Position numbers and translations under genes: made by a program
Assembly: GCA_021792135.1 (NCBI GenBank)
Contig: JAJYVF010000007.1
Span: 1-64,000 of the forward strand
Reading direction: 5' to 3'
DNA: 64,000 bases
From: Acidobacteriota bacterium
GTDB taxonomy: Bacteria; Acidobacteriota; Terriglobia; Terriglobales; Acidobacteriaceae
Shown here: positions 1 through 64,000 of the stretch, piece by piece
Layout: each line of letters opens with the position of its first letter
Position numbering within the stretch: position 1 is the stretch's first letter
Notes under the pieces: model-generated
What the model was told of the DNA's origin: nothing
Databases searched by the model: none
What the model saw: the letters and a program-made list of their open reading frames with translations, nothing else

Positions 1-134
1 TCCTCCTGTTCCTCAATCCGTCCTCCGGCTTCGGAATCCACTCCCGAAACCAAACTACGGATCCAGCTGTTCAGGTGGGGCCAAATCAGATGCGCGAAAG
101 GAGCCAGCTCAGAGTAGCGAAATCAACAGGTATC
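1..134. other. No gene seen; left flank of CRISPR array, possible leader side
   Basis: No supported reading frame lies here. The repeats to the right end in ATTGAAAC on the plus strand, which is the usual 3' end of type I-C repeats in the transcribed direction, so by family knowledge the leader should be on this side. The stretch is not obviously AT-rich and I see no clear promoter. It could equally be the edge of a deletion. Any cas genes would be left of the window. Confidence 0.3.
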
Positions 135-368
135 GTCGCGCCCCACACGGGGCGCGTGGATTGAAACAACATGGCAGGCGGCCTGCGACGATTCCAGCGA
201 TGTCGCGCCCCACACGGGGCGCGTGGATTGAAACTCGAAGCTGAGGCAATCGTCGATAACGCTTTGCGAGTCGCGCCCCACACGGGGCGCGTGGATTGAA
301 ACAACAACACCTGTGTGGGATCCGCGGATCAGCAGGTCGCGCCCCACACGGGGCGCGTGGATTGAAAC
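135..368 (+). CRISPR. Short CRISPR array, four 33-nt repeats, type I-C-like
   Basis: Four identical 33-nt repeats lie at 135-167, 202-234, 270-302 and 336-368. They are separated by three unrelated spacers of 34, 35 and 33 nt (168-201, 235-269, 303-335). Each repeat starts GTCGCGCCCC and ends GTGGATTGAAAC. It contains a 7-bp palindrome (GCGCCCC/GGGGCGC) around an ACAC loop, the hairpin layout expected for Cas5d-type processing in subtype I-C. The last repeat is followed by 35 nt of unique sequence (369-403) and then only GTCGC (404-408), the first five bases of a repeat, so the array looks cut off on the right inside a fifth repeat. No cas gene occurs within the window. The array is certain from the repeats; the subtype is inferred from repeat sequence only. 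Confidence 0.97.
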
Positions 369-804
369 CAGAGCCTCGCGGCCCTCGCCGGATACGTCGT
401 CGGGTCGCCATCCCGAAAAGATCAGTGGAGCCCAGAAACGTTCGTTATGGGCCCTACCTCAGATTCGCTTCATGGCCGAGGTTCGGTCCCATTTCCGAAG
501 CCCTGCCTGCTGCTTCATCGCCTTTCCGTGTCGAATTGCGGCACTCAACCGGCATAAGGGCGGCGGGGATGGTGTGTCCTATCTGGTTCCGGGAAAGGCT
601 ATATTGATCGCCTACTCAGTGTCTGTGCCGCACGCGGCTCGTCCATTCGAACGTGCCAGCGAGCGAATGCTGATCTGATCTCCCTTCTACTCCCTTCCCC
701 TGGCAAAGGCCGCCCTTGATAATACCTCCCAGTCGCAAAGATTCACGTCCAGTTTTTCCGGGCCCAGTACATGTGTGCCTGCTTCATCCGAAAGGAACTC
801 CCCC
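369..804. other. Gene-free stretch after the CRISPR array
   Basis: The first 35 nt (369-403) have spacer length and run into GTCGC, so they are probably a fourth spacer left with a truncated repeat. Beyond about 409 no frame resembles a protein and no repeat, tRNA or clear hairpin was found. An AAGGA Shine-Dalgarno at 793-797 precedes the recombinase relic starting at 805. Confidence 0.4.
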
Positions 805-1620
805 ATGCAAGCCCAGGCATGTTCTCTGGCCCCACAGGCATCCAGCCTCGCGGATCTGATGGAGAAGGCACAGACTTTCGTCGCTTCTGGCAAAGCTCCC
901 GCCACTCTCAGGGCTTACCGCAGTGACTGGCGGGACTTCGAATCGTGGTGTCAGTCCCATCACCTGCCAGTCGCTCCCGTCCACCCCCGAAACGGTCGCT
1001 CTCTATATCGCGGACCGCGCTTCCTCCCTCGCCGCCGGCACCATTACGCGCCGGCACACCTCCATCACCAAAGCCCATCGCGCCGCAGGGTACAAGGACT
1101 CGCCGGCCACCACCAATTCGTCGGCAAGACCCTCCATCGAAGTCGGAGACATTACTTTCCATCAGGATGGCGTCGTGATCGATCTGCGCCGTTCGAATAT
1201 GGATCAGGAAGGCGCCGGCCGCCAGGTGGGGCCGCCTTTCGGGGCCGGCGAGGAGACCTGCCCCGTTCGTGCCCTGCAGCGCAGGCTGATGGAGTCCGGC
1301 ATCACGGCCGGACTTGCCTTTCGCTATGTCTCCGGTTACGGGCGCGTGGCCAAGCGCGGTCTCAACCGGGACTCCATCGGCCGGCTGCTGAAACAGGCCG
1401 CGGCTCGCGCCGGAATGAAGGTCGCGCACCTCGGCGGTCACAGCCTGCACGCCGGGCATTTTACCCAGGCGGCGCGCAACTGGGTCACGGAGCGGGTGAT
1501 CATGCAGCAGACCGGCCACAAAACCGTGGCCACGCTGCGGCGTTATCCGGAAGGGCGGGATGTTTCGGGAAAATGCGGCGGCTGGGCTGGGCATCTGCGC
1601 TGGCGCCAGGGTCCGGGAAA
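805..1620 (+). pseudogene. Decayed tyrosine recombinase (phage-integrase family)
   Basis: The relic reads in three frames. The N-terminal SAM-like core-binding part (ATLRAYRSDWRDFESWCQ) is open until about 978. One extra base near 979 shifts it to the frame that continues with PETVALYIADRASSLAAGTI and TRRHTSITKAHRAAG. After KDSPATTNSS the text jumps directly to VGDITFHQDGVVIDLRRS, so about 50-60 residues that normally carry the first catalytic Arg are missing. The HxxR box reads GGHSLHAGH, with Arg replaced by His. TGHKTV and the Tyr of LRRY survive. A second shift just after LRRY moves the tail (MFRENAAAGLGI) to a third frame near 1555. An active enzyme needs R-H-R-H-Y, so this one is dead. 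It lies between the CRISPR array and a second integrase relic. Earlier GTG start at 775 is possible; ATG 805 has the better Shine-Dalgarno. Confidence 0.9.
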
Positions 1621-1797
1621 ATTCCGTTCTCGGACTCTGGCGCCGGCGCGTCAAGCGTTTTCCTGTCCGCCGTCGTTTGTCCGCAGTTTTGGCCGACTCA
1701 TTGGCACCATCCTGGGCAATCGCCTGTTCAACCAAAGCTCAGCGAATGTTCTGAGCCTTCGGCGCAGTACATTCCTGAACTCCACGGAGACCTATTC

Positions 1798-2097
1798 ATG
1801 TACGACGACAGCTACCAAGAGAGCGGCAGTTCTCAGCTCATCGAGATTCCCGGAGCTCACCTGCTCGGCTTAGAACTGCTCTATCCATTCGATTTTGTGC
1901 GGCAATCGGAGGACATTTTTCCGACACCTCAGGTCCCCACTTTTTATCAACAGTACCCGCCGGCAGACTGGCAGCCGAACCCTGGTACCTCCCGATTGGG
2001 GCGCGCGATCAGCATTGCCTTCCTGATCATTGCCTGCCTCGCCTGTCCCCTCCTGATTCCCGTGATTTATGCGAGTCGCAAAGGCGGCCGCCGCTGA
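1798..2097 (+). CDS. Hypothetical 99-residue protein with a C-terminal membrane segment
   Basis: Predicted from ATG 1798 with GGAG about 8 nt upstream, reading to 2097. The first 70 residues are soluble and rich in Tyr, Pro and Gln (begins MYDDSYQESGS). Residues about 70-90 form one hydrophobic helix (AISIAFLIIACLACPLLIPV) followed by a basic end (KGGRR), so a tail-anchored or single-pass inner-membrane protein is likely. The same frame is open upstream through the recombinase relic, but that upstream part is not coding. I do not recognise a family. It lies inside the worn accessory region and may itself be a remnant. Confidence 0.5.
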   Translation: MYDDSYQESGSSQLIEIPGAHLLGLELLYPFDFVRQSEDIFPTPQVPTFYQQYPPADWQPNPGTSRLGRAISIAFLIIACLACPLLIPVIYASRKGGRR

Positions 2098-2302
2098 AGT
2101 CGTCATTGTGGCTGCGATGTCGACGGAGTTGGTGTCGACTGCTTAGCAGACCAGCGGTCAGATGCGCCGTCGTGGCCAAACAAGGAGGCGCCGTGCGTCA
2201 GCCATGCTGGTCTGTAGGAGGAGAGCCGATGATTTTGCCTGTGGATTGTCTCTTTTAAAACGTCGTGAAGTTTGAAGACGATTGGATTAGATAGTCCACT
2301 GG

Positions 2303-2788
2303 TTACGCGAATGTAGTCACCTGAATGGCACGAATATCCGTGAGTCGCTTTTTTACGTTCGCCCGCAGCGCTTCTCCCGACTTCAGTTTTTCGAGATAAT
2401 CCGCCCAGGCCTCCATCATCAGGCGCCGTTCAGGGAGAAAGGTTGTCCGATTGTAGGCGCGCCCGTTGGGATCGATGACCTGATGGCCGAGTTGGTGCTC
2501 AATCAGATCCGTCCGAATTTGCAGTTCCTGCGCAAGAACCGTTCGGGCGGTGGCCCGGAAACCATGCCCGCACATCTCGTCCTGGGGAATTCCCATGCGA
2601 CGAAGGGCCATGTTCACCGCGTTGTCGCTGATGCAGCGGTCATTCTTTCGATTACAGGGGGAAACAAACTCTCCGTCCCATAACCTGTATGACTTTTTGC
2701 ACGCCGGCTGTTTCCCGTCGCCGGTGCCGGATGCCTCCCGGGCTTTCTTCGGTTTGGCATTCCTGATCTGGAGATCCGTCAGCGGCAT
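2303..2788 (-). pseudogene. P4-type tyrosine integrase reduced by an in-frame internal deletion
   Basis: From ATG 2788 the product begins MPLTDLQIRNAKPK and SYRLWDGE, the DUF4102 arm-binding start of P4-like integrases. It then passes almost at once into the C-terminal catalytic part (NAVNMALRRMGIP, CGHGFRATART, EHQLGHQV, YNRTTFLPERR). Full-length relatives are about 400 residues; this is 161. The HxxR, H and Tyr motifs are intact, but the core-binding domain and the first catalytic Arg are gone, so it should not recombine. The gene sits about 160 bp beyond the 3' end of tRNA-Glu and on the same strand, the typical place for an integrase that inserted its island at a tRNA. The deleted frame stayed open, so a short protein could still be made. 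Confidence 0.87.
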
Positions 2789-2951
2789 TTGGGGGCAACT
2801 CGTTTCTGCGGGAAGTGAGTTGCCCCCATTGTTGCCCCCAGATTTTTCGGCTGTCAACGGACGGCGGCGGACAATCTTGACGAAGGCAACGAGCAGAATC
2901 ATCAACTTAGGGGAATTGCCGGACAACGTCGGATGGGCTCGGAAGGGGGCT

Positions 2952-3028
<77 letters not shown>

Positions 3029-3464
3029 GTGCGAGGAGGGGAACTTTTCTCCTCAACTATAACAGAGCAGCGCGGCCGGTACGGAGTCGATGGCCCGCAG
3101 GCTGGGCCACCGAAGCGGCATCCGTCACAATCACCTCAGTCCGCATGCCCTCGACGGTCTGCGGCATGGGCAGCGATGAGGCAGGCGATTGTGGAACTGG
3201 AGATGAAGGCGCCGAAGGTGGCGCGGCTTCCGGAGGTCGCCCAGGCAGCACGCCTGACCGTGCAAGACCGCAGAGGTTTCCGTCCTGCAGCATGGTGACC
3301 GACATCACAGCGTACGAATGCTCGCCGGGAGTAACGTGATTCGTTTTGGCTGGGAGGCACATGCGAACACCAGCAAGCGGTATCGGTGGGGCAAAGTCGG
3401 GCGATGATTGCTCCGCAAGCAGCGGCGGCGCAGCCGTCGGCGAAGACGGCGGAGGCAGCCTCTC
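3029..3464. other. Intergenic stretch between tRNA-Glu and the CoA-transferase operon
   Basis: About 430 bases separate the tRNA from the operon start, and the operon promoter should lie here on the plus strand. One minus-strand frame, 3362 down to 3057 (101 codons, begins MCLPAKTNHV, with a Pro/Ser-rich middle), reads somewhat like a protein but has no Shine-Dalgarno and no family I know, so I do not call it. GGAGG at 3451-3455 is the ribosome-binding site of the next gene. Confidence 0.35.
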
Positions 3465-4787
3465 ATGATCTGGCGCGACGAATACAAGGCCCGGCTCATG
3501 ACCCCGGCCGCGGCGCTGGGGTCGGTTCGATCCGGCGATCGCGTCTGGATCCAGTCGGGGTGCGGCACGCCTTCCACGCTCGTCGATGCGCTGGTGGCGC
3601 AGGCCGGCGGCCTCCGGGATGTGGAGGTGGTCCACATGATGACCCTGGGCAGCGCGGATTACACCCGGCCGGAGTACGAGGGCCACTTTCGCCACCGCGG
3701 CCTCTTCCTGGGGTCCAACGTGCGCGAAGCCGTCGCCGCCGGCCGCGCCGACTACACCCCCATTTTCCTGAGCGAGATCGAAGGCCTCTTCGAGAGCGGT
3801 GTCCTGCCCCTCCAGGTCGTTCTCCTGCAGGTCTCCCCGCCCGATGCTCACGGTTTCGTGAGCCTGGGAACGACGGTGGACTGCACCCTGACCGCCGTGC
3901 AGCATGCAAGAACAGTAATTGCCGAGGTCAACGACCGCATGCCCCGCACCCACGGCGATACCTTCCTCCATGTGAACCGGATTTCGGCCTTCGTGGAAAC
4001 CTCCCGGCCGCTGCTGGAGTTTTCCACCGATCACTTTACGGATATCCACCTGCGCGTGGCCCGCAATGTGGCCTCGCTGATTCCGGACGGCGCTACCCTG
4101 CAGACCGGCATCGGCGGAATCCCCGAAGCGGTCCTGACCTGTCTCGACGACAAGCGTGACCTGGGAATCCACACGGAGATGTGCCCGGACGGCATCATCG
4201 AGCTCATCGAGTCGGGCGTGATCAACGGCGAGCGGAAGTCCCTGCACCGGCGCAAGGCGGTGCTGGCCTTTGTGCTCGGGTCGCAGCGGCTCTTCGACTT
4301 CCTCGACGATAACCCAATTTTCGAGTTTCGCTCGGTTTCCTATACCAACGACCCCTTTGTGGTGGCGCACAACGACCGCATGGTGGCCATCAACTCCGCT
4401 TTGCAGATCGATCTGACCGGCCAGGTCTGTGCGGATTCTCTTGGAACGAAACCCTACAGCGGCTTCGGCGGGCAGCTGGATTTCATCCGCGGCGCCGCCC
4501 GCTCCCGGGGCGGAGTGCCCATCATCGCTCTGCCCTCCACAGCGCTGCACGGCGAGATTTCGCGCATCGTCCCCGTGCTCGATCCCGGCGCCGGAGTCGT
4601 CACCTCGCGGGCCGATGTGCATTACGTCGTCACGGAGCACGGCATCGCGTACCTGCATGGCAGGACCCTGCGGGAGCGCGCCGAGGCCCTGATTGCCATT
4701 GCCGATCCGCGGTTCCAGGGCGAACTGGAGGATTTTGCGCTGCGCTCCCACTACCTGGAACGCAGAACGGCGGCGGCCTTCGCCTGA
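3465..4787 (+). CDS. Acetyl-CoA hydrolase/transferase family CoA-transferase (4-hydroxybutyrate CoA-transferase type)
   Basis: A 440-residue cytoplasmic enzyme of the class I CoA-transferase group that includes 4-hydroxybutyrate, butyrate and acetate CoA-transferases. ATG 3465 is chosen because GGAGG lies 9 nt upstream; the open frame above it is an Arg-run artefact. The glycine-rich stretch [10 protein letters not shown] (about 215-224) and the Glu of [10 protein letters not shown] (E238) match the catalytic glutamate that carries the CoA thioester. The C-terminal domain contains GQLDFIRGA and [10 protein letters not shown]. It heads an operon of 2-oxoacid:ferredoxin oxidoreductase, aminotransferase and glutamate dehydrogenase genes, with only 31 nt to the next gene. 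The context suggests it swaps CoA between branched acyl-CoA and acetate or another acid. The exact substrate cannot be read from sequence, and hydrolase activity is an alternative. Confidence 0.88.
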
Positions 4788-4818
4788 GGTCGGAGGACCG
4801 GAAAGGAGCTTGAGCTCG

Positions 4819-5103
4819 ATGGACGCGCTGAAACGGGATCGTGGGCACCTGCGGGTCAATGCCGAAGAGTGCAAGGGCTGCGGCCTCTGTATAGAGGCCT
4901 GCCCGCCGAAGGTCATCCGGCTGACCGAGCGGATCAATCATTACGGCTACCGGACCGCCGAGTATACCGGCGCCGGCTGTACCGGCTGCGGAATCTGCTT
5001 CCAGGTCTGCCCGGAGCCGGGAGCCATCACCGTGCTGCGCCTGGTGACGCCACGCAGCGGGGTGCCGCGCCGCAACCACACCGCCACCACGGGGGCAATC
5101 TGA
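4819..5103 (+). CDS. vorD: 2-oxoacid:ferredoxin oxidoreductase, ferredoxin-like (delta) subunit
   Basis: A 94-residue dicluster ferredoxin starting at ATG 4819 with AAAGGAG 10 nt upstream. Two [4Fe-4S] motifs are visible, [12 protein letters not shown] at about 17-28 and [12 protein letters not shown] at about 55-66. Each has the CxxCxxCxxxCP pattern. It should pass electrons from the thiamine-diphosphate subunit to free ferredoxin. The stop overlaps the next start (TGATG at 5101-5105), so the two are translationally coupled. The name vorD rests on the VorB-like partner; korD is the alternative if the complex uses 2-oxoglutarate. Confidence 0.88.
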
Positions 5104-6194
5104 TGCACAGGCAGCTGATGAAGGGCAACGAGGCGATCATCCGCAGCGCCATTCTCGCTGGGTGCCGGGCCTTCTACGGCTATCCGATTACCCCGGCCAG
5201 TGAAATCGCGGAGGCCGCGGCGATCTACATGCCCGAGGCTGGCGGAGTGTTTCTGCAGGCCGAAAGCGAAGTCGCGGCCATTAACATGATCTACGGCGCG
5301 GCAGCTGCCGGCGAGCGCGCCATGACCGCCTCCAGCGGCCCCGGCATCAGCCTGATGCAGGAAGGGGTCAGTTATATGGCAGGCGCCGAGCTGCCCTGCG
5401 TCATTGTCGACATCACCCGCGCGGGTCCGGGCCTCGGCAATATTGCCTCCGAGCAGGGCGATTACCACCAGGTCGTCAAGGGCGGCGGCCATGGCAACTA
5501 CCGCACTCTCGTCCTGGCCCCCCACTCGGTGCAGGAAATGGCCGACCTGACGGCCCTTGCCTTTGAACTGGCGGACCGTTACCGCAATCCCGTGGTGGTG
5601 ATGGCCGATGGCTTCATCGGCCAGATGATGGAGCCGGTCGAATTCCCCACGACCGCCACCAGCCCCAGGATCCCGAAGTGGGCTGTGGCGGGAACGGAGG
5701 AGTCACGCGGCAATCTGATCAGCTCGATTCATCTGGAGCCGGACAAACAGGAAGCACATGAGCGCCAGCTGGAGGCCAAGTACACCATCGCCCAGCGTCG
5801 CGAGGCGCGCGCCGAGGAATGGTGGACCGATACTGCCGACATCGTGCTGGTGGGCTACGGCATTGCGGCGCGCATCCTGAAGGCCGTCGCAGCGGAAGCC
5901 CGAGCCGAGGGTCTGCGTGTCGGGGTGCTGCGTCCCATCACGCTCTTCCCCTTCCCCGCCGAGCACTTCCGGCGGGCAGCGGCCCACGCGCAGGTTTTTC
6001 TGGTGGTGGAAATGAGCAACGGGCAGTTGCTCGAGGACGTCCGGCTGGCGCTTAACGGCGCGCGGCCCGCAGAGTTCCTTAACCGGATGGGCGGCAATGT
6101 GCCGTCGCATGCCGAGGTGCTGGAGTCTGTGCACAGCCTCGCGCAGCAAATCCCTCCGGCGGAGGAAAGACAGGGACTGGTGGCCCATGTCTGA
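5103..6194 (+). CDS. vorB: 2-oxoacid:ferredoxin oxidoreductase alpha subunit, VorB-like (3-methyl-2-oxobutanoate)
   Basis: A 363-residue subunit of the pyruvate/2-oxoacid:ferredoxin oxidoreductase family. It starts with [13 protein letters not shown] and [12 protein letters not shown], then [47 protein letters not shown] and [17 protein letters not shown]. These blocks resemble the alpha subunit called VorB in 2-oxoisovalerate oxidoreductases more than KorA. The C-terminal third is the transketolase-C-like domain ([20 protein letters not shown]). ATG 5103 overlaps the ferredoxin stop, and the end overlaps the next gene by 8 nt. With the neighbouring aminotransferase this points to branched-chain 2-oxoacids (from Val, Leu, Ile). 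The substrate is inference from similarity and context. Confidence 0.9.
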
Positions 6195-7650
6195 GGAAAC
6201 CGAGTACGAAATCGCTCTGAGCAGGCCGAAGGCCTTTTACTCAGCTTTCGAGCGCAAGGAAGAGCTGCAGCACCAGACACACTATTGCCCCGGCTGCGGC
6301 CACGGCATCGTCCACAAGATGCTGGCGCAGGCGATCGACAGCCTGGAGATCCAAAACCGCACCGTCCTGATCAGCCCCGTTGGATGTTCGGTCTTCGCCT
6401 ACTACTACTTCGATGTGGGCAACATTCAGGCAGCCCATGGACGCGCCTCCGCCGTGGCAACCGCGGTGAAGCGCACCCGCCCCGACAGTATCGTGATCAG
6501 CTACCAAGGAGACGGCGACCTGGCGGCCATCGGCTCGGCGGAGATCCTCCACGCGGCCAATCGCGGTGAGAACATTACCGTCATCTTCGTCAACAACACC
6601 ATCTACAGCATGACTGGCGGCCAGGTTGCGCCGACCACCCTCCTGGGACAGGTAAGCACCACCACGCCGAAAGGCCGTCAGGCCGGAAACGAGGGCTACC
6701 CGCTGCACGTCAGTGAACTGCTGGCAACGCTCCAGGCTCCGGTCTACATCGAGCGCGTCGGCCTTGGCGACAATCGGCAGATTGCGCAGGCCGCCCGGGC
6801 CGTCCGGCGGGCGGTGGAGAATCAGGCACGCGGCCTGGGATTTTCCTTCGTCGAAATCCTTTCTCCCTGCCCAACCATCTGGAAGATGTCGCCCGTCGAA
6901 GCCCAGCACTGGGTCCGCGACGTCATGGAGAAGACCTTCCCGCTGGGCGTTCTCCGCGACCTCATCGCCCAGGCGGAGCCCCGGCCCGTTCCCCGTCCGG
7001 CGCCCTCTCTGGACGAAATCCCACGCATCCTCGGAGTAGCCCCACCCGCACCAGCGGCCTCCGCTGAACGCTCTTCGCCGAAGCCCGCCAGCCCGCTCGA
7101 CCTGCAGGTGCGGGTCGCCGGTTTCGGCGGCCAGGGCGTCCTGCTGCTGGGCGAGATGCTGGCCGAAGCCGGCCTCGATGCGGGGCTCGAGGTCTCCTGG
7201 CTCCCCTCCTACGGACCGGAGATGCGCTCCGGCACCTCGAACTGCCATGTGCGCCTCGCTCAGGAGCCTGTTGACTCGCCCCTGGTCGCACATCCCGACG
7301 TGCTGGTTGCGATGAACGAGCCGTCGCTGATCAAGTTCGCCGCCACGGTACGGCGCGGTGGCTGGATTGTCTACAACGGCGAGGCTGTGCCTGCGGAGTG
7401 TCCGGCCGAAGGCGTCCACATCCTGGCTCGTCCCTTCACCCACATTGCCGACGAGCTGGGCGACGCACGCGCGGCCAACATGTTGATGCTCGGGGCCCTG
7501 CTGGAAATTGCCGGGAGCCTGCCGCAGGCCAGCGTGGATGCCGCGCTCATGCGGCTGGTCAAAAGCCCCCGGTGGCTGGAACTGGACGAGCGCGCCATGA
7601 CCCGGGGGCGCGAGCTGTTTCAGGAAGCGTTCGAGGGGGTGCGCCGATGA
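6187..7650 (+). CDS. vorA: Fused beta (TPP-binding) and gamma subunits of 2-oxoacid:ferredoxin oxidoreductase
   Basis: A 487-residue protein carrying two subunits that are separate in most complexes. Residues 1 to about 260 are the thiamine-diphosphate beta subunit: HYCPGCGHG at 32-40, SPVGCSVF, and the GDGDLAAIG...NNTIY cofactor motif at about 108-140. A Pro/Ala-rich linker (about 263-304, [20 protein letters not shown]) leads to the gamma subunit from about 305: [32 protein letters not shown] and the [14 protein letters not shown] region. ATG 6187 overlaps the alpha-subunit end by 8 nt, and the stop overlaps the next ATG (ATGA at 7647-7650). The fusion fixes subunit stoichiometry. The reaction is 2-oxoacid + CoA + oxidised ferredoxin to acyl-CoA + CO2 + reduced ferredoxin. 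Confidence 0.9.
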
Positions 7651-8630
7651 AAACCGAAACGAATCCGGATCTCATTGTCTATTTCCGCGGCGAATATGTC
7701 CCGCTGCGCGAGGCGCGGGTCGGGATTCTCACCCATGCGCTCCATTACGGAACCGGAGTCTTCGAGGGCATTCGCGGATACTGGGATGACGCCGGGCAGC
7801 AGCTCTTTCTGATGCGTCCGGTGGACCACTACCGGCGCTGGAGGCAGAACTGCGGCATTCTGCGCATCTCCGTTCCACCGCCGGCCGAGCAACTGGCGGA
7901 GATTACGGTCGAGCTGATTCGCCGCAATGCCTTCCGGACCGACATCTACGTGCGGCCCATCGCCTGGAAATGCGCGGAGCGCATCGGTGTCAGCACCGAT
8001 GACGAAGATGCCTTCGCCATCGTCGCGCTGCCTTTCGGCGAGTATCTGCCCAGCGACAACGGGCTGCACGCCGGCATCTCGTCATGGCGGCGCATTGACG
8101 ACAACGCGATCCCGGCCCGCGCCAAAATCTGCGGAGCCTACGTCAACAGCGCGCTCGCCAGCGACGATGCGCGGCGGGAAGGCTTCGATGAGGCCATTCT
8201 GCTCAACGAGAGCGGCCACGTTGCCGAAGGTGCCACCTGCAACCTGTTCATGCTGCGGAAGGGGAAACTGATCACGCCGCCGGTGACCGAGAACGTGCTG
8301 GAAGGGATTACCCGCGACACCATCATGACCCTGGCCCAGCTGGAGCTCGCGCTGCATGTGGTGGAGCGGCCGATCGATCGCAGCGAGCTGTACATCTGCG
8401 ACGAGCTGTTTCTCACCGGGACAGCGGTAGGCATCGCGCCGGTCGTGCGCGTCGACCACCGGCCCGTGAAGGATGGGTCTGTAGGCACGGTGAGCCGCGA
8501 TCTGCGGCGCATGTACTCCGATGCAGCACTGGGACGTTTGAGCGCGTACCGGAAGTGGGTTCTTCCGGTGGGTTCAGAAAAGCAGGAGCCGGAGTTGCAC
8601 GCGGCTTCGCTGGCAGAAACGACGGTATGA
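7647..8630 (+). CDS. ilvE: Branched-chain amino acid aminotransferase (class IV)
   Basis: A 327-residue PLP-dependent fold-type IV transaminase. Recognisable blocks are LTHALHYGTGVFEGIRGY (about 28-45), the PLP lysine in ARAKICGAY (K160), and EGATCNLF (about 194-201). FLTGTAVGIAPVV follows in the last third. It interconverts Val, Leu or Ile with their 2-oxoacids using 2-oxoglutarate/glutamate. The ATGA overlap with the VorA-VorC fusion gene and the following glutamate dehydrogenase suggest a catabolic role: amino groups go to 2-oxoglutarate, and glutamate dehydrogenase regenerates it. The C-terminal ~30 residues (after YRKWVLPVG) run a little beyond the usual length. Biosynthetic use cannot be excluded. 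Confidence 0.92.
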   Translation: MKTETNPDLIVYFRGEYVPLREARVGILTHALHYGTGVFEGIRGYWDDAGQQLFLMRPVDHYRRWRQNCGILRISVPPPAEQLAEITVELIRRNAFRTDIYVRPIAWKCAERIGVSTDDEDAFAIVALPFGEYLPSDNGLHAGISSWRRIDDNAIPARAKICGAYVNSALASDDARREGFDEAILLNESGHVAEGATCNLFMLRKGKLITPPVTENVLEGITRDTIMTLAQLELALHVVERPIDRSELYICDELFLTGTAVGIAPVVRVDHRPVKDGSVGTVSRDLRRMYSDAALGRLSAYRKWVLPVGSEKQEPELHAASLAETTV

Positions 8631-8681
8631 AGCGAATGCCTGCGAGTTCGTGCGCGCCCCTCTGGTAAGGAGGGTTCAAAG

Positions 8682-9941
8682 ATGCTGACAACAGCCGCTC
8701 AGGAAAATGCCTACGATGTTGCCCTGGCGAACTTCGATGCTGCAGCGGACGCGCTCGATCTCAGCCAGGACATTCGGGAGATGATCAGGTATCCCGAACG
8801 CGTTCTCACCGTGGGCGTGCCCGTCCGCATGGACAACGGGCACATTCACCGCTTCGAAGCGCACCGGGTGCAGCACAGCTCGGTCCGCGGACCGGCCAAG
8901 GGAGGCATCCGCTACCATCCGCAGGTCACGCTGGATGAAGTCAAGGCCCTGGCCACCTGGATGACCTGGAAGTGCGCGGTCGTCAATATCCCCTTCGGCG
9001 GCGCCAAGGGCGGCGTGACCTGCGATCCGAAGCACATGTCGCAGGGCGAGCTGGAGCGCATGACGCGCCGCTACACCAGCGCCATCCTTCCCATCATCGG
9101 CCCCGAACAGGATATTCCCGCCCCCGATGTCTACACCAACGCTCAGACCATGGCCTGGGTCATGGATACCTACAGCATGACCAAAGGCTATGCCATTCCC
9201 GGAGTCGTGACCGGCAAGCCCCTCTGCCTGGGCGGCTCTCTGGGGCGCAATGAGGCCACCGGCCGGGGGGTCTTCTACACCATCCAGTCCGCCTGCGAAC
9301 ATCTGGGGCTCCCTCTGAAGGGCGCGGAGGTCGCGGTCCAGGGCTTCGGCCATGCCGGCTCAGTCACGGCCCGTCTTCTCCATGAGGCGGGTGCCAAAGT
9401 GATCGCCGTCAGCGATTCCACTGGCTGCGTCTACAACCGCAACGGGCTCAACGTTCCGGAGCTGATCCACATGAAGACACTGACCGGCCATGTGGCGGGA
9501 TTCCCCGAAAGCGAGCCCATCGAACACGGCGAACTTCTGGCCATCGAGTGTGACATCCTGGTCCCGGCCGCGCTCGAAAACGCCCTGCATGCCGCCAATG
9601 CCGGCGCAGTAGGAGCAAAGATCGTCGCCGAAGCCGCCAACGGCCCGGTAACCCCCGGCGCAGACCGGATCCTCGAAAAGAACGGCGTCTTCGTCATCCC
9701 GGACATCCTCTGCAACGCCGGCGGCGTCACCGTTTCCTATTTCGAATGGGTGCAGGACGAGCAGCACCTCTTCTGGGAAGCGCAGGATGTCTACGACCGG
9801 CTGCAGCGCGTCATGAAGACCGCATTCCGCGAGGTGCTGAAGATCCATCTCGATCGCAGGGTCCCGATGCGGACTGCGGCCAACATGCTGGGCATCGGAC
9901 GCGTCGCCGAGGCGGTGCAAATCCGCGGCATCTATCCGTAG
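8682..9941 (+). CDS. gdhA: Glutamate dehydrogenase (Glu/Leu/Phe/Val dehydrogenase family)
   Basis: A 419-residue enzyme matching the usual length for the hexameric NAD(P)-dependent family. Motifs are SSVRGPAKGGIRYHP (about 66-80), the catalytic lysine in NIPFGGAKGGV (K109) and PEQDIPAPDVYTN. The Rossmann turn is VAVQGFGHAGS, and LCNAGGVTVSYFEW lies near the end. AAGGAGGG at 8667-8674 gives a strong ribosome-binding site 51 nt after the aminotransferase gene. In this operon it would oxidise glutamate from the transaminase step, releasing ammonia and NAD(P)H and returning 2-oxoglutarate. Coenzyme preference is not read from the sequence. Confidence 0.94.
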   Translation: MLTTAAQENAYDVALANFDAAADALDLSQDIREMIRYPERVLTVGVPVRMDNGHIHRFEAHRVQHSSVRGPAKGGIRYHPQVTLDEVKALATWMTWKCAVVNIPFGGAKGGVTCDPKHMSQGELERMTRRYTSAILPIIGPEQDIPAPDVYTNAQTMAWVMDTYSMTKGYAIPGVVTGKPLCLGGSLGRNEATGRGVFYTIQSACEHLGLPLKGAEVAVQGFGHAGSVTARLLHEAGAKVIAVSDSTGCVYNRNGLNVPELIHMKTLTGHVAGFPESEPIEHGELLAIECDILVPAALENALHAANAGAVGAKIVAEAANGPVTPGADRILEKNGVFVIPDILCNAGGVTVSYFEWVQDEQHLFWEAQDVYDRLQRVMKTAFREVLKIHLDRRVPMRTAANMLGIGRVAEAVQIRGIYP

Positions 9942-9984
9942 TCACAGGATTCGCAGCTCCCAGGACCAGCTGCGGCGTGGCGAT

Positions 9985-10008
9985 CGGCGGAGGTGAAAAC
10001 CTCCGCCG
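9985..10008 (+). terminator. Perfect 10-bp hairpin with GAAA loop after the vor-ilvE-gdhA operon
   Basis: CGGCGGAGGT (9985-9994) pairs perfectly with ACCTCCGCCG (9999-10008) across a GAAA tetraloop, 43 nt after the gdhA stop. No T-run follows on the plus strand, so it is not a textbook intrinsic terminator; it may act as an mRNA 3' end stabiliser or a factor-dependent stop. Confidence 0.4.
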
Positions 10009-10150
10009 GAACCGCGAATGACAGATCCTCCGCGACAAAGCTCCTCCTTTGCGGCAATACGCACACCCGTCAGGGCAGCCGAGGCTCGCCGGCCCACGCT
10101 CCCCCGTAAACCCTGTGCGCATATGGCATCCTGTAGTAAGTAGTAAGAAG

Positions 10151-11428
10151 ATGCCCACGACGCGGAGCCATCACCGGCTATCCTTCGAACACACCATCGC
10201 CAGCGCACGCGAAACCATGGTGCTGAGCGAGATTGCTCGTCTCGCCATCGACAGTTTCCGCACCTCCAGGGTCCGTTTCGCGCTCACTGCCCTGGGCATG
10301 GTCATCGGCACAGCATCGGTGATCCTGGTGGTCGCCATCTCGGCCACCGGACGCCAGTACATCCTGAGCGAGATCCAGGGCATCGGCACCAATCTCGTTG
10401 AGCTCGAATACGCCGGCGGCGGCTCCGGCGCGGTCACCAACGTCCAGACCGACTTCCTGACCTACCCTGAGGAGCACATCATCGTCGAGCAGGTGCCTTC
10501 CATCGCTTCGTCATCGGTTGTGCTCCAGCTGCACCAGAACATCAGCTTCGGCGGCGGCCTTACCCGCGACGTGCTCGTGCTGGGCGTCGAGCCCGAATAC
10601 CGGCATGTCCGTAACCTGGTGGTGCTCGCTGGCCGCTTCTTCGACGAGGAAGACGAAACCACCCATACGAAGGTGGCCAACGTGACGGAGCCCTTTGCAC
10701 GCGCGATGTACGGCAGCGACACCGCCGCCCTCGGGCGTACCTTTCAGATCAGTGGAATTCCCTTTACCATCATCGGCATCTTCAGGGAGCGCGTCGAAAC
10801 CTTTGGCGAAACCGAGATCGCCAACCAGACGGTCCTCATCCCGTACTCGGTGGGGCGCTACTTCACCGGCACCGATGCCGTCAAGCAGATGTACTTCTCC
10901 ATTCGCGATCAGAACGAGGTGGAAGACGCGGCGAAGCAGATCAAAGACGTCGTTTACAATGACGGCCGGCACCAGCCCAATTCGGTCTATGTGACCCAGA
11001 CCATGACCGCCCTCATCACCCTCGCCGGCAAGGTTGTGAATATTCTCACGGCCATGCTGCTGCTGGTTTCTGCCGTAACCCTGGCCGTGGGCGGCGTGGG
11101 CATCATGAACATCATGCTGGCCACCGTTCGATCGCGTACCCGGGAAATCGGCATCCGCAAGGCCCTGGGGGCCACCTCGCGCGAGGTCCGCCTGCAGTTC
11201 CTGATGGAAGCGGTCTTTGTGTCCCTCTTCGGCGGCGTCATCGGAGCAGTCATCGGGATCGGCATCCCCTTCTCCATCCGATTCTTCACAGATTACCGCG
11301 TTCCTGTTTCAGGATGGTCGGCGGTGGTCGGACTGGCCGCCTCAGCGGCGGTCGGCGTCGTCTTTGGAACGCTGCCCGCCAACCGCGCTGCGGATATGGA
11401 CCCCATCGAGTCGCTACGCTACGAATAA
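10151..11428 (+). CDS. MacB/FtsX-type ABC transporter permease
   Basis: About 425 residues with the MacB layout: first membrane helix near the N-terminus (RFALTALGMVIGTASVILVV), a long periplasmic MacB_PCD domain, then three C-terminal helices. The FtsX signature VGGVGIMNIMLATVRSRTRE lies between helices and IGIRKALGAT follows. The chain ends in the usual DPIESLRYE. Such permeases work with a separate ATPase and often a membrane-fusion protein in exporting peptides or lipids, or as mechanotransmission devices. No ATPase gene is adjacent here, so partner and substrate are unknown. Start is uncertain: ATG 10151 adds 22 residues that look coding, ATG 10217 is the alternative, and neither has a strong Shine-Dalgarno. 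It converges with the next gene with only 4 nt between stops. Confidence 0.88.
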   Translation: MPTTRSHHRLSFEHTIASARETMVLSEIARLAIDSFRTSRVRFALTALGMVIGTASVILVVAISATGRQYILSEIQGIGTNLVELEYAGGGSGAVTNVQTDFLTYPEEHIIVEQVPSIASSSVVLQLHQNISFGGGLTRDVLVLGVEPEYRHVRNLVVLAGRFFDEEDETTHTKVANVTEPFARAMYGSDTAALGRTFQISGIPFTIIGIFRERVETFGETEIANQTVLIPYSVGRYFTGTDAVKQMYFSIRDQNEVEDAAKQIKDVVYNDGRHQPNSVYVTQTMTALITLAGKVVNILTAMLLLVSAVTLAVGGVGIMNIMLATVRSRTREIGIRKALGATSREVRLQFLMEAVFVSLFGGVIGAVIGIGIPFSIRFFTDYRVPVSGWSAVVGLAASAAVGVVFGTLPANRAADMDPIESLRYE

Positions 11429-11432
11429 TCCC

Positions 11433-12176
11433 CTATTGCTGCAGCTTCACTCCAGCCGGCATCACCGCCAGAGCCACTTCCATCTGTGTTCCGTCGGGCA
11501 CCTTTACATTTCTGCCCCTCGACGTAAAGGTCGCCGAAGACTGCTCGTGGATATCGCTGTGCAGCGCCACACCCGGAACTCGGCTCTTCGGCGGCTGACC
11601 GGACTGTTGCGCGGCTCCGGAATCCGGGATATTCATCTGGGGCTGTTGCTGGGGTTGTTGCGGCGCTTGCTGCGTAGGCATGTTGCGGGCGCCTCCGCCT
11701 GACGATCCGCCGTTTGCCGGCATACTCGGCATGCCGCCGCCCGGATCCTGCTGAACCTGCTGCGTCAGGAAGACCGGCTCGTAAATGGAGATGACGGTCG
11801 CCTTGATCGGCAGTTCCTTGCCATCCTTCAGCTTTACCTTGTCAAAAGTCACCACCACGGTGGAATCGCTCTTGTGCTCCGACGACGTCACCTGGTCCAC
11901 GTGCCCTTCCAGCACCGCATTCCTCGGCAATGTCTGTTCATCCGGGATCTGCACCGGCTGTTGCAGCTTGGCGGTCACAAGGTCACCCTGCTTCGCCTTC
12001 TTTGCGTCGATCGTTTTGCTCAGCTCCGCCACCGCCGGGACCATCTGCAGCGTGTGCGGGGAAGTGGATGGATCCCCGGTGGCCGCCGCCTTCTGCGCCC
12101 ACGCTCCTGCGCCCGCAAAAACAGCCATGACAACGCCGGTCCCTATGGCCAGCGACTGTCGGACGAATCGATGCAT
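11433..12176 (-). CDS. Exported hypothetical protein with Pro/Gln-rich linker
   Basis: A 247-residue protein with an N-terminal signal peptide (MHRFVRQSLAIGTGVVMAVF, cleavage probably after GAWAQ). A beta-rich domain covers about 40-135 (KTIDAKKAKQGDLVTAKL, AVLEGHVDQV). A low-complexity linker of Pro, Gln and Gly follows (about 145-190), and a short conserved-looking tail (SRVPGVALHSDI to KVPDGTQMEVALAV) ends it. The domain resembles surface/periplasmic proteins that are common in Acidobacteriota, but I cannot name the family or a function. ATG 12176 has GGGAGGAG just upstream. It ends 5 nt from the ABC permease stop. Confidence 0.8.
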   Translation of the reverse strand: MHRFVRQSLAIGTGVVMAVFAGAGAWAQKAAATGDPSTSPHTLQMVPAVAELSKTIDAKKAKQGDLVTAKLQQPVQIPDEQTLPRNAVLEGHVDQVTSSEHKSDSTVVVTFDKVKLKDGKELPIKATVISIYEPVFLTQQVQQDPGGGMPSMPANGGSSGGGARNMPTQQAPQQPQQQPQMNIPDSGAAQQSGQPPKSRVPGVALHSDIHEQSSATFTSRGRNVKVPDGTQMEVALAVMPAGVKLQQ

Positions 12177-12274
12177 AACTCCTCCCTGGGTTTGCTCTTG
12201 TCTCCACCCTTATCAGGACGAGGGACAACGCAGCGGCGTTGCCTGCCGCTGGTAAACTGGAGCATGAAAGCATT

Positions 12275-12445
12275 ATGGCAGCCGCGACCCAAATTCGCCT
12301 CTCCATCAGCGAATACCCGCGTTCCAGCTTCCGGTCCGACTGCGACCATGTCGACAACGTAATCGAGGAGCGAGATGGGGGCGTCTCCACAGGCATCCAT
12401 CCGGAACTGAATGCCCTTTCTGCCGCCGCCGAGGACGCACGATGA
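12275..12445 (+). pseudogene. Truncated Uma2/DUF820-type nuclease remnant
   Basis: A 56-codon frame starts MAAATQIRLSISEY at ATG 12275 and continues SFRSDCDHVDNVIEERD. This is the N-terminal signature of Uma2-family restriction-endonuclease-like proteins, where SYRPDCDFVDGEIEER is typical. Uma2 proteins are about 180-200 residues, but here the text loses similarity after about residue 36 and stops at 12445, so the catalytic PD-(D/E)XK part is absent. It sits in the spacer between an exported protein and typA. Assignment is by motif recall; no search was run. Confidence 0.65.
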
Positions 12446-12543
12446 TGGCGCAAATGCCGTAACTGCGCCGGCAGCCTCACCTCTGACCGCTTCATCCCTG
12501 AACCCTTCACCCCGGATCGCCTTATCCCCTTGAGAGAATCTCT

Positions 12544-14358
<1,815 letters not shown>

Positions 14359-14696
14359 CAGACCCGAAGCATAGCTCCTCTAGCCGGCGGCCCTGTCTGG
14401 CTCCCAGCAGCAAAAATGAACCCGGCGGAACGTCACCACTCCGCCGGACACTTGTTCTCGCCCTACCTCAGGCCGCTTTCTGCGCCTAAGGATTCACCCG
14501 GTTCGAAACCTCCGTCAGCAGATGATTGGTCCGCGGAGTTGGCCTGCAGGCGTGCGGCATCCCCTCCGCTGCCGTTCCCCTTTCCCGCTATGACGCAGCC
14601 CGGATTGGGGACGTGGAGGGAACTCCCCTTGCTGGATTGCCTGACACCCTCTGCAGCCGTGAAGCCGCACCGGAGAGGCTGTTGGCTGGCTGAGAA
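14359..14696. other. Intergenic stretch downstream of typA
   Basis: About 340 bases hold no gene I can support. Frames crossing it on either strand are extensions of neighbours' shadows. A hairpin with a T-run (described separately) faces the minus strand near 14412-14447, well downstream of the minus-strand gene that ends at 14697, so the rest may be its 3' untranslated region or worn sequence. Confidence 0.35.
14412..14447 (-). terminator. Probable intrinsic terminator on the minus strand
   Basis: CCGGCGGA (14422-14429) pairs with TCCGCCGG (14440-14447) around a 10-nt loop. On the minus strand the stem is followed by GTTCATTTTTG, an imperfect T-run. It could end transcription from the recombinase-domain gene 250 nt upstream; on the plus strand it would act 60-90 nt after the typA stop but without Ts. 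Confidence 0.5.
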
Positions 14697-15137
14697 TCAG
14701 ACCATCTTCGCGAATTTCAGCCGCCGCTTCTCCCACTCCTCGGTCGAGAACAGGCGCGGGCCGACTTCGATCAGCCGCGGAATCATATTGAAGATACCGA
14801 CCGGGCTCCAGCGGCGTCCTTCGCGCGTCCGGAATCCCTTCTCGTTCAGATCGCTGGCAATCGCCGAAAAGGAAAAGTCCTGCACCAGCATCTCCATCAT
14901 CAGCAGAAGCGCCTGGTTTTCCGCCGGTTCGATTTCCAGCCGCTGGCAGTCGTCGGAGATGCGCAGCCCGTAGGGAATATCTTCGCGATACGCGCCTTCC
15001 GTGGGCGCTTCGGAATCGGGCAGCTCGCGGCGCCACTCCAGGGCCACCAGTTGCCAGCCAGCCGCAGCGCGCTCCCGCATCACTGCCTCGCTCACAGGAC
15101 CATGCAGAACATCACGCATTCGCTCGAAGTACGCCAT
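14697..15137 (-). CDS. Small protein with a serine-recombinase 'recombinase' domain-like segment
   Basis: A 146-residue protein from ATG 15137 (GGAGGG 8 nt upstream). The C-terminal half reads FSFSAIASDLNEKGFRTREG, then RRWSPVGIFNMIPRLIEVGP. This is the helix-turn-helix pattern of the DNA-binding 'recombinase' domain that follows the catalytic domain of large serine recombinases. No resolvase catalytic domain (with its N-terminal Ser) is present. The N-terminal half (MAYFERMRDVLHGPVSEAVM, AAGWQLVALEWRREL) is not that domain. It may therefore be a domesticated DNA-binding protein. The reading frame is intact and uses codons like its neighbours. The role is unknown. Confidence 0.72.
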   Translation of the reverse strand: MAYFERMRDVLHGPVSEAVMRERAAAGWQLVALEWRRELPDSEAPTEGAYREDIPYGLRISDDCQRLEIEPAENQALLLMMEMLVQDFSFSAIASDLNEKGFRTREGRRWSPVGIFNMIPRLIEVGPRLFSTEEWEKRRLKFAKMV

Positions 15138-15317
15138 GGGAAGAACCCTCCGCCCCGCAACGAGCCGAGCACGTGGATTTCCATCTCTGGCTCCCCGCAA
15201 ATGCCTGAAAAATCAACAGGCGCCCGGCTTCCGAGAACACGCCCGCAAAGGACCGGTGTCCGTTCCGGAACCATGCTGTCCGCCTCCGAACACGCCGGCG
15301 GGGCGCGCATCCGTCTC

Positions 15318-17180
15318 TTACTGGTCTTCCACCTGCAGCGTGACCACCTGCTGTCCCCTCATGACCGCATCCATGGGAAGCGATGCCATCGGAACAGCCG
15401 ACTCGCCATTCAGAGCCATGCTCTTGTTGTCCTTCAGAGGAGCGAGCACGTTGGCCATCGAAAGCGGAATCGCCGTCAGCGTGCGCCCTTCGACTGCGGC
15501 CTGCGGCTCGGGAGCCAGCAGCGTCACGTAGAGCCGGTCGCTGGGGTGAGCACTGTTCAGCTGCTCGATCGTCGCAGCCATGTCCAGAGGCTGCGCATTG
15601 AACTGCGGCGGCTGCATCAGGCGGTCGAGCATTCCGCCATCGCTCACCAGCAGGCGCACCGGTCCCTCCGGCAGATTGGCCGGCAGCCTCACAGGGATAC
15701 GCACGTTGCGGAGTTCGCCGTGCCACGGGCGGATCGTGGCTTCCACCGTGACCGTATCACCGGGGTGAATCTCCACCTTACTGGCCTGCGCGCTCTCGAT
15801 TTCCGCCGTTAGTCGCCGCGGAATCGCCGCCACTTCCAGATCCACACTCTCGATCGGAGTCCGCCGCGCCGCATTGTCATACAACTTCGTGAAGCGTTCC
15901 CCCAGCGCCAGCGCCGCCAGCAGATTCGCAGGCAGCGTGTCGGTGGGCGCCACCAGACTGTTCATGTGCACCGAGGGATATCCGCTCAGCTTCACGCTTC
16001 CCTGCACCCGGTAGGTTGTCTGGGCGGAGTAGCCGTTCTCCTGCATCAGCCCCTGAAACACCGCAACCATCACCGCCATCGGTGTAACCTGGGGCTGATC
16101 GATCACCTCAAAGTGCAGTGATTCGCTCGGCTCGTGCTTTTCCGGCTGTACCCCATCGCGCGTCACCCGCAGCGTGACCGGAATCATCCGCGCCGCCTTG
16201 CCGAATTCCCCCATGATCGCCGATTCGCGGTCTTCCGTAATCGAGCCGACCGTCTCCGTCGTGTTGATGATCTTGAAGGCATCCAGCGGCGACGGCAGTG
16301 TCGCCACCACTTCTGCCTTGGTCATCGGCATCGAGACCGGACCAAACTGCGTGATCGGGTGCCCGCACGCCAGCATCCGCTTCGGATCGACATAGGTCAC
16401 GGTGCAGGTCGCCGCGATGTCCAGATCCCCGCGCACCAGCACAGCGCTCACCGCCGAGCCCGGAATCAGCGGATCCGGCTGCTGGTCGTTGCTCTCCGAT
16501 CCACCGATGCCCCCCACCGGCATCAGTCCCGCGGGCGCATGCTCGCTCCACAGCTTCAGCGCTGCCTGGCTGAACCCGCTGAAGACCAGGGGCGTCGCCA
16601 TCGGCTGAATCAGCGAACCAGGCGAATCCGGAGTGCTGATCGAGGAAGTCGCCGAACCCGGAAACGCCGCCGCCTCCATGCCGGCCTGCGCCATCTCCGT
16701 CGCAGACGCAGCGTCGCCCTGCTGGGTTACCCCCAGCATCTGGGCGATCGGCGTAATCCCCGCGATCGGCTCCTTGCTGAACTGCCCAATCCGGAATGCC
16801 AGCGCGCCCACCAGCTGGCCATCGATGTACACCGGACTGCCGCTCATGCCGGCTACCACACCCGTGTATTCCGGCTTCGCGCCTTCCAGCCGCGCCAAAA
16901 TCATGTCCTGCCGGGGCCCGATTGCGTTGTGCAGCACCCCCAGGATCTCCACCCCCATCGGCTCGGGCCGCGTCCCCTGAAACACGGTGTACGCCACGCC
17001 CTGCTGCCCGCGGCGGATCTGGCTCAGAGGGAAAAACTTTGTAACCGCCGGAGGGTTCGGCGGCAGGGGCACCGGTACTGCAATGGCCTGCGCAACAACG
17101 TTCCCCGCCACACACCCCAGCGTCGCAAGGGTCAGCGCTACGCCCCAGCGGATACCTTTCGATTGTCTAGACACGTCCAT
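15318..17180 (-). CDS. Exported SpoIVB/S55-type serine peptidase-domain protein
   Basis: About 620 residues with an N-terminal export signal (WGVALTLATLGCVAGNVVAQ). The middle carries the S55 features GMSGSPVYIDGQLVGALAF, where the second Ser is the likely nucleophile, and CGHPITQFGPVSMPM. These are the hallmarks of the SpoIVB peptidase fold found in spore formers. Spore formation is not expected here, so a periplasmic protease or sensor role is likelier. The C-terminal 250 residues are beta-rich and unassigned. ATG 17180 (MDVSRQ) is preferred over the upstream TTG at 17198. The gene is divergent from a VWFA-family exported protein, with 68 nt between starts, suggesting a shared control region. 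Confidence 0.85.
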   Translation of the reverse strand: MDVSRQSKGIRWGVALTLATLGCVAGNVVAQAIAVPVPLPPNPPAVTKFFPLSQIRRGQQGVAYTVFQGTRPEPMGVEILGVLHNAIGPRQDMILARLEGAKPEYTGVVAGMSGSPVYIDGQLVGALAFRIGQFSKEPIAGITPIAQMLGVTQQGDAASATEMAQAGMEAAAFPGSATSSISTPDSPGSLIQPMATPLVFSGFSQAALKLWSEHAPAGLMPVGGIGGSESNDQQPDPLIPGSAVSAVLVRGDLDIAATCTVTYVDPKRMLACGHPITQFGPVSMPMTKAEVVATLPSPLDAFKIINTTETVGSITEDRESAIMGEFGKAARMIPVTLRVTRDGVQPEKHEPSESLHFEVIDQPQVTPMAVMVAVFQGLMQENGYSAQTTYRVQGSVKLSGYPSVHMNSLVAPTDTLPANLLAALALGERFTKLYDNAARRTPIESVDLEVAAIPRRLTAEIESAQASKVEIHPGDTVTVEATIRPWHGELRNVRIPVRLPANLPEGPVRLLVSDGGMLDRLMQPPQFNAQPLDMAATIEQLNSAHPSDRLYVTLLAPEPQAAVEGRTLTAIPLSMANVLAPLKDNKSMALNGESAVPMASLPMDAVMRGQQVVTLQVEDQ

Positions 17181-17248
17181 AGAGTAAGCTGCTCGCAAGC
17201 TTGCCGCAAAGGCTCAATCGGCTCGAAAATCGTTCCAGAGGTTTTGTC

Positions 17249-18436
17249 ATGAGGGACCTTCGCCTGCGTATCCCGGCCGTCGCCATTGCCATTCTGCTGT
17301 TATTTCAGACGTTGCTCCCCGGCCCAGGGTTATGGGCCCAGCAAAATGCCCAGCAAAGCCAAAACCAGCAGCAGACCCAGAGTCCGCAACCGCCCCCGGA
17401 CCAGACGGCACCAGCAGCAGGCGGTCCCGGCAACGACAACGGGCCAATCGCTATCCCACGGTCCGCTCCAGCGCCCCCTCCACCGCCTGAGCCGACCGTA
17501 AAGAACCCTCCGGCTCTCAACAACTATTCACTGCGCGTCGATGTCCCCGTCGTCAATGTGGATGTGGGTGTCCTCACCCAGAAAACGCACCAGTTCATCC
17601 CCAATCTCCAGGAAGACAACTTCCGCGTGTTCGAAAACGGTGTGCCGCAGCAGATCGTCGGCTTTCAAAGGGTCAAGGCACCCATTACTGCCGTCCTGCT
17701 CCTCGAATTCGCCTCCACCAGCTGGTGGTTCATTCAGGACATGTGGGACGCAGCGTGGTCCTTCACCCAGCAGCTACAGCCCAATGATTACGTCGCAGTC
17801 GTGACCTACGACATGCACACCAATATTCTGACAGATTTTACGCAGAACCGGATGCTGATTCAGGAGGCCATCAACTCGTTGCAGATCCCCACCTGGCAGG
17901 AAACCAACGTCTTCGACGCCGTCTATGAGACGCTCGACAGACTCACCCGTGTCGACGGCCGCAAATACATCATCCTGGTGGGCTCCGGTATCGACACTTT
18001 CTCCAGAATCACCCTGGACAAGGTCTATCAGAAGATCAAGGAGACACCCAACGTCACCATCTTCACCATCAGCACCGGCGGTTACGTCCGTACCATGGCC
18101 GAACCTTTCATGGGCGGCATGGCGGAGACTACCTACCTGCAGGCCGACAACCAGATGGACTACTTTGCCAGAATGACCGGCGGCATGCACTTCGAGCCCC
18201 GCTTCGAAGCCGAATTCCCCGACATTTTCAGCGAGATCAACAATTCCATCCGCAACCAGTACCAGATCACCTACAAGCCCTCCAACCCCAAAATGGACGG
18301 AACCTACCGGCGCATCCGCGTTGAGCTGGTCGACAACGAAGGCCGTCCTCTGCGGATGCAGGATCAGAAGCACCACCCGGTCAAGTACGACATCATCGCC
18401 CGCGACGGCTACAAAGCCAAACAGCAGGTGGAGTAG
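17249..18436 (+). CDS. Exported VWFA-related acidobacterial protein
   Basis: A 395-residue secreted protein starting at ATG 17249 (AGAGG upstream). A signal peptide (LRIPAVAIAILLLFQTLLPG) is followed by a Gln/Pro-rich spacer (about 30-85) and a von Willebrand A-like domain with VDVGVLTQKTHQFI, EDNFRVFENGVPQ, PNDYVAVVTYD and KYIILVGSGID. It matches the VWFA-related family typical of Acidobacteriota. The usual metal site DxSxS is replaced by LEFASTS, with Glu for Asp, so metal binding is doubtful. Function in this family is unknown, probably protein binding at the envelope. It is divergent from the S55 peptidase-like gene. Confidence 0.88.
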   Translation: MRDLRLRIPAVAIAILLLFQTLLPGPGLWAQQNAQQSQNQQQTQSPQPPPDQTAPAAGGPGNDNGPIAIPRSAPAPPPPPEPTVKNPPALNNYSLRVDVPVVNVDVGVLTQKTHQFIPNLQEDNFRVFENGVPQQIVGFQRVKAPITAVLLLEFASTSWWFIQDMWDAAWSFTQQLQPNDYVAVVTYDMHTNILTDFTQNRMLIQEAINSLQIPTWQETNVFDAVYETLDRLTRVDGRKYIILVGSGIDTFSRITLDKVYQKIKETPNVTIFTISTGGYVRTMAEPFMGGMAETTYLQADNQMDYFARMTGGMHFEPRFEAEFPDIFSEINNSIRNQYQITYKPSNPKMDGTYRRIRVELVDNEGRPLRMQDQKHHPVKYDIIARDGYKAKQQVE

Positions 18437-18697
18437 TCCTCCACGGTGGCGCCAGCCTTCAGCAGCCTGCGTGCTCCGTCCCTGGTTACTCCAGCCGGCC
18501 CGCGGTCGGGCTTGCGGCCGAATCGCCCCGTAACCCCCGGTGATCTCGTTAGTTACCAGGATAATCACACCCGGGTGTCAAGGTTTTTGCCCCGGGGTTG
18601 TAGCATTTCTGAATTGAAGTGCTATGGCAAGATGCGCTCCCCGGCGCGATCCTGTTCTCGTAACACAAGGAATTCACAGGAGACCAGGGACCACACA

Positions 18698-18964
18698 ATG
18701 CACGACATTCTTCTCGGCTTCGCGTTTATTGCCATGGTCGCCACGCCGGCCATGGTCGCCACGATGAGTGGCAAGAAAGAGTACGATCCGCACCCACAGC
18801 CCGAGTCCTCGCAGCGCACGGCTGCTCCCAAACCGCAGCGTACGGCTGAGATTATCCGTCCCCGCTCCGCGCAGCAGCGCGCATCTCGAATTTCCCCTGA
18901 GACCGATTCCTTCGAGGTCCCCACTCTGCCCATGTACAAGAGCCGCGGCATGACCAATCGCTAA
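18698..18964 (+). CDS. Small membrane-anchored or exported hypothetical protein
   Basis: An 88-residue protein from ATG 18698; AGGGA lies 8 nt upstream and AGGAG further up. It begins MHDILLGFAFIAMVATPAMV, a hydrophobic N-terminal segment. A polar basic tail rich in Pro, Gln, Arg and Ser follows (SQRTAAPKPQRTAEIIRPR). One N-terminal helix with the tail in the periplasm is likely. No family recognised. The frame is open upstream to 18446, but that part lacks a start site and looks non-coding. Confidence 0.6.
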   Translation: MHDILLGFAFIAMVATPAMVATMSGKKEYDPHPQPESSQRTAAPKPQRTAEIIRPRSAQQRASRISPETDSFEVPTLPMYKSRGMTNR

Positions 18965-19106
18965 GCGGCAGTCCGATTCGTCTCCCCGGATTCGGGACTT
19001 CTCTCCGGAGTCCCGCCTGCCAAAGCCCATTCCCTTCCTCCTTTGCTACTCTGAATCCGGCAGGATGCCGGGCGAGTGCCATGCTCCGTCGCCGGGCCGT
19101 CAGTCT

Positions 19107-20030
19107 ATGGAGCCTCTTCTCGTCGCCCTGCTCGGGCCTACCGGCAGCGGCAAAACTTCCCTCTCGCTGTCCCTCGCCGAGCGCTTCGGGGGAGAAATCG
19201 TCAGCTGCGACTCGGTCGCCGTTTACCGCGAAATGGACCTTGGCACCGCCAAGCCCACGCCGCAGGAATGCGGCCGGATCCCCCATCATCTGATCGATCT
19301 CTTTCCGCCCAGCCATTTCTGCACAGCCGGCAACTACAGCCGCCTGGCGCGCCAGGCCATCGCCGCAATCAGCGCCCGCCGCCATCTCCCCATCGTCACC
19401 GGCGGAACCGGCCTCTATCTCCGTGCATTGCTCGAAGGCCTTTTCCCCGGCCCGCAGCGTTCCGAAGAGCTTCGCGACCGCCTGCGTCGCAGCTCCGCCC
19501 GCCGCAGTCCAGGCTGGCTGCACCGCCTGCTCCGCCGTCTCGATCCTGCCGCGGCACAGCGCATCCACCCCAACGATCACCCCAAACTCATCCGCGCCAT
19601 CGAAGTCTGCCTCGCAGCCCGCCAGCCGCTGACCGAAGCCTGGCAGGCTGGCCGCGACCCGCTCACTGGCTACCGCATTTTGCGCATCGGCCTGAACCCG
19701 CCCCGTCCCCTGCTTTACTCCCGCATCGAAGCCCGGGCCAGCCAGATGTTCTCTCGCGGCCTGATCGAGGAAACCCGCACTCTGCTGCAAAAATACGGTG
19801 AATCCCCCCGCGCCTTCGATGCCCTCGGCTACCGCCAGGCGAGCGCCGTTCTCCACGGCGAAATCACCGAGGCCCAGGCCATCGCCGCCACCCGCCAGGC
19901 CCACCGCAACTACGCGAAGCGCCAGCTCACCTGGTTCCGGCGCGAACCCGATGTCCACTGGCTCCCCGGCTTCGGCGATGCCCCGGAGATCGCCGCCGAG
20001 GCCGCGCAGCTTGTAGAAAAGAATCTGTAG
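19107..20030 (+). CDS. miaA: tRNA dimethylallyltransferase
   Basis: A 307-residue enzyme that adds a dimethylallyl group to A37 of tRNAs reading UNN codons. The P-loop [12 protein letters not shown] lies at 8-19, and SCDSVAVYREMDLGTAKPT is the family's second signature, with the catalytic Asp. PHHLIDLFPP, VTGGTGLYLRALLEG and HPNDHPKLIRAIEV follow, and the RQAHRNYAKRQLTWFRRE block is near the end. ATG 19107 is chosen because homology begins immediately after it. Five nucleotides separate it from the next gene, so the two are probably co-transcribed. Confidence 0.95.
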   Translation: MEPLLVALLGPTGSGKTSLSLSLAERFGGEIVSCDSVAVYREMDLGTAKPTPQECGRIPHHLIDLFPPSHFCTAGNYSRLARQAIAAISARRHLPIVTGGTGLYLRALLEGLFPGPQRSEELRDRLRRSSARRSPGWLHRLLRRLDPAAAQRIHPNDHPKLIRAIEVCLAARQPLTEAWQAGRDPLTGYRILRIGLNPPRPLLYSRIEARASQMFSRGLIEETRTLLQKYGESPRAFDALGYRQASAVLHGEITEAQAIAATRQAHRNYAKRQLTWFRREPDVHWLPGFGDAPEIAAEAAQLVEKNL

Positions 20031-20034
20031 CCCG

Positions 20035-21558
20035 ATGCACAGCACCCTCCCCGTCGCCCAACCCGCCGCCGCGGAACAGCCGCGCCGACCCGTCTGGATC
20101 GCCTCCGCCACCGCACCCGCTCCGCTCACTCCGCTCGCCCTGCTCACCGCGGGCTACCACCCGTTCGCCGGTGACGCCGGCCTCTACGTCGCCGGGATCC
20201 GCCATATCCTCCACCGGAATCTCTATCCCCTCAACGCCGCATTTCCTGCCGCCTTTACGCGCCTCTCCGTCTTTCCCTGGATCCTCGCTGGAATCGTGCG
20301 GCTCTCCCACCTGCCCATCTCCTGGATTCTGCTGGCAGCTCACCTGACTTCTCTCTTCCTGTTCCTGACGGCCTGCCGTCAGCTTGCAGTGCGGCTCTTC
20401 CCGTCGGAATCCGCCCGCTGGATCTCCACCCTGCTGGCCGCCCTCTGCACTGGCCTGCCCGTTGCCGGCACGGCCCTGGTCCTGATGGACCCCTATGTGA
20501 CCGCGCGCTCCTTCTCGACCCCCCTGGCCATCCTGGCTGTCGCCACCGCCCTGGACCGTGCCTGGGGCCGCACCGCGCTCCTGCTCACCGCGGCCGTCCT
20601 GCTGCACCCGCTGATGGGCGCCTTAGCAGCGGCCTTCGTCGTCCTCCAGATCTGCATTTCGGCCCGCCGCACGCGCCTCGCCCTTGCCCTCTGTCTCGCC
20701 GCATGCGCTGTCTCCTCGCTGCTCTTCGCCGCAGCGCACCGTACTCCCATCTCCGGGGCGTACCGCCAGGCGGTCCTGCTCCCCGCCCACTCTTTCCTCT
20801 TTCTCGGCCGCTGGCAGTGGTATGAAATCCTCGGCCTTGCCCTGCCCCTGATCCTCTTTGGCTTCGCCCTCCGCAAACTTGATCGGCGCAGCTCACAATT
20901 CACGCTCTGCCTCACCAGCGTCCTGCTCGGGGCCACAGCCACCCTGATCGCAGCCACCTGCGTCCCGCCCGCGGGCCCGTACCCCCTCGTTCCCTTTCAG
21001 GTTCTGCGCAGCTTCGTCCTCGTCTACGCCGCCGGGCTCGCCCTCATGGGAGGAGTCCTCGACGCTTTCAGGAAGCGCGCTCCGCTGTCCGCCGCTCTGA
21101 TCATGATTGCTGTCTTCGCCGGGATGTTTGCCGCCCAGAGCGTCACCTGGGTTGGCTGCGGCCTCATCGAGTGGCCCGGAGTGGCTCCGAAAAACCCCTG
21201 GCAGCAGACGTTCCTCTGGATCCGCGCCAATACACCGCCCAGCGCCGTCTTCGCCTTCGACCCGCAGCTCGTTTATCTGCCTTTGGAAGACGAACAGGGC
21301 TTCCGCGCCATCGCCGAACGCGACCATTTAGCCGACGACAAGGACGCCGGAGTCGCCGCCGTACTGCCCAGCCTCGCCGACCGCTGGGCTCGCCAGCGCA
21401 ATCCTGAAGCCGTCGTCGACCAGATGACCGATGCCGAGCGCCTCACAACGCTCCCGCCCCTCGGCGCAAACTGGCTGCTGCTCCCGCACGGCACCGCAAC
21501 CCGGCTGCCCTGCCCTTATCGGAACAGCGTCGCCCAGATCTGCCGCCTCACCCCCTGA
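20035..21558 (+). CDS. Multi-spanning membrane protein of unknown function
   Basis: A 507-residue integral membrane protein with about ten hydrophobic helices between residues 30 and 370, for example ISWILLAAHLTSLFLFLTAC and YEILGLALPLILFGFAL. The early motif HPFAGDAGLYVAGIRHILH resembles the first periplasmic loop of GT-C glycosyltransferase-like proteins (Asp in GDAG), and the C-terminal 150 residues are soluble (TFLWIRANTPPSAVFAFDP). A lipid-linked sugar transferase is possible but not demonstrated. It starts 5 nt after the miaA stop. Confidence 0.8.
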   Translation: MHSTLPVAQPAAAEQPRRPVWIASATAPAPLTPLALLTAGYHPFAGDAGLYVAGIRHILHRNLYPLNAAFPAAFTRLSVFPWILAGIVRLSHLPISWILLAAHLTSLFLFLTACRQLAVRLFPSESARWISTLLAALCTGLPVAGTALVLMDPYVTARSFSTPLAILAVATALDRAWGRTALLLTAAVLLHPLMGALAAAFVVLQICISARRTRLALALCLAACAVSSLLFAAAHRTPISGAYRQAVLLPAHSFLFLGRWQWYEILGLALPLILFGFALRKLDRRSSQFTLCLTSVLLGATATLIAATCVPPAGPYPLVPFQVLRSFVLVYAAGLALMGGVLDAFRKRAPLSAALIMIAVFAGMFAAQSVTWVGCGLIEWPGVAPKNPWQQTFLWIRANTPPSAVFAFDPQLVYLPLEDEQGFRAIAERDHLADDKDAGVAAVLPSLADRWARQRNPEAVVDQMTDAERLTTLPPLGANWLLLPHGTATRLPCPYRNSVAQICRLTP

Positions 21559-21599
21559 ATCGCAACTCCGCGATCTCGTCTCCCACCCAATGGGCACAG

Positions 21600-21820
21600 G
21601 GGGGTGAACCTGAGTGGACCGCTCGCCTGCCATGCGGATCCGCACCGGGAGGTTTGAGACGTTGAGGTTAAGCGCTTGAGTTGCACGGCGCGCATCCAGT
21701 GCAGCATCGATTGGTCCAGCTCTTACCAGCCCCTCGGTGTCTGCACCACCGGACTGGAAGTAAGCCTTCCATCCCAACACGTAGTCGCACCTGGGATCCA
21801 CCACCGCATCGAGCCTGCGC
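21600..21820 (-). pseudogene. Group II intron reverse transcriptase/maturase C-terminal remnant
   Basis: On the minus strand one frame reads CDYVLGWKAYFQ, and a shifted frame continues ELDQSMLHWMRAVQLKR. In group II intron-encoded proteins these two blocks (LGWKAYF... then LDEWIRxRLRAxQLK) are adjacent in the maturase X domain. Here they are split by a frameshift near 21730 and by an in-frame stop just before ELDQ. Nothing of the polymerase domain remains nearby. The 340-base spacer between the membrane-protein gene and rpsT is otherwise empty. Identification is by motif recall. Confidence 0.55.
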
Positions 21821-21896
21821 CCGCCCGAGCGAGGAGATAACCACTCTTCAGCTACACCGAAGCCCAGACAATTCTCTGTCCCCGACAGAACCCGGA

Positions 21897-22175
21897 CTAG
21901 GCCGACTGCTTCTGCGCGAGGCCCTTCACGCGAGCGTTGAGGCGGCTCTTGTAGCGGGAGGCGGTATTAGCGTGGATGACGCCCTTCTGCACGCTCTTGT
22001 CGATCACGGAGACCGTGGCGCGATACTGCTCGGCCGCGGAACGGGCATCGCCCTTCTGGATGGCTTCGCGCAGCGCGCGCAGACTGGTGCGGAAACGGCT
22101 GCGGCTGGCGCGGTTCACCGCGGTTCGCTTCTCGGTCTGACGGGCGCGCTTGAGCGCAGAAACATGGTTTGCCAT
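21897..22175 (-). CDS. rpsT: 30S ribosomal protein S20
   Basis: A 92-residue basic protein of the small ribosomal subunit. It starts [17 protein letters not shown] at ATG 22175 and shows the S20 pattern of long helices: [35 protein letters not shown] and [16 protein letters not shown]. The open frame extends 23 codons further upstream, but homology begins at MANHVS. It is transcribed alone on the minus strand. A short palindrome TCTGTC-GGG-GACAGA (21874-21888) lies 9-23 nt after the stop without a T-run. Confidence 0.97.
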
Positions 22176-22370
22176 GGGTAAATCGAATCTCGCTTTCGAA
22201 AATGGATGCAGGCAGACCAGACGCTCGGAGCGCATCCGCCGCAAACGTTAAGTTTAGGGGATTTGGTGGGTTCGGTCAAACGAAACTCTCTTCCTCTCAG
22301 GGCCGACGCATATCAGATGCCGAGTAACCCGGTGGACAGGCTGTGAAGATCGGTGGCGATCTGCCCCCTC

Positions 22371-24101
22371 TTACCAGCTCAGGGCCAGGAGCGAAACGCT
22401 CTGCCGAGGCATGATCGTCGAGATGTGTACCGCGCCATCGCTCACGTCGAGCCATTTCGGCGAATCCAGCAGTTGCAGTCCTTCCTCTGCTTTGAGCTTT
22501 TCGTACTGCCCCGTGGTGGGCTGCTGAGGCGACCCCATCTGCTTCCAGACCGTATACGCGTTGCTGTGGGTCCCATCGATTCGATAGTTCTGCAACAGCA
22601 CGCGCCGCACACCCGCGCGAATTCCCCTGACGGTGAGGTTAACCGGAGCGCCCGGCGCCGGCTGATCCGCGTCGTGATAGTTCCAGAGAAGTACATCTGC
22701 CTCGCGCTCCGCCTGCGTTGCCAGGGCATCGACATCAGCCGAGCCGCGCACCCCGCTCTCCACTTCTGTTTGCAGGGGCACGCTGCCGGAACTCGATGCC
22801 AGAACACGATTGCCTCGCATCATGCCCAGCATCCGAAACAGGTTGAGGATCGGCTTGTCGATCCCATTGGTCGAGAGGGAGCGGAACCCTTCAAAGTAGT
22901 CTTTCCCTTCAAACTCGAAAGACCAGCTCAGCATGGAAATGAGATTCACCTGATGCTGCTGTGCAAGATCGAGCAGCCCCTTAAAAGCAGCAGCGGTGTA
23001 AGCCGGATAGAGTGTCCCGTTCCTGTAGTCATTCGCCGGGTTGACGCGCGAAGAGCAGGCCGCACAGCCTTCCGGATCTGCTTCGCTGAGAATCACGGGG
23101 AGGTTCCGAAATCTCGGGTATTGCGCGATGATCGAGAATCCGTGGTCGGCGTCGGAAAGCTCATGACTGAGCCCCATGGTTACGTGTCCCGCCAGTATGG
23201 TGGGCCGGCCCTTCACGTGGAAAGAGATGAAATCGAGGGGAACGCTGCCGCCGGTAACGGCGCTTTTGCCCGACGCAACATGATCCAGAAAAGCCCTGAG
23301 GAAGTCGGCCGCATGCTCGCTGGACGGTCCCGTGGTGGCGGGTCCTCCGACGCGCGCGGTGGGAAGGGCTGCGCGCACGCCGGCGACGGCATAGTCATAT
23401 AGACGGAAGTAATCTTCGCGTGAGGCGTGCCAGTAGTCGATGTCCGGCTCGTTCCAGACCTCGAAATACCATTGCTGAACCCTGTCGCGGCCGTAGCGCT
23501 GGACGAGATGCGCGGTGACCGTCTGCACGAGGTTTCCCCACTTCCTGTAGTCCTTCGGCGGATTGTTGGATGCTCCGCTGATCGTGCTTCCGGGATAATG
23601 AACCTGGTAGGGCTGGTGGCGCCTGGGAAGAACGGCGGCCAGATCCTTCGGCATGAAGCCGAACTCGACCAGAGGCTCAACTCCCGCGGCCTTATAGGCG
23701 TCGAAGATGCCGTCGAGGACCCTGAAGTCGTAAACCGGATGCCCGGCAGCATCCTCATGATAGACATTCGTCGAACTGAACTTGAGTTCGGGCTGGCCGT
23801 TGCCGGAGGTCAGCAGGTGATGCACGCGAATGTGCACGGGGACCGGACTGAGATCGTGCAATTCGCCGAGCAGCGCGCGGCCGAGATGCGTCGTTGTGTA
23901 GTTTGCTTCGTCGTAGCCAAACCAGCTGTAGATGGGCCGAAAAGGCGCAATCTTCTGAGACAGGTCGACGCTGACGGTCACAACCGGCTGATCCGACGCA
24001 GGGGGTCGAGGCGGGATGATCCCCTGACCGAGCGCGATCCCGCTTCCCGGAACCGTTACAGCAACAAATGACAGCATCAGCCTGAGCACAATTGTCTGCA
24101 T
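22371..24101 (-). CDS. Glycoside hydrolase family 39-like (beta-xylosidase type), exported
   Basis: A 576-residue protein with a signal peptide (VLRLMLSFVAVTVPGSGIAL). The GH39 TIM barrel runs from about residue 45: SWFGYDEANYTT, PVHIRVHHLLTSG, VEFGFMPKDLAAV, then WYFEVWNEPDIDYW with the acid/base E218. PVILSEADPEG carries the probable nucleophile E340. A beta-sandwich accessory part forms the last 130 residues. Family members hydrolyse xylo-oligosaccharides or L-iduronides from the non-reducing end. Substrate is inferred. ATG 24101 is chosen for AAGGGAAG just upstream. The gene belongs to a local carbohydrate group with the two oxidoreductases above it and a GH13 relic at its 5' flank. Confidence 0.87.
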   Translation of the reverse strand: MQTIVLRLMLSFVAVTVPGSGIALGQGIIPPRPPASDQPVVTVSVDLSQKIAPFRPIYSWFGYDEANYTTTHLGRALLGELHDLSPVPVHIRVHHLLTSGNGQPELKFSSTNVYHEDAAGHPVYDFRVLDGIFDAYKAAGVEPLVEFGFMPKDLAAVLPRRHQPYQVHYPGSTISGASNNPPKDYRKWGNLVQTVTAHLVQRYGRDRVQQWYFEVWNEPDIDYWHASREDYFRLYDYAVAGVRAALPTARVGGPATTGPSSEHAADFLRAFLDHVASGKSAVTGGSVPLDFISFHVKGRPTILAGHVTMGLSHELSDADHGFSIIAQYPRFRNLPVILSEADPEGCAACSSRVNPANDYRNGTLYPAYTAAAFKGLLDLAQQHQVNLISMLSWSFEFEGKDYFEGFRSLSTNGIDKPILNLFRMLGMMRGNRVLASSSGSVPLQTEVESGVRGSADVDALATQAEREADVLLWNYHDADQPAPGAPVNLTVRGIRAGVRRVLLQNYRIDGTHSNAYTVWKQMGSPQQPTTGQYEKLKAEEGLQLLDSPKWLDVSDGAVHISTIMPRQSVSLLALSW

Positions 24102-24155
24102 TCTTCCCTTCTTCCGGTTCGAAGCTATTCTCAACAACCGGGCCATGATTGTCAC

Positions 24156-24480
24156 GGTATGGAGCGCGGCAATCCGAAAAGTTCAGTTCCTCGATTCTGA
24201 CGCCGGACTGGCTCGGAAAGCACGCCGTATCGTGGTTGCCAATGAATGTGACCAGCCGCCGAGGATGTGGGCAGAGCCGATCCTGCCGCAACACATCCTC
24301 AAAGTCCGTCATGGGGTCCTGCCCGGTCAGGACCCGTCGCAATTCGAAGAACAAGGGGAAGTCAAATGGAGGGCAGAGTCCTGTATCGATGCCCTCATGC
24401 GCGACACCGCCGCGAACCAGGAGACGATCGAGGGGTCCGGATTGAAGACCTCGGGGATTGCTCGCCGGGCGGTGAGGACA
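24156..24480 (-). pseudogene. Fragment of a GH13 alpha-amylase family gene
   Basis: Minus-strand text contains VFNPDPSIVSWFA in one frame. In the next frame it reads GGVAHEGIDTGLCPPFDFPL, LFFELRRVLTGQDPM, DVLRQDRLCPHPRR and LVTFIGNHDT. Together these are a contiguous piece of a GH13 catalytic domain, including the region with the general acid Glu (here EVFNPD) and conserved region IV (FxGNHD). A frameshift lies near 24410. The first three-fifths and the C-terminal domain are missing and the text fades after SQSGVRIEEL. The relic lies in the 534 bp between the GH39 start and the Ldh2-type gene, suggesting gene loss in a polysaccharide locus. Identification is by motif recall. Confidence 0.75.
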
Positions 24481-24635
24481 GTTGCCGGAGACCAAACAAG
24501 CCTGGCAACGATTCGCGACCGTGGCCTTCCGACGATCACTCAAATGTGCGCCTGGCGGCAAGGTGAATCTGCCGCTGATAGGATTGCCGTGTGCCTGACC
24601 CATTTCGGCTAATTTACGGCACAGCCTGCACGATC

Positions 24636-25688
24636 TCAGTCGTCTGCGATTCGTTCGAGTTCCTCCCACAGCGGCCTCTCAACCGGGATACCGCGGGCCA
24701 TGTTTTCCGCGCGGATCCGGAGGGTTTGCTCACCCGGGTAACGGATGCCTGCGCCTGTTGAGCTCGAGGATGACTTCAGAAACCGGATCGCCTCATCTCC
24801 AGCTTCATCGACCGAGCGGCCGAAACATCCGTCGGGGCCGAAAGCCACAAAGACCTGCGACACTCCGGTTTCGCGAAGAGAGTCCGCAGGGATTTCCGAC
24901 GTGAGATTTCCTCCGGAGAGAAGTGCTGCCACAACGTCGAGCATCAGGGAAAGTCCTGCGCCCTTCCAGAAGCCGATCGGGACGGGGCGCTGCGTTGATT
25001 CAATGGCTCCGGGATCGACGGTGAGCTGCCCTGCGAAATCGAATCCTCCGGCAACCGGGAGCCGCTTTCCACGCGCACGATATGCCTCCAGCGCACCATA
25101 GGAGAACTGCGACATCGCGATGTCCAGCACAAGAGCTCCGGAGCGGCACGGCACAGCCACGACCAGCGGATTATTGCCGAGCGTCGGCGCGATGCCACCC
25201 CACGGTGGCAGGTTAGGCATGGTATTCGTCCAGCAGATGCCGATCATTCCGTCGCCCGCAGCCTGCCATCCGTAAGTCCCGCCGCGCATCCAGTGGTTCG
25301 TGTTGGCCAGCGCCACGCAGCCGATACCGGACTGGCGGGCCAGCTCGATCGCACGCTCCATGGAGCGCCAGGCATTCAGATTGCCGGGACCGCTCTGGCC
25401 ATCCCAGCGCTCCAGCGCACCGCAGGCGGCCCTGCGCAGCGGACGGGCGTTCGGCTGGATCGCACCACTCCGCACCATCGCAACAAACCGCGGAAAGCGG
25501 CGCACGCCGTGGGTATAAACGCCGTCGCGGGTGGTCTCCGCAAAGAGGCATGCACAATCGGACGCGTTCTCCGGGTTAAATCCGACCCGCAGCAGTGCGG
25601 CGCTGAGCCGATCGGCCAGTTCCGCAAACGGCACGCGGACGATTCCGGCATCATCGGGAACGAATGACGATGGGCTGGTCACAGCCAT
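24636..25688 (-). CDS. Malate/L-lactate dehydrogenase (Ldh2/YiaK) family oxidoreductase
   Basis: A 350-residue NAD(P)-dependent dehydrogenase of the Ldh2 fold, distinct from Rossmann dehydrogenases. Family features are TTRDGVYTHGVRRFPRFV, where the His is expected at the active site, CVALANTNHWMRGGTYG, APTLGNNPLVVAVP and GAGLSLMLDVVAALLSGG. Members include 2,3-diketo-L-gulonate reductase, malate and ureidoglycolate dehydrogenases. The neighbours (polyol dehydrogenase-like gene divergent, GH39 downstream) favour a sugar-acid substrate. ATG 25688 gives full family length. It is divergent from the zinc dehydrogenase with about 190 nt between starts, so a shared regulatory region is likely. Confidence 0.88.
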   Translation of the reverse strand: MAVTSPSSFVPDDAGIVRVPFAELADRLSAALLRVGFNPENASDCACLFAETTRDGVYTHGVRRFPRFVAMVRSGAIQPNARPLRRAACGALERWDGQSGPGNLNAWRSMERAIELARQSGIGCVALANTNHWMRGGTYGWQAAGDGMIGICWTNTMPNLPPWGGIAPTLGNNPLVVAVPCRSGALVLDIAMSQFSYGALEAYRARGKRLPVAGGFDFAGQLTVDPGAIESTQRPVPIGFWKGAGLSLMLDVVAALLSGGNLTSEIPADSLRETGVSQVFVAFGPDGCFGRSVDEAGDEAIRFLKSSSSSTGAGIRYPGEQTLRIRAENMARGIPVERPLWEELERIADD

Positions 25689-25882
25689 TGAGGATACCAG
25701 CGCCGGGGCAGGCCCACTGCATCGAGCACCGCAGCTGCCGTGCCTCGCCCCTCCCCGACAATCCCTCGTCGGCAGATCGGGAATTCCCCCTCAGATACGG
25801 AATGCGCCGCTGGGGCATTCGTGGCCTCGTCTTTTGTTCCCGCATGCCGATGAGCTATCGTCTTTCTGAGGAATACGATTCG

Positions 25883-26908
25883 ATGCGAGCTGTGGAACTC
25901 ATCGCTCCCCGGACCTTTCGTCTCACCGAGATGCCGATCGGAGATCCCGGACCGGGCGAAGTGCAGATCCGGATCGAGGCCGTGGGCATCTGCGGGTCCG
26001 ATCTGCATGCTTACTCGGAGGGCGCGGTCGGCAGCACTCCCAATGTCTATCCGATGGTGCTCGGACACGAACCTGCGGGAAGGATCGTGAAGGCGGGCGC
26101 CGGTGTCACGGGACTCTCGGAGGGCGACCGAGGGGCGATCGAGCCCGCGCTTTATTGCTATCACTGCGAGTTCTGCCTGAGCGGGCACCACAACGTGTGC
26201 GCGAACATTCGCTTTCTCAGCAACCCTCACCATCCCGGTTTTTTCCGTGAGCGGGTTAACCTGCCGGTCGCCAACTTTCTTTCCATCCCCGCCGGGATGA
26301 CCTTCGACGAAGCGGCTCTGGCCGAACCTCTCGCGGTTGCCATGCATTCCATCCGGCTGGCGTCAATTCGCCCGGACGAAACAGTAGCGGTGATCGGCGC
26401 GGGACCAATCGGGCTTTTGACAATCGCCGCACTGCGGGCCGCCCGGGCAGGACGAATCTGGGCAGTGGAGCCCCTGGCGCACCGCCGCGAGCTGGCTCGG
26501 AGAATTGGCGCTGACGTGGCGCTCGAGCCCGGGGAAGCTGCTGAGGAAATCCATGCCGGAACTGGACAGCGCGGTGTGGACTGCGCAATTGACTGTGCGG
26601 CCGGGAACCATACCACGGTTCAGGCTATCCAGCTGACCCGCAATGCCGGTCGCGTGGCACTGACCGGCATTCATTCAACGCCCCTGGTATCCATGGACGG
26701 GTCTGCTATGAGACGCAAGGAACTCACCATTTTCAACGTGCGCCGATCGAACCACGAGACGCAGGAGGCTCTGGACCTGCTGCATGCGCACGCCGCGTGG
26801 TTTGCACCGCTGGTTACGCATAAGAGGAAAATAGAGGAGATGGATGAGGCCTTCGCAATAGCCAGCCAATACCGCGACGGCGTCGGAAAGATCATCGTCA
26901 GGCCCTAG
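25883..26908 (+). CDS. Zinc-dependent alcohol/polyol dehydrogenase (MDR family)
   Basis: A 341-residue medium-chain dehydrogenase. Catalytic zinc ligands are C37 in VGICGSDLH and H62-E63 in VLGHEPAG. The structural zinc site is CYHCEFC...C (C92, C95, C98, C106). The NAD-binding turn is VIGAGPIGLLTI, about 172-183. The pattern is that of sorbitol, threonine and galactonate-type dehydrogenases. ATG 25883 has GAGGA 10 nt upstream; longer open frame above it overlaps the divergent gene and is not used. Context suggests oxidation of a sugar alcohol or aldonate. The gene ends 62 nt before the converging tRNA-Arg. Confidence 0.9.
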   Translation: MRAVELIAPRTFRLTEMPIGDPGPGEVQIRIEAVGICGSDLHAYSEGAVGSTPNVYPMVLGHEPAGRIVKAGAGVTGLSEGDRGAIEPALYCYHCEFCLSGHHNVCANIRFLSNPHHPGFFRERVNLPVANFLSIPAGMTFDEAALAEPLAVAMHSIRLASIRPDETVAVIGAGPIGLLTIAALRAARAGRIWAVEPLAHRRELARRIGADVALEPGEAAEEIHAGTGQRGVDCAIDCAAGNHTTVQAIQLTRNAGRVALTGIHSTPLVSMDGSAMRRKELTIFNVRRSNHETQEALDLLHAHAAWFAPLVTHKRKIEEMDEAFAIASQYRDGVGKIIVRP

Positions 26909-26969
26909 CACCGCGCAGCCCGCACTGAGTCGATTCCTCGCGCGCGCATCCCGCCTCTGATTCCAGAAG

Positions 26970-27046
26970 TGGTGGGCGAGGCGGGAATCGAACCCACAAC
27001 CCCCGGCTTAGAAGGCCGGTGCTCTATCCGACTGAGCTACTCGCCC
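26970..27046 (-). tRNA. tRNA-Arg (TCT)
   Basis: The minus-strand cloverleaf starts GGGCGAGTAGCTCAG at 27046. Its anticodon stem CCGGC/GCCGG holds loop CTTCTAA (anticodon TCT), and the T arm is GTGGGTTCGATTCCC. The 3' end is CTCGCCC-A with CCA encoded at 26970-26972. Its first 23 nt overlap the 3' end of the reading frame at 27024-27599. Confidence 0.97.
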
Positions 27047-27599
27047 CTGGCGCGGCTGCCTCATTCATTGTAGCTGTGACGGCGGCGCGTAAAATGGCCT
27101 CCCAGGCCGTGTGGGCGGCGGGAGCATCCGGCCCGCAACCGGCGGCGTAGAGAGTGACGCCGAAGCCGGCGCGGTCGCCATCGAGAGCGGCACGGATTAC
27201 GAGGTCGGCGCGGCCTCCGGCAGCCGGCAGATCGCGGAGGCGCAAGGCGGAGGCGCGGACCCAGGACTCGTGGCGATCGAAGGAGGCAAAGACAGCCCTG
27301 TCGCGGGCCACGAGATCGATATAGGACGCGACGCCGATACGCTGCTCCGAGGGCGGATAGTCGTACTCCCAGGGATCGAGTTCGTCGGTGTCGAGCGGCC
27401 AGAAGTCACATTTACAGGTGAAAACCGGCGAGTGGGGCTCATTGAGCCGGGTGAGGGCTTCGCGCAGCGCCGGGGCAGCAGCCGTCTCCGGAATCGCGGA
27501 CAGTGCGTCAGGACGGTTGCGGAGGTCGATGAAACCAGCCCAGCTGGCGTCAATGTGGTGGAGGCGAGGTCCAATCTCGGCTGCCCAGTCCGCTTCCAT
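27024..27599 (-). CDS. Hypothetical protein, overlaps tRNA-Arg
   Basis: A 191-residue soluble protein from ATG 27599, three nt after the stop of the alpha/beta hydrolase gene, so probably its operon partner. It begins MEADWAAEIGPRLHHIDASW, and FTCKCDFWPLDTDELDPWEY stands out with a CxC pair. The C-terminal half is Ala-rich and helical. I recognise no family. The last seven codons and the stop lie inside the 5' part of tRNA-Arg on the same strand, so the transcript would run into the tRNA. Either the protein really ends there or tRNA processing removes its 3' end. Confidence 0.7.
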   Translation of the reverse strand: MEADWAAEIGPRLHHIDASWAGFIDLRNRPDALSAIPETAAAPALREALTRLNEPHSPVFTCKCDFWPLDTDELDPWEYDYPPSEQRIGVASYIDLVARDRAVFASFDRHESWVRASALRLRDLPAAGGRADLVIRAALDGDRAGFGVTLYAAGCGPDAPAAHTAWEAILRAAVTATMNEAAAPGASSSVG

Positions 27600-27602
27600 G
27601 AG

Positions 27603-28661
27603 TCAGTCTCCTTTCGAGCATGTATCCAGCAGGAATTGAAGAAGCATCTGCTCTGCCCAGTATCCATCGCCGGCCGCGGTGCGCGGAGCGAGGAAGGAGC
27701 AGTGACCGCCGTGGCGCGTCTCGATGAACCTGATATGCGGGTTGGCAACGAGGGCCTGGCGCGTGGCGGGCAGCATGCGGATGAACGGATCGTCGAGCGA
27801 GTGCAGAATGAGCGTTGGGACGCGCAGCGAGGCGGCAACCCGCGAGCTGGCCACGCTGTAGTAATAGTCGTCGGCATCGCGGAAGTCGCCGTAGCGCGCG
27901 ACGATGTGCTGATCGAAGTCGCGCATGGAGCGGATGCGGCGCAGCGCTGCATCGCCGTAGATGCGGGGATAGAGCTGCATCCGGCGGCGGACGCGGGCAA
28001 TCATCGCCCGCAGGAAATGCCACTCGTAAACCCGGTTGGACGGCTGGTGGAGCGCGGCGGAGGAGACGGCGAGATCCATGAGTGGTGAGACGCCGACGAC
28101 GGCGCGGAGCTGAGGCGGAGCGGCCAAGTCCAGTTCGCCGGCGAGCTTCAGCACCAGGTTGCCACCCATGGAGTAGCCGACGAGAGCAACGCACTGAAGC
28201 TGGTGGCGGCGGACGATTTCGCTGAGCACGAGGCCGACATCGCCGGAGCGGCCGGAGTGATAGATGGTGGGCGAGAGATGATCGGTACCGCCGCAGGACC
28301 GCATGTTCATGCGGACGACGTTGAGCCCGGCGGCGAGGGCGCGGGCGGTGTTCCCAACGATATACTGCGATCCGGAGGAGCCTTCGAGGCCGTGGACGAG
28401 AACCAGGGTGAGACGGCCGCTGCGGACTTCCGGAGGCTGCCAGTGGCAGTGGCAGAGAACCCGGGTGGGCCCGTAGCCGGCGACCGGGCCTTCCACATCG
28501 ACGAGCAGGGGCTCGGGTTCGGGCAGGCTCAGGTGGCGGGGGAGGAAGTTGCCTGCGAGGGTCTGGAGATGGCCGCTGCGGAGCCAGCGGCGGGGGCTGA
28601 AGTCGGTGCGCCAGCCAGCCGCAGCGAGATCGAGGGCCCCGGGCGAAGCAGCGGGCGTCAC
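27603..28661 (-). CDS. YheT-type alpha/beta hydrolase
   Basis: A 352-residue hydrolase of the YheT/ABHD1-3 esterase group. Family features are the N-terminal SGHLQTLAGNFLPR, LVLVHGLEGSSGS (oxyanion region), the nucleophile elbow VGYSMGGNLVLKL, the Asp of LILHSLDDPFI and the His of TRHGGHCSFL. It probably hydrolyses esters, possibly lipid-related; the physiological substrate is unknown. The GTG start at 28661 overlaps the stop of the DUF72 gene (GTGA), indicating coupling, and the next gene begins 3 nt after its stop. Confidence 0.9.
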   Translation of the reverse strand: MTPAASPGALDLAAAGWRTDFSPRRWLRSGHLQTLAGNFLPRHLSLPEPEPLLVDVEGPVAGYGPTRVLCHCHWQPPEVRSGRLTLVLVHGLEGSSGSQYIVGNTARALAAGLNVVRMNMRSCGGTDHLSPTIYHSGRSGDVGLVLSEIVRRHQLQCVALVGYSMGGNLVLKLAGELDLAAPPQLRAVVGVSPLMDLAVSSAALHQPSNRVYEWHFLRAMIARVRRRMQLYPRIYGDAALRRIRSMRDFDQHIVARYGDFRDADDYYYSVASSRVAASLRVPTLILHSLDDPFIRMLPATRQALVANPHIRFIETRHGGHCSFLAPRTAAGDGYWAEQMLLQFLLDTCSKGD

Positions 28662-29410
28662 GAAGCGCGCTCCCGGATGGCGGCCAGCACGGCAGCGGCA
28701 CGGAGGGCTCCGGTGGGGGCCTCCTCGTGCTTGAAATAGGCGAAGACATCGCCGCGGGAAGCCCGCTCCAGCAGCAGGTCCCGGATGGCATCGAGCTGCA
28801 CCTCCGAGTAATCGCTGCGGCGGAATCGGTAGCAGGAAAATGGGGCGGTCGGAAAGTCGGGCGTCTGCAGTTCATCGCTCTCGGCGACGCAAAGGGCGGC
28901 CTGGTGGTCTTCCAGCAGGCGATAAATGGCAGGCTCGAACCAGGAGGGGTGGCGAAATTCAAAGGCAAGGCGCATGCCGAGCGGAGCCGCTTCGCGAAGA
29001 AACATGGTGAGGCGCTCCGGTTCGGCACGCATATTCGGCGGGAGCTGAAAGAGGACCAGGCCGAGTTTGCCGGCTTTGGCGACGGGCCGGAGAGCATCCG
29101 CAAGGCCCTCGAGCGACGGTCCGCAGTTTTTCAGCCGCTGCAGATGGGTGATGCGCTGCGGGGCTTTGCAGGAGAAGCGGAAATCGGGACCGCTCTGCTC
29201 CAGCCAGGACTCGACGGTGTTGCGGGCCGGTAATGTTCGGAAGGTATAGTTGACTTCGACGGAGTTGAGCCGGGTGGCGTAGTACTCCAGTAGCTTTTTG
29301 GGGGCGAGCTTTGCGGGATAGAAGTCCGGTTTCCAGCTCGGATAGGCCCATCCTGAGCTTCCGATATACACACAGGACGCGGCGGAAACACGTGAGAAAT
29401 CAGGCTTCAC
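28658..29410 (-). CDS. DUF72 family protein (YecE-like)
   Basis: A 250-residue TIM-barrel protein of the DUF72 family. Characteristic blocks are YIGSSGWAYPSWKPDFYP, LNSVEVNYTFRTLP, FSCKAPQRITH, LGLVLFQLPPNM and LAFEFRHPSWF. VFAYFKHEEAPTGALRA is near the C-terminus. The family has no settled biochemical function; a nuclease or isomerase-like role has been guessed from the fold. It begins with GTG 29410, 38 nt after the tRNA-His gene, and heads a three-gene operon with the YheT hydrolase and the hypothetical protein. Confidence 0.9.
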   Translation of the reverse strand: MKPDFSRVSAASCVYIGSSGWAYPSWKPDFYPAKLAPKKLLEYYATRLNSVEVNYTFRTLPARNTVESWLEQSGPDFRFSCKAPQRITHLQRLKNCGPSLEGLADALRPVAKAGKLGLVLFQLPPNMRAEPERLTMFLREAAPLGMRLAFEFRHPSWFEPAIYRLLEDHQAALCVAESDELQTPDFPTAPFSCYRFRRSDYSEVQLDAIRDLLLERASRGDVFAYFKHEEAPTGALRAAAVLAAIRERAS

Positions 29411-29447
29411 GGAGGCGCATGGGAGAGGGCACAGCGCAAATTTCAGC

Positions 29448-29523
29448 TGGGGCGGCTAGTGGGATTTGAACCCACGACACCCGGAGCCACAGTCCGGTGT
29501 TCTGCCACTGAACTATAGCCGCC
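29448..29523 (-). tRNA. tRNA-His (GTG)
   Basis: The minus-strand cloverleaf starts at 29523 with the extra G(-1) expected for tRNA-His (GGCGGCTATAGTTCAG). The anticodon stem CCGGA/TCCGG holds loop CTGTGGC (anticodon GTG), and the T arm is GTGGGTTCAAATCCC. The acceptor end TAGCCGC is followed by C73, which pairs with G(-1), and CCA is encoded (29448-29450). Confidence 0.97.
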
Positions 29524-29589
29524 ACATCAGGACTGATTGTAGCATTGGCAGGAAAGCGACCCGGGGCGGCCAAATTGCAGTGAGAGGCT

Positions 29590-30117
29590 ATGCAGGATCG
29601 CGTTGATTCCGATTTTTTTCGGCCGCAACCCCAGGCCCTGCCGAAGTGGCGCCGCACCGCGCAGAGGCTGTTTTCCGACGAAAATCTGGATCTTCTGGCG
29701 CATGTGCTCGATGACCTGTTCCGGATTCCCGGCACCCCCTTCCGGCTGGGGCTGGATGGGCTGGTGGGCCTGATTCCCGGTCTGGGGGACGTGCTGGGGG
29801 GAATCGCTTCGAGCATTCTGATCTTTGCTGCCTGGATTCGCGGCGTGCCCTATGTGGCGCTGGCGCGGATGATGGTGAACCTGGCGGTGGATGTGGTGAT
29901 CGGGGCCATTCCGCTGCTGGGAGACGTCTTCGATATTGCGTGGAAGGCGAACCGGCGCAATTATGCGCTGATGATGCGGCATCTGCGCGAGCCGCGCCGG
30001 CATACCTGGAAGGATTACGTCTTTCTGCTGTGCCTAGGGCTGGGCTTGCTGGCGATTCTGGCGGTCCCGGTAGCGGTGGTGGTGCTGATTGCGATCTGGT
30101 TGATGCACCGGCTGTGA
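29590..30117 (+). CDS. DUF4112 family membrane protein
   Basis: A 175-residue protein with the DUF4112 core: LLAHVLDDLFRIPGTPFRLG, LDGLVGLIPGLGDVLGGIAS, VDVVIGAIPLLGDVFDIAWK and ANRRNYALMMRHL. The repeated IPxLGD motifs mark the two membrane helices of the core, and a third hydrophobic segment lies at the C-terminus (LGLLAILAVPVAVVVLIAIW). Function unknown. It lies between tRNA-His (opposite strand) and tRNA-Pro (same strand). Confidence 0.88.
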   Translation: MQDRVDSDFFRPQPQALPKWRRTAQRLFSDENLDLLAHVLDDLFRIPGTPFRLGLDGLVGLIPGLGDVLGGIASSILIFAAWIRGVPYVALARMMVNLAVDVVIGAIPLLGDVFDIAWKANRRNYALMMRHLREPRRHTWKDYVFLLCLGLGLLAILAVPVAVVVLIAIWLMHRL

Positions 30118-30209
30118 GCCTGCGGCGGCGAGCCTGGCCGCACCGGGGGGTGCGGTAGAATCGGACTGAGCCCTGTGCGCGTGATCCGATCCGGCGTGAC
30201 AGGGTCAGT

Positions 30210-30286
30210 CGGGGCGTGGCGCAGTCTGGTAGCGCATCTGCTTTGGGAGCAGAGGGTCGGGGGTTCGAATCCCTCCGCCCCGACCA
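30210..30286 (+). tRNA. tRNA-Pro (TGG)
   Basis: The plus-strand cloverleaf starts CGGGGCGTGGCGCAG at 30210. The anticodon stem TCTGC/GCAGA holds loop TTTGGGA (anticodon TGG), and the T arm is GGGGGTTCGAATCCC. The acceptor end CGCCCCG-A is followed by encoded CCA (30284-30286). A less GC-rich stretch with small orphan genes follows its 3' end, so it may have served as an integration site. Confidence 0.97.
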
Positions 30287-30770
30287 TTACGAAGCACAGA
30301 TATTTCGAGCTTTATGGCCGATCCCGGCCACGCATCTGCCTTTTCCCGCTACACCGGTGTCGATGATTCTGTAGCGGTCTGCTCATCTGAGGCGGATTCA
30401 ACGGCACTCCGATTGCGATTTCCCGTGGAAAGCCTCCTGGGAAACCCAACCGGGAACCGATGCGAAACTGGGAGCCGTTCGCTTGTAAAAAATCGATTCA
30501 ATATTTCGGCAGCGGTGCGCACAGGATGCTGCCACTGGGGATTTCAGCGCAGAAGCGGATCAGTAACGTTCCGATCCCAGCTGCGTATGGCAAGCTAAAT
30601 GGCCTTGCACAAATCGATGTCCAAAGACTCTTTCCGGTCAGCAGATAAGCGGTCCCGAAAACATGTCCGCCGGTCATGGCTGAGTCGCATTCAGGTGTGC
30701 ACGAATTTTCGGTTGCTGGCTACTATTCTGCTGTCTCCACAGAGCGCACTGCCGACAACTACAAGCACCA
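30287..30770. other. Gene-free, less GC-rich stretch after tRNA-Pro
   Basis: No convincing gene. Frames at 30314-30598 and 30460-30648 lack Shine-Dalgarno sites and biased codon use. TGGCCG-ATCC-CGGCCA at 30315-30330 is a small hairpin followed by CTGCCTTTT and could end the tRNA-Pro transcript. Composition is visibly more AT-rich than the surrounding genes, in keeping with foreign or decayed DNA. Confidence 0.4.
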
Positions 30771-30953
30771 TCATCTTCTGGATTCTGCGTGACGGCGCTG
30801 CATTGTCGCAGAAATCGCGAGGCTCGCAAGAGCCACGCAACCGCAGAATACATCCAGGAAGACGTTGTGAAAGCGAGAAAGCATAACGCCGACCAGGCAA
30901 ATAAACACGGTGATGAGGCCTCCAATCCGGCCTGGGGACAACCGCTCCTTCAT
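30771..30953 (-). CDS. Small two-helix membrane protein
   Basis: A 60-residue frame from ATG 30953 with a near-perfect AAGGAGGT 6 nt upstream. Sequence MKERLSPGRIGGLITVFICL leads into one hydrophobic helix, then FHNVFLDVFCGCVALASLAI forms a second, and the tail is basic (MQRRHAESRR). Two spans with short loops are expected. No family recognised. It starts 17 nt after the end of the gene at 30971-31279 on the same strand, so the two may form an operon. Confidence 0.62.
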   Translation of the reverse strand: MKERLSPGRIGGLITVFICLVGVMLSRFHNVFLDVFCGCVALASLAISATMQRRHAESRR

Positions 30954-30970
30954 GACAGCACCTCCTTATC

Positions 30971-31279
30971 CTATGAACCTTCGGGAAACGGTGCCGATTG
31001 CTGCACGCCGAAATCTGTCAGGAGCTTTGCGAACAGGCCACGGCGACCAAAGCTGAACGAGTTGATATAAGAGCTTACCGCGACTTTTTGAGGGCCGCCG
31101 ATTGAAGCGAAATGCGAATTCATCGAGGTAGTAGTCGAGATGTCTGTGACCGACCGCGCCCTGATGAGAATCGGTGTTCGGAAGACCTCGACCACAGCTC
31201 TATGCCCCGGGGCTGTGGCAATTCTCTGGTCTCGCTGCAACAGCCGGTCGACGGATCCCAAAGCATCGAGCACGATCAT
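30971..31279 (-). CDS. Hypothetical protein, possible partner of the small membrane protein
   Basis: A 102-residue frame from ATG 31279 with GGGAGGAAGG 10-16 nt upstream, beginning MIVLDALGSVDRLLQRDQRI. The middle contains VVEVFRTPILIRARSV, then a Ser/Thr run (DISTTTSMNS), and the end is VSSYINSFSFGRRGLFAKLL. No transmembrane helix or known domain is seen. Codon use is only mildly GC3-biased compared with neighbours, so the gene may be acquired or not real. The strong ribosome-binding site of the downstream gene supports a two-gene unit. Confidence 0.4.
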   Translation of the reverse strand: MIVLDALGSVDRLLQRDQRIATAPGHRAVVEVFRTPILIRARSVTDISTTTSMNSHFASIGGPQKVAVSSYINSFSFGRRGLFAKLLTDFGVQQSAPFPEGS

Positions 31280-31343
31280 CGCGCCGTACCTTCCTCCCGC
31301 AGAAGGCGCGATGTGTCCACATTCACGGCAAGGGGCCGGCGGC

Positions 31344-31538
31344 ATGACTGTTTTCGGGGCCGAAATGGTCGTCTTCGCCTTCCTCGCCCCCGACCTGACC
31401 AGCAAGCTGGGCCTGCTGGCCGCCAGCGGAGCGCTGCTCGCTCTCACCCTCAGGCTGCAGACCATCCATCTCCTGACCCGGCAGAAACCACCTTCCATCA
31501 CCATTTCCGCCAAAGGCGTGCATATCGACTGGCACTGA
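31344..31538 (+). CDS. Small hypothetical membrane protein
   Basis: A 64-residue frame from ATG 31344 with AAGGGG 8 nt upstream. Codon third positions are strongly G/C, as in the core genes here. The sequence starts MTVFGAEMVVFAFLAPDL, has a hydrophobic helix KLGLLAASGALLALTLRLQT, and ends in a short soluble part ITISAKGVHIDWH. One or two membrane segments are possible. No family recognised. It lies 94 nt upstream of the Cys/Met-metabolism gene on the same strand. Confidence 0.6.
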   Translation: MTVFGAEMVVFAFLAPDLTSKLGLLAASGALLALTLRLQTIHLLTRQKPPSITISAKGVHIDWH

Positions 31539-31632
31539 GGCAGGCGCATTCCCCTGGTAACCTGCTCGATCTGCAGCTTCCGATCCGGTCTGCACACCCG
31601 AGGACGGCGCCTGGTTGTATCCTGGTTCTGAC

Positions 31633-32787
31633 ATGACTTCCACGATTCGCGGATTCTCCACTCGCGCCATTCACGACGGCCAGGAACCGGATCCCCGCAC
31701 CGGCGCCGTCAATATCCCCCTTTATCTCACCTCCACCTTTCAGCTTGAGGGGATCGACAAGCACCGCGGCTGGGAATACTCCCGCGTGTCGAACCCCACT
31801 CGCGACGCGCTCGAAGCCAGCATCGCCTCCCTCGAAGGCGGCGCCACGGGGCACGCCTTCGCCAGCGGCATGGCGGCGATTGCCGCGCTGGTGACAATGC
31901 TGCGCGTCGGCGACCACATTGTCTGCGGCGATAACCTCTATGGCGGGACGACGCGCTTCTTCACCCAGGTCGTTGCCCATCACGGCGTCGAATTCAGCTG
32001 GGTCGATACTTCGAACCCCGAAAACGTGCTGCGCGCCATTCGCCCGACCACCAAGCTGGTTCACATTGAGACGCCCACCAACCCACTGATGGTGCTCACC
32101 GATATCCGGGCGATCGCGGATATTTGCAAACAGCACAGAATCCCGCTCAGCGCCGACAACACGTTCATGTCGCCCTATTTCCAGCGCCCGCTGGAGCTGG
32201 GCGCGGATATCGTGATGCACTCAACCACCAAGTTCCTCAACGGGCACAGCGACGGACTGGGGGGCATTCTGGTCACCAGCAGCCCCGAACTCGCCGACAC
32301 CTTCCGCTTTGTCCAGAAGTGTACCGGCGGCATCCTGTCTCCCTTCGAGAGCTGGCTGATTCTACGTGGGGTGAAGACGCTTGCCGTGCGGATGCGGCAA
32401 CACGACGCCAACGGGCGCAGGGTCGCCGAATATCTGTCGAAGCACCCGAAGATCCATCGCGTCGACTACCCTGGGCTCGCAAGCCACCCGCAGCACGAGC
32501 TGGCGAAGCGGCAGATGCACGGCTTCGGCTCCATGATGGCCTTTGAGACGGGCTCGCGGGAGAACGCGGAGAAAATCCTGCAGCGGGTACAGCTCTGCAT
32601 CAACGGCGAATCGCTGGGCGGGGTGGAGACGCTGATCTCGCATTCCGCCACAACCACGCATGCTTCCATCAGCGCGGAGGAGCGGAAGCGCATCGGCATC
32701 ACCGAAGGCACGGTGCGCCTCTCCGTTGGGGTCGAGGACGTCGAAGATATCATCGGTGATCTGGATCAGGCGCTGGAAGCGATCTGA
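31633..32787 (+). CDS. Cystathionine gamma-synthase/lyase-type PLP enzyme
   Basis: A 384-residue Cys/Met metabolism PLP enzyme. Signatures are STRAIHDGQEPDPRTGAVN, the phosphate-binding YSRVSNPTRDALE, GHAFASGMAAIAA, and the Schiff-base lysine in MHSTTKFLNGHSD. SLGGVETLISHSATTTH and RLSVGVEDVEDIIGDL follow near the C-terminus. Members act as cystathionine gamma-synthase, gamma-lyase or beta-lyase, or as O-acyl-homoserine sulfhydrylase, and the sequence alone does not separate these. ATG 31633 matches the family start. No SAM riboswitch is evident upstream. Confidence 0.88.
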   Translation: MTSTIRGFSTRAIHDGQEPDPRTGAVNIPLYLTSTFQLEGIDKHRGWEYSRVSNPTRDALEASIASLEGGATGHAFASGMAAIAALVTMLRVGDHIVCGDNLYGGTTRFFTQVVAHHGVEFSWVDTSNPENVLRAIRPTTKLVHIETPTNPLMVLTDIRAIADICKQHRIPLSADNTFMSPYFQRPLELGADIVMHSTTKFLNGHSDGLGGILVTSSPELADTFRFVQKCTGGILSPFESWLILRGVKTLAVRMRQHDANGRRVAEYLSKHPKIHRVDYPGLASHPQHELAKRQMHGFGSMMAFETGSRENAEKILQRVQLCINGESLGGVETLISHSATTTHASISAEERKRIGITEGTVRLSVGVEDVEDIIGDLDQALEAI

Positions 32788-32826
32788 AGGGAAAAAGAAA
32801 CAGGCTGCGGAGTTCAACCCGCAGCC
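32788..32826 (-). terminator. Intrinsic terminator between cystathionine enzyme gene and lon (convergent)
   Basis: GGCTGCGG (32803-32810) pairs perfectly with CCGCAGCC (32819-32826) around an 8-nt loop. On the minus strand the stem is followed by TGTTTCTTTTTCCC, a good T-rich tract, so it should end the lon transcript. On the plus strand the following CGTCTGGCGTTTTG is a weaker tract that could also serve the converging gene. Confidence 0.7.
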
Positions 32827-32855
32827 CGTCTGGCGTTTTGCCCCGGGGACAGTGG

Positions 32856-35288
<2,433 letters not shown>

Positions 35289-35646
35289 GGGATTCCTTTC
35301 GACTCTGCGATCTTAACATTTCAGCGGGTCCTCATTTTGAGTGAACAACCCATTGCCCGGACTCAGGGCACGCCAGGACGGCCACTTTCCGGCCACAGAC
35401 CGGTCTTTCCCTGTCGCCCGCCGGATGCTGCCGGCTCAGGCCCGGAGCATTCGGGCGGCGGGTCTTTCCATTGGACGACCCGCAGGAGCAGATCGTTCCG
35501 TTTTGCCTGCCGTACCCTGCCGGGTTCGACCTCCAAAGAACTGCGCACCAGGGGTGACACATCAGCCCTGACGCACCAGAAAGGCCCGAGGCAAACCACG
35601 AGGAACACGCGGATGGTTCCTCCGGCCGACCGAACCGGGAGAGGGC
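35289..35646. other. Spacer between clpX and lon
   Basis: About 358 bases without a supported gene. As lon reads leftward from 35288, its promoter should be here. I looked for a CIRCE-type inverted repeat (TTAGCACTC-N9-GAGTGCTAA) and saw none, nor a clear sigma-32-like promoter by eye. Confidence 0.4.
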
Positions 35647-36924
35647 TCAGCCTGCCTTATCCAGCAACATCATGGAAAGGCTCCGATTCCGGACCATTTC
35701 GGCCTGAATTTCCATCTCCTTGACCTTCTTGTTGCTGGGCAGGTGGTACATCAGGTCGAGCATGAGTTCTTCCAGAATCATGCGCAGGCCGCGCGCGCCC
35801 ACCTTGCGCATCAGGGCCTCCTGGGCGACAGCGCGGGTGGCCTCTTCACTGAAGGTCAGCCTGACGCCCTCGTAGTCGAAGAGCTTCTGATACTGCTTGA
35901 GGATGGCGTTGCGCGGCTTGGTGAGGATCTCCACCAGCGCGGCCTCGTCCAGCTCGTCGAGGATGCCGATGACGGGCAGACGCCCCACAAACTCCGGGAT
36001 CAGGCCGAAGCGGATGAGATCCTGCGGCTCGGCCTGGCGCAGGAGCTCGCTGTCGCGCTGGGCGCGAGGGCCGCCACCGGGCTCCTGTTCCTTCTCGGAA
36101 AGGGCCTTGAACCCGAGGGCCTTCTTGCCGATGCGGCGGCCGATAACCCGTTCGATGCCGACGAAGGCGCCGCCGCAGATGAACAGGATGTTGGTGGTGT
36201 CGACGGGGGTGAATTCCTGGTGCGGATGCTTGCGGCCGCCCTGGGGCGGAACGTTGGCCACCGTTCCTTCGAGAATCTTGAGCAGGGCCTGCTGCACGCC
36301 TTCACCGGATACGTCGCGGGTAATCGAGGGGTTTTCGTCCTTGCGGCCGATTTTGTCGATTTCGTCGATGTAGATGATGCCGGTCTGGGCACGCGCCACA
36401 TCGCCGTCGGCAGCCTGCAGCAGCTTGAGGATGATGTTCTCAACGTCTTCGCCGACGTAGCCCGCCTCGGTGAGGGTGGTGGCGTCCACGATGGCAAAGG
36501 GTACATCCAGCATCCTGGCCAGGGTGTGGGCCAGCAGGGTCTTGCCACTGCCGGTGGGCCCGACCAGAAGGATGTTGGACTTGGACAGCTCCACGTCCGT
36601 GCCGCGGGTGCGGTTCATCTGCACGCGCTTGTAGTGGTTGTAAACCGCAACCGCCAGCTTCTTCTTGGTCTGTTCCTGGCCTATGACGTACTCGTCCAGG
36701 AAAGCCTTGACCTCGAGGGGCTTGGGCAGATGCGTTGGCGCCGCACCCGTCTGCGCCTCGGTGCGGTCGTCTTCGAGGATGGAGTTGCAGACGGCGACGC
36801 ACTCGTCGCAGATGTACGCGCGCGGATAGTCGCTGGGCGAGGAAATGAGTTTGGCGACTGCGTCCTGCGACTTGTGGCAGAACGAGCAACGAAGAGCTTC
36901 ATCGGAACCCGTGCGCGTCTTCAT
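35647..36924 (-). CDS. clpX: ATP-dependent Clp protease ATP-binding subunit ClpX
   Basis: A 425-residue AAA+ unfoldase. The N-terminal zinc domain shows CSFC (about 13-16) and CDEC (about 39-42). Walker A is [15 protein letters not shown], followed by [17 protein letters not shown] and the Walker [14 protein letters not shown]. The IGF-type loop that docks on ClpP appears as LGF/ALGFKAL, and [15 protein letters not shown] is the sensor region. ClpX recognises tagged substrates and feeds them to ClpP. It lies 62 nt downstream of clpP on the same strand. Confidence 0.98.
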
Positions 36925-36986
36925 ACTTTCCGGCTACTCCCTGGAACTGCTCAGCGGCGGCCGGTAACCCAGTCCCGCCGCAATTC

Positions 36987-37583
36987 CTAACCCTTGCTGC
37001 GGGGGCGGTCGATGATTTCATCGATGATCCCGTATTCCTTCGCCTGCGGGGCGTTCATGATGAAATCCCGCTCCACATCCCGCTCGATTTTCTCGAGGCT
37101 CTGCCCCGTATGCTTCGCCATCAGCCGGTTGGTGATCTCGCGAATGCGAATGATCTCGCGAGCATGGATGTCGATATCCGTCGCCTGACCGGCCAGCCCG
37201 CCCATGGAGGGCTGATGAATGAGAATCCGCGAGTTCGGCAGCCCGAATCGCTTGCCCTGGGTCCCGGCCATGAGCAGGAAGGCGCCCATGCTGGCTGCCT
37301 GTCCGATGCAGTATGTCACAACATCGTTGCGGATAAACTGCATGGTGTCGTAAATCGCCAGACCGGCGGTAATCGAACCTCCGGGCGAATTGATATAGAG
37401 CTGAATGTCCTTCTCCGGATCCTCGCCGGAAAGGAAGAGCAACTGAGCAATAATCAAATTCGCAATCTGATCGTCGATGGGCGTACCGAGGAAGATAATG
37501 TTATCGCGGAGCAGACGCGAATAGATATCGTAGGCCCGCTCGCCGCGGCTCGTCTGCTCGATGACCATGGGTACTAACGCCAT
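36987..37583 (-). CDS. clpP: ATP-dependent Clp protease proteolytic subunit ClpP
   Basis: A 198-residue serine peptidase. The catalytic triad is visible: S98 in [12 protein letters not shown]123 in [10 protein letters not shown], and the Asp in ERDFIMNA (about D173). The start [20 protein letters not shown] at ATG 37583 has GAAGGG upstream and matches the family; the open frame continues 20 codons further up, which would only lengthen the propeptide region. It works in a tetradecamer with ClpX, whose gene follows. Confidence 0.98.
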
Positions 37584-37665
37584 GCTTTTCCCTTCTCTCG
37601 TTTCTGAAGCATTCAGAGGCTGATCGTCTGTGACACGTATCACCTTCGCACAGCTCCGGTGCGCC

Positions 37666-39060
37666 TCAGGTTAGTCGTTCCACCAGCAGATTCGCTGTCT
37701 TTTCTCTTTTTAATTGTTCCCGAATTCTAGCGAGGTTGCCTTCACGGGTCAAACGTTCGCGCAGGGCTTCCAGCGGCTCTCTTGTTTGCAGGGAAATTAC
37801 CTGGAGCTCGTGCTCCACCTCGTCGTCGCTGACCTGAACCTGCTCCCGGTCGGCGATCCGGTCCAGCAGGATGGAGCCTTTGACCTCGTTCATCGCGGAC
37901 TCCCGCTGTCCGTCGCGCAGGCGGTCGAAATCGAGATTGCGCATATCCTCGGTGCGCATGCCCTGGGCGGCCAGCGCGCGCAGGCCGCGTTCCAGACGCG
38001 TATCGACCTGGCTCTGCACCAGCGATTCGGGAACCGGAAAGTCGAAGCGCGCGGTCAGGGCGTCCACCAGCCGGTTGCGGGCATCGGTCATCATTCTGTG
38101 CCTCTTGTCGGCGGCAAGATGCTCCCTCAGCTTATTCTTCAGGTCCTCGATGTTCTCGTAGTCGCCCATCTGCTTCGCGAAGTCGTCGTTGAGTTCGGGC
38201 TGTGCTTTCCTCCGGATGCCGCTGACCTCGACTGCGTAGGCTACTGTTTTACCCGCAAGACGCTTCTGCGCGAAATCCCCCGGATAGGTCACTTCAAATT
38301 TGAGCTCCTGGCCGGGCTTCGCGCCGCGCAGCGCGCTCGTAAAAGCCTCGACGGTATCCTTGCCGCCGATCTCGACGGAAACGTCCTGGGCCTCGATAGG
38401 AGCGGCGGGTTCCTCCCCCTCGGCCTTTTCTCCCCTCGGTTCGCCTTTGAAGCTGATCTGCGCCCAGTCGCCGTCGGCCAGGCCGCGGTCCTCGGTGACC
38501 GGCTCCATGGTGGAGTGGGCGTCGCGCAGGCGCTCCAGCTCGGATTCCAACTCGGCCTCGGTCAGCTCCGTATCGGGCTTCTCCACGCGGACATCTCCAT
38601 AGCCCTCGACGGAGATATCGGGTATGACCTCAAAAAAGGCCCTGAAGCGCAGTGGCTGTCCCTCTTCCAGCTGCAGATTGGCAATCTGCGGCTGGGAGAC
38701 CGGCTGTAACCCGTTCCGCGCGATGGCGCTGCGGAAGTGCTGCGGAACCACCGCCTCGATGACCTCATCGCGGATCGAGGACGCGAAGCGGTTTCGGATG
38801 ACGCTCTCCGGCACCTTGCCGGGGCGGAAGCCGGGGATACGGGCCAGCTTCTGGTAGCGTTTGAGGACACCGCGGAAACTTCTGGTCACCTCGTCGGCGG
38901 GAACTTCCACCTCCACCTCGCGGGTGCAGGCGGGATTCAACGTGGGCTGCGCGTGGGCATGCTCATGCGCGTGATCGGCCTGCTCATCGTGGTTGTGTTC
39001 GGCGGATTCGATGCCCGTTTTTTCCGCGGCCGTGGTGTCGGTGGTTTCTGTTGAAGTCAA
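37666..39060 (-). CDS. tig: Trigger factor (ribosome-associated chaperone/PPIase) with His-rich N-terminus
   Basis: About 464 residues from a TTG start at 39060, which has GGAAGG 8 nt upstream and gives [13 protein letters not shown] 39147 (29 residues longer) is the alternative. Residues about 20-37 are His-rich ([17 protein letters not shown]). The ribosome-binding domain follows with the signature [13 protein letters not shown] (about 75-87). The FKBP-like domain contains [13 protein letters not shown] and [12 protein letters not shown], and the C-terminal chaperone domain ends [15 protein letters not shown]. It binds nascent chains at the exit tunnel. It is the first gene of the tig-clpP-clpX cluster, 82 nt before clpP. 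The His-rich leader could bind metal; that is inference. Confidence 0.95.
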
Positions 39061-39289
39061 AGTCTGTGCCTTCCGTGGCCGGATTCCCGCCAGGTTCAGG
39101 GTTCGTGCCTCTGTTCCGGTGGGGGGAAGCGGCAAAATTGGCTCCATGCATGGGTTCCCGCCAGGTGTCTGCGCGCGGAAAAAGTACGCTGAGCTCTCTG
39201 TCTCTATGGTACGGACGCCGGCCCATCCAGGCAAACCAGCCAGGCGGAAAAACAGACACATCGGGCCGAATCGCCTGAGCGGCCGGAGA

Positions 39290-40009
39290 CTACCCAAACA
39301 GGTCCGCGAGTTGCAGGTCCTCGTCTGCCAACCGAATCAGGGATTTGATCCTCCGTTTCACCTCAGTCTGCACGGCAAAGGCATCGGCCTCTTCGGGCAG
39401 CGAGCGGTAGGTGCCATAGTGGTGCTCCTTACCCTTCGTCATGAGCGTTTCCATGGTGTCCCTGCGGAACCGTGAGTGTGCACCATAGATGGAATCGCTC
39501 CAGGAACGGGCCTGAGGAATCCAGGCCTGCTGAAACTCCTGTTTCTGGGTACGGATCATCATGATGATGTGCTGAGGGTAGGGATACTCCTCTCGCTGGA
39601 AGGCGCTGGGCAGATGTCCGCCGACCGCAGTCCCCCGTGTGAAGGGCACCGGAAGAGCAAGAGCTTTGGTCAGATAGGCCTCCAGCAGGACCCGGTGCTG
39701 ATCGGCATGACGCAGTTCGTGATACGGGCTGGTGACCTTGTGAAGCCATTCTTTGAAATCGGTCTCGGGATTGGTGGTTACGCTCATGAGCGAGGCGTGG
39801 ATTTCCCACTGGGCGATGCGAAAGAAGCTGCTGCCCGAGTCCTTCCACACAACCTGCGGCATGGGAAGGTTCACCATACTGGCGACCTGACGCAGCAGGT
39901 TTTCGATCGCGGCCCGGCGGTGATTCTCGGCGTGACCGGCCCAGTGGTCGTGGAGAGCTTTGATTCCCTGTGCATAGTAACTCTGCGGAGCGGGATCATC
40001 GAGCAGCAT
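39290..40009 (-). CDS. Hypothetical protein
   Basis: A 239-residue soluble protein from ATG 40009 with GAGGAG 8 nt upstream. It begins MLLDDPAPQSYYAQGIKALH. Features include SPYHELRHADQHRVLLEAYL, where HELRH...H resembles a metallopeptidase helix but lacks the strict HExxH order of known clans, and YPYPQHIIMMIRTQKQEFQQ. The C-terminus is charged. I recognise no family with certainty. It lies upstream of tig on the same strand with about 230 nt between, and is divergent from the NUDIX gene. Confidence 0.75.
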   Translation of the reverse strand: MLLDDPAPQSYYAQGIKALHDHWAGHAENHRRAAIENLLRQVASMVNLPMPQVVWKDSGSSFFRIAQWEIHASLMSVTTNPETDFKEWLHKVTSPYHELRHADQHRVLLEAYLTKALALPVPFTRGTAVGGHLPSAFQREEYPYPQHIIMMIRTQKQEFQQAWIPQARSWSDSIYGAHSRFRRDTMETLMTKGKEHHYGTYRSLPEEADAFAVQTEVKRRIKSLIRLADEDLQLADLFG

Positions 40010-40131
40010 TGGGTTCTCCTCGCAGATGGCATTCGATGCGGACCCGGGGCGCTTCAGGAGACCGATTATCGCACCAGACGTGAAAGACATGCTTGTGTGC
40101 GCCGGACGCTTCTCCGCTACTCTAAGGGCAG

Positions 40132-40674
40132 ATGAGCATCCGAACGTTGTCCAGCCGCGAAATCTATCGCAACCCCTGGCTTCGCCTGCGCGAAGATCAG
40201 ATCGAACGCAGCAACGGCACACAGGGCATCTACAGCGTCGTCGACAAGGACCCGTGCGCGGTCATCATTCCCATCGAGGGCGACAGGATCTACCTCATCG
40301 AGCAGTTCCGATACACCATCCAGGAACGCAGCCTGGAGCTGCCACAGGGCGGATGGGAGACGGAAGATGTGGTTGCTGAGGAGCTGGCGCGCGGAGAGCT
40401 GCGCGAAGAGACCGGTCTCGAAGCCGCCACGATGACGTACCTGGGATGGATGTGGATCGCCTACGGGTTCACACGACAGAAGCAGTTTGTGTATCTGGCG
40501 ACGGGGCTGACGCCGGCGGGCGCCGATCCCGATCCGGAAGAGCACGATCTGGAGCTGCGCACGGCGTCGATCGCCGAGTTCGAAGTGATGCTCCTCGACG
40601 GAACCATCCGCGATGTCTGCACGCTGGGGGCGTGGGGCCTTTACCGGCTCTGGAAGGAACGGCAGAGGGGCTGA
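40132..40674 (+). CDS. NUDIX hydrolase, ADP-ribose pyrophosphatase-like
   Basis: A 180-residue enzyme with the NUDIX box GGWETEDVVAEELARGELRE followed by ETGL, which fits GX5EX7REUXEEXGU. Upstream are VVDKDPCAVIIPIEGDRIYL and RYTIQERSLELPQGG, typical of ADP-ribose pyrophosphatases, and downstream LGWMWIAYGFTRQKQFVYLA. It probably hydrolyses ADP-ribose or another nucleoside-diphosphate sugar. ATG 40132 stands 119 nt from the divergent hypothetical gene. Confidence 0.9.
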   Translation: MSIRTLSSREIYRNPWLRLREDQIERSNGTQGIYSVVDKDPCAVIIPIEGDRIYLIEQFRYTIQERSLELPQGGWETEDVVAEELARGELREETGLEAATMTYLGWMWIAYGFTRQKQFVYLATGLTPAGADPDPEEHDLELRTASIAEFEVMLLDGTIRDVCTLGAWGLYRLWKERQRG

Positions 40675-40761
40675 TCGCGCCCCACCAGCCCCGCCTCACC
40701 CGATCCAGCCTGCTCTGTCGCCCTGCCCACGAATGCGCCGGGGCTGGGCTGCTTCCCTCAA

Positions 40762-43700
40762 CTAAAAGTTGAACATCGTCTGCAGGAAGATGCTGCGGTT
40801 GCCGGGAGTGTGCGAGCCGAAGAAACCGCCCACCAGGGACTGCGAGGTGTTGAAAAAGGGCGAATTCAGGACGCCGTTGGGCGTCCCGAGGTTCTCGTGG
40901 TTCAGGATATTGGTTCCCCACAGAGAGAAGGTCAGGCTGTACTTGCGCGAAACCGCCTGATCCAGCCGCCCGGGGCCGCCGCGGTTCCCGCTCAAGCCAC
41001 CGCCCCCCAGTCCCCGCGGGCCACCGTGAAAGCCGCCTCCGCTGGCGCCGTGCTGCCCTGCACCCAGTTTCGGTCCCACGCCGATGACTTTGCTCAGCCG
41101 CATATTCATGCTGATGTTCACCGGGCCCGTGCCGACGCCGTACGGGATGATCTTCTGGCCGCTGCCAAAGGGCTTCAGGTTCAGGCAGCCGTACGGGGTT
41201 GACCTGACCGTGGAGACCCCCGCAGCGCAGTCCGATTCGGGGGCGTACGTTGGCCGTCCGTTGAACTGGTTGTTGCTGGTCAGATCGCTGCCCGTGGTGA
41301 TGTCAAAGGGCCGTCCCGAGTGAACCATCATCATGGGGGAGACGGAGACTTTCCAGGGAAGCATGAAGTTGCCAAAAACCATAAACCGGTGCGCGATGTC
41401 GAAGGCGGTACGCCCATAATCCAGCCCCGGGAAGCTGGAGACCGAGGGCACCGAACCGACGCCGCTTGTGTCGCCCATGGCATGGGTCCAGGTGTAATTG
41501 GTGAAGAAGCTGAAGCTGCGGTAGTTGGCCCTTGCCGTAACCATCACCTGGTGCTCTTTGTAGAATCCGCCCGCCTGGTACTGAAGGTTGTTCGTCAGCG
41601 GCTCCGGAACAGGCTGCGAGGGGTAGACACCGTTCAGAGCGTCTGCCAGCGGAAATAGCGCTGCCGCATTGACGTTATCGGTGAAATATTGATGGATACC
41701 CTGGGAGAAGATGTAGGTGACGTTCCCGGTCATGAACTTCGAGAGCTGACGGTCCACGCCGATGGCCGCTTCCATATCGTTCGCGGTCTTGAAATGAGGA
41801 TCCACGGTGTAGATCGTCGGAGCATTGCCGCCCGTGGCGCTCCCCGCCGACGTGCCCGAGATCGGATGCACGACGTACTGATAGAAGGGGATGCTCTGCG
41901 TGGAAGTCCTGTTCTGGATGAACGTCTGCTCATTGATCCCGTTCTGGTGCACAACGGTAGCGACGTAGGGAGTCTGCGTCCCAAACCCGTTGGCCACGGT
42001 GAAACGCTGATAGAACCAGCCGTATCCGGCACGGATGACGGTCTTCGCGGGCTGGTGGCCTGACGAATTGCCCAGCGCGTAAGCGAAAGCGAACCGCGGC
42101 GCCCAGTCGCTGTGGTCGCTGATCCAGTTCTGCGTCTCCCAGCGCAAACCATAGCTGAAGGTGAACCGCTGATTCACCTTCCAGTCATCCTGATAGAAGA
42201 GCGCCCCATCCCAGGGCGTCACCCGCGCCACGCCGTTGTTGATCTTTGTGTAGGTGTACTGTTGCGGGCTGCAGCTGGAGGGAGCCGCATTGGTCGTAAA
42301 GGCGCTTTGATAGCACGTGAGGAAATCCTTGGTGTCATTGAAGATGTACAGTCCATTACTCCCGCCCGTCGTGTAGTTCGTATCCTGATACATCCGAATG
42401 CGCGTCCCGAAGTTCAGCGAGTGCCTGCCGTACGAGCCGGTGAGATAATCCTGCAGTTCAAAGTCGTTTTCGTGGTCTGCCGTCACCTGCGAATTCGCGC
42501 CGCCGTCGGTAAAAGTCTGCTGCACACTGAAGGAGGGCAGAGCGGAAACCGGCGTTTGCTGATCGCGGATACGCCGGTACTGGAAACGAATGTCGTCGAC
42601 GAGGTTCTTGCTCAGCACCAGGCTGTCAGAAATTTGGAGCGCATTCTCCTGATCGTTGGCGTTGATGGCCTGGAGCGGAAGGCTGTAGGTTCCCAATCCG
42701 CCATTCGTGTCGACCAGGCGGTTATATTCCCAGCGCACCGTGAGGGTGTTTGCCTGGCCGAGCTGGATATCCACTCGGGGACTCACGTCGAGCCGTGAGG
42801 TGGGATTGCCAATCGCCGCGTTAATGGGTACACCGTTTGTTTGATTGTTCGCAAGGAGGGTCGTGATGCTGGCCGGATTGATTGCCTCGGAGATGCTCTG
42901 GTTCTGCTGGTTCCGGGCGAAAACACCGACAAAATAGGAAGACGACTGGTTGATCGGGCCGCCAATGAAGCCATGCATAAAGTAGGAGTAGTAGGGCGGC
43001 TGCGGCGAACTGGGCCCGAGGATCGGGTTCTTCGCGTTGAACGGAGAGTCGTTGCCGGCGATCTGAGCTTCGCCGTGGAGCTTATCGGTTCCGGGCTTGG
43101 TGAAGATTTCGATGCGCCCGTAGCCCAGCCGGTCGTACTCCGCCGAGAAGGGATTCTGGTTGACCCGAATCTCGCGGATGGATGACTTCGGCGGAAGCTG
43201 GCCGCCGGTGAAGCCGTCGATGTAGACCTGGCCGCCGTTCGGGCCTGCCGAAGGTCCGGCGAGGGCCTGGAGTTCATTCTGCAGCTCGTCGGGATCGTCG
43301 GAGAGCGAATTCAGGTCCGATCCCTTGATGATCACGGAGTTGGCGTTGCTTTCGGGACTGGTGCTGATCTGGGTGGTGTTCTCGGCCTGAACCTGCACCT
43401 CCTGCTGCGCCATCTGAATCTGCAGCCTGGGATTCAGATTCTTCATCTGCCCGGCCGCGACCTCAATGCCGGGAACGCTGTACGCGGCAAAACCGGGAGC
43501 CGTCACCGTGACGCTGTATGTGCCCGGATCCAGTCCCTTCACCGCGTAAACGCCCCCTGCATCCGACGCGGTCTTTCCCGCCACTTTTCCCGAAGTGGTT
43601 CTGACGACTACGATGGCACCCGGAATCACGGCGCCCGTGGGATCGGCGACCTGACCTCGAATCCCGCCGGTATTCGGGCCTGCTTCCTGACCGTTCTGCC

Positions 43701-43836
43701 CCAGGGCGCTGCCCGCACCGGCGAACGCGAGAACCGCCAGCATTACCATCCAGAAACCCGCCCACCGCGCATATCTGTTGGCGGCTTCCGGTGCACGCCT
43801 GGCACACTTCCAGCAATTGTGATTTTGCGATTTCAC
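40762..43836 (-). CDS. Oar-like TonB-dependent receptor with carboxypeptidase-regulatory domain
   Basis: About 1,024 residues. The GTG at 43836 (VKSQNHNCWK, with GGAGA just upstream) is chosen; ATG 43941 is the alternative. A signal segment (FWMVMLAVLAFAGAGSALGQ) precedes a carboxypeptidase-regulatory-like fold (GIRGQVADPTGAVIPGAIVV to YSVTVTAPGFAAYSV). The plug region follows (NSVIIKGSDLNSLSDDPDEL, YIDGFTGGQLPPKSSIREIR, PFSAEYDRLGYGRIEIFT). The rest is a beta-barrel ending in Phe (SIFLQTMFNF). Such proteins are numerous in Acidobacteriota and import large substrates through the outer membrane. No TonB box is obvious by eye. The ligand is unknown; a nearby MFS sugar carrier and GH3 enzyme make saccharides plausible. 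Confidence 0.9.
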   Translation of the reverse strand: MKSQNHNCWKCARRAPEAANRYARWAGFWMVMLAVLAFAGAGSALGQNGQEAGPNTGGIRGQVADPTGAVIPGAIVVVRTTSGKVAGKTASDAGGVYAVKGLDPGTYSVTVTAPGFAAYSVPGIEVAAGQMKNLNPRLQIQMAQQEVQVQAENTTQISTSPESNANSVIIKGSDLNSLSDDPDELQNELQALAGPSAGPNGGQVYIDGFTGGQLPPKSSIREIRVNQNPFSAEYDRLGYGRIEIFTKPGTDKLHGEAQIAGNDSPFNAKNPILGPSSPQPPYYSYFMHGFIGGPINQSSSYFVGVFARNQQNQSISEAINPASITTLLANNQTNGVPINAAIGNPTSRLDVSPRVDIQLGQANTLTVRWEYNRLVDTNGGLGTYSLPLQAINANDQENALQISDSLVLSKNLVDDIRFQYRRIRDQQTPVSALPSFSVQQTFTDGGANSQVTADHENDFELQDYLTGSYGRHSLNFGTRIRMYQDTNYTTGGSNGLYIFNDTKDFLTCYQSAFTTNAAPSSCSPQQYTYTKINNGVARVTPWDGALFYQDDWKVNQRFTFSYGLRWETQNWISDHSDWAPRFAFAYALGNSSGHQPAKTVIRAGYGWFYQRFTVANGFGTQTPYVATVVHQNGINEQTFIQNRTSTQSIPFYQYVVHPISGTSAGSATGGNAPTIYTVDPHFKTANDMEAAIGVDRQLSKFMTGNVTYIFSQGIHQYFTDNVNAAALFPLADALNGVYPSQPVPEPLTNNLQYQAGGFYKEHQVMVTARANYRSFSFFTNYTWTHAMGDTSGVGSVPSVSSFPGLDYGRTAFDIAHRFMVFGNFMLPWKVSVSPMMMVHSGRPFDITTGSDLTSNNQFNGRPTYAPESDCAAGVSTVRSTPYGCLNLKPFGSGQKIIPYGVGTGPVNISMNMRLSKVIGVGPKLGAGQHGASGGGFHGGPRGLGGGGLSGNRGGPGRLDQAVSRKYSLTFSLWGTNILNHENLGTPNGVLNSPFFNTSQSLVGGFFGSHTPGNRSIFLQTMFNF

Positions 43837-43987
43837 AGCTCTCCGTATCAATGATGAATTCGTATCGGGATGAATTCGGTTTGGTCCCTCTGAAGGACCG
43901 CAATCAGCGACTGCGGCACCGATATCTTCCTGCGCCCGCAAAAGTGAACTTCGGCAACCGCAATTTCAGCTTATTGCGACCAGGTCT

Positions 43988-45205
43988 TTATGGACTTCCT
44001 TCCTCGCCCTCCTGAGCCGAGCCTCCACCAAGATTCCAGGCCGAGGAGAACATGCTCTGGCTGCCGCTGGCCGAGGCCCGCAACATCGGCTCCACGCCGG
44101 CAACCAGTCGAATTGCCGTCGCCTCATTCGGATCTCCCGAAGTCGCGACGATCATGACTGCGTCTCCTTTATGGAGATCGCCCACATGAATCTCGGGCGA
44201 GCGCTGCAACACCCGTGCCAGCCCGCTGCTGCTCCCTGCACCGCCCGCTTCGTCTGGGTGGCCACCGCCGCCACCGCGCGCACCGCCGGGACCGGGCTCA
44301 CCTCCAGCATTCTGGTGAAAGCCCGGGCGGCTCTGAGCCGCCTCGGCCGAAGCAGGCTGGCCATTGCCCTCACGGCCCGAGCCTGCCTTCAGTCGCATCG
44401 CGATCATCTCCGCCATCTGCGGATTGAGCTTGCGCAGGTCCGAATCCGGGGTCACGCGGATGGTGACGGTCTTCTTCGAAAGCAAATCCTTCACCGTGAA
44501 GGTGCTGGCAGCGGCATCGGTGGATGTCACGATGCCGGCGATGTTGCGGAAGGAGCCCGAGACAATTTCGTCCGCCGTCACCTCCGTGTCGCCGGGATTG
44601 CGATTGCCGCGCGCGGTGACCTGATCCCCCGGCTGGATCGCGGCCAGCGTCGAAGGCCTGGCATCGCTGAACCTGACGGAGTCGGGAGCATAACGGCGGA
44701 TGGCGGTGGCCGGCGTAGCGTGGATCGTAATCGTCCGCGCACCCGAGGTGATGGTTAGCGTTCCGCCGGCGGCATCGACGGACTTGACCAGTCCGCCGAC
44801 GCCGCGCTGCTGCCAGTCCGCCTGTTCCTCAGCCTGCTTCGCATCGATGTCGCTCTTCTTGTTGACAACCACGATCGTAGCCGAGGGCGGGTTGCCCTCT
44901 ACCGCCATCAAAACACGATCGCCGCGACCGATGTCGCTGACGGTGATTTTGGTGGCCCCGGCCAGGGTCTTCTGCCCCGGAGCCGTGCGCAGAATTTTGG
45001 CCGTGTCGGGAACCGTCACATTCACCGACCCATCGGCATCTGTCTTCACGGAAACGGTGTTCCCGCTGACCGAGGAAACCGTGCCGATGACCCGATTGGA
45101 CGGAGACGCCGTCTGGGCCCGAAGCACAGCACGCGGACTCGCTGCCGCCAGAGCAAGCGCGGCTAAGATCGCGAAAGGAAAAAGCTTTGGTGCTGCCTTC
45201 GCCAT
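43988..45205 (-). CDS. Exported DUF5666-repeat protein
   Basis: About 405 residues with a signal peptide (LFPFAILAALALAAASPRAV). Three or four repeated beta-barrel modules of the DUF5666/OB-like kind follow: VIGTVSSVSGNTVSVKTDAD, GLVKSVDAAGGTLTITSGAR and GIVTSTDAAASTFTVKDLLS. A last module lies after a Gly/Pro-rich linker (GGEPGPGGARGGGGGHPDE, about 300-325). ATG 45205 is preferred because GAGGGG sits 6-12 nt upstream; ATG 45211 overlaps that site. Function unknown, likely periplasmic or surface. It ends about 150 nt before the TonB-dependent receptor gene on the same strand and may be co-expressed with it. Confidence 0.85.
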   Translation of the reverse strand: MAKAAPKLFPFAILAALALAAASPRAVLRAQTASPSNRVIGTVSSVSGNTVSVKTDADGSVNVTVPDTAKILRTAPGQKTLAGATKITVSDIGRGDRVLMAVEGNPPSATIVVVNKKSDIDAKQAEEQADWQQRGVGGLVKSVDAAGGTLTITSGARTITIHATPATAIRRYAPDSVRFSDARPSTLAAIQPGDQVTARGNRNPGDTEVTADEIVSGSFRNIAGIVTSTDAAASTFTVKDLLSKKTVTIRVTPDSDLRKLNPQMAEMIAMRLKAGSGREGNGQPASAEAAQSRPGFHQNAGGEPGPGGARGGGGGHPDEAGGAGSSSGLARVLQRSPEIHVGDLHKGDAVMIVATSGDPNEATAIRLVAGVEPMLRASASGSQSMFSSAWNLGGGSAQEGEEGSP

Positions 45206-45333
45206 ACCCATCCCCTCGAATCTCCCGGTGGGAGAAGCCCTTTCATTCTGACGGCCTGTCTCTTTTAAAGTTTCAAGAGCCCGGGGGATCGATTCCGCAT
45301 CCCGGTACTTTCGTGAGCACGATGGCTGCTACC

Positions 45334-45373
45334 AAAAGAAAAACGGCTCTTCGGGGAGACACCCGAAGAGCCG
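45334..45373 (-). terminator. Strong intrinsic terminator of the FucP-like MFS gene
   Basis: CGGCTCTTCGGG (45344-45355) pairs perfectly over 12 bp with CCCGAAGAGCCG (45362-45373) around a 6-nt loop. On the minus strand the stem is followed by TTTTTCTTTT. The hairpin begins 20 nt after the MFS stop, a classical Rho-independent terminator. Confidence 0.93.
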
Positions 45374-45392
45374 CTGATACGGGTGCGCGCGG

Positions 45393-46721
45393 TCAGGCCA
45401 TGGCATGCGCCGGCCTGTGACCGGCCAGACCGTAGAAAGCGATATAGAGGTAGCAGAGCATGGGCAAAATGAAGGCGTGCTGAATGCCGAAATGGTCGGC
45501 CAGCAGCCCGATAAGTGCCGGAATGATGGCGCCGCCAACCACCGCCGTCATGATCAGCCCGGACCCTTTGCTGGTGAGCGGGCCGAGGCCGGCAATGCCC
45601 AGCGCGAAGATGTTGGGGAACATGATGGAGTTGAAGAAACCGCAGAGCACGAGGCTCCAGATGGCAACCTGGCCGCTGGACGCCATGGAGACGATCAGCA
45701 TGGCCGCTGCGGCAATACCAAAGCCGCCCAGCAGGCCTCCAGCCTTGACCTTCGTCAGCATCCAGGAGCCGAGCAGGCGGCCGACCAGCGCGCCGAACCA
45801 GTAGAGCGACAGCAGCGCCGAGGCGATGCCGACGCGATCTGAGAGGCCAAAGGTATGAATGACCCAGGTGCCGAAAGTTCCCCACGAGCCAAAGAAGGAA
45901 TCCGTGGAGGGCACGCTCACTCCCTGCTGGAGGAAATAATTGACGGCGATCGAGGCCAGGCCGACTTCGACGCCGACATAGAGGAAGATGCCGACAGCGC
46001 CGAGGATCGTGTGCCGGAATTCCCAGATGCTGTGGTCCATCGCCGCCACGCCCTTCCGTGCGCCGCGAAACTCCCGCGTTACGCCGATGGCCGGCAGGTG
46101 CATAAAGGCCATGGCCACGCCCAGCAGCAGCAGCCCGGCGGCAATGGCGAGGTACGGACCGCGCACGGTTCCGGCGATGACGGCTTTGGAGGCGTTCGGA
46201 CCGAGATCGGTAAGGATGAACTGGCCGGCAATGATGGGGGCGATCATCCCGCCGGTGGAGTTAAAGGCCTGCGCGAGCGTGAGCCGGAAGGGCGCGCTGT
46301 GTTCCGGGCCGAGAATGGAAACGTAGGGATTGGCAGCCGTCTGCAGGGCCGTGACGCCCGCCCCCACGATGAAGACTGCGGTCAGAAACAGGGGGAAACT
46401 CACCAGCCTGGCGGCGGGGACGAACAACAGTGCCCCAACCACCTGGATGAAGAGCGAAACGACGATGGTCCGCTTGTAGCCGATGGCCTCGATGAGCTTT
46501 GAGCTGGGCGTCGAGAAGACAAAGTAAGCGAGAAAGAAGGCCGATTCTGCGAGCATGGCCCATGCGTAGGGCAGGGTGAAGACCTTCCGCAGGTGCGGCA
46601 CCAGGGCCATGTTGAGATTGGTGATGAAGCCGAAGATGAAGAAGAGGATGGTGATGGTGAGGAAAGGCCCGATGTAGCTTTGCCGGTCTACGGTATCCGG
46701 CGGCTGAGGTCTGGTGCCCAT
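45393..46721 (-). CDS. Sugar MFS transporter, FucP/GluP-like
   Basis: A 442-residue inner-membrane carrier with 12 predicted helices. It starts after a short cytoplasmic N-terminus with LTITILFFIFGFITNLNMAL and VPHLRKVFTL. Other FucP-family blocks are AESAFFLAYFVFSTPSSKLI, GALLFVPAARLVSFPLFLTA and TALQTAANPYVSILGPE, the conserved QTAANPY motif of L-fucose/glucose/galactose:H+ symporters. FQRLTLAQAFNST-like text follows (FRLTLAQAFNSTGG). The substrate is probably a hexose or fucose. ATG 46721 is followed by MGTRPQPPDTVDRQS. A strong terminator follows the gene. Confidence 0.92.
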   Translation of the reverse strand: MGTRPQPPDTVDRQSYIGPFLTITILFFIFGFITNLNMALVPHLRKVFTLPYAWAMLAESAFFLAYFVFSTPSSKLIEAIGYKRTIVVSLFIQVVGALLFVPAARLVSFPLFLTAVFIVGAGVTALQTAANPYVSILGPEHSAPFRLTLAQAFNSTGGMIAPIIAGQFILTDLGPNASKAVIAGTVRGPYLAIAAGLLLLGVAMAFMHLPAIGVTREFRGARKGVAAMDHSIWEFRHTILGAVGIFLYVGVEVGLASIAVNYFLQQGVSVPSTDSFFGSWGTFGTWVIHTFGLSDRVGIASALLSLYWFGALVGRLLGSWMLTKVKAGGLLGGFGIAAAAMLIVSMASSGQVAIWSLVLCGFFNSIMFPNIFALGIAGLGPLTSKGSGLIMTAVVGGAIIPALIGLLADHFGIQHAFILPMLCYLYIAFYGLAGHRPAHAMA

Positions 46722-46938
46722 GTGGCTGCTTCCCCGCTTGTCAGAAAGATTCGAGTACCCGGCCCGGCTTCCGTCCGGTCAAGGAGCCGATCCGGGCAGG
46801 CCGGAAGGCCACGGCCCCGAAGGCTGCACCCACTACTATATTGAGTCCCCGTGGGAATGGATACAGAAGAAATGGCCTAAGCCGCACCGCCTGCAGGAGT
46901 GGTTCCTCAAGGCCGGTTTGGCGTTACCATCATCGGTT

Positions 46939-48453
46939 ATGTCTCCTCCTCTTTTGCTCTCCGGCAACGCGCTCACTCTGGACGAATTAAACGAGGTAGC
47001 GGTCTTCGGGCGCGAGGCGGCGCTCGATCCCTCTGCTCTGGAGGGAATCCTGGCATCGCGGGCGGTGGTCGAAGGCCTGCTCGGTCGGGGAGAAACGGCT
47101 TACGGGATCAACACCGGCTTCGGCAAGCTCTCCGATATCCACATCGAACCGGCGCAGGTTCGGGAGCTGCAGCGCAACCTGCTCCGCAGCCACGCGTGCG
47201 GTCTGGGCGAGCCGCTGTCGGCGGAGGCAGTGCGGGCCATGCTGCTGCTCCGGGCGAATGTGCTGGCCAAAGGCTTCAGCGGCGTTCGGCCGCTCATTAT
47301 TGAACGGCTGCTTCTGCTGCTGAACCGGCGCATCCATCCGCTGGTGCCGTCGCGCGGGTCGGTGGGAGCCAGCGGCGACTTAGCACCCCTGGCCCATCTG
47401 GCTCTGCCGCTGATCGGGGAGGGTGAAGCCCTGGTCGAGGGGCGGCGCATTCCCGCCGCGCTGGCTCTGCTGCAGGCCGGCATTGCCCCAGTGACTCTCG
47501 AAGCCAGGGAAGGTCTGGCGCTGCTCAACGGCACCCAGGCGATGACAGCGGTGGGTGCGCTCGCGCTGACTCGGGCGCTGCGGGTGGCGGAGCTGGCCGA
47601 TCTGGCCGGCGCGATGACTCTGGAGGCGCTGCGCGGAACGCCCACGCCCTTTGACCAGCGGATTCAGTCGCTTCGGCCGCACGCGGGACAAGGCGCCGCT
47701 GCTGCTCATCTGCGGCGACTGCTTGAAGACAGCGAGATTCGCGAATCGCACCGCCACAACGACCCGCGGGTGCAGGATGCGTATTGCCTGCGCTGCATGC
47801 CCCAGGTCCACGGAGCGGTGCGCGATGCCCTGGCACACACCCGCGCAGTGCTGGAAACAGAAACCGGCGCGGCCACTGACAACCCCCTGGTCTTTCCCGA
47901 GGGTGAAGTGCTGTCCGGGGGAAATTTTCATGGCGCGCCGCTGGGGCTGGCGCTCGATTACGCCGCAATCGCGCTGACCACGCTGTTGAGCATGGCGGAG
48001 CGGCGCATCGACCGGCTGGTGAATCCGGACATCAACGAGGGACTTCCGCCGTTTCTCTCGCGAACGCCGGGCGTGTCTTCGGGGCTCATGATCGCGCATG
48101 TGGCCGCGGCCGCTCTGCTGAATGAAGCCAAAGTGCTGGCCCGCCCTGCCAGCACGGATACCGTGCCGACCTCGGGCGGCAAGGAAGACCACGTCTCCAT
48201 GGGGATGACCGCGGCGCTGAAATTCGGGCAGATCGTGGAGAACGCCGAGCGGGTGGTGGCCATCGAACTGATCTGCGCGGCCCAGGGACTGGAGTACCGG
48301 CTGCCGCTGAAACCGGCGCGGCGCATGCGCGAGGCCGTCGGTCACGTACGGCAGGTGGTGCGGCCGCTGGCCGAGGATCGTGTGCTTGCCCCGGAGATCG
48401 AAGCGCTGGCCACAACGCTGCGCGGGGGCAGCTTCGATCGCTGGCGTGCATGA
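46939..48453 (+). CDS. hutH: Histidine ammonia-lyase
   Basis: A 504-residue enzyme, the normal length. Ala144-Ser145-Gly146 in GSVGASGDLAPLAHL forms the MIO electrophile. Other blocks are GINTGFGKLSDIHI, with the Tyr of TAYGINTGFG, ATDNPLVFPEGEVLSGGNFH and MGMTAALKFGQIVENAERVV. It converts L-histidine to urocanate and ammonia, the first step of histidine breakdown. No other hut gene is adjacent: upstream is a divergent MFS carrier and downstream a converging GH3 gene 12 nt away. ATG 46939 is preferred over longer frames. Confidence 0.95.
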   Translation: MSPPLLLSGNALTLDELNEVAVFGREAALDPSALEGILASRAVVEGLLGRGETAYGINTGFGKLSDIHIEPAQVRELQRNLLRSHACGLGEPLSAEAVRAMLLLRANVLAKGFSGVRPLIIERLLLLLNRRIHPLVPSRGSVGASGDLAPLAHLALPLIGEGEALVEGRRIPAALALLQAGIAPVTLEAREGLALLNGTQAMTAVGALALTRALRVAELADLAGAMTLEALRGTPTPFDQRIQSLRPHAGQGAAAAHLRRLLEDSEIRESHRHNDPRVQDAYCLRCMPQVHGAVRDALAHTRAVLETETGAATDNPLVFPEGEVLSGGNFHGAPLGLALDYAAIALTTLLSMAERRIDRLVNPDINEGLPPFLSRTPGVSSGLMIAHVAAAALLNEAKVLARPASTDTVPTSGGKEDHVSMGMTAALKFGQIVENAERVVAIELICAAQGLEYRLPLKPARRMREAVGHVRQVVRPLAEDRVLAPEIEALATTLRGGSFDRWRA

Positions 48454-48465
48454 GCTGCGCCGCGG

Positions 48466-51006
48466 TTATTCAACCTGGAAGTTCCGGGTGAGCGGTGTGT
48501 TCTCCGACGAATCGCCGACGTAGACCACGAACTGGCCGGGATCGACCTGCCAGCCGTGCTCCTGGTCGCTCCAGTATGCGAGCGAACGCTGGTTGAGGGT
48601 CACGCTGACGTGCTTCGTCTCACCAGGGGCGAGGCGAACCTTCTCGTAACCCTTCAACTCTCTGACAGGACGCTTCACTCTTGCAGAGGGATCGCCGACG
48701 TAGACCTGCGCCACCGTTGCTCCGGCGCGCTGGCCGGTGTTGGTCACGTCGAAGGAGACCTTGTAGCCGGATGCGGGCTGGTTGTCCTCGCCGATGGCTG
48801 CAGGCGCCACCTGCAGGTTCGAGAAAGAGAAGGTCGTGTAAGAAAGGCCGAAGCCGAAGGGGAAAAGCGGCTGGATGTTGTTGGTCGTGTAGTAGCGGTA
48901 GCCGAGGAAGACGCCTTCCTTATAGAAGACACGCGGCGTCTGGCCCCTGGGAACGGACGCGGCGTAGTAGCTGTCGTGGGTGGGGTTCTGATCCCAGGAG
49001 CGCTCGAAGCTGACGGGGAGATGGCCTTCCGGATCGTGCTCGCCGAAGAGGATCCGGGTGAGGGCGCGGCCGCCTTCCTGGCCGGGATACCAGTTGTGGA
49101 GCAGCACCGGCACGTTCCCGAGCCAGCGGTGCATATCGACGCTGCCTCCGGCGGTGATGGTGACGATGGTATGGGGATTGGCCCGGGCGATGGACTGGAT
49201 CAGCTCATCCTGGCCGAAGGGCAGTTCGAAGGTGCGGTCGAAGCCTTCGCTTTCCTCTGTGGGATTGAAGCCGACGGCGATCAGGGCGACATCGGCCATA
49301 GAGGCAATCCTCTTCGCCTGGGGAGAAACCAGCTGATCTACGGCCCGAATACCGAGGCCGATGCGCGCCTCGCCGGAGTCGGGCCAGTAATCCAGCTCGA
49401 TGGAGGCAGGCTGGCCCGCGGTGAGAGATAACTCAACATAGCGGGGAGCCTGACCTTCATGGGGTGTCTGGTCGATCACGGCTCTTCCGTTGACGATGAG
49501 CTTGTACGCGTCAGAGCCATCGGCGCCGACAAGGAAGAGATACTCACCCGAGGTACCTGGGTGGTATTGCGTGGTGTAGCGGACACTGCGGTGATTTCCC
49601 GACGGAGGGGTCCACTCGCCTGGGCTGTAGCTGGCGATATGGTCCGTATAGAAGACGTGGGATGGATCGCTGAGGTCCGGGTCTTTGAAAACTTCCACTC
49701 TGACCGGCCCGCCGCCCGAGGCCTCCGAAGCAGACGGGCTGGAAAACGCGGTTTCGCTCATCAGCTCTTCCGCGGTGGGCAGACCGGCGGAGTAGAGAAC
49801 CTTTACCTTGCCGGCAAGGGCGTCGGAGAGACCCGTCATGAAGCTCACCGGCGCGTAAGCATCCACCTGGGAGCTGCCGCCCCCGCCGGGTACCGCGGGC
49901 CATGCATCGGGACCGATGACGGCGATGGTGTGGACGCTGTTCGCGTCGAGCGGCAGCAGCTTGCCTTCATTCTTCAGCAGGGTGATGCTCTCGAGCGCCT
50001 CCTGCAGAGCTACGTCGCGTCCCTGCTGGTTGTAGCGGGAAATCTCGAGTTCCGTCTGATCGCGGTTGAGGAAACCGAAGCGGATGGCGTCGCGAAAGAT
50101 GCGGCGGACCTTGTCGTCGATGGTGGCTTCGGAAACCTGGCCGTCTTTGATCGCCGGCAACAGATTTTCCGGATTCATGAATTTGCCCGAGGGCATTTCG
50201 AGGTCAAGCCCGCCATTGGCCGCGCCCACCGCCGAATAGGTTGCGTCCCAGTCCGACATCAGGATGCCGTTAAACTTCCAGTCGCCCTTGAGGATGTCGA
50301 GGTTGAGGTGCTTGTTCTGGGTGGCGTGGACGCCGTTGAGGAGGTTGTAAGAGTTCATTACCGCGCCGACGCCGCCCTGCTTCACGGCCGCTTCGAAGGC
50401 GGGGAGATAGATTTCGCGCAGGGTGCGCTCGTCCATGTCGGAGCTGACGTTGTGGCGGTCGTACTCCTCATTGTTGGCGTCGAAGTGCTTGACGGTGGCG
50501 ATGACCCCCTGGCTCTGCACGCCCTGGATATAGGCCGCGGCGGTCTGGCCGGAGAGATACGGGTCTTCACCGAAATATTCGAAGTTGCGGCCGCACATGG
50601 GGGCGCGGTAGATGTCGACGCCGGGGCCGAGGAGGAAATGCACCCCGCGGGCGCGGGCATCGCGGGCGATGGAGACCCCCATTTCATGGGCGAGTTTCCT
50701 GTCCCAGGCAGCCGCGAGCGCGATGCCGCCCGCATAGGCGGTATCCGGTCCCCAGGTGCGCACGCCTTCAGGGCCGTCGCTCATCTTGAGGCTGGGAAAT
50801 CCGGCAGAGGGTTCGGCGCGGATGAACATGCTGTCCACGCCGCCGATGATTTCCAGCTTCTGCTGGAGCGTCATCCTGGCCAACATGCCATCGATCTGGT
50901 GTTCGATAGCGGGGCTGTCGGGAACCGGGGCCTGAGCGGGGGCCGCCGGCGCACACAGCGCACAGCACAGAAGAGAGGCAGCGATATGAATCGTTTGAAT
51001 GCGCAC
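48466..51006 (-). CDS. Glycoside hydrolase family 3 beta-glucosidase with PA14-like insert, exported
   Basis: About 846 residues from GTG 51006 (AAGGGAAAC upstream). Signal peptide (TIHIAASLLCCALCAPAAPA). The N-terminal TIM barrel carries GVRTWGPDTAYAGGIALAAA, GVHFLLGPGVDIYRAPMCGR and VIATVKHFDANNEEYDRHN. The nucleophile Asp lies in GILMSDWDATYSAVGAANGG. The second alpha/beta domain (SITLLKNEGKLLPLD) is interrupted by a PA14-like beta module (VEVFKDPDL to GEYLFLVGADGSDAYKL), and the C-terminus is a fibronectin III-like domain (YKVSFDVTNTGQRAGATVAQ). The PA14 insert usually shapes specificity for oligosaccharides. It probably acts in the periplasm on beta-glucosides. Confidence 0.92.
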   Translation of the reverse strand: MRIQTIHIAASLLCCALCAPAAPAQAPVPDSPAIEHQIDGMLARMTLQQKLEIIGGVDSMFIRAEPSAGFPSLKMSDGPEGVRTWGPDTAYAGGIALAAAWDRKLAHEMGVSIARDARARGVHFLLGPGVDIYRAPMCGRNFEYFGEDPYLSGQTAAAYIQGVQSQGVIATVKHFDANNEEYDRHNVSSDMDERTLREIYLPAFEAAVKQGGVGAVMNSYNLLNGVHATQNKHLNLDILKGDWKFNGILMSDWDATYSAVGAANGGLDLEMPSGKFMNPENLLPAIKDGQVSEATIDDKVRRIFRDAIRFGFLNRDQTELEISRYNQQGRDVALQEALESITLLKNEGKLLPLDANSVHTIAVIGPDAWPAVPGGGGSSQVDAYAPVSFMTGLSDALAGKVKVLYSAGLPTAEELMSETAFSSPSASEASGGGPVRVEVFKDPDLSDPSHVFYTDHIASYSPGEWTPPSGNHRSVRYTTQYHPGTSGEYLFLVGADGSDAYKLIVNGRAVIDQTPHEGQAPRYVELSLTAGQPASIELDYWPDSGEARIGLGIRAVDQLVSPQAKRIASMADVALIAVGFNPTEESEGFDRTFELPFGQDELIQSIARANPHTIVTITAGGSVDMHRWLGNVPVLLHNWYPGQEGGRALTRILFGEHDPEGHLPVSFERSWDQNPTHDSYYAASVPRGQTPRVFYKEGVFLGYRYYTTNNIQPLFPFGFGLSYTTFSFSNLQVAPAAIGEDNQPASGYKVSFDVTNTGQRAGATVAQVYVGDPSARVKRPVRELKGYEKVRLAPGETKHVSVTLNQRSLAYWSDQEHGWQVDPGQFVVYVGDSSENTPLTRNFQVE

Positions 51007-51159
51007 GTTTCCCTTCGTTTCACAGCGGGAACAGACTCGCAGAGCAGCCTGGATTTGTAAAGATCTGAAGGCGCTTCGGGATATTACGTTCGGATAGCCG
51101 CCGGTCGGCTTTGGTGAAAGGTCTCCGATTTGCAGTGACGACATGCATACACTGGAGCG

Positions 51160-51630
51160 ATGAGGATCTGGGTCGCCGCCGTGGGAGCGCGTCCGCGCGA
51201 GGGATTCGACGAGCTGGCGCGAATGTACCTCGAGAGAATCGGCGGTCTGCTGGAACGAGGCTCGAAGACGGGGGTGGAAGCGCCGGTCTTCCGCACAGAA
51301 CAGGCACTGTGGGAGGCCGCGGAGCGGGAACGCGCGCGCACGCCTCCGGTGGTGGTCCTGCTCGACGAGCAGGGACGGGCGTTACCTTCCGAGGACTTTG
51401 CACGATGGCTGGGGCGCCAGCGCGACGACGGTCGGCAACTGATCATCTTCGCGGTGGGCCCGGCGGATGGCTGGTCCCACCAGTCAAGGGAGCGCGCCGC
51501 TCTGCTGCTGTCTCTGGGACCGATGACGCTGGCGCACGAGCTGGCTCGCGTGGTGATCTGCGAACAGGTGTACCGGGCGCTGACGATTCTCGCCGGGCAT
51601 CCGTATCACAGGGCCGGCAGCAGACAATAG
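51160..51630 (+). CDS. rlmH: 23S rRNA (pseudouridine1915-N3)-methyltransferase
   Basis: A 156-residue SPOUT methyltransferase of normal length. The N-terminal MRIWVAAVGARPREGFDELA is followed by VVVLLDEQGRALPSEDFARW and the knot motifs LIIFAVGPADGWSHQSRERA and MTLAHELARVVICEQVYRAL. ILAGHPYHRAGSR ends it. The usual GGADG of the SAM site reads GPADG here. It methylates pseudouridine 1915 in helix 69 of 23S rRNA. The next gene starts 18 nt after its stop. Confidence 0.93.
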   Translation: MRIWVAAVGARPREGFDELARMYLERIGGLLERGSKTGVEAPVFRTEQALWEAAERERARTPPVVVLLDEQGRALPSEDFARWLGRQRDDGRQLIIFAVGPADGWSHQSRERAALLLSLGPMTLAHELARVVICEQVYRALTILAGHPYHRAGSRQ

Positions 51631-51648
51631 GCGTGGAGGACGAGCAGG

Positions 51649-52185
51649 GTGGCGGAGACGCGGAAGGGTCTGATTCTGATCAATACGGGCCCTGGTAAGG
51701 GCAAGACGACGGCGGCCCTGGGCACGGCGCTGCGCGCGGTGGGCAACGGGATGCGGGTACTGATGCTGCAGTTCCTGAAAGGCTCGTGGCACTACGGCGA
51801 ACTGGATGCGGTGAAGGCGTTTGGCGAGAACTTTGTGCTGCGGCAGATGGGGCGGGGGTTCGTAAAGATCGGCGGTGCAGAGACGGACCCCGAGGACATC
51901 CGGCTGGTCGAGGCCGCGTGGGAAGAGGCGCGGCTGGCGATTCTTTCCGGCGAGTGGGATCTGGTGGTGCTGGACGAAATCAACTACGCCATCAGCTACG
52001 GCATGCTCGATCCGGCCAGGGTGGTGGAGACGCTGCGGGAAAAACCGGAGATGGTGCATGTGATTCTGACGGGGCGGAATGCGCACCCTTCGCTGCTCGA
52101 GATTGCCGACACCGTGACGGAGATGCGCCAGGTGAAGCACGCCTATGACAAGGGCGTGCTGGCGCAGCGAGGGATCGAATATTGA
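51649..52185 (+). CDS. cobO: Cob(I)alamin adenosyltransferase, CobA/CobO type
   Basis: A 178-residue ATP:corrinoid adenosyltransferase from GTG 51649 (GGAGGA about 10 nt upstream). The P-loop reads LINTGPGKGKTTAALGTALR (about 10-29). MLQFLKGSWHYGEL, WDLVVLDEINYAISYGML, VHVILTGRNAHPSLLEIAD and VTEMRQVKHAYDKGVLAQRG are all typical. It makes adenosylcobalamin from reduced cobalamin, for synthesis or salvage. No other cobalamin gene and no cobalamin riboswitch are visible around it. It is coupled with rlmH by proximity only. Confidence 0.93.
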   Translation: MAETRKGLILINTGPGKGKTTAALGTALRAVGNGMRVLMLQFLKGSWHYGELDAVKAFGENFVLRQMGRGFVKIGGAETDPEDIRLVEAAWEEARLAILSGEWDLVVLDEINYAISYGMLDPARVVETLREKPEMVHVILTGRNAHPSLLEIADTVTEMRQVKHAYDKGVLAQRGIEY

Positions 52186-52215
52186 CCCGCGGCCCATCCG
52201 GGATGAAAAGGCCAG

Positions 52216-53178
52216 TTAGTTTCCGGTCATTCCGGAATGCGCAAGCAGCTGGATGCTGGTTAGCTGCTGCATCGTTTCGCGCAGGAACTTGTGCGGATTG
52301 ACCGGAGCATTGTGGATCCGGACCTCATAGTGGAGATGCGGACCGGTGGTACGTCCGCTCATCCCGATGTAGCCGATGACCTGGCCTTCGCGAACCTCCT
52401 GGCCGGGGGTGACGGCGAAGCCGGAGAGATGTCCGTAGAGGGTTTCGATCCCGTTGCCGTGGTCGAGGACGATCTCGCGACCGTAGCCAGTGGCCATACC
52501 AGCCGTCTGAACGGTGCCGTCGGCGGTGGCGTGCACCGGCTCGCCGAAGGAAGCGGAGATATCCACGCCGGCGTGAAAGGCGCCCTCGCCGTTAAACGGA
52601 TCCTGGCGCTCGCCGAAAGAACTGGTGATCGGGCCCATCACAGGCCAGAGCGAAGGCGCACCCGCCAGGCTGGCCCAGTCGGTGACGACGGCCGGGGTTG
52701 TGCCGAACCCAAAGGTATGAATGCGCCCGGACAGGGCATTGGTGCGCAGCAGCGAAAGCTGATTGAGAGACTGCGTGTACGCCTGCTCCGTGAAAGCGCC
52801 TGAACCATCGGGGCTGCCGGCGGCCGCGGTCGAACCGGCAGTCAGAGACCGGGCCAGCCGGCTCTGGCGCAAGCCGTACAGCGCGCTGACCTCGCTGGCC
52901 AGCGAGCCCAGCGAGGCAGCCTGAATATCCCTCTCGTGCGCAACCACCTGCAGGTGCCGGTAATCCCGGCGAAGCGCCTCGCGCTGCGAACGGATCTGAT
53001 TGAAGCTGGCGGTCTTGAGCAGCATGCGGGTGTAAGAGCCTGCCATGCCCGTCATGGTAAAAGCTCCGACCACCGAAGCCGCCAGAAAAATCGCGGCGTA
53101 ATGAAGAGGGACAGGAATCTTGCGGAGCGGACCGTCTTTCTCGCGAGCGACAAAAATAATGTAGTAGCGTCTGCGCAA
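52216..53178 (-). CDS. M23-family (LytM-type) peptidase, membrane-anchored
   Basis: About 320 residues, probable TTG start at 53178. After a basic start (RRRYYIIFVAREKDGPLRKI) comes one membrane helix (HYAAIFLAASVVGAFTMTGM), then a coiled-coil segment (about 55-110, SQREALRRDYRHLQ). The C-terminal LytM domain has zinc-ligand motifs FHAGVDISA (HxxxD) and HLHYE. SSFGERQDPFNGEG precedes the first. Such enzymes cut peptidoglycan cross-links or activate amidases in cell division. It converges with cobO across a 30-bp gap. Confidence 0.92.
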   Translation of the reverse strand: MRRRYYIIFVAREKDGPLRKIPVPLHYAAIFLAASVVGAFTMTGMAGSYTRMLLKTASFNQIRSQREALRRDYRHLQVVAHERDIQAASLGSLASEVSALYGLRQSRLARSLTAGSTAAAGSPDGSGAFTEQAYTQSLNQLSLLRTNALSGRIHTFGFGTTPAVVTDWASLAGAPSLWPVMGPITSSFGERQDPFNGEGAFHAGVDISASFGEPVHATADGTVQTAGMATGYGREIVLDHGNGIETLYGHLSGFAVTPGQEVREGQVIGYIGMSGRTTGPHLHYEVRIHNAPVNPHKFLRETMQQLTSIQLLAHSGMTGN

Positions 53179-53688
53179 ATTCCGGGTTCCGATTGTGGAT
53201 TTCTACCTGGAGTGGATGCCTGGTTGCGGAGCTAACCGCTGACCTTTGACCGTATCAGCCTGACCGGGCGGGGTCAATGTGACTATAGCAGGACAGAGTA
53301 CTCCAGTAACTCTATTTGGGACGGAAGGTGGAAAAATAAAGTTGCTTCCCCGGCCCGAGCCCTTTTGAATCTGTCGGGGCGCCCAGTCTGCCAGATTTTC
53401 TTTGTTAGCGGCGCCGGGCAAAGGAGCGAACCGCGGTTCACGATTTCCACCGAAGGGGACCTCTGGCCAGACTGGCGCAAGGACCGTGGCACACCTGCTG
53501 GTTCGCACAGCGATTCTGCGCTGATTCGCAACGAGGAAGGACACCTTCCGCGATGCGCTTTCATCCCGGCTCTCTCCTCCCATGGGCTCCTGCTGATTCC
53601 TGCGGCGGCCCGGCAGCCTCCGGCGCGAGAGCGATTCCTGCGCACCCGAGTTCGGATGGTATCCTTGCCATTTCCTGCGGAAGAGGCT
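53179..53688. other. Intergenic region between the M23 peptidase and the MFS gene
   Basis: About 510 bases between divergent genes, so promoters for both should lie here. The long frame open upstream of the MFS start (from 53365) has no protein-like pattern. No hairpin, repeat or RNA gene stands out. The part near 53310-53370 (GAAAAATAAAG) is the most AT-rich and the best candidate for a promoter. Confidence 0.4.
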
Positions 53689-55017
53689 ATGCGACTGAAT
53701 GCTCATCTGATTCGAAGCACTCTGGTTGGCGCACTGGGCGGGCTGCTGTTCGGCTTCGACACGGCGGTCATCTCCGGAACCACGCAGCAACTCACCCAGG
53801 TCTTCCATCTGAGTGCCGGAGCGCTGGGGCTGACGGTCTCGATCGCGCTGTGGGGCACTGTGGCGGGCGCGATTGGATCAGGCCCGCTGGGACAGCGGAT
53901 CGGCGGACGCGAGGCGCTGCGCCTCATGGCGGCACTGTATGTGGTCTCCGCGCTGGGCTGCGCGGTGGCGTGGAACTGGCCTTCGCTGCTGGCCTTTCGC
54001 CTGATTGGAGGACTGGGGATCGGTGGCTCCTCGGTGCTCGGGCCGGTGTACCTGGCGGAACTGGCTCCGGCGCGGCTGCGCGGGCGGCTGGTGGGCCTCT
54101 TTCAGATCAATGTGGTGGTCGGGATTCTGCTGGCCTACGCCTCGAATTTCGTCATCGCGAGCCTGATTGACCGCGGCGCGGCGTGGCGCTGGCAGTTTGG
54201 GGTGGCCGGGATTCCGGCGCTGGCGTTTTTCGTGCTGCTGTTCGGGATCCCGCGCAGCTCGCGCTGGCTGGTCACGCAGAAGCGCATCGACGAGGCGCGG
54301 CGGGTGCTGGAGATGATGGGCACGCCCAATACCGAGGCCGAGCTGAAGGAGATCATCGACTCCATTCATCTGGAGCGGACGGCGAAGTCGGAGCACCTGT
54401 TCCAGCGGAGATATCGGCTGCCGATTTTTCTGGCGATCACAATCGGCATGTTCAACCAGCTGGCGGGGATCAACGCGATTCTGTACTACGCCAACGACAT
54501 TTTCGCCTACGGCGGGTTCACGGGACTGACCGGCGACAAGCAGGCGGTCCTGCTGGGTGCCATGAATCTGGTGGCGACACTCATCGCAATGTCGCTGATC
54601 GACAAGCTGGGACGGAAGTCGCTGCTGCTCTTCGGCTCGGTAGGCACAGCAGCGTGCCTGGCGGGCGTGGCGGCCGTGTTCTATGCCAACACCCATCAGG
54701 ATTGGCTGGTGTGGCTGCTCGTCGGCTTCATCTTCTTCTTCTCGCTGTCGCAAGGGGCGGTGATCTGGGTGTACATCAGCGAGGTCTTCCCCACGCGGGT
54801 GCGCTCGAAGGGACAGAGCCTGGGCAGCTCGTCGCACTGGATCATGAACGCGATCATCTCGGGGTTCTTTCCCTGGGTGGCGAAGCATTCGACCGCGACG
54901 CCGTTTGCGTTTTTCGCTTCCATGATGGTGCTGCAGTTCTTCGTGGTGCTGTTCATGTATCCGGAAACCAAGGGCGTGACGCTGGAACAGCTGCAGCACC
55001 GGCTGGGCATCGACTGA
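53689..55017 (+). CDS. Sugar porter family MFS transporter
   Basis: A 442-residue carrier with 12 helices. It begins MRLNAHLIRSTLVGALGGLL. The sugar-porter signatures are GGLLFGFDTAVISGT, GPLGQRIGGREALRL, PVYLAELAPARLRGRLVGLF (PESPR/RxGRR-like loop) and FNQLAGINAILYYANDIF. YISEVFPTRVRSKGQSLGSS and YPETKGVTLEQLQHRL near the C-terminus complete the pattern. It imports hexoses or pentoses, probably with protons. ATG 53689 is preceded by GGAAGAGG at a short distance, and ATG 53656 is an alternative start. Confidence 0.93.
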   Translation: MRLNAHLIRSTLVGALGGLLFGFDTAVISGTTQQLTQVFHLSAGALGLTVSIALWGTVAGAIGSGPLGQRIGGREALRLMAALYVVSALGCAVAWNWPSLLAFRLIGGLGIGGSSVLGPVYLAELAPARLRGRLVGLFQINVVVGILLAYASNFVIASLIDRGAAWRWQFGVAGIPALAFFVLLFGIPRSSRWLVTQKRIDEARRVLEMMGTPNTEAELKEIIDSIHLERTAKSEHLFQRRYRLPIFLAITIGMFNQLAGINAILYYANDIFAYGGFTGLTGDKQAVLLGAMNLVATLIAMSLIDKLGRKSLLLFGSVGTAACLAGVAAVFYANTHQDWLVWLLVGFIFFFSLSQGAVIWVYISEVFPTRVRSKGQSLGSSSHWIMNAIISGFFPWVAKHSTATPFAFFASMMVLQFFVVLFMYPETKGVTLEQLQHRLGID

Positions 55018-55106
55018 TATCAGAGGGCGGATGCGCGGCACAATTGTGGCAAAACCCGGATTCGTGCATCTCACTTTCAGGAAGGAGAAGAAAAGGCGTT
55101 CCTGGT

Positions 55107-56705
55107 ATGAGGAAAACATGGGTGTGGACAGCTGTTCTGCTGGCATTTGCTTCCGGGCAGGCTCTGAGAGCGCAGCATCCAGGCGGGCAGCCGACAGGGC
55201 GACAACCTTCCCTGCCCACGTTTCAGATCACCTCCCGGCTGGTCTTTCTTGATGTAACGGTCCTGGACAGGCACGGTCGTCCGGTCGTCACGGGGCTCAC
55301 GAAAGACGATTTCCGCATCACCGAAGACAGCAGGCCGCAGCGCATCCTCTCCTTTGAAACACCGCAGGAGCACGTCGCCAGGGCCGGCGAAGAGGAAGAA
55401 AGTGCCGCCGCTGGCCATGCTCCGCTGACGATTTTCGTTCTCGATCTGCTGGATGCGAAGATGCAGAATGCGGATCAGGAAGAATCGAACCTGAGAAACT
55501 ATCTGGCTTCCCTGCCTCGCAAGCTGCCCGCACCCGCGGAACTGATGGTGATCGGCAATGAGTCCCTGGAACTGGTGCAAAGCTGGACCCGGAGCCGGAA
55601 CGATCTGCTGGACGCTCTCGACCATACCCACCCGGATATCCCCTTCATGCAGGAGAATCTGTATGCGTTCCAGATGGAGCGCATCGCATACTCGATCGAC
55701 GCCCTGGATCAGATCGCGTTTCAGAATCAGGGGGTGCCGGGGCGCAAGAACGTGATCTGGCTGGGTCCGGGACCGGGCGGCCTCGATCCTGCCGGCGTGC
55801 CTGCCTGGCTGTACGACAAAGTGGACCAGGTGATGCATGCCACAGCCAATCGGCTGGTCGATGCCCGCATCAGCCTGTTTGTGATTTACCCCGGCGTTGG
55901 AGCCGTACTGAGGCAGAGCGTGCAGGATTCTCAGGTTGACCTCCGAGGCAGCGATCCATTCCACAGTGGCTTTGATTTTGGAGTCATCGCCACGCTGACC
56001 GGAGGAAAGCTCTTCTATAACCGCACCGATCTGAATCACGAAATCGGTGAAGCGATAACCTTCGGCTCGAACTATTACACGATCACCTATCAGCCGCGGG
56101 GCGGAGAGGATAATGGCCGCTTCCGCCGCATAGGGGTTACGCTGCGCGAGCCGGGGCTGCGCGCCATTACAAAGATCGGCTACTTCGCGCCGGAAAAAGG
56201 CGCGCCCGTCGATCCCCAGCAGAGGATGCTGAACGCGCTGGCAGTTGCGGCCCGGTCGACGGTTCCCTTCACGGCGCTGCATGTTTCCGCGGGCGATATT
56301 GTCCGCCAGCCGAACATCCAGAGCGTGAAACTCATGGTCTATCTTTACCCGCGCGGCCTCGGCTGGATACGCACACCCGACGGAAAACTGGAGGTCCACG
56401 TGATTCTGGCGTCGGCAAGCCTGAGCAGCAGCCGCAGGATCCTCGGGTGGCGAATCCAGATGAGGAGACTTGTCAGCACCGCGCAGCACCGTGCTCAGCT
56501 TGGGGACACGCCGATTCCCTTCCGCGTGATCGTTCACATTCCGCGGGGAACGCGGACCCTGCGCGTGGTTGCGGAGACGGAGAGCGACGGCCGCATGGGG
56601 ACAACAGACATTGCGCGGAAAACGATCGATGCCGCTCCGGCCCTTGCAGCGCCTCCTCACCTCATGCCCGGTCATGATGCGGTCCCGGCAGGGCACAGCG
56701 GCTGA
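55107..56705 (+). CDS. Exported VWFA-related acidobacterial protein (second copy type)
   Basis: A 532-residue secreted protein from ATG 55107. Signal peptide (WVWTAVLLAFASGQALRAQ). The VWFA-related domain includes SRLVFLDVTVLDRHGRPVVT, LTKDDFRITEDSRPQRILSF, PLTIFVLDLLDAKMQNADQE, RKNVIWLGPGPGG and FGSNYYTITYQPRGGEDNG. A C-terminal 150-residue part (PFTALHVSAGDIVRQPNIQS to TPIPFRVIVHIPRG) is beta-rich and unassigned. The expected DxSxS metal motif is DLLDA here, so no standard MIDAS. It is 89 nt downstream of the sugar transporter on the same strand. Function unknown. Confidence 0.87.
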   Translation: MRKTWVWTAVLLAFASGQALRAQHPGGQPTGRQPSLPTFQITSRLVFLDVTVLDRHGRPVVTGLTKDDFRITEDSRPQRILSFETPQEHVARAGEEEESAAAGHAPLTIFVLDLLDAKMQNADQEESNLRNYLASLPRKLPAPAELMVIGNESLELVQSWTRSRNDLLDALDHTHPDIPFMQENLYAFQMERIAYSIDALDQIAFQNQGVPGRKNVIWLGPGPGGLDPAGVPAWLYDKVDQVMHATANRLVDARISLFVIYPGVGAVLRQSVQDSQVDLRGSDPFHSGFDFGVIATLTGGKLFYNRTDLNHEIGEAITFGSNYYTITYQPRGGEDNGRFRRIGVTLREPGLRAITKIGYFAPEKGAPVDPQQRMLNALAVAARSTVPFTALHVSAGDIVRQPNIQSVKLMVYLYPRGLGWIRTPDGKLEVHVILASASLSSSRRILGWRIQMRRLVSTAQHRAQLGDTPIPFRVIVHIPRGTRTLRVVAETESDGRMGTTDIARKTIDAAPALAAPPHLMPGHDAVPAGHSG

Positions 56706-56772
56706 GGGGACGGCAGTGCGTATTCAGGCCTGACGTGTGGAACCCGGCCTGCTGCAGCTGTAAAAAAGGTGT

Positions 56773-57702
56773 TCAGAAGTGGTGGCGCGGGATCAGGGCC
56801 ATCGACGCGATCGCGGCGTCGCGAAGATGCGGAGCCGCTCTCATGAAATGAGCGGCGGTCACGGCCAGCAGGGCCGCGGACGCCGTGGAGAGCGCGTTCA
56901 CGGCGTCGTTGTTGAGCCAGCCGCGCCGCTCGGGGATGGCACCCAGCAGGCTGTCGATGAAGAGGCCGGCGATACCGGCGCCCAGAACAAGGAGCGCTTC
57001 GAGAGATGTGAGGGGCAGAGTGAGCAGGCCGATGCCCACAACGATCCCGGCTCCGGCGCATCCGGCAAGCGTGCCCGCGAGGCTGATGCCGCCGTCGGTC
57101 CCGGCGGGAACGGGCCGCAGCGTGGTGAGCAGGCGCGGTTCGCCGCCGAGCACCTGGCCGAGTTCGGAGGAAAGCGTGTCGGCGGTTGTCTCGGCCAGCG
57201 CCGCCATCATGGCGAGCAGCGCCGCATGCCGGTCGAAGGTGAGCGGACTGTAAACGTGGACCGCCGAAAGAGGTATCCCGGCCAGCGCCGCAAAACCGAG
57301 GTTGGCAGCGACCTGCGACGCGGTGCGGCCGCGGCTTGCTTCCGCCGTGCCGAGCATCTCCTTGCGGCGGCGCCCGAAGCGGGTAGCGGCAAAAGTGAGC
57401 AGCAGCAGACTCAGCAGCGGCCAAAGGCTGGTATGCAGCCCCGGCCTTTGCAGGTAGAGCGCCGCGGTGAAGACACCGCCGGTGAGAGCGGCGGCGAGCG
57501 TGGCGGCGCGCAGCGCGAAAACCACGGCGGCAAACATCACGCTGATGAGGACGGCGTGCAGGGGCACTGGATCGTGATCCAGCCAGGACTGGCCAGCCTG
57601 CAGCATCACCCAGATGGCGATGACCGGCACAAAGGCCAGAAGGATGGTCTGCGACTGCCAGTGCAGCCGGGGAGAGTAGCGCCGCGGATTCCCTCTGCTC
57701 AT
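56773..57702 (-). CDS. DUF92 family membrane protein
   Basis: A 309-residue integral membrane protein of the DUF92/TIGR00297 family. ATG 57702 (MSRGNPRRYS, AGGGAA upstream) is chosen. About eight hydrophobic helices are present, and the family signature is AALAETTADTLSSELGQVLG, then RLLTTLRPVPAGTDGGISLA and GTLAGCAGAGIVVGIGLLTL. Plant VTE6 in this family is a phytyl-phosphate kinase in tocopherol salvage; a polyprenyl-phosphate kinase role in bacteria is possible but not shown. It converges with the VWFA gene. Confidence 0.87.
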   Translation of the reverse strand: MSRGNPRRYSPRLHWQSQTILLAFVPVIAIWVMLQAGQSWLDHDPVPLHAVLISVMFAAVVFALRAATLAAALTGGVFTAALYLQRPGLHTSLWPLLSLLLLTFAATRFGRRRKEMLGTAEASRGRTASQVAANLGFAALAGIPLSAVHVYSPLTFDRHAALLAMMAALAETTADTLSSELGQVLGGEPRLLTTLRPVPAGTDGGISLAGTLAGCAGAGIVVGIGLLTLPLTSLEALLVLGAGIAGLFIDSLLGAIPERRGWLNNDAVNALSTASAALLAVTAAHFMRAAPHLRDAAIASMALIPRHHF

Positions 57703-57840
57703 GCTGTTCCCTGCGCTTCTCCGGGAGCGGCGCGAGGCCGCTCCGGTACAGTACAATCATCTTTCTACCAGTTCAACCCTGTTGATCCCGAGCCACAACT
57801 ACGGCCGGGCTGAGGAGTCAGGTACTTGCGAGTGCGTAGC

Positions 57841-59388
57841 ATGGCATGGCTGGAGCGCCTGTGCGGTGTTCCCGGTCACAGAGTAGGCCGGACGTTACAA
57901 AGATTCGGCAGCGTCGTTCGTCGTCAACCACTGGGAACTGCGGGAGTTGTGGGCGGGATCGCAGGGCTGGCCCTGCTTGTGGCGATCGGATGCGGGAACC
58001 AGTACCGGCCCGTGGTTACGCCCATTCCGCCAACCGGGCCGGCACCCGAGCCAACAGCGGATGTTCTGCTGGTTTCGCAGCCGGATTTCACTCCCCTGCC
58101 TCAGGGGCTGAGCTCTCCCTGCACCGGCGTGGTCTATCCGACCCCGAGCGTCTTTACGCTGGTGAACTTCTCCGGGGACTCCATCGTGGCTCAGGCCAAC
58201 GGCGGCAATGGGCCTCTGACATTCTCGCTCGATATCAGCGGCTCCGGCTACGCCTTTGCTCCGAACTGCGATGGAACCCTGACGACGGCGCTGCCCAGCG
58301 TAGCATCGCTGCTGACGCAGAAGGTACAGACCAGTACGCTCCTGCCGGATTCGGAGCCCACCAACACACTGCTCGCCAACGGCAGCCTGTATGTGACGGA
58401 AGTGGGTCTGCACGGGCCCACCTGCCAGGTAACGAATTGCGTGGCGCAGATGACCGGCTCACCGGAGGCATTGAAACAGGAGATACCGGTGGCGCCGTCG
58501 GTCATCAACCTGTCGGGTTACGGTTCGGGTGAGAGGATCTATTCCATCAGCCAGGGCAATTCCCTGAGCGGAACGCAACCCGCATGGGGCGACTGCGATA
58601 ATCCCTCGGCGGTAACCGCAAACGGCGAGGCTGATGCGATTGAGACGGTCAACAACACGATTTCCGCGCGCCTGCCGCTGGGCATTTGTCCCGTTTACGG
58701 CTTCATGACCCCGGACACCTATCGCACCTTCGTGATGAACCGCGGAAGCGGAACCGTAACGGTGATTAACTCGCAGCTGAATGCCATCGACTCGCAGCAT
58801 CCGACGATCACGGTGGGCGCCGGACCGGTCTACGCCGATTACTACCAGAACGGGCAGCTGCTGGTGACGGCCAATTACGACTCCAACACCATCAGCATCA
58901 TCGATGTGAGCCTGGACGTCTACGGCAACGACAGCTCAACTTTCGGCACGGTGCGAGCCACGGTGCCTGTGGGACTCCATCCGGTAGAGGTCTCCGTGCT
59001 GCAGGACGGAAGCCGCATCTACATTGCGAATCAGGGACAGATTGCCCCCGACGGCACAGTCGCTGTTCCGGGCAGCGTAACGGTGGTGAATCTGACGACC
59101 TTCGCGGTGGAAAAGACGATCCCGCTCACCTCGAACCCGCATGCGATCGCGTCGGTCTATAACTATCCGATCGGGAAAGTCTACATCTCTTCGCAGAACA
59201 GCCCCTACCTGACGATCATCCGCACCGACACGGATATTGTGAGTGCAACGCCCGAGATGCAGGGCAACATTATTGAGATGCGGGTAAGCTCGCAATTCCC
59301 CGATCAGACGGCCAGCAGCTCTTCGCCGGCGAGCAGCACCGGCAACTATCAGGTGGAAAGCCGCTCGGTGGGCTCCGGAGCGCCTTAA
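57841..59388 (+). CDS. Exported beta-propeller (YncE-like) protein, possible lipoprotein
   Basis: About 515 residues from ATG 57841; TTG 57826 and GTG 57832 are alternatives. After a basic leader comes the hydrophobic segment LGTAGVVGGIAGLALLVAIG followed by Cys (GCGN), which resembles a lipobox, though the leader is long (about 45 residues). The body repeats blades such as TFVMNRGSGTVTVINSQLN, LLVTANYDSNTISIIDVSL, RIYIANQGQIAPDGTVAVPG and KVYISSQNSPYLTIIRTDTD, the YncE/lactonase-like seven-blade pattern. The C-terminus is Ser-rich. Likely an envelope binding protein; no enzymatic residues are evident. Confidence 0.85.
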   Translation: MAWLERLCGVPGHRVGRTLQRFGSVVRRQPLGTAGVVGGIAGLALLVAIGCGNQYRPVVTPIPPTGPAPEPTADVLLVSQPDFTPLPQGLSSPCTGVVYPTPSVFTLVNFSGDSIVAQANGGNGPLTFSLDISGSGYAFAPNCDGTLTTALPSVASLLTQKVQTSTLLPDSEPTNTLLANGSLYVTEVGLHGPTCQVTNCVAQMTGSPEALKQEIPVAPSVINLSGYGSGERIYSISQGNSLSGTQPAWGDCDNPSAVTANGEADAIETVNNTISARLPLGICPVYGFMTPDTYRTFVMNRGSGTVTVINSQLNAIDSQHPTITVGAGPVYADYYQNGQLLVTANYDSNTISIIDVSLDVYGNDSSTFGTVRATVPVGLHPVEVSVLQDGSRIYIANQGQIAPDGTVAVPGSVTVVNLTTFAVEKTIPLTSNPHAIASVYNYPIGKVYISSQNSPYLTIIRTDTDIVSATPEMQGNIIEMRVSSQFPDQTASSSSPASSTGNYQVESRSVGSGAP

Positions 59389-59393
59389 GTACA

Positions 59394-59821
59394 GGCAACA
59401 GGAAACAGGCAATAGAAGAACAACTGCGAGCCGGGTGCTGGCTTTACCTCTCCGAAGAGACCTATGGTCTTTCCCCTCAGCTTCGCCGGGCGGCCGTCTC
59501 TGTCGCGAGCACGATTGCAGAGGGGCATGGGCGCACCCCCAGCCGGGACCACATTCAATTCCTCGGCATCGCACCCGGATCGAACCCCGGACTGCAAACG
59601 CACCTGGTCATAGCCGGAAAGCGGGGTATGGTCGATCCTCGAAAACTGAGTGGAACCGAGGGCTTCTCTGGTGAGATTGCGCAGATGCTGGCCGCACCCA
59701 TCAGAAGGATTCGACGTAACGAACACACAACAGGCGGCCTGATGACAGCGAGGAGACTTGTCAATCAGGCTGATCCCTGTTCCTGCTAGCTGTTCCCTGC
59801 AGTTAACTGCTCCCTGTTGCC
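59394..59821. repeat. Imperfect 15-bp inverted repeats framing a decayed gene
   Basis: GGCAACAGGAAACAG at 59394-59408 matches the reverse complement of CTGCTCCCTGTTGCC at 59807-59821 in 13 of 15 positions. The 428-bp interval holds the four-helix-bundle pseudogene. The left arm begins 6 nt after the beta-propeller stop and the right arm ends 17 nt before the TolC stop. This suggests a small cassette inserted between two envelope genes. No target-site duplication was identified with certainty. Confidence 0.6.
59430..59789 (+). pseudogene. Truncated four-helix-bundle protein (23S rRNA intervening-sequence type)
   Basis: The plus-strand frame ending TAG 59787-59789 reads YGLSPQLRRAAVSVASTIAE, GHGRTPSRDHIQFLGIAPGS, LQTHLVIAGKRGMVDPRKLS and GEIAQMLAAPIRRIRR. 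These are the conserved helices of the four-helix-bundle family found as inserts in 23S rRNA genes of some bacteria. The usual N-terminus (about 30 residues with a WQKAM-like motif) is missing and no start codon with a ribosome-binding site precedes it. Substitutions such as GSNPG for GSNLE suggest decay. It lies inside the inverted repeats listed above. Confidence 0.75.
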
Positions 59822-59837
59822 AATCCCCCGCCTTTAG

Positions 59838-61277
59838 TTAGGGCGCAATGCCTATCTCGTAGTTCAGGGTTGAGAGAGACAACCGATACTGATAGCGGGC
59901 GTTGGTGTCCTGAATCTGCGCGCTGGTCTGCTGCAGCTGGGCCTGGGTCAGCTCGACGATGGAACTGAGGCCCATCTGATAGCGGGTCTGTGCCAGCGCC
60001 ATGGCCAGATTGGCTTCCTTGACCAGCTGCGCTGTTACGGCCATCCGCTGCCAGTTGTTGTTCGTCTGAAGCCATGCGATACGAACGTCGCGCACGATGC
60101 GGTCCCGCAGGTCGCGGCTGCCTTCGGCAGCCGCCTGCGCGCGGTACCGGGCTTCCTTCGCCTGGGATATGTACAGGAAGCCATTGAAAATGGGAATACT
60201 CATGTTGCCCCCAATACCTCCCCAGTAGTCGGCGTTGTAGTAGCGGTCGACGCGGAAGGGGACGGTTCCCGCCGTACCCTCAGCGGAGATGGTAGGCAGA
60301 AGCTGATCCCACTGGGAACGAGCATACTTCTGAGCAGCCGTGGTGCCGTAGTTGAGAGCCTGGAAATCGGGGCGCTGCTGCAATGCGGTCTGGATCAGGG
60401 AGTCGGCGGAATCCGGCGGAGGCGGCGGGGCTTCCTTGTCCTCGATGAGCCGGAACTGGACATTATGATCGAGGCCGAGCACCGCGTCGAGCGTGGCCAT
60501 GCTGGCATCGGCATTGTTCTGAGCGTCGAGCTGCAGCAGTTGGGCCTCGGAGAGGTTGACGTCCGCAAAACTGAGATCGAGGATGGATTTCAGCTTATTC
60601 TGCGTCATCTCCTTCACCTGAACGTCGGTGGTATTGCGGGTAATCACCGTCTGTTTGGCAACATCGAGAAGAGCCTGGGCTGTGAGGGCATCGTAGAAAG
60701 CCTGGTCGGTGGCCAGAACGATCTCTTCCACCGTGGCCAGAGCACTCGCGTTGGAAGCCTTTTCCTGAAGTTCGCGCGAGAGCACGAGATTGTGGGTATG
60801 CCCGAAGTCGTAGAGGAGCTGGGTGATGTCCACGCCGGCGCCGGCGTGCTCAAAAAGGCGCGAGGCGTTGAGCGCTCCGGCGGAAAGGCGAGATCCGTTT
60901 TGCGCCTCGACGGCGGTCATGGCAAAGTTCGCGTTGGGAAGTTCCACGGCCCGGGCCTCGCGATAGACCTGGTGCTGCGCCAGAGCCAGCAGCTTACCGA
61001 CACTCACGCGCGGATTGTTGCGGATGGCCATCTGCTCCGCCTGGGCCCGCGTGAGTCCGGGCATCTGGCTCTGGGGCGGCGTCTTCTCCGGCGAAGACAG
61101 GTTGACCTGCGCGGGGGGCTGCCGATTTCCGTTCGCAGGCGAAGCGACCGACGCCCCGGCCTGCGCAATCTCCACGGGTGAAATCATCTGCGGTCCGGGC
61201 GCAGCGGGAAGTTTCGTCTGGGCAAATACAAGACCGCCACCGGACAGCACGGCCATCAGGAAAAAAGATCGAATCAT
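59838..61277 (-). CDS. TolC-family outer membrane efflux protein
   Basis: A 479-residue outer-membrane channel with signal peptide (MIRSFFLMAVLSGGGLVFAQ). Two OEP repeats are visible. The first includes RAQAEQMAIRNNPRVSVGKL and TVEEIVLATDQAFYDALTAQ; the second includes ADSLIQTALQQRPDFQALNY, QSLLPTISAEG-like text (QLLPTISAEGTAG) and MALAQTRYQMGLSSIVELTQ with AQLQQTSAQIQDTNARYQYR. It forms the exit duct of a tripartite pump. Its ATG (61275-61277) overlaps the stop of the RND gene (ATGA), so the two are coupled. A membrane-fusion subunit would be expected upstream, beyond the window. Confidence 0.93.
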   Translation of the reverse strand: MIRSFFLMAVLSGGGLVFAQTKLPAAPGPQMISPVEIAQAGASVASPANGNRQPPAQVNLSSPEKTPPQSQMPGLTRAQAEQMAIRNNPRVSVGKLLALAQHQVYREARAVELPNANFAMTAVEAQNGSRLSAGALNASRLFEHAGAGVDITQLLYDFGHTHNLVLSRELQEKASNASALATVEEIVLATDQAFYDALTAQALLDVAKQTVITRNTTDVQVKEMTQNKLKSILDLSFADVNLSEAQLLQLDAQNNADASMATLDAVLGLDHNVQFRLIEDKEAPPPPPDSADSLIQTALQQRPDFQALNYGTTAAQKYARSQWDQLLPTISAEGTAGTVPFRVDRYYNADYWGGIGGNMSIPIFNGFLYISQAKEARYRAQAAAEGSRDLRDRIVRDVRIAWLQTNNNWQRMAVTAQLVKEANLAMALAQTRYQMGLSSIVELTQAQLQQTSAQIQDTNARYQYRLSLSTLNYEIGIAP

Positions 61278-64000
61278 GCCTCGGCTCCCTTGCGTGCATT
61301 CATCCTGTGTTCGAGACGGGTGTGAATCACCAGGTAGACGGCGGGCACCAGGAAGACGGTGACAATCACCGAGAATCCCAGACCACCGATGACCGCACGC
61401 GCCAGAGGAGCATACTGCTCGCTGCCGGCTTCGAGGCCAATGGCCATAGGAATCATGCCCAGCAGGGTGGCCAGCGATGTCATGAGGATCGGACGCAGGC
61501 GCACCTTGCAGGCTTCCACCGCCGCATCGAGCAGCGACATTCCCTGTTCGTGCAGGATGCCGGTGAACTCGACGATGAGAATACTGTTGGAAACCACGAT
61601 GCCGGTCATCATGATGACGCCCATCAGGGACATGATGTTGAGCGTGCTGCCGGTCACCAGCAGGATCATCACCACCCCGGCGAGGCCGGGCGGGATGGCC
61701 ATCAGGATGATGAAGGGATCGATGAAGGAAGCAAACTGCGACATGAGAATCAGGTAGACGAGGAAAATGGCGATTATGAGCCCGACGCCGAACTCCTTGA
61801 ACGACTGATTCATGCTGACCACAGCGCCCCGCATGTTCAGCACCATGTTGCGGGGAGTTTTGGTGTGCGCCAGCAGCTGGCTGATGCGATTCCCGACTCC
61901 TTTGAGAGATTCGGTTTTGGTGGAGACGTAGACGTCAATCACGCGGCGGATCTGATAGTGATCCACCTCGGTGGGGGTGTTGATGAGCTTGATGTCCGCG
62001 ACAGAATTGAGCGGCGTATAGCCCCCGCGGTGCGCGCCCAGCCACATCTGAGGCTCCATCGCGGAAGCGAAGCGCGACTCCTCCACGGGGTTATACCCGG
62101 GCGGATGAGTGCCGCGCAGCGGTATGTTCTCGAAATCCTGCATCGACATGTTATCGATCCAGTGGTTCATATACTGGACGGTCACAAAGTAGTTATTGCC
62201 GCTTACCGGGTCAATCCAGTAACTGGGAGCAATCATGCCGTCGGAGGTCAGCGCGGTGATCACGTCATCCACCACGTCCTGCGCCGAGAGGCCGATCAGA
62301 CTGGCTTTCTCGCGATCGATATTCAGCTGTATGCCCGGATAATCGAGGGACTGAGGAATATAGACGTCGCTGACGTTCGGCATTTGCCGGATCCTGCGGG
62401 CAAGATCCTCGGCCATGGCCATCGCGCCGTTCATATCCATGGCCTTGACCTGGACATCGATCGGCGTCGCCAGACCCTTGTTGATGACCGAATCGATGAG
62501 GCCTCCGGCCTGGTAATAGGTGGTCAGTTCAGGCATCTCGCGCGACAGACGCCGGCGCACACGCCGCATGTACTCATAGCTGCCGATCGAGTGATCTTCC
62601 CTGAGGGCCGTCTGGACGAAGGCCGTATCCATGGACGCGTTCGGGGTGAAGATGGAAGAGAGATCGGGATAGACGCCGATATTGGACATGATCATCTGCA
62701 GATCGGAGGGCTTGACGGTCTGGCGGATGATCTTTTCGACTTTGGCAATGTACTGGTTGCTGACCTCGATGCGCGTACCGCTGGGCATGCGCACATAGAT
62801 GACGAACTGTCCGGGGTCGGTACGCGGGAAATAGGCTCTGCCAAGGAAGGGGAAGAGGCCTGCGAGGATGGCGATGATGCCGCCGAAGATGACCACAGCC
62901 GTGAGGCCGGGTCGCACCAGCACACGTTTGGCGACTCCCTCGTACCAGTCCAGCATGTGCCGGAAGTGTTCATTGAACTTCGCGACAAATCGCTGAAAGA
63001 GGGATATGCGGCCAGTGTCGGCGTGGCTCTCGTCGCCCGTCGTATGGTGAATCCGCACGAACTGTGCGCAGAAGAGCGGCACCACCGTCATGGCGAAGAA
63101 GTAGGAGGCGAAGATGGAGAAGACGACGCCGAGGGCGAGCGGAGTAAAGATGTAGTGGCTGATACCGCTCAGAAAACTGACGGGGAAAAAGACGATGGAC
63201 GTGGTGGAGGTCGCGGCCAGCACGGCCAGCGAAACTTCCATGCCGCCCTTTTCCGCGGCGATGCGCGGGGGCTCGCCCATTTCCATGTAGCGGAAGATGT
63301 TTTCGAGGACGACGACAGAGTCGTCGATCAGGCGTGAAAAGGCCAGCGCGAGCCCGCCCAGCACCATGGTGTTAATCGAGTCGCCCATGGCGTGGGTGAG
63401 CAGGAGACAGACCAGCGCCGAGAGCGGGATCGACAGCATCACGGCAAAGGTTGCACGTGGGCTGCCGAGGAAAATCAGAATCATGATCCCGGTCAGAAAG
63501 AGGCCGATGCTCGCCTCTTTGACCAGATTCCTGATCGCCAGCCGGACGAAGATCGACTGATCGAAGACCACCGAGGCTTTGAGCTGGGACGGAACGTCGA
63601 GCAGGTGCTTGACGGCGGCCTTCATGCCGTCGACGATCTCGATGGTATTGCTGTCCCCGCCCTGCTTGAAGACGGGAACGTACACCGAGCGCTGGCCGTC
63701 AATGCGGACGATGTTGTACTGAAGAGCGCCGGAATCCTCGGCGTGCCCGATATCGGCTACCAGCACGGAGCCGTTCCCCACCGATCTAAGCGGCATCTCA
63801 TTCATTGACTTGGCGTCGGGGAACTGGCTGTTGGCGTAAATGTTGTAGTCTTTGGTGCCGATGCGGACGTCGCCGGCGGGAAGAATGAGGTTGGAGCTGT
63901 TGACCGAGTTGACTACGTCGTTGAGGCTCAGATTGCGAGCTTCCATCTTCAGTGGGTCGACGTAGATCTGAATCTGACGGTAGGTGCCGCCAAAGGGCTG
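61274..64000 (-). CDS. RND efflux pump inner-membrane transporter (partial, 5' end off the window)
   Basis: At least 909 codons of an AcrB/HAE1-type transporter; the N-terminus lies right of 64000. The visible part begins in the first porter domain (QPFGGTYRQIQIYVDPLKME) and includes the TM4 proton-relay motif LALAFSRLIDDSVVVLENIF with Asp-Asp. It also includes FFPVSFLSGISHYIFTPLAL, the second porter repeats, PGLAGVVMILLVTGSTLNIM and MTGIVVSNSILIVEF. In TM4 the usual GxLVDD reads SRLIDD, keeping both acids. LRPILMTSLATLLGMIPMAI and GLGFSVIVTVFLVPAVYLVI near the C-terminus are typical. Driven by protons, it exports drugs, lipids or metals; the porter-type motifs favour hydrophobic compounds over heavy metals. 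Confidence 0.94.
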   Translation of the reverse strand, partial: QPFGGTYRQIQIYVDPLKMEARNLSLNDVVNSVNSSNLILPAGDVRIGTKDYNIYANSQFPDAKSMNEMPLRSVGNGSVLVADIGHAEDSGALQYNIVRIDGQRSVYVPVFKQGGDSNTIEIVDGMKAAVKHLLDVPSQLKASVVFDQSIFVRLAIRNLVKEASIGLFLTGIMILIFLGSPRATFAVMLSIPLSALVCLLLTHAMGDSINTMVLGGLALAFSRLIDDSVVVLENIFRYMEMGEPPRIAAEKGGMEVSLAVLAATSTTSIVFFPVSFLSGISHYIFTPLALGVVFSIFASYFFAMTVVPLFCAQFVRIHHTTGDESHADTGRISLFQRFVAKFNEHFRHMLDWYEGVAKRVLVRPGLTAVVIFGGIIAILAGLFPFLGRAYFPRTDPGQFVIYVRMPSGTRIEVSNQYIAKVEKIIRQTVKPSDLQMIMSNIGVYPDLSSIFTPNASMDTAFVQTALREDHSIGSYEYMRRVRRRLSREMPELTTYYQAGGLIDSVINKGLATPIDVQVKAMDMNGAMAMAEDLARRIRQMPNVSDVYIPQSLDYPGIQLNIDREKASLIGLSAQDVVDDVITALTSDGMIAPSYWIDPVSGNNYFVTVQYMNHWIDNMSMQDFENIPLRGTHPPGYNPVEESRFASAMEPQMWLGAHRGGYTPLNSVADIKLINTPTEVDHYQIRRVIDVYVSTKTESLKGVGNRISQLLAHTKTPRNMVLNMRGAVVSMNQSFKEFGVGLIIAIFLVYLILMSQFASFIDPFIILMAIPPGLAGVVMILLVTGSTLNIMSLMGVIMMTGIVVSNSILIVEFTGILHEQGMSLLDAAVEACKVRLRPILMTSLATLLGMIPMAIGLEAGSEQYAPLARAVIGGLGFSVIVTVFLVPAVYLVIHTRLEHRMNARKGAEA

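What the first reader, a model, noticed from the sequence alone, without database searches (positions are those of the whole stretch)
59394..59821. Four-helix-bundle gene remnant bounded by inverted repeats: a possible mini mobile cassette
The decayed gene of the 23S-rRNA intervening-sequence type lies inside 13/15-matching inverted ends that begin 6 nt after one gene and stop 17 nt before the next. These proteins normally sit in rRNA genes or beside reverse transcriptases, and how the stand-alone copies scattered in genomes spread is not well explained. Conserved ends would point to transposition by a trans-acting enzyme, like MITEs or REPINs.
Basis: partly seen in the sequence, partly recalled or inferred. 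Interest (0 to 1): 0.55.

Follow-up and report, generated by a model that had tools for sequence, protein, structure and literature searches.

The report
Gene cassette with private repeat ends
A small gene found across bacteria sits between mirror-image stretches of seven-letter repeats that match each other but differ from copy to copy; the copy here is a decayed one, and the pattern ties two unexplained features of bacterial genomes together.

Summary
At 59388-59820 a 5'-truncated four-helix-bundle (PF05635/TIGR02436) gene lies between arrays of seven-base repeats in opposite orientation (left 4 units, right about 7). The intact copy elsewhere in this genome has matched inverted arrays too, of a different unit. 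In relatives from more than ten phyla, 68 of 76 loci have inverted, locus-specific arrays above the 99th percentile of shifted-position controls; 9 of 76 reach it in direct orientation. Units differ between loci (86 distinct heptads in 104 loci) but share a grammar (NNNNNAG, G-rich strand first). Arrays abut the ends of neighbouring genes. At pheS/pheT eight sister genomes lack the whole unit, and the four overlapping bases are doubled around it. Between related copies at different sites the unit tends to travel with the gene lineage. So gene plus arrays behave as one inserted unit whose ends are defined by repeat architecture, not by a fixed sequence. The 23S rRNA intervening sequence of Coxiella (28-bp terminal stem, heptamers before an S23 gene) looks like the same kind of thing. 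REP/MITE-type fixed ends are not supported. How it moves is not shown.

The parts
57826..59388 (+). Upstream neighbour, protein-coding ORF of 520 aa; stop TAA at 59386-59388 touches the left array
   Evidence: same gene in several sister genomes at this junction
59381..59390 (.). Candidate left copy of a target duplication, CGCCTTAAGT
   Evidence: direct repeat 90% with 59829-59838; empty junction in sister genome G002 is CACCTTAAGGCGC (L148); imperfect, so only a candidate
59388..59415 (+). Left arm: four tandem heptads in register, AGTACAG GCAACAG GAAACAG GCAATAG
59451..59693 (+). Remnant of a four-helix-bundle (23S_rRNA_IVP) gene lacking its first 24 profile positions and a start codon; frame open to 59789
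   Evidence: nearest relatives L015 45/79, L026 44/79 and L146 43/79 identical residues
59770..59820 (-). Right arm: seven NNNNYAG heptads read on the minus strand (GCAACAG, GGAGCAG, ACTGCAG, GGAACAG, CTAGCAG, GGAACAG, GGATCAG), two register breaks
59829..59838 (.). Candidate right copy of the target duplication, CGCCTTTAGT
59838..61277 (-). Downstream neighbour, convergent ORF of 479 aa (TolC-like by my reading of the sequence; not searched against families)

Best explanation
This is a decayed copy of a compact insertion cassette: one four-helix-bundle (4HB, S23/IVP type) gene between two inverted arrays of short tandem repeats, about 400-900 bp in all, placed at the ends of neighbouring genes. 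Shown: architecture, breadth, gap-filling placement, empty sites, inversion of the cassette between species, and that the repeat unit tends to follow the gene lineage between sites. Inferred: gene and arrays move (or once moved) as one unit whose ends are recognised by structure and repeat grammar (hairpin or cruciform of NNNNNAG units), probably by the 4HB pentamer itself with host or borrowed enzymes doing the cutting and copying; afterwards the arms drift, kept alike by slippage within an arm and by hairpin-templated repair or replacement between arms. Loss of the gene leaves gene-less heptad hairpins. The array can supply a stop codon for the upstream gene and lies outside both genes, so insertions are tolerated. 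The rRNA intervening sequences are then rRNA-located members of the same kind.
For: Inverted within-locus score 23.0 against 9.1 (mismatched loci), 9.5 (shifted positions, n=277) and 11.1 (direct orientation); 68 of 76 above the 99th control percentile. Also 24 of 30 in the genus above the 95th percentile of mismatched loci, 28 of 30, 39 of 49, 7 of 7 plasmid loci fetched out of 25 records, 4 distinct elements, 17 of 24 viral-flagged contigs. Empty site: pheS and pheT overlap by four bases (ATGA in 3, GTGA in 5) in 8 of 10 genomes of the genus with a readable junction; in G000 the unit sits between ATGA and ATGC, and in G006 a gene-less remnant sits between two ATGA. Different-site pairs: arms cross-match in 126 of 10002 pairs under 60% protein identity, 38 of 169 at or above 60% (24 of 132, 10 of 31, 4 of 6 in rising bands). 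Flipped cassettes at one site: L009/L021, L016/L034, L031/L034. Left array begins a median 1 nt (quartiles -4 to 9) after a co-directional stop, right array ends a median 0 nt from a convergent stop. G-rich strand first in 127 loci against 13; grammar NNNNNAG 2.01 bits against at most 1.57 in 20 column-shuffled controls. IVS of Coxiella: 28-bp terminal stem and tandem GACAGAT before the S23 gene (PMC4990558, passages).
Against: No transposition was caught: within four genomes with 10-17 copies (49 of 55 matches compared) no two copies exceed 63% protein identity. Different-site pairs are not independent, and most of them even above 60% identity (131 of 169) do not share the unit. At short range the arms change separately: orthologues L230/L231/L239 differ in the left arm while the right arm stays almost the same, and so do L330/L331. 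Gene-less inverted repeats stand at the rpsG/fusA junction in the 7 sister genomes whose junction I fetched (judged by eye), which also fits hairpins that precede the gene. The target duplication at the window site is imperfect. The doubled bases at pheS/pheT may be forced by selection. Ten of 49 g43 copies fall below the threshold, eight of them in sets without arrays. G122 with 10 copies showed no periodic pair in 200 kb. The scan query was built from 16 proteins of this phylum, so array-less subfamilies may be under-sampled.
Confidence: 0.6

Rival explanations
1. The gene inserts into hairpins of short repeats that were already there; the arrays belong to the target, as the IVS lies in rRNA helices.
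For: Gene-less hairpins with private units occupy the rpsG/fusA junction in the 7 sister genomes fetched (by eye), and scpB/rluB in G176 has a gene-less hairpin of the unit that flanks the gene in G144. Gene-less heptad hairpins occur at about 5-10 per Mb in two of the four 4HB-bearing genomes sampled (G176, G254; none in G000 and G122).
Against: pheS/pheT junctions without the gene have no array in 8 genomes; pdhA/pdhB is clean in G184; the unit tends to follow the gene lineage to different sites; no periodic inverted pair in 600 kb of two genomes without the gene.
Confidence: 0.2
2. The arrays are kept complementary because the transcript must fold: an RNA-processing cassette cut out or capped by RNase III, like the rRNA IVS, with no present mobility.
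For: rRNA IVS precedent; ATG depleted in the upstream arm (25 seen, 88 expected) and constant strand polarity point to transcription.
Against: Mismatches between arms show no excess of those that pair as G-U in the sense transcript (135) over those that would pair only in the antisense one (137), 107 loci; cassettes occur flipped relative to their neighbours.
Confidence: 0.15
3. A REP/REPIN-like or MITE-like element moved in trans by a Y1 (HUH) transposase or another fixed-sequence transposase.
For: Y1 and 4HB copy numbers correlate over 247 genomes (Spearman 0.46; presence 93/25/73/56, Fisher p 0.0002); gene-less stretches with the unit of the window exist in this genome.
Confidence: 0.05

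Closest known systems
23S rRNA intervening sequences with an S23 gene (Coxiella IVS, PMC4990558)
   Same: Same gene family, about 430 nt, terminal inverted repeats forming a 28-bp stem, tandem heptamers (GACAGAT) just before the gene
   Different: Those lie inside 23S rRNA and are cut out by RNase III; these lie at gene ends in many loci, with units private to each locus
Heptameric simple repeats of Xanthomonas and Nostoc (PMC4692102) and TAACTGA repeats of Beggiatoaceae (PMC4679880); cyanobacterial STRR (recalled)
   Same: Seven-base units, intergenic, close to ORF ends; 70 and 75 inverted convergent pairs reported in two Xanthomonas genomes
   Different: Those papers follow one chosen unit per genome and give no gene link in the passages and sections I read; here the unit is private to a locus and brackets a 4HB gene
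REP/REPIN elements with RAYT (Y1) transposases
   Same: Small hairpin elements at gene ends, gene-bearing and gene-less forms
   Different: REPs have a conserved sequence within a genome and a Y1 enzyme (recalled); neither holds here throughout
DGR accessory protein Avd (NF033474)
   Same: Same fold family: 14 of 16 proteins match weakly
   Different: Below the curated cut-off for the member shown; 24 of 46 copy-rich genomes have no RVT_1 match
XCC0516 of Xanthomonas campestris, PDB 2gsc
   Same: Solved relative of the intact proteins (E 2.6e-39); the S23 protein of X. campestris is reported as a homopentamer of four-helix bundles (passage; that the two are one protein is my inference)
   Different: Its genomic flanks were not examined here

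Membership tests
PF05635 / TIGR02436 four-helix-bundle protein | Score over the curated cut-off | tested here: met
   Window remnant 65.4 bits against 33.8; 16 of 16 relatives match TIGR02436, the one shown in full 113.8 against 24
PF05635 / TIGR02436 four-helix-bundle protein | Complete, translatable gene | tested here: not met
   First 24 profile positions and any usual start codon missing in the window copy
rRNA intervening sequence (IVS) | S23 gene within terminal inverted repeats | tested here: met
   general
rRNA intervening sequence (IVS) | Location inside a 23S rRNA gene | tested here: not met
   Lies between two protein-coding genes
rRNA intervening sequence (IVS) | Excision from the transcript by RNase III | not testable with these tools
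   -
REP / REPIN with RAYT | Conserved palindromic end sequence shared by copies in one genome | tested here: not met
   Two gene-bearing copies in this genome have different units; the window unit does recur gene-less at two sites
REP / REPIN with RAYT | Y1 transposase always present | tested here: not met
   5 of 46 copy-rich genomes lack a PF01797 match
MITE | Fixed terminal inverted repeats plus target duplication | tested here: not met
   No fixed terminal sequence; 4-bp duplication seen at one site only
Diversity-generating retroelement (Avd) | Avd model over its cut-off and a reverse transcriptase nearby | tested here: not met
   Avd model 38.6 bits against cut-off 80 for L002; the only RVT_1 match in this genome is on another contig, C73

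The most novel reading that the evidence does not exclude
A pan-bacterial class of minimal mobile cassette (one 4HB gene, two inverted heptad arrays) whose ends have no fixed sequence: each copy carries its own matched pair, specified only by a seven-base rhythm with an AG in phase and by hairpin complementarity. It would be the source of the intergenic heptameric repeats of bacteria (as gene-less remnants) and of the rRNA intervening sequences (as rRNA-located copies), with the 4HB pentamer as its end-binding protein.
Probability: 0.45. Interest if true: 0.88.

Novelty: new variant of a known kind. Interest (0 to 1): 0.78.

Why it matters
The 4HB/S23 genes are common (118 of 247 genomes of this phylum, up to 17 copies), and the papers I saw give them no known function or way of spreading; intergenic heptameric repeats have likewise been described without a source. 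A shared architecture over more than ten phyla links the two, gives a working definition of the cassette, and yields tests: does the protein bind its own arms, does the cassette move or flip, are heptamers its scars. An element whose ends are private to each copy would also be an unusual answer to how an element recognises itself.

Tried and rejected
Three small ORFs of the window element against Pfam gave nothing; the match lies in a frame without a start codon. The element as DNA has no second match in its genome. The L002 protein has no match in 50,697 phage records (tblastn, 1e-5). Rfam: no family at gathering score in nine loci. Folding the window element as single-stranded DNA gave only z -2.05. 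RNA selection by G-U bias: no asymmetry. Reverse transcriptase as necessary partner: no RVT_1 match in 24 of 46 copy-rich genomes. Xanthomonadaceae test of GGGAATC repeats: not possible, the search needs a genome handle as centre. No structure was predicted, because solved relatives exist.

Counting notes. Loci are not a random sample: one search kept the best 80 of 585 relatives of a query alignment from this phylum, searches gave loci for the best matches only. Flanks: 300 nt up and 250 down, 300, 350 with the threshold (13.6) taken. One search used 76 of 80 loci (flanks under 200 nt dropped). One search used 49 of the 55 matches (six partial or weak rows dropped). One search used 23 pairs of loci, a changed selection from the 24 pairs; two of the 23 share one flank only. 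Searches used only loci with arm score 16 or more; searches also left out duplicate records of one locus. In one search neighbours were called by ORF length and array edges are those of the best local alignment. One search defined the heptad grammar on arms chosen by their own inverted match, and its controls had fewer restarts, so its information content is descriptive. Copy counts may be lower bounds where not all candidates were scored.

Full report
What is in the window. Between a gene that ends at 59388 and a convergent gene that ends at 59838 lies a 5'-truncated four-helix-bundle (4HB) gene: PF05635, 65.4 bits, profile positions 25-105, 59451-59693, no stop inside. The frame stays open to 59789 but holds no usual start codon before 59628. 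Residues that are invariant in 16 relatives are changed (N45 to T, E71 to G, my reading), as expected of a gene out of use. On either side stand heptads in opposite orientation: left AGTACAG GCAACAG GAAACAG GCAATAG in one register from 59388; right, on the minus strand, seven NNNNYAG units from 59820 to 59770 with two breaks. That short match alone would not stand out (score 10.0; shifted controls of other loci mean 9.5, 95th percentile 12.5); the tandem pattern does (3 matches in 64 kb, all at these two ends, 0.01 expected, pattern composed after reading the left arm). The looser pattern NNNNYAG three times over also occurs in the window only at these ends, but base composition alone would give a few hits, so I do not count it.

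The other copy in the same genome. The only other PF05635 match, L002, is intact and lies between pheS and pheT (named by my reading). It too is bracketed by inverted arrays, of octads (GAGTCAGC on one side, GCTGACTC on the other). So the ends are not a shared sequence. The window's unit recurs without a gene at two other places: L005 with both orientations, L004 with stretches that I could not pair clearly. At L005 the upstream frame, as I read it, runs into the array and stops in it.

How general it is. I compared upstream flanks with the reverse complement of downstream flanks by local alignment (flank lengths in the counting notes). In 76 loci from a scan of bacterial and archaeal genomes (record titles name more than ten phyla, and titles of metagenome bins can be wrong) the mean within-locus inverted score is 23.0; mismatched loci give 9.1, positions shifted 1.3-1.8 kb away 9.5 (n=277, 99th percentile 13.6), direct orientation 11.1. 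68 of 76 loci pass 13.6 inverted, 9 of 76 direct. Other sets: genus of the window 24 of 30 over the 95th percentile of mismatched loci (13.5), phylum 28 of 30, four genomes of one other genus 39 of 49 (three of these loci also), cyanobacterial plasmids 7 of 7 fetched, of which 4 distinct elements, viral-flagged contigs 17 of 24, several nearly identical. The window copy itself is among the 6 of 30 misses. The query alignment came from this phylum, so array-less subfamilies may be under-sampled.

Shared grammar. Of 144 arms, 104 have period 7, 22 period 8, 6 period 9, 1 period 11 and 11 none. 86 different heptads occur in 104 loci, yet an AG keeps its phase (A 0.66, G 0.78; 2.01 bits in all, 20 column-shuffled controls 1.51 on average, 1.57 at most). 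The strand upstream of the gene is richer in G than in C in 127 loci and poorer in 13. ATG is depleted in it (25 seen, 88 expected), TAG enriched (166, 87).

Where it sits. Of 107 elements (399-894 bp, median 499), both neighbours could be called in 94; the left neighbour is co-directional in 75. Its stop lies a median 1 nt before the array (quartiles -4 to 9); a convergent right neighbour ends a median 0 nt from it; a co-directional right neighbour starts a median 13.5 nt after it. Examples: rpsG/fusA, pdhA/pdhB and scpB/rluB (gene names by my reading of the flanks), nrdB/nrdA on a Nostoc plasmid (annotated), and directly after tRNA-Ser and selenocysteine tRNA genes. In L234 and L241 the upstream frame runs into the array, which supplies the stop (sequence, my reading).

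Empty sites. pheS/pheT: ten genomes of the genus have a readable junction. In eight the genes overlap by four bases (ATGA in 3, GTGA in 5) with no array. In G000 the cassette stands between ATGA and ATGC; in G006 a gene-less remnant with the right array stands between two ATGA. G011's match ended at a contig edge and G008 had no match. At the window's own junction I read ten of twelve loci. G002 is empty, the two stops sharing TTAA; G004 and G001 have inverted heptad arrays of another unit and no gene; G008 has an intact 4HB gene with AGTAGCC arrays next to the same downstream gene, with a different upstream neighbour. The other five besides G000 show no 4HB gene and no clear arrays by eye.

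Does the unit belong to the element or to the site? Among pairs of loci without homologous flanks (left, right or flipped), arms of one match arms of the other in 126 of 10002 pairs below 60% protein identity, 24 of 132 at 60-65%, 10 of 31 at 65-70% and 4 of 6 at 70-80% (pairs are not independent, and most pairs above 60% still do not match). Two Nostocales plasmid copies, 78% identical at different sites, share the AGAAGTC/AGGAGTC type of unit; L026, one of the nearest relatives of the window remnant, has the window's unit in its upstream flank, though its own inverted score is only 7.0. This favours arrays as part of the element. Against it: in genus g43 the rpsG/fusA junction carries gene-less inverted repeats in the 7 sister genomes fetched (by eye), and scpB/rluB in G176 has a gene-less hairpin of the unit that brackets the gene in G144. 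Both fit loss of the gene, or insertion into older hairpins.

Change over time. In 15 of 46 pairs that share flanking genes (11 of 23, 4 of 23) both arms match within each locus (16 or more) but not across (below 13.6), for example L232/L240 with 79% identical proteins. So both arms changed together, or were replaced together. At short range this is not seen: the left arms of L230, L231 and L239 differ while the right arms are almost the same. Mismatches between arms show no sense-strand G-U bias (135 against 137), which speaks against selection on the folded sense transcript. Three locus pairs show the cassette flipped between the same neighbours (L009/L021, L016/L034, L031/L034), as expected if inverted arrays recombine.

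Who moves it? Unknown. Y1 transposase and 4HB copy numbers correlate (Spearman 0.46) but with obvious confounding; of 46 genomes with six or more 4HB copies 41 have Y1, 22 have a reverse transcriptase match and 3 have neither. No recent copies within a genome were seen in four genomes (best 63% identity, 49 of 55 matches compared). My preferred reading, an element recognised by hairpin and heptad rhythm with the 4HB pentamer as end-binding protein, is inference; the pentamer is reported for the Xanthomonas relative (passage in PMC4990558; relative 2gsc).

What is known. The Coxiella intervening sequence, 428 nt, has a 28-bp terminal stem and tandem GACAGAT heptamers in front of its S23 gene; function and origin of such elements are called unclear (PMC4990558, passages). 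Heptameric repeats near ORF ends, with 70 and 75 inverted convergent pairs in two Xanthomonas genomes, are described without a function or a gene link (PMC4692102, passages and two sections); likewise TAACTGA repeats (PMC4679880, passages). Ten searches of the open-access library listed no paper whose title or abstract beginning puts stand-alone 4HB genes and inverted heptad arrays together; subscription journals and preprints are not held.

Survey limits. Periodic inverted pairs (score 15 or more) in sampled stretches: G254 5 in 400 kb (one around its 4HB gene, four with loops of 11-48 nt), G176 2 in 400 kb (both gene-less), G000 1 in 458 kb (not heptad, apparently coding; its two known 4HB copies score below the threshold), G122 none in 200 kb, and the two genomes without 4HB matches, G212 and G220, none in 600 kb.

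Noticed in passing
L313, L314, L315 (pdhA/pdhB junction of G168, G136, G046): The junction that holds a 4HB cassette in G144 holds other small genes in sister genomes (by eye: a RelE-like pair, a nucleotidyltransferase-like gene, a DUF4160/DUF2442-like pair; not searched). A gene-junction hot spot.
   Followed up: no
L252, L253, L255, L257, L258, L259, L273, L274: 4HB copies without inverted arrays (scores 7.5-10.5), mostly as orthologues in two species: probably separate subfamilies with another way of life.
   Followed up: no
L260-L263 and L266-L268: 4HB cassettes start directly after tRNA-Ser and selenocysteine tRNA genes in several species.
   Followed up: partly
L104, about 2600-2820 and 3230-3470: A Planctomycetota copy with giant arms: more than 200 nt of GGACGGT-type heptads on each side.
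   Followed up: no
L009/L021, L016/L034, L031/L034: The cassette lies in opposite orientations between the same neighbours in different species.
   Followed up: partly
G088:C1, five places: Five Y1 transposase matches with the same score in one genome not listed among the 4HB-bearing ones: a recently active family.
   Followed up: no
window 59571-59582 and 59427-59438: A 12-nt inverted repeat (11/12) inside the remnant gene region; probably chance.
   Followed up: no
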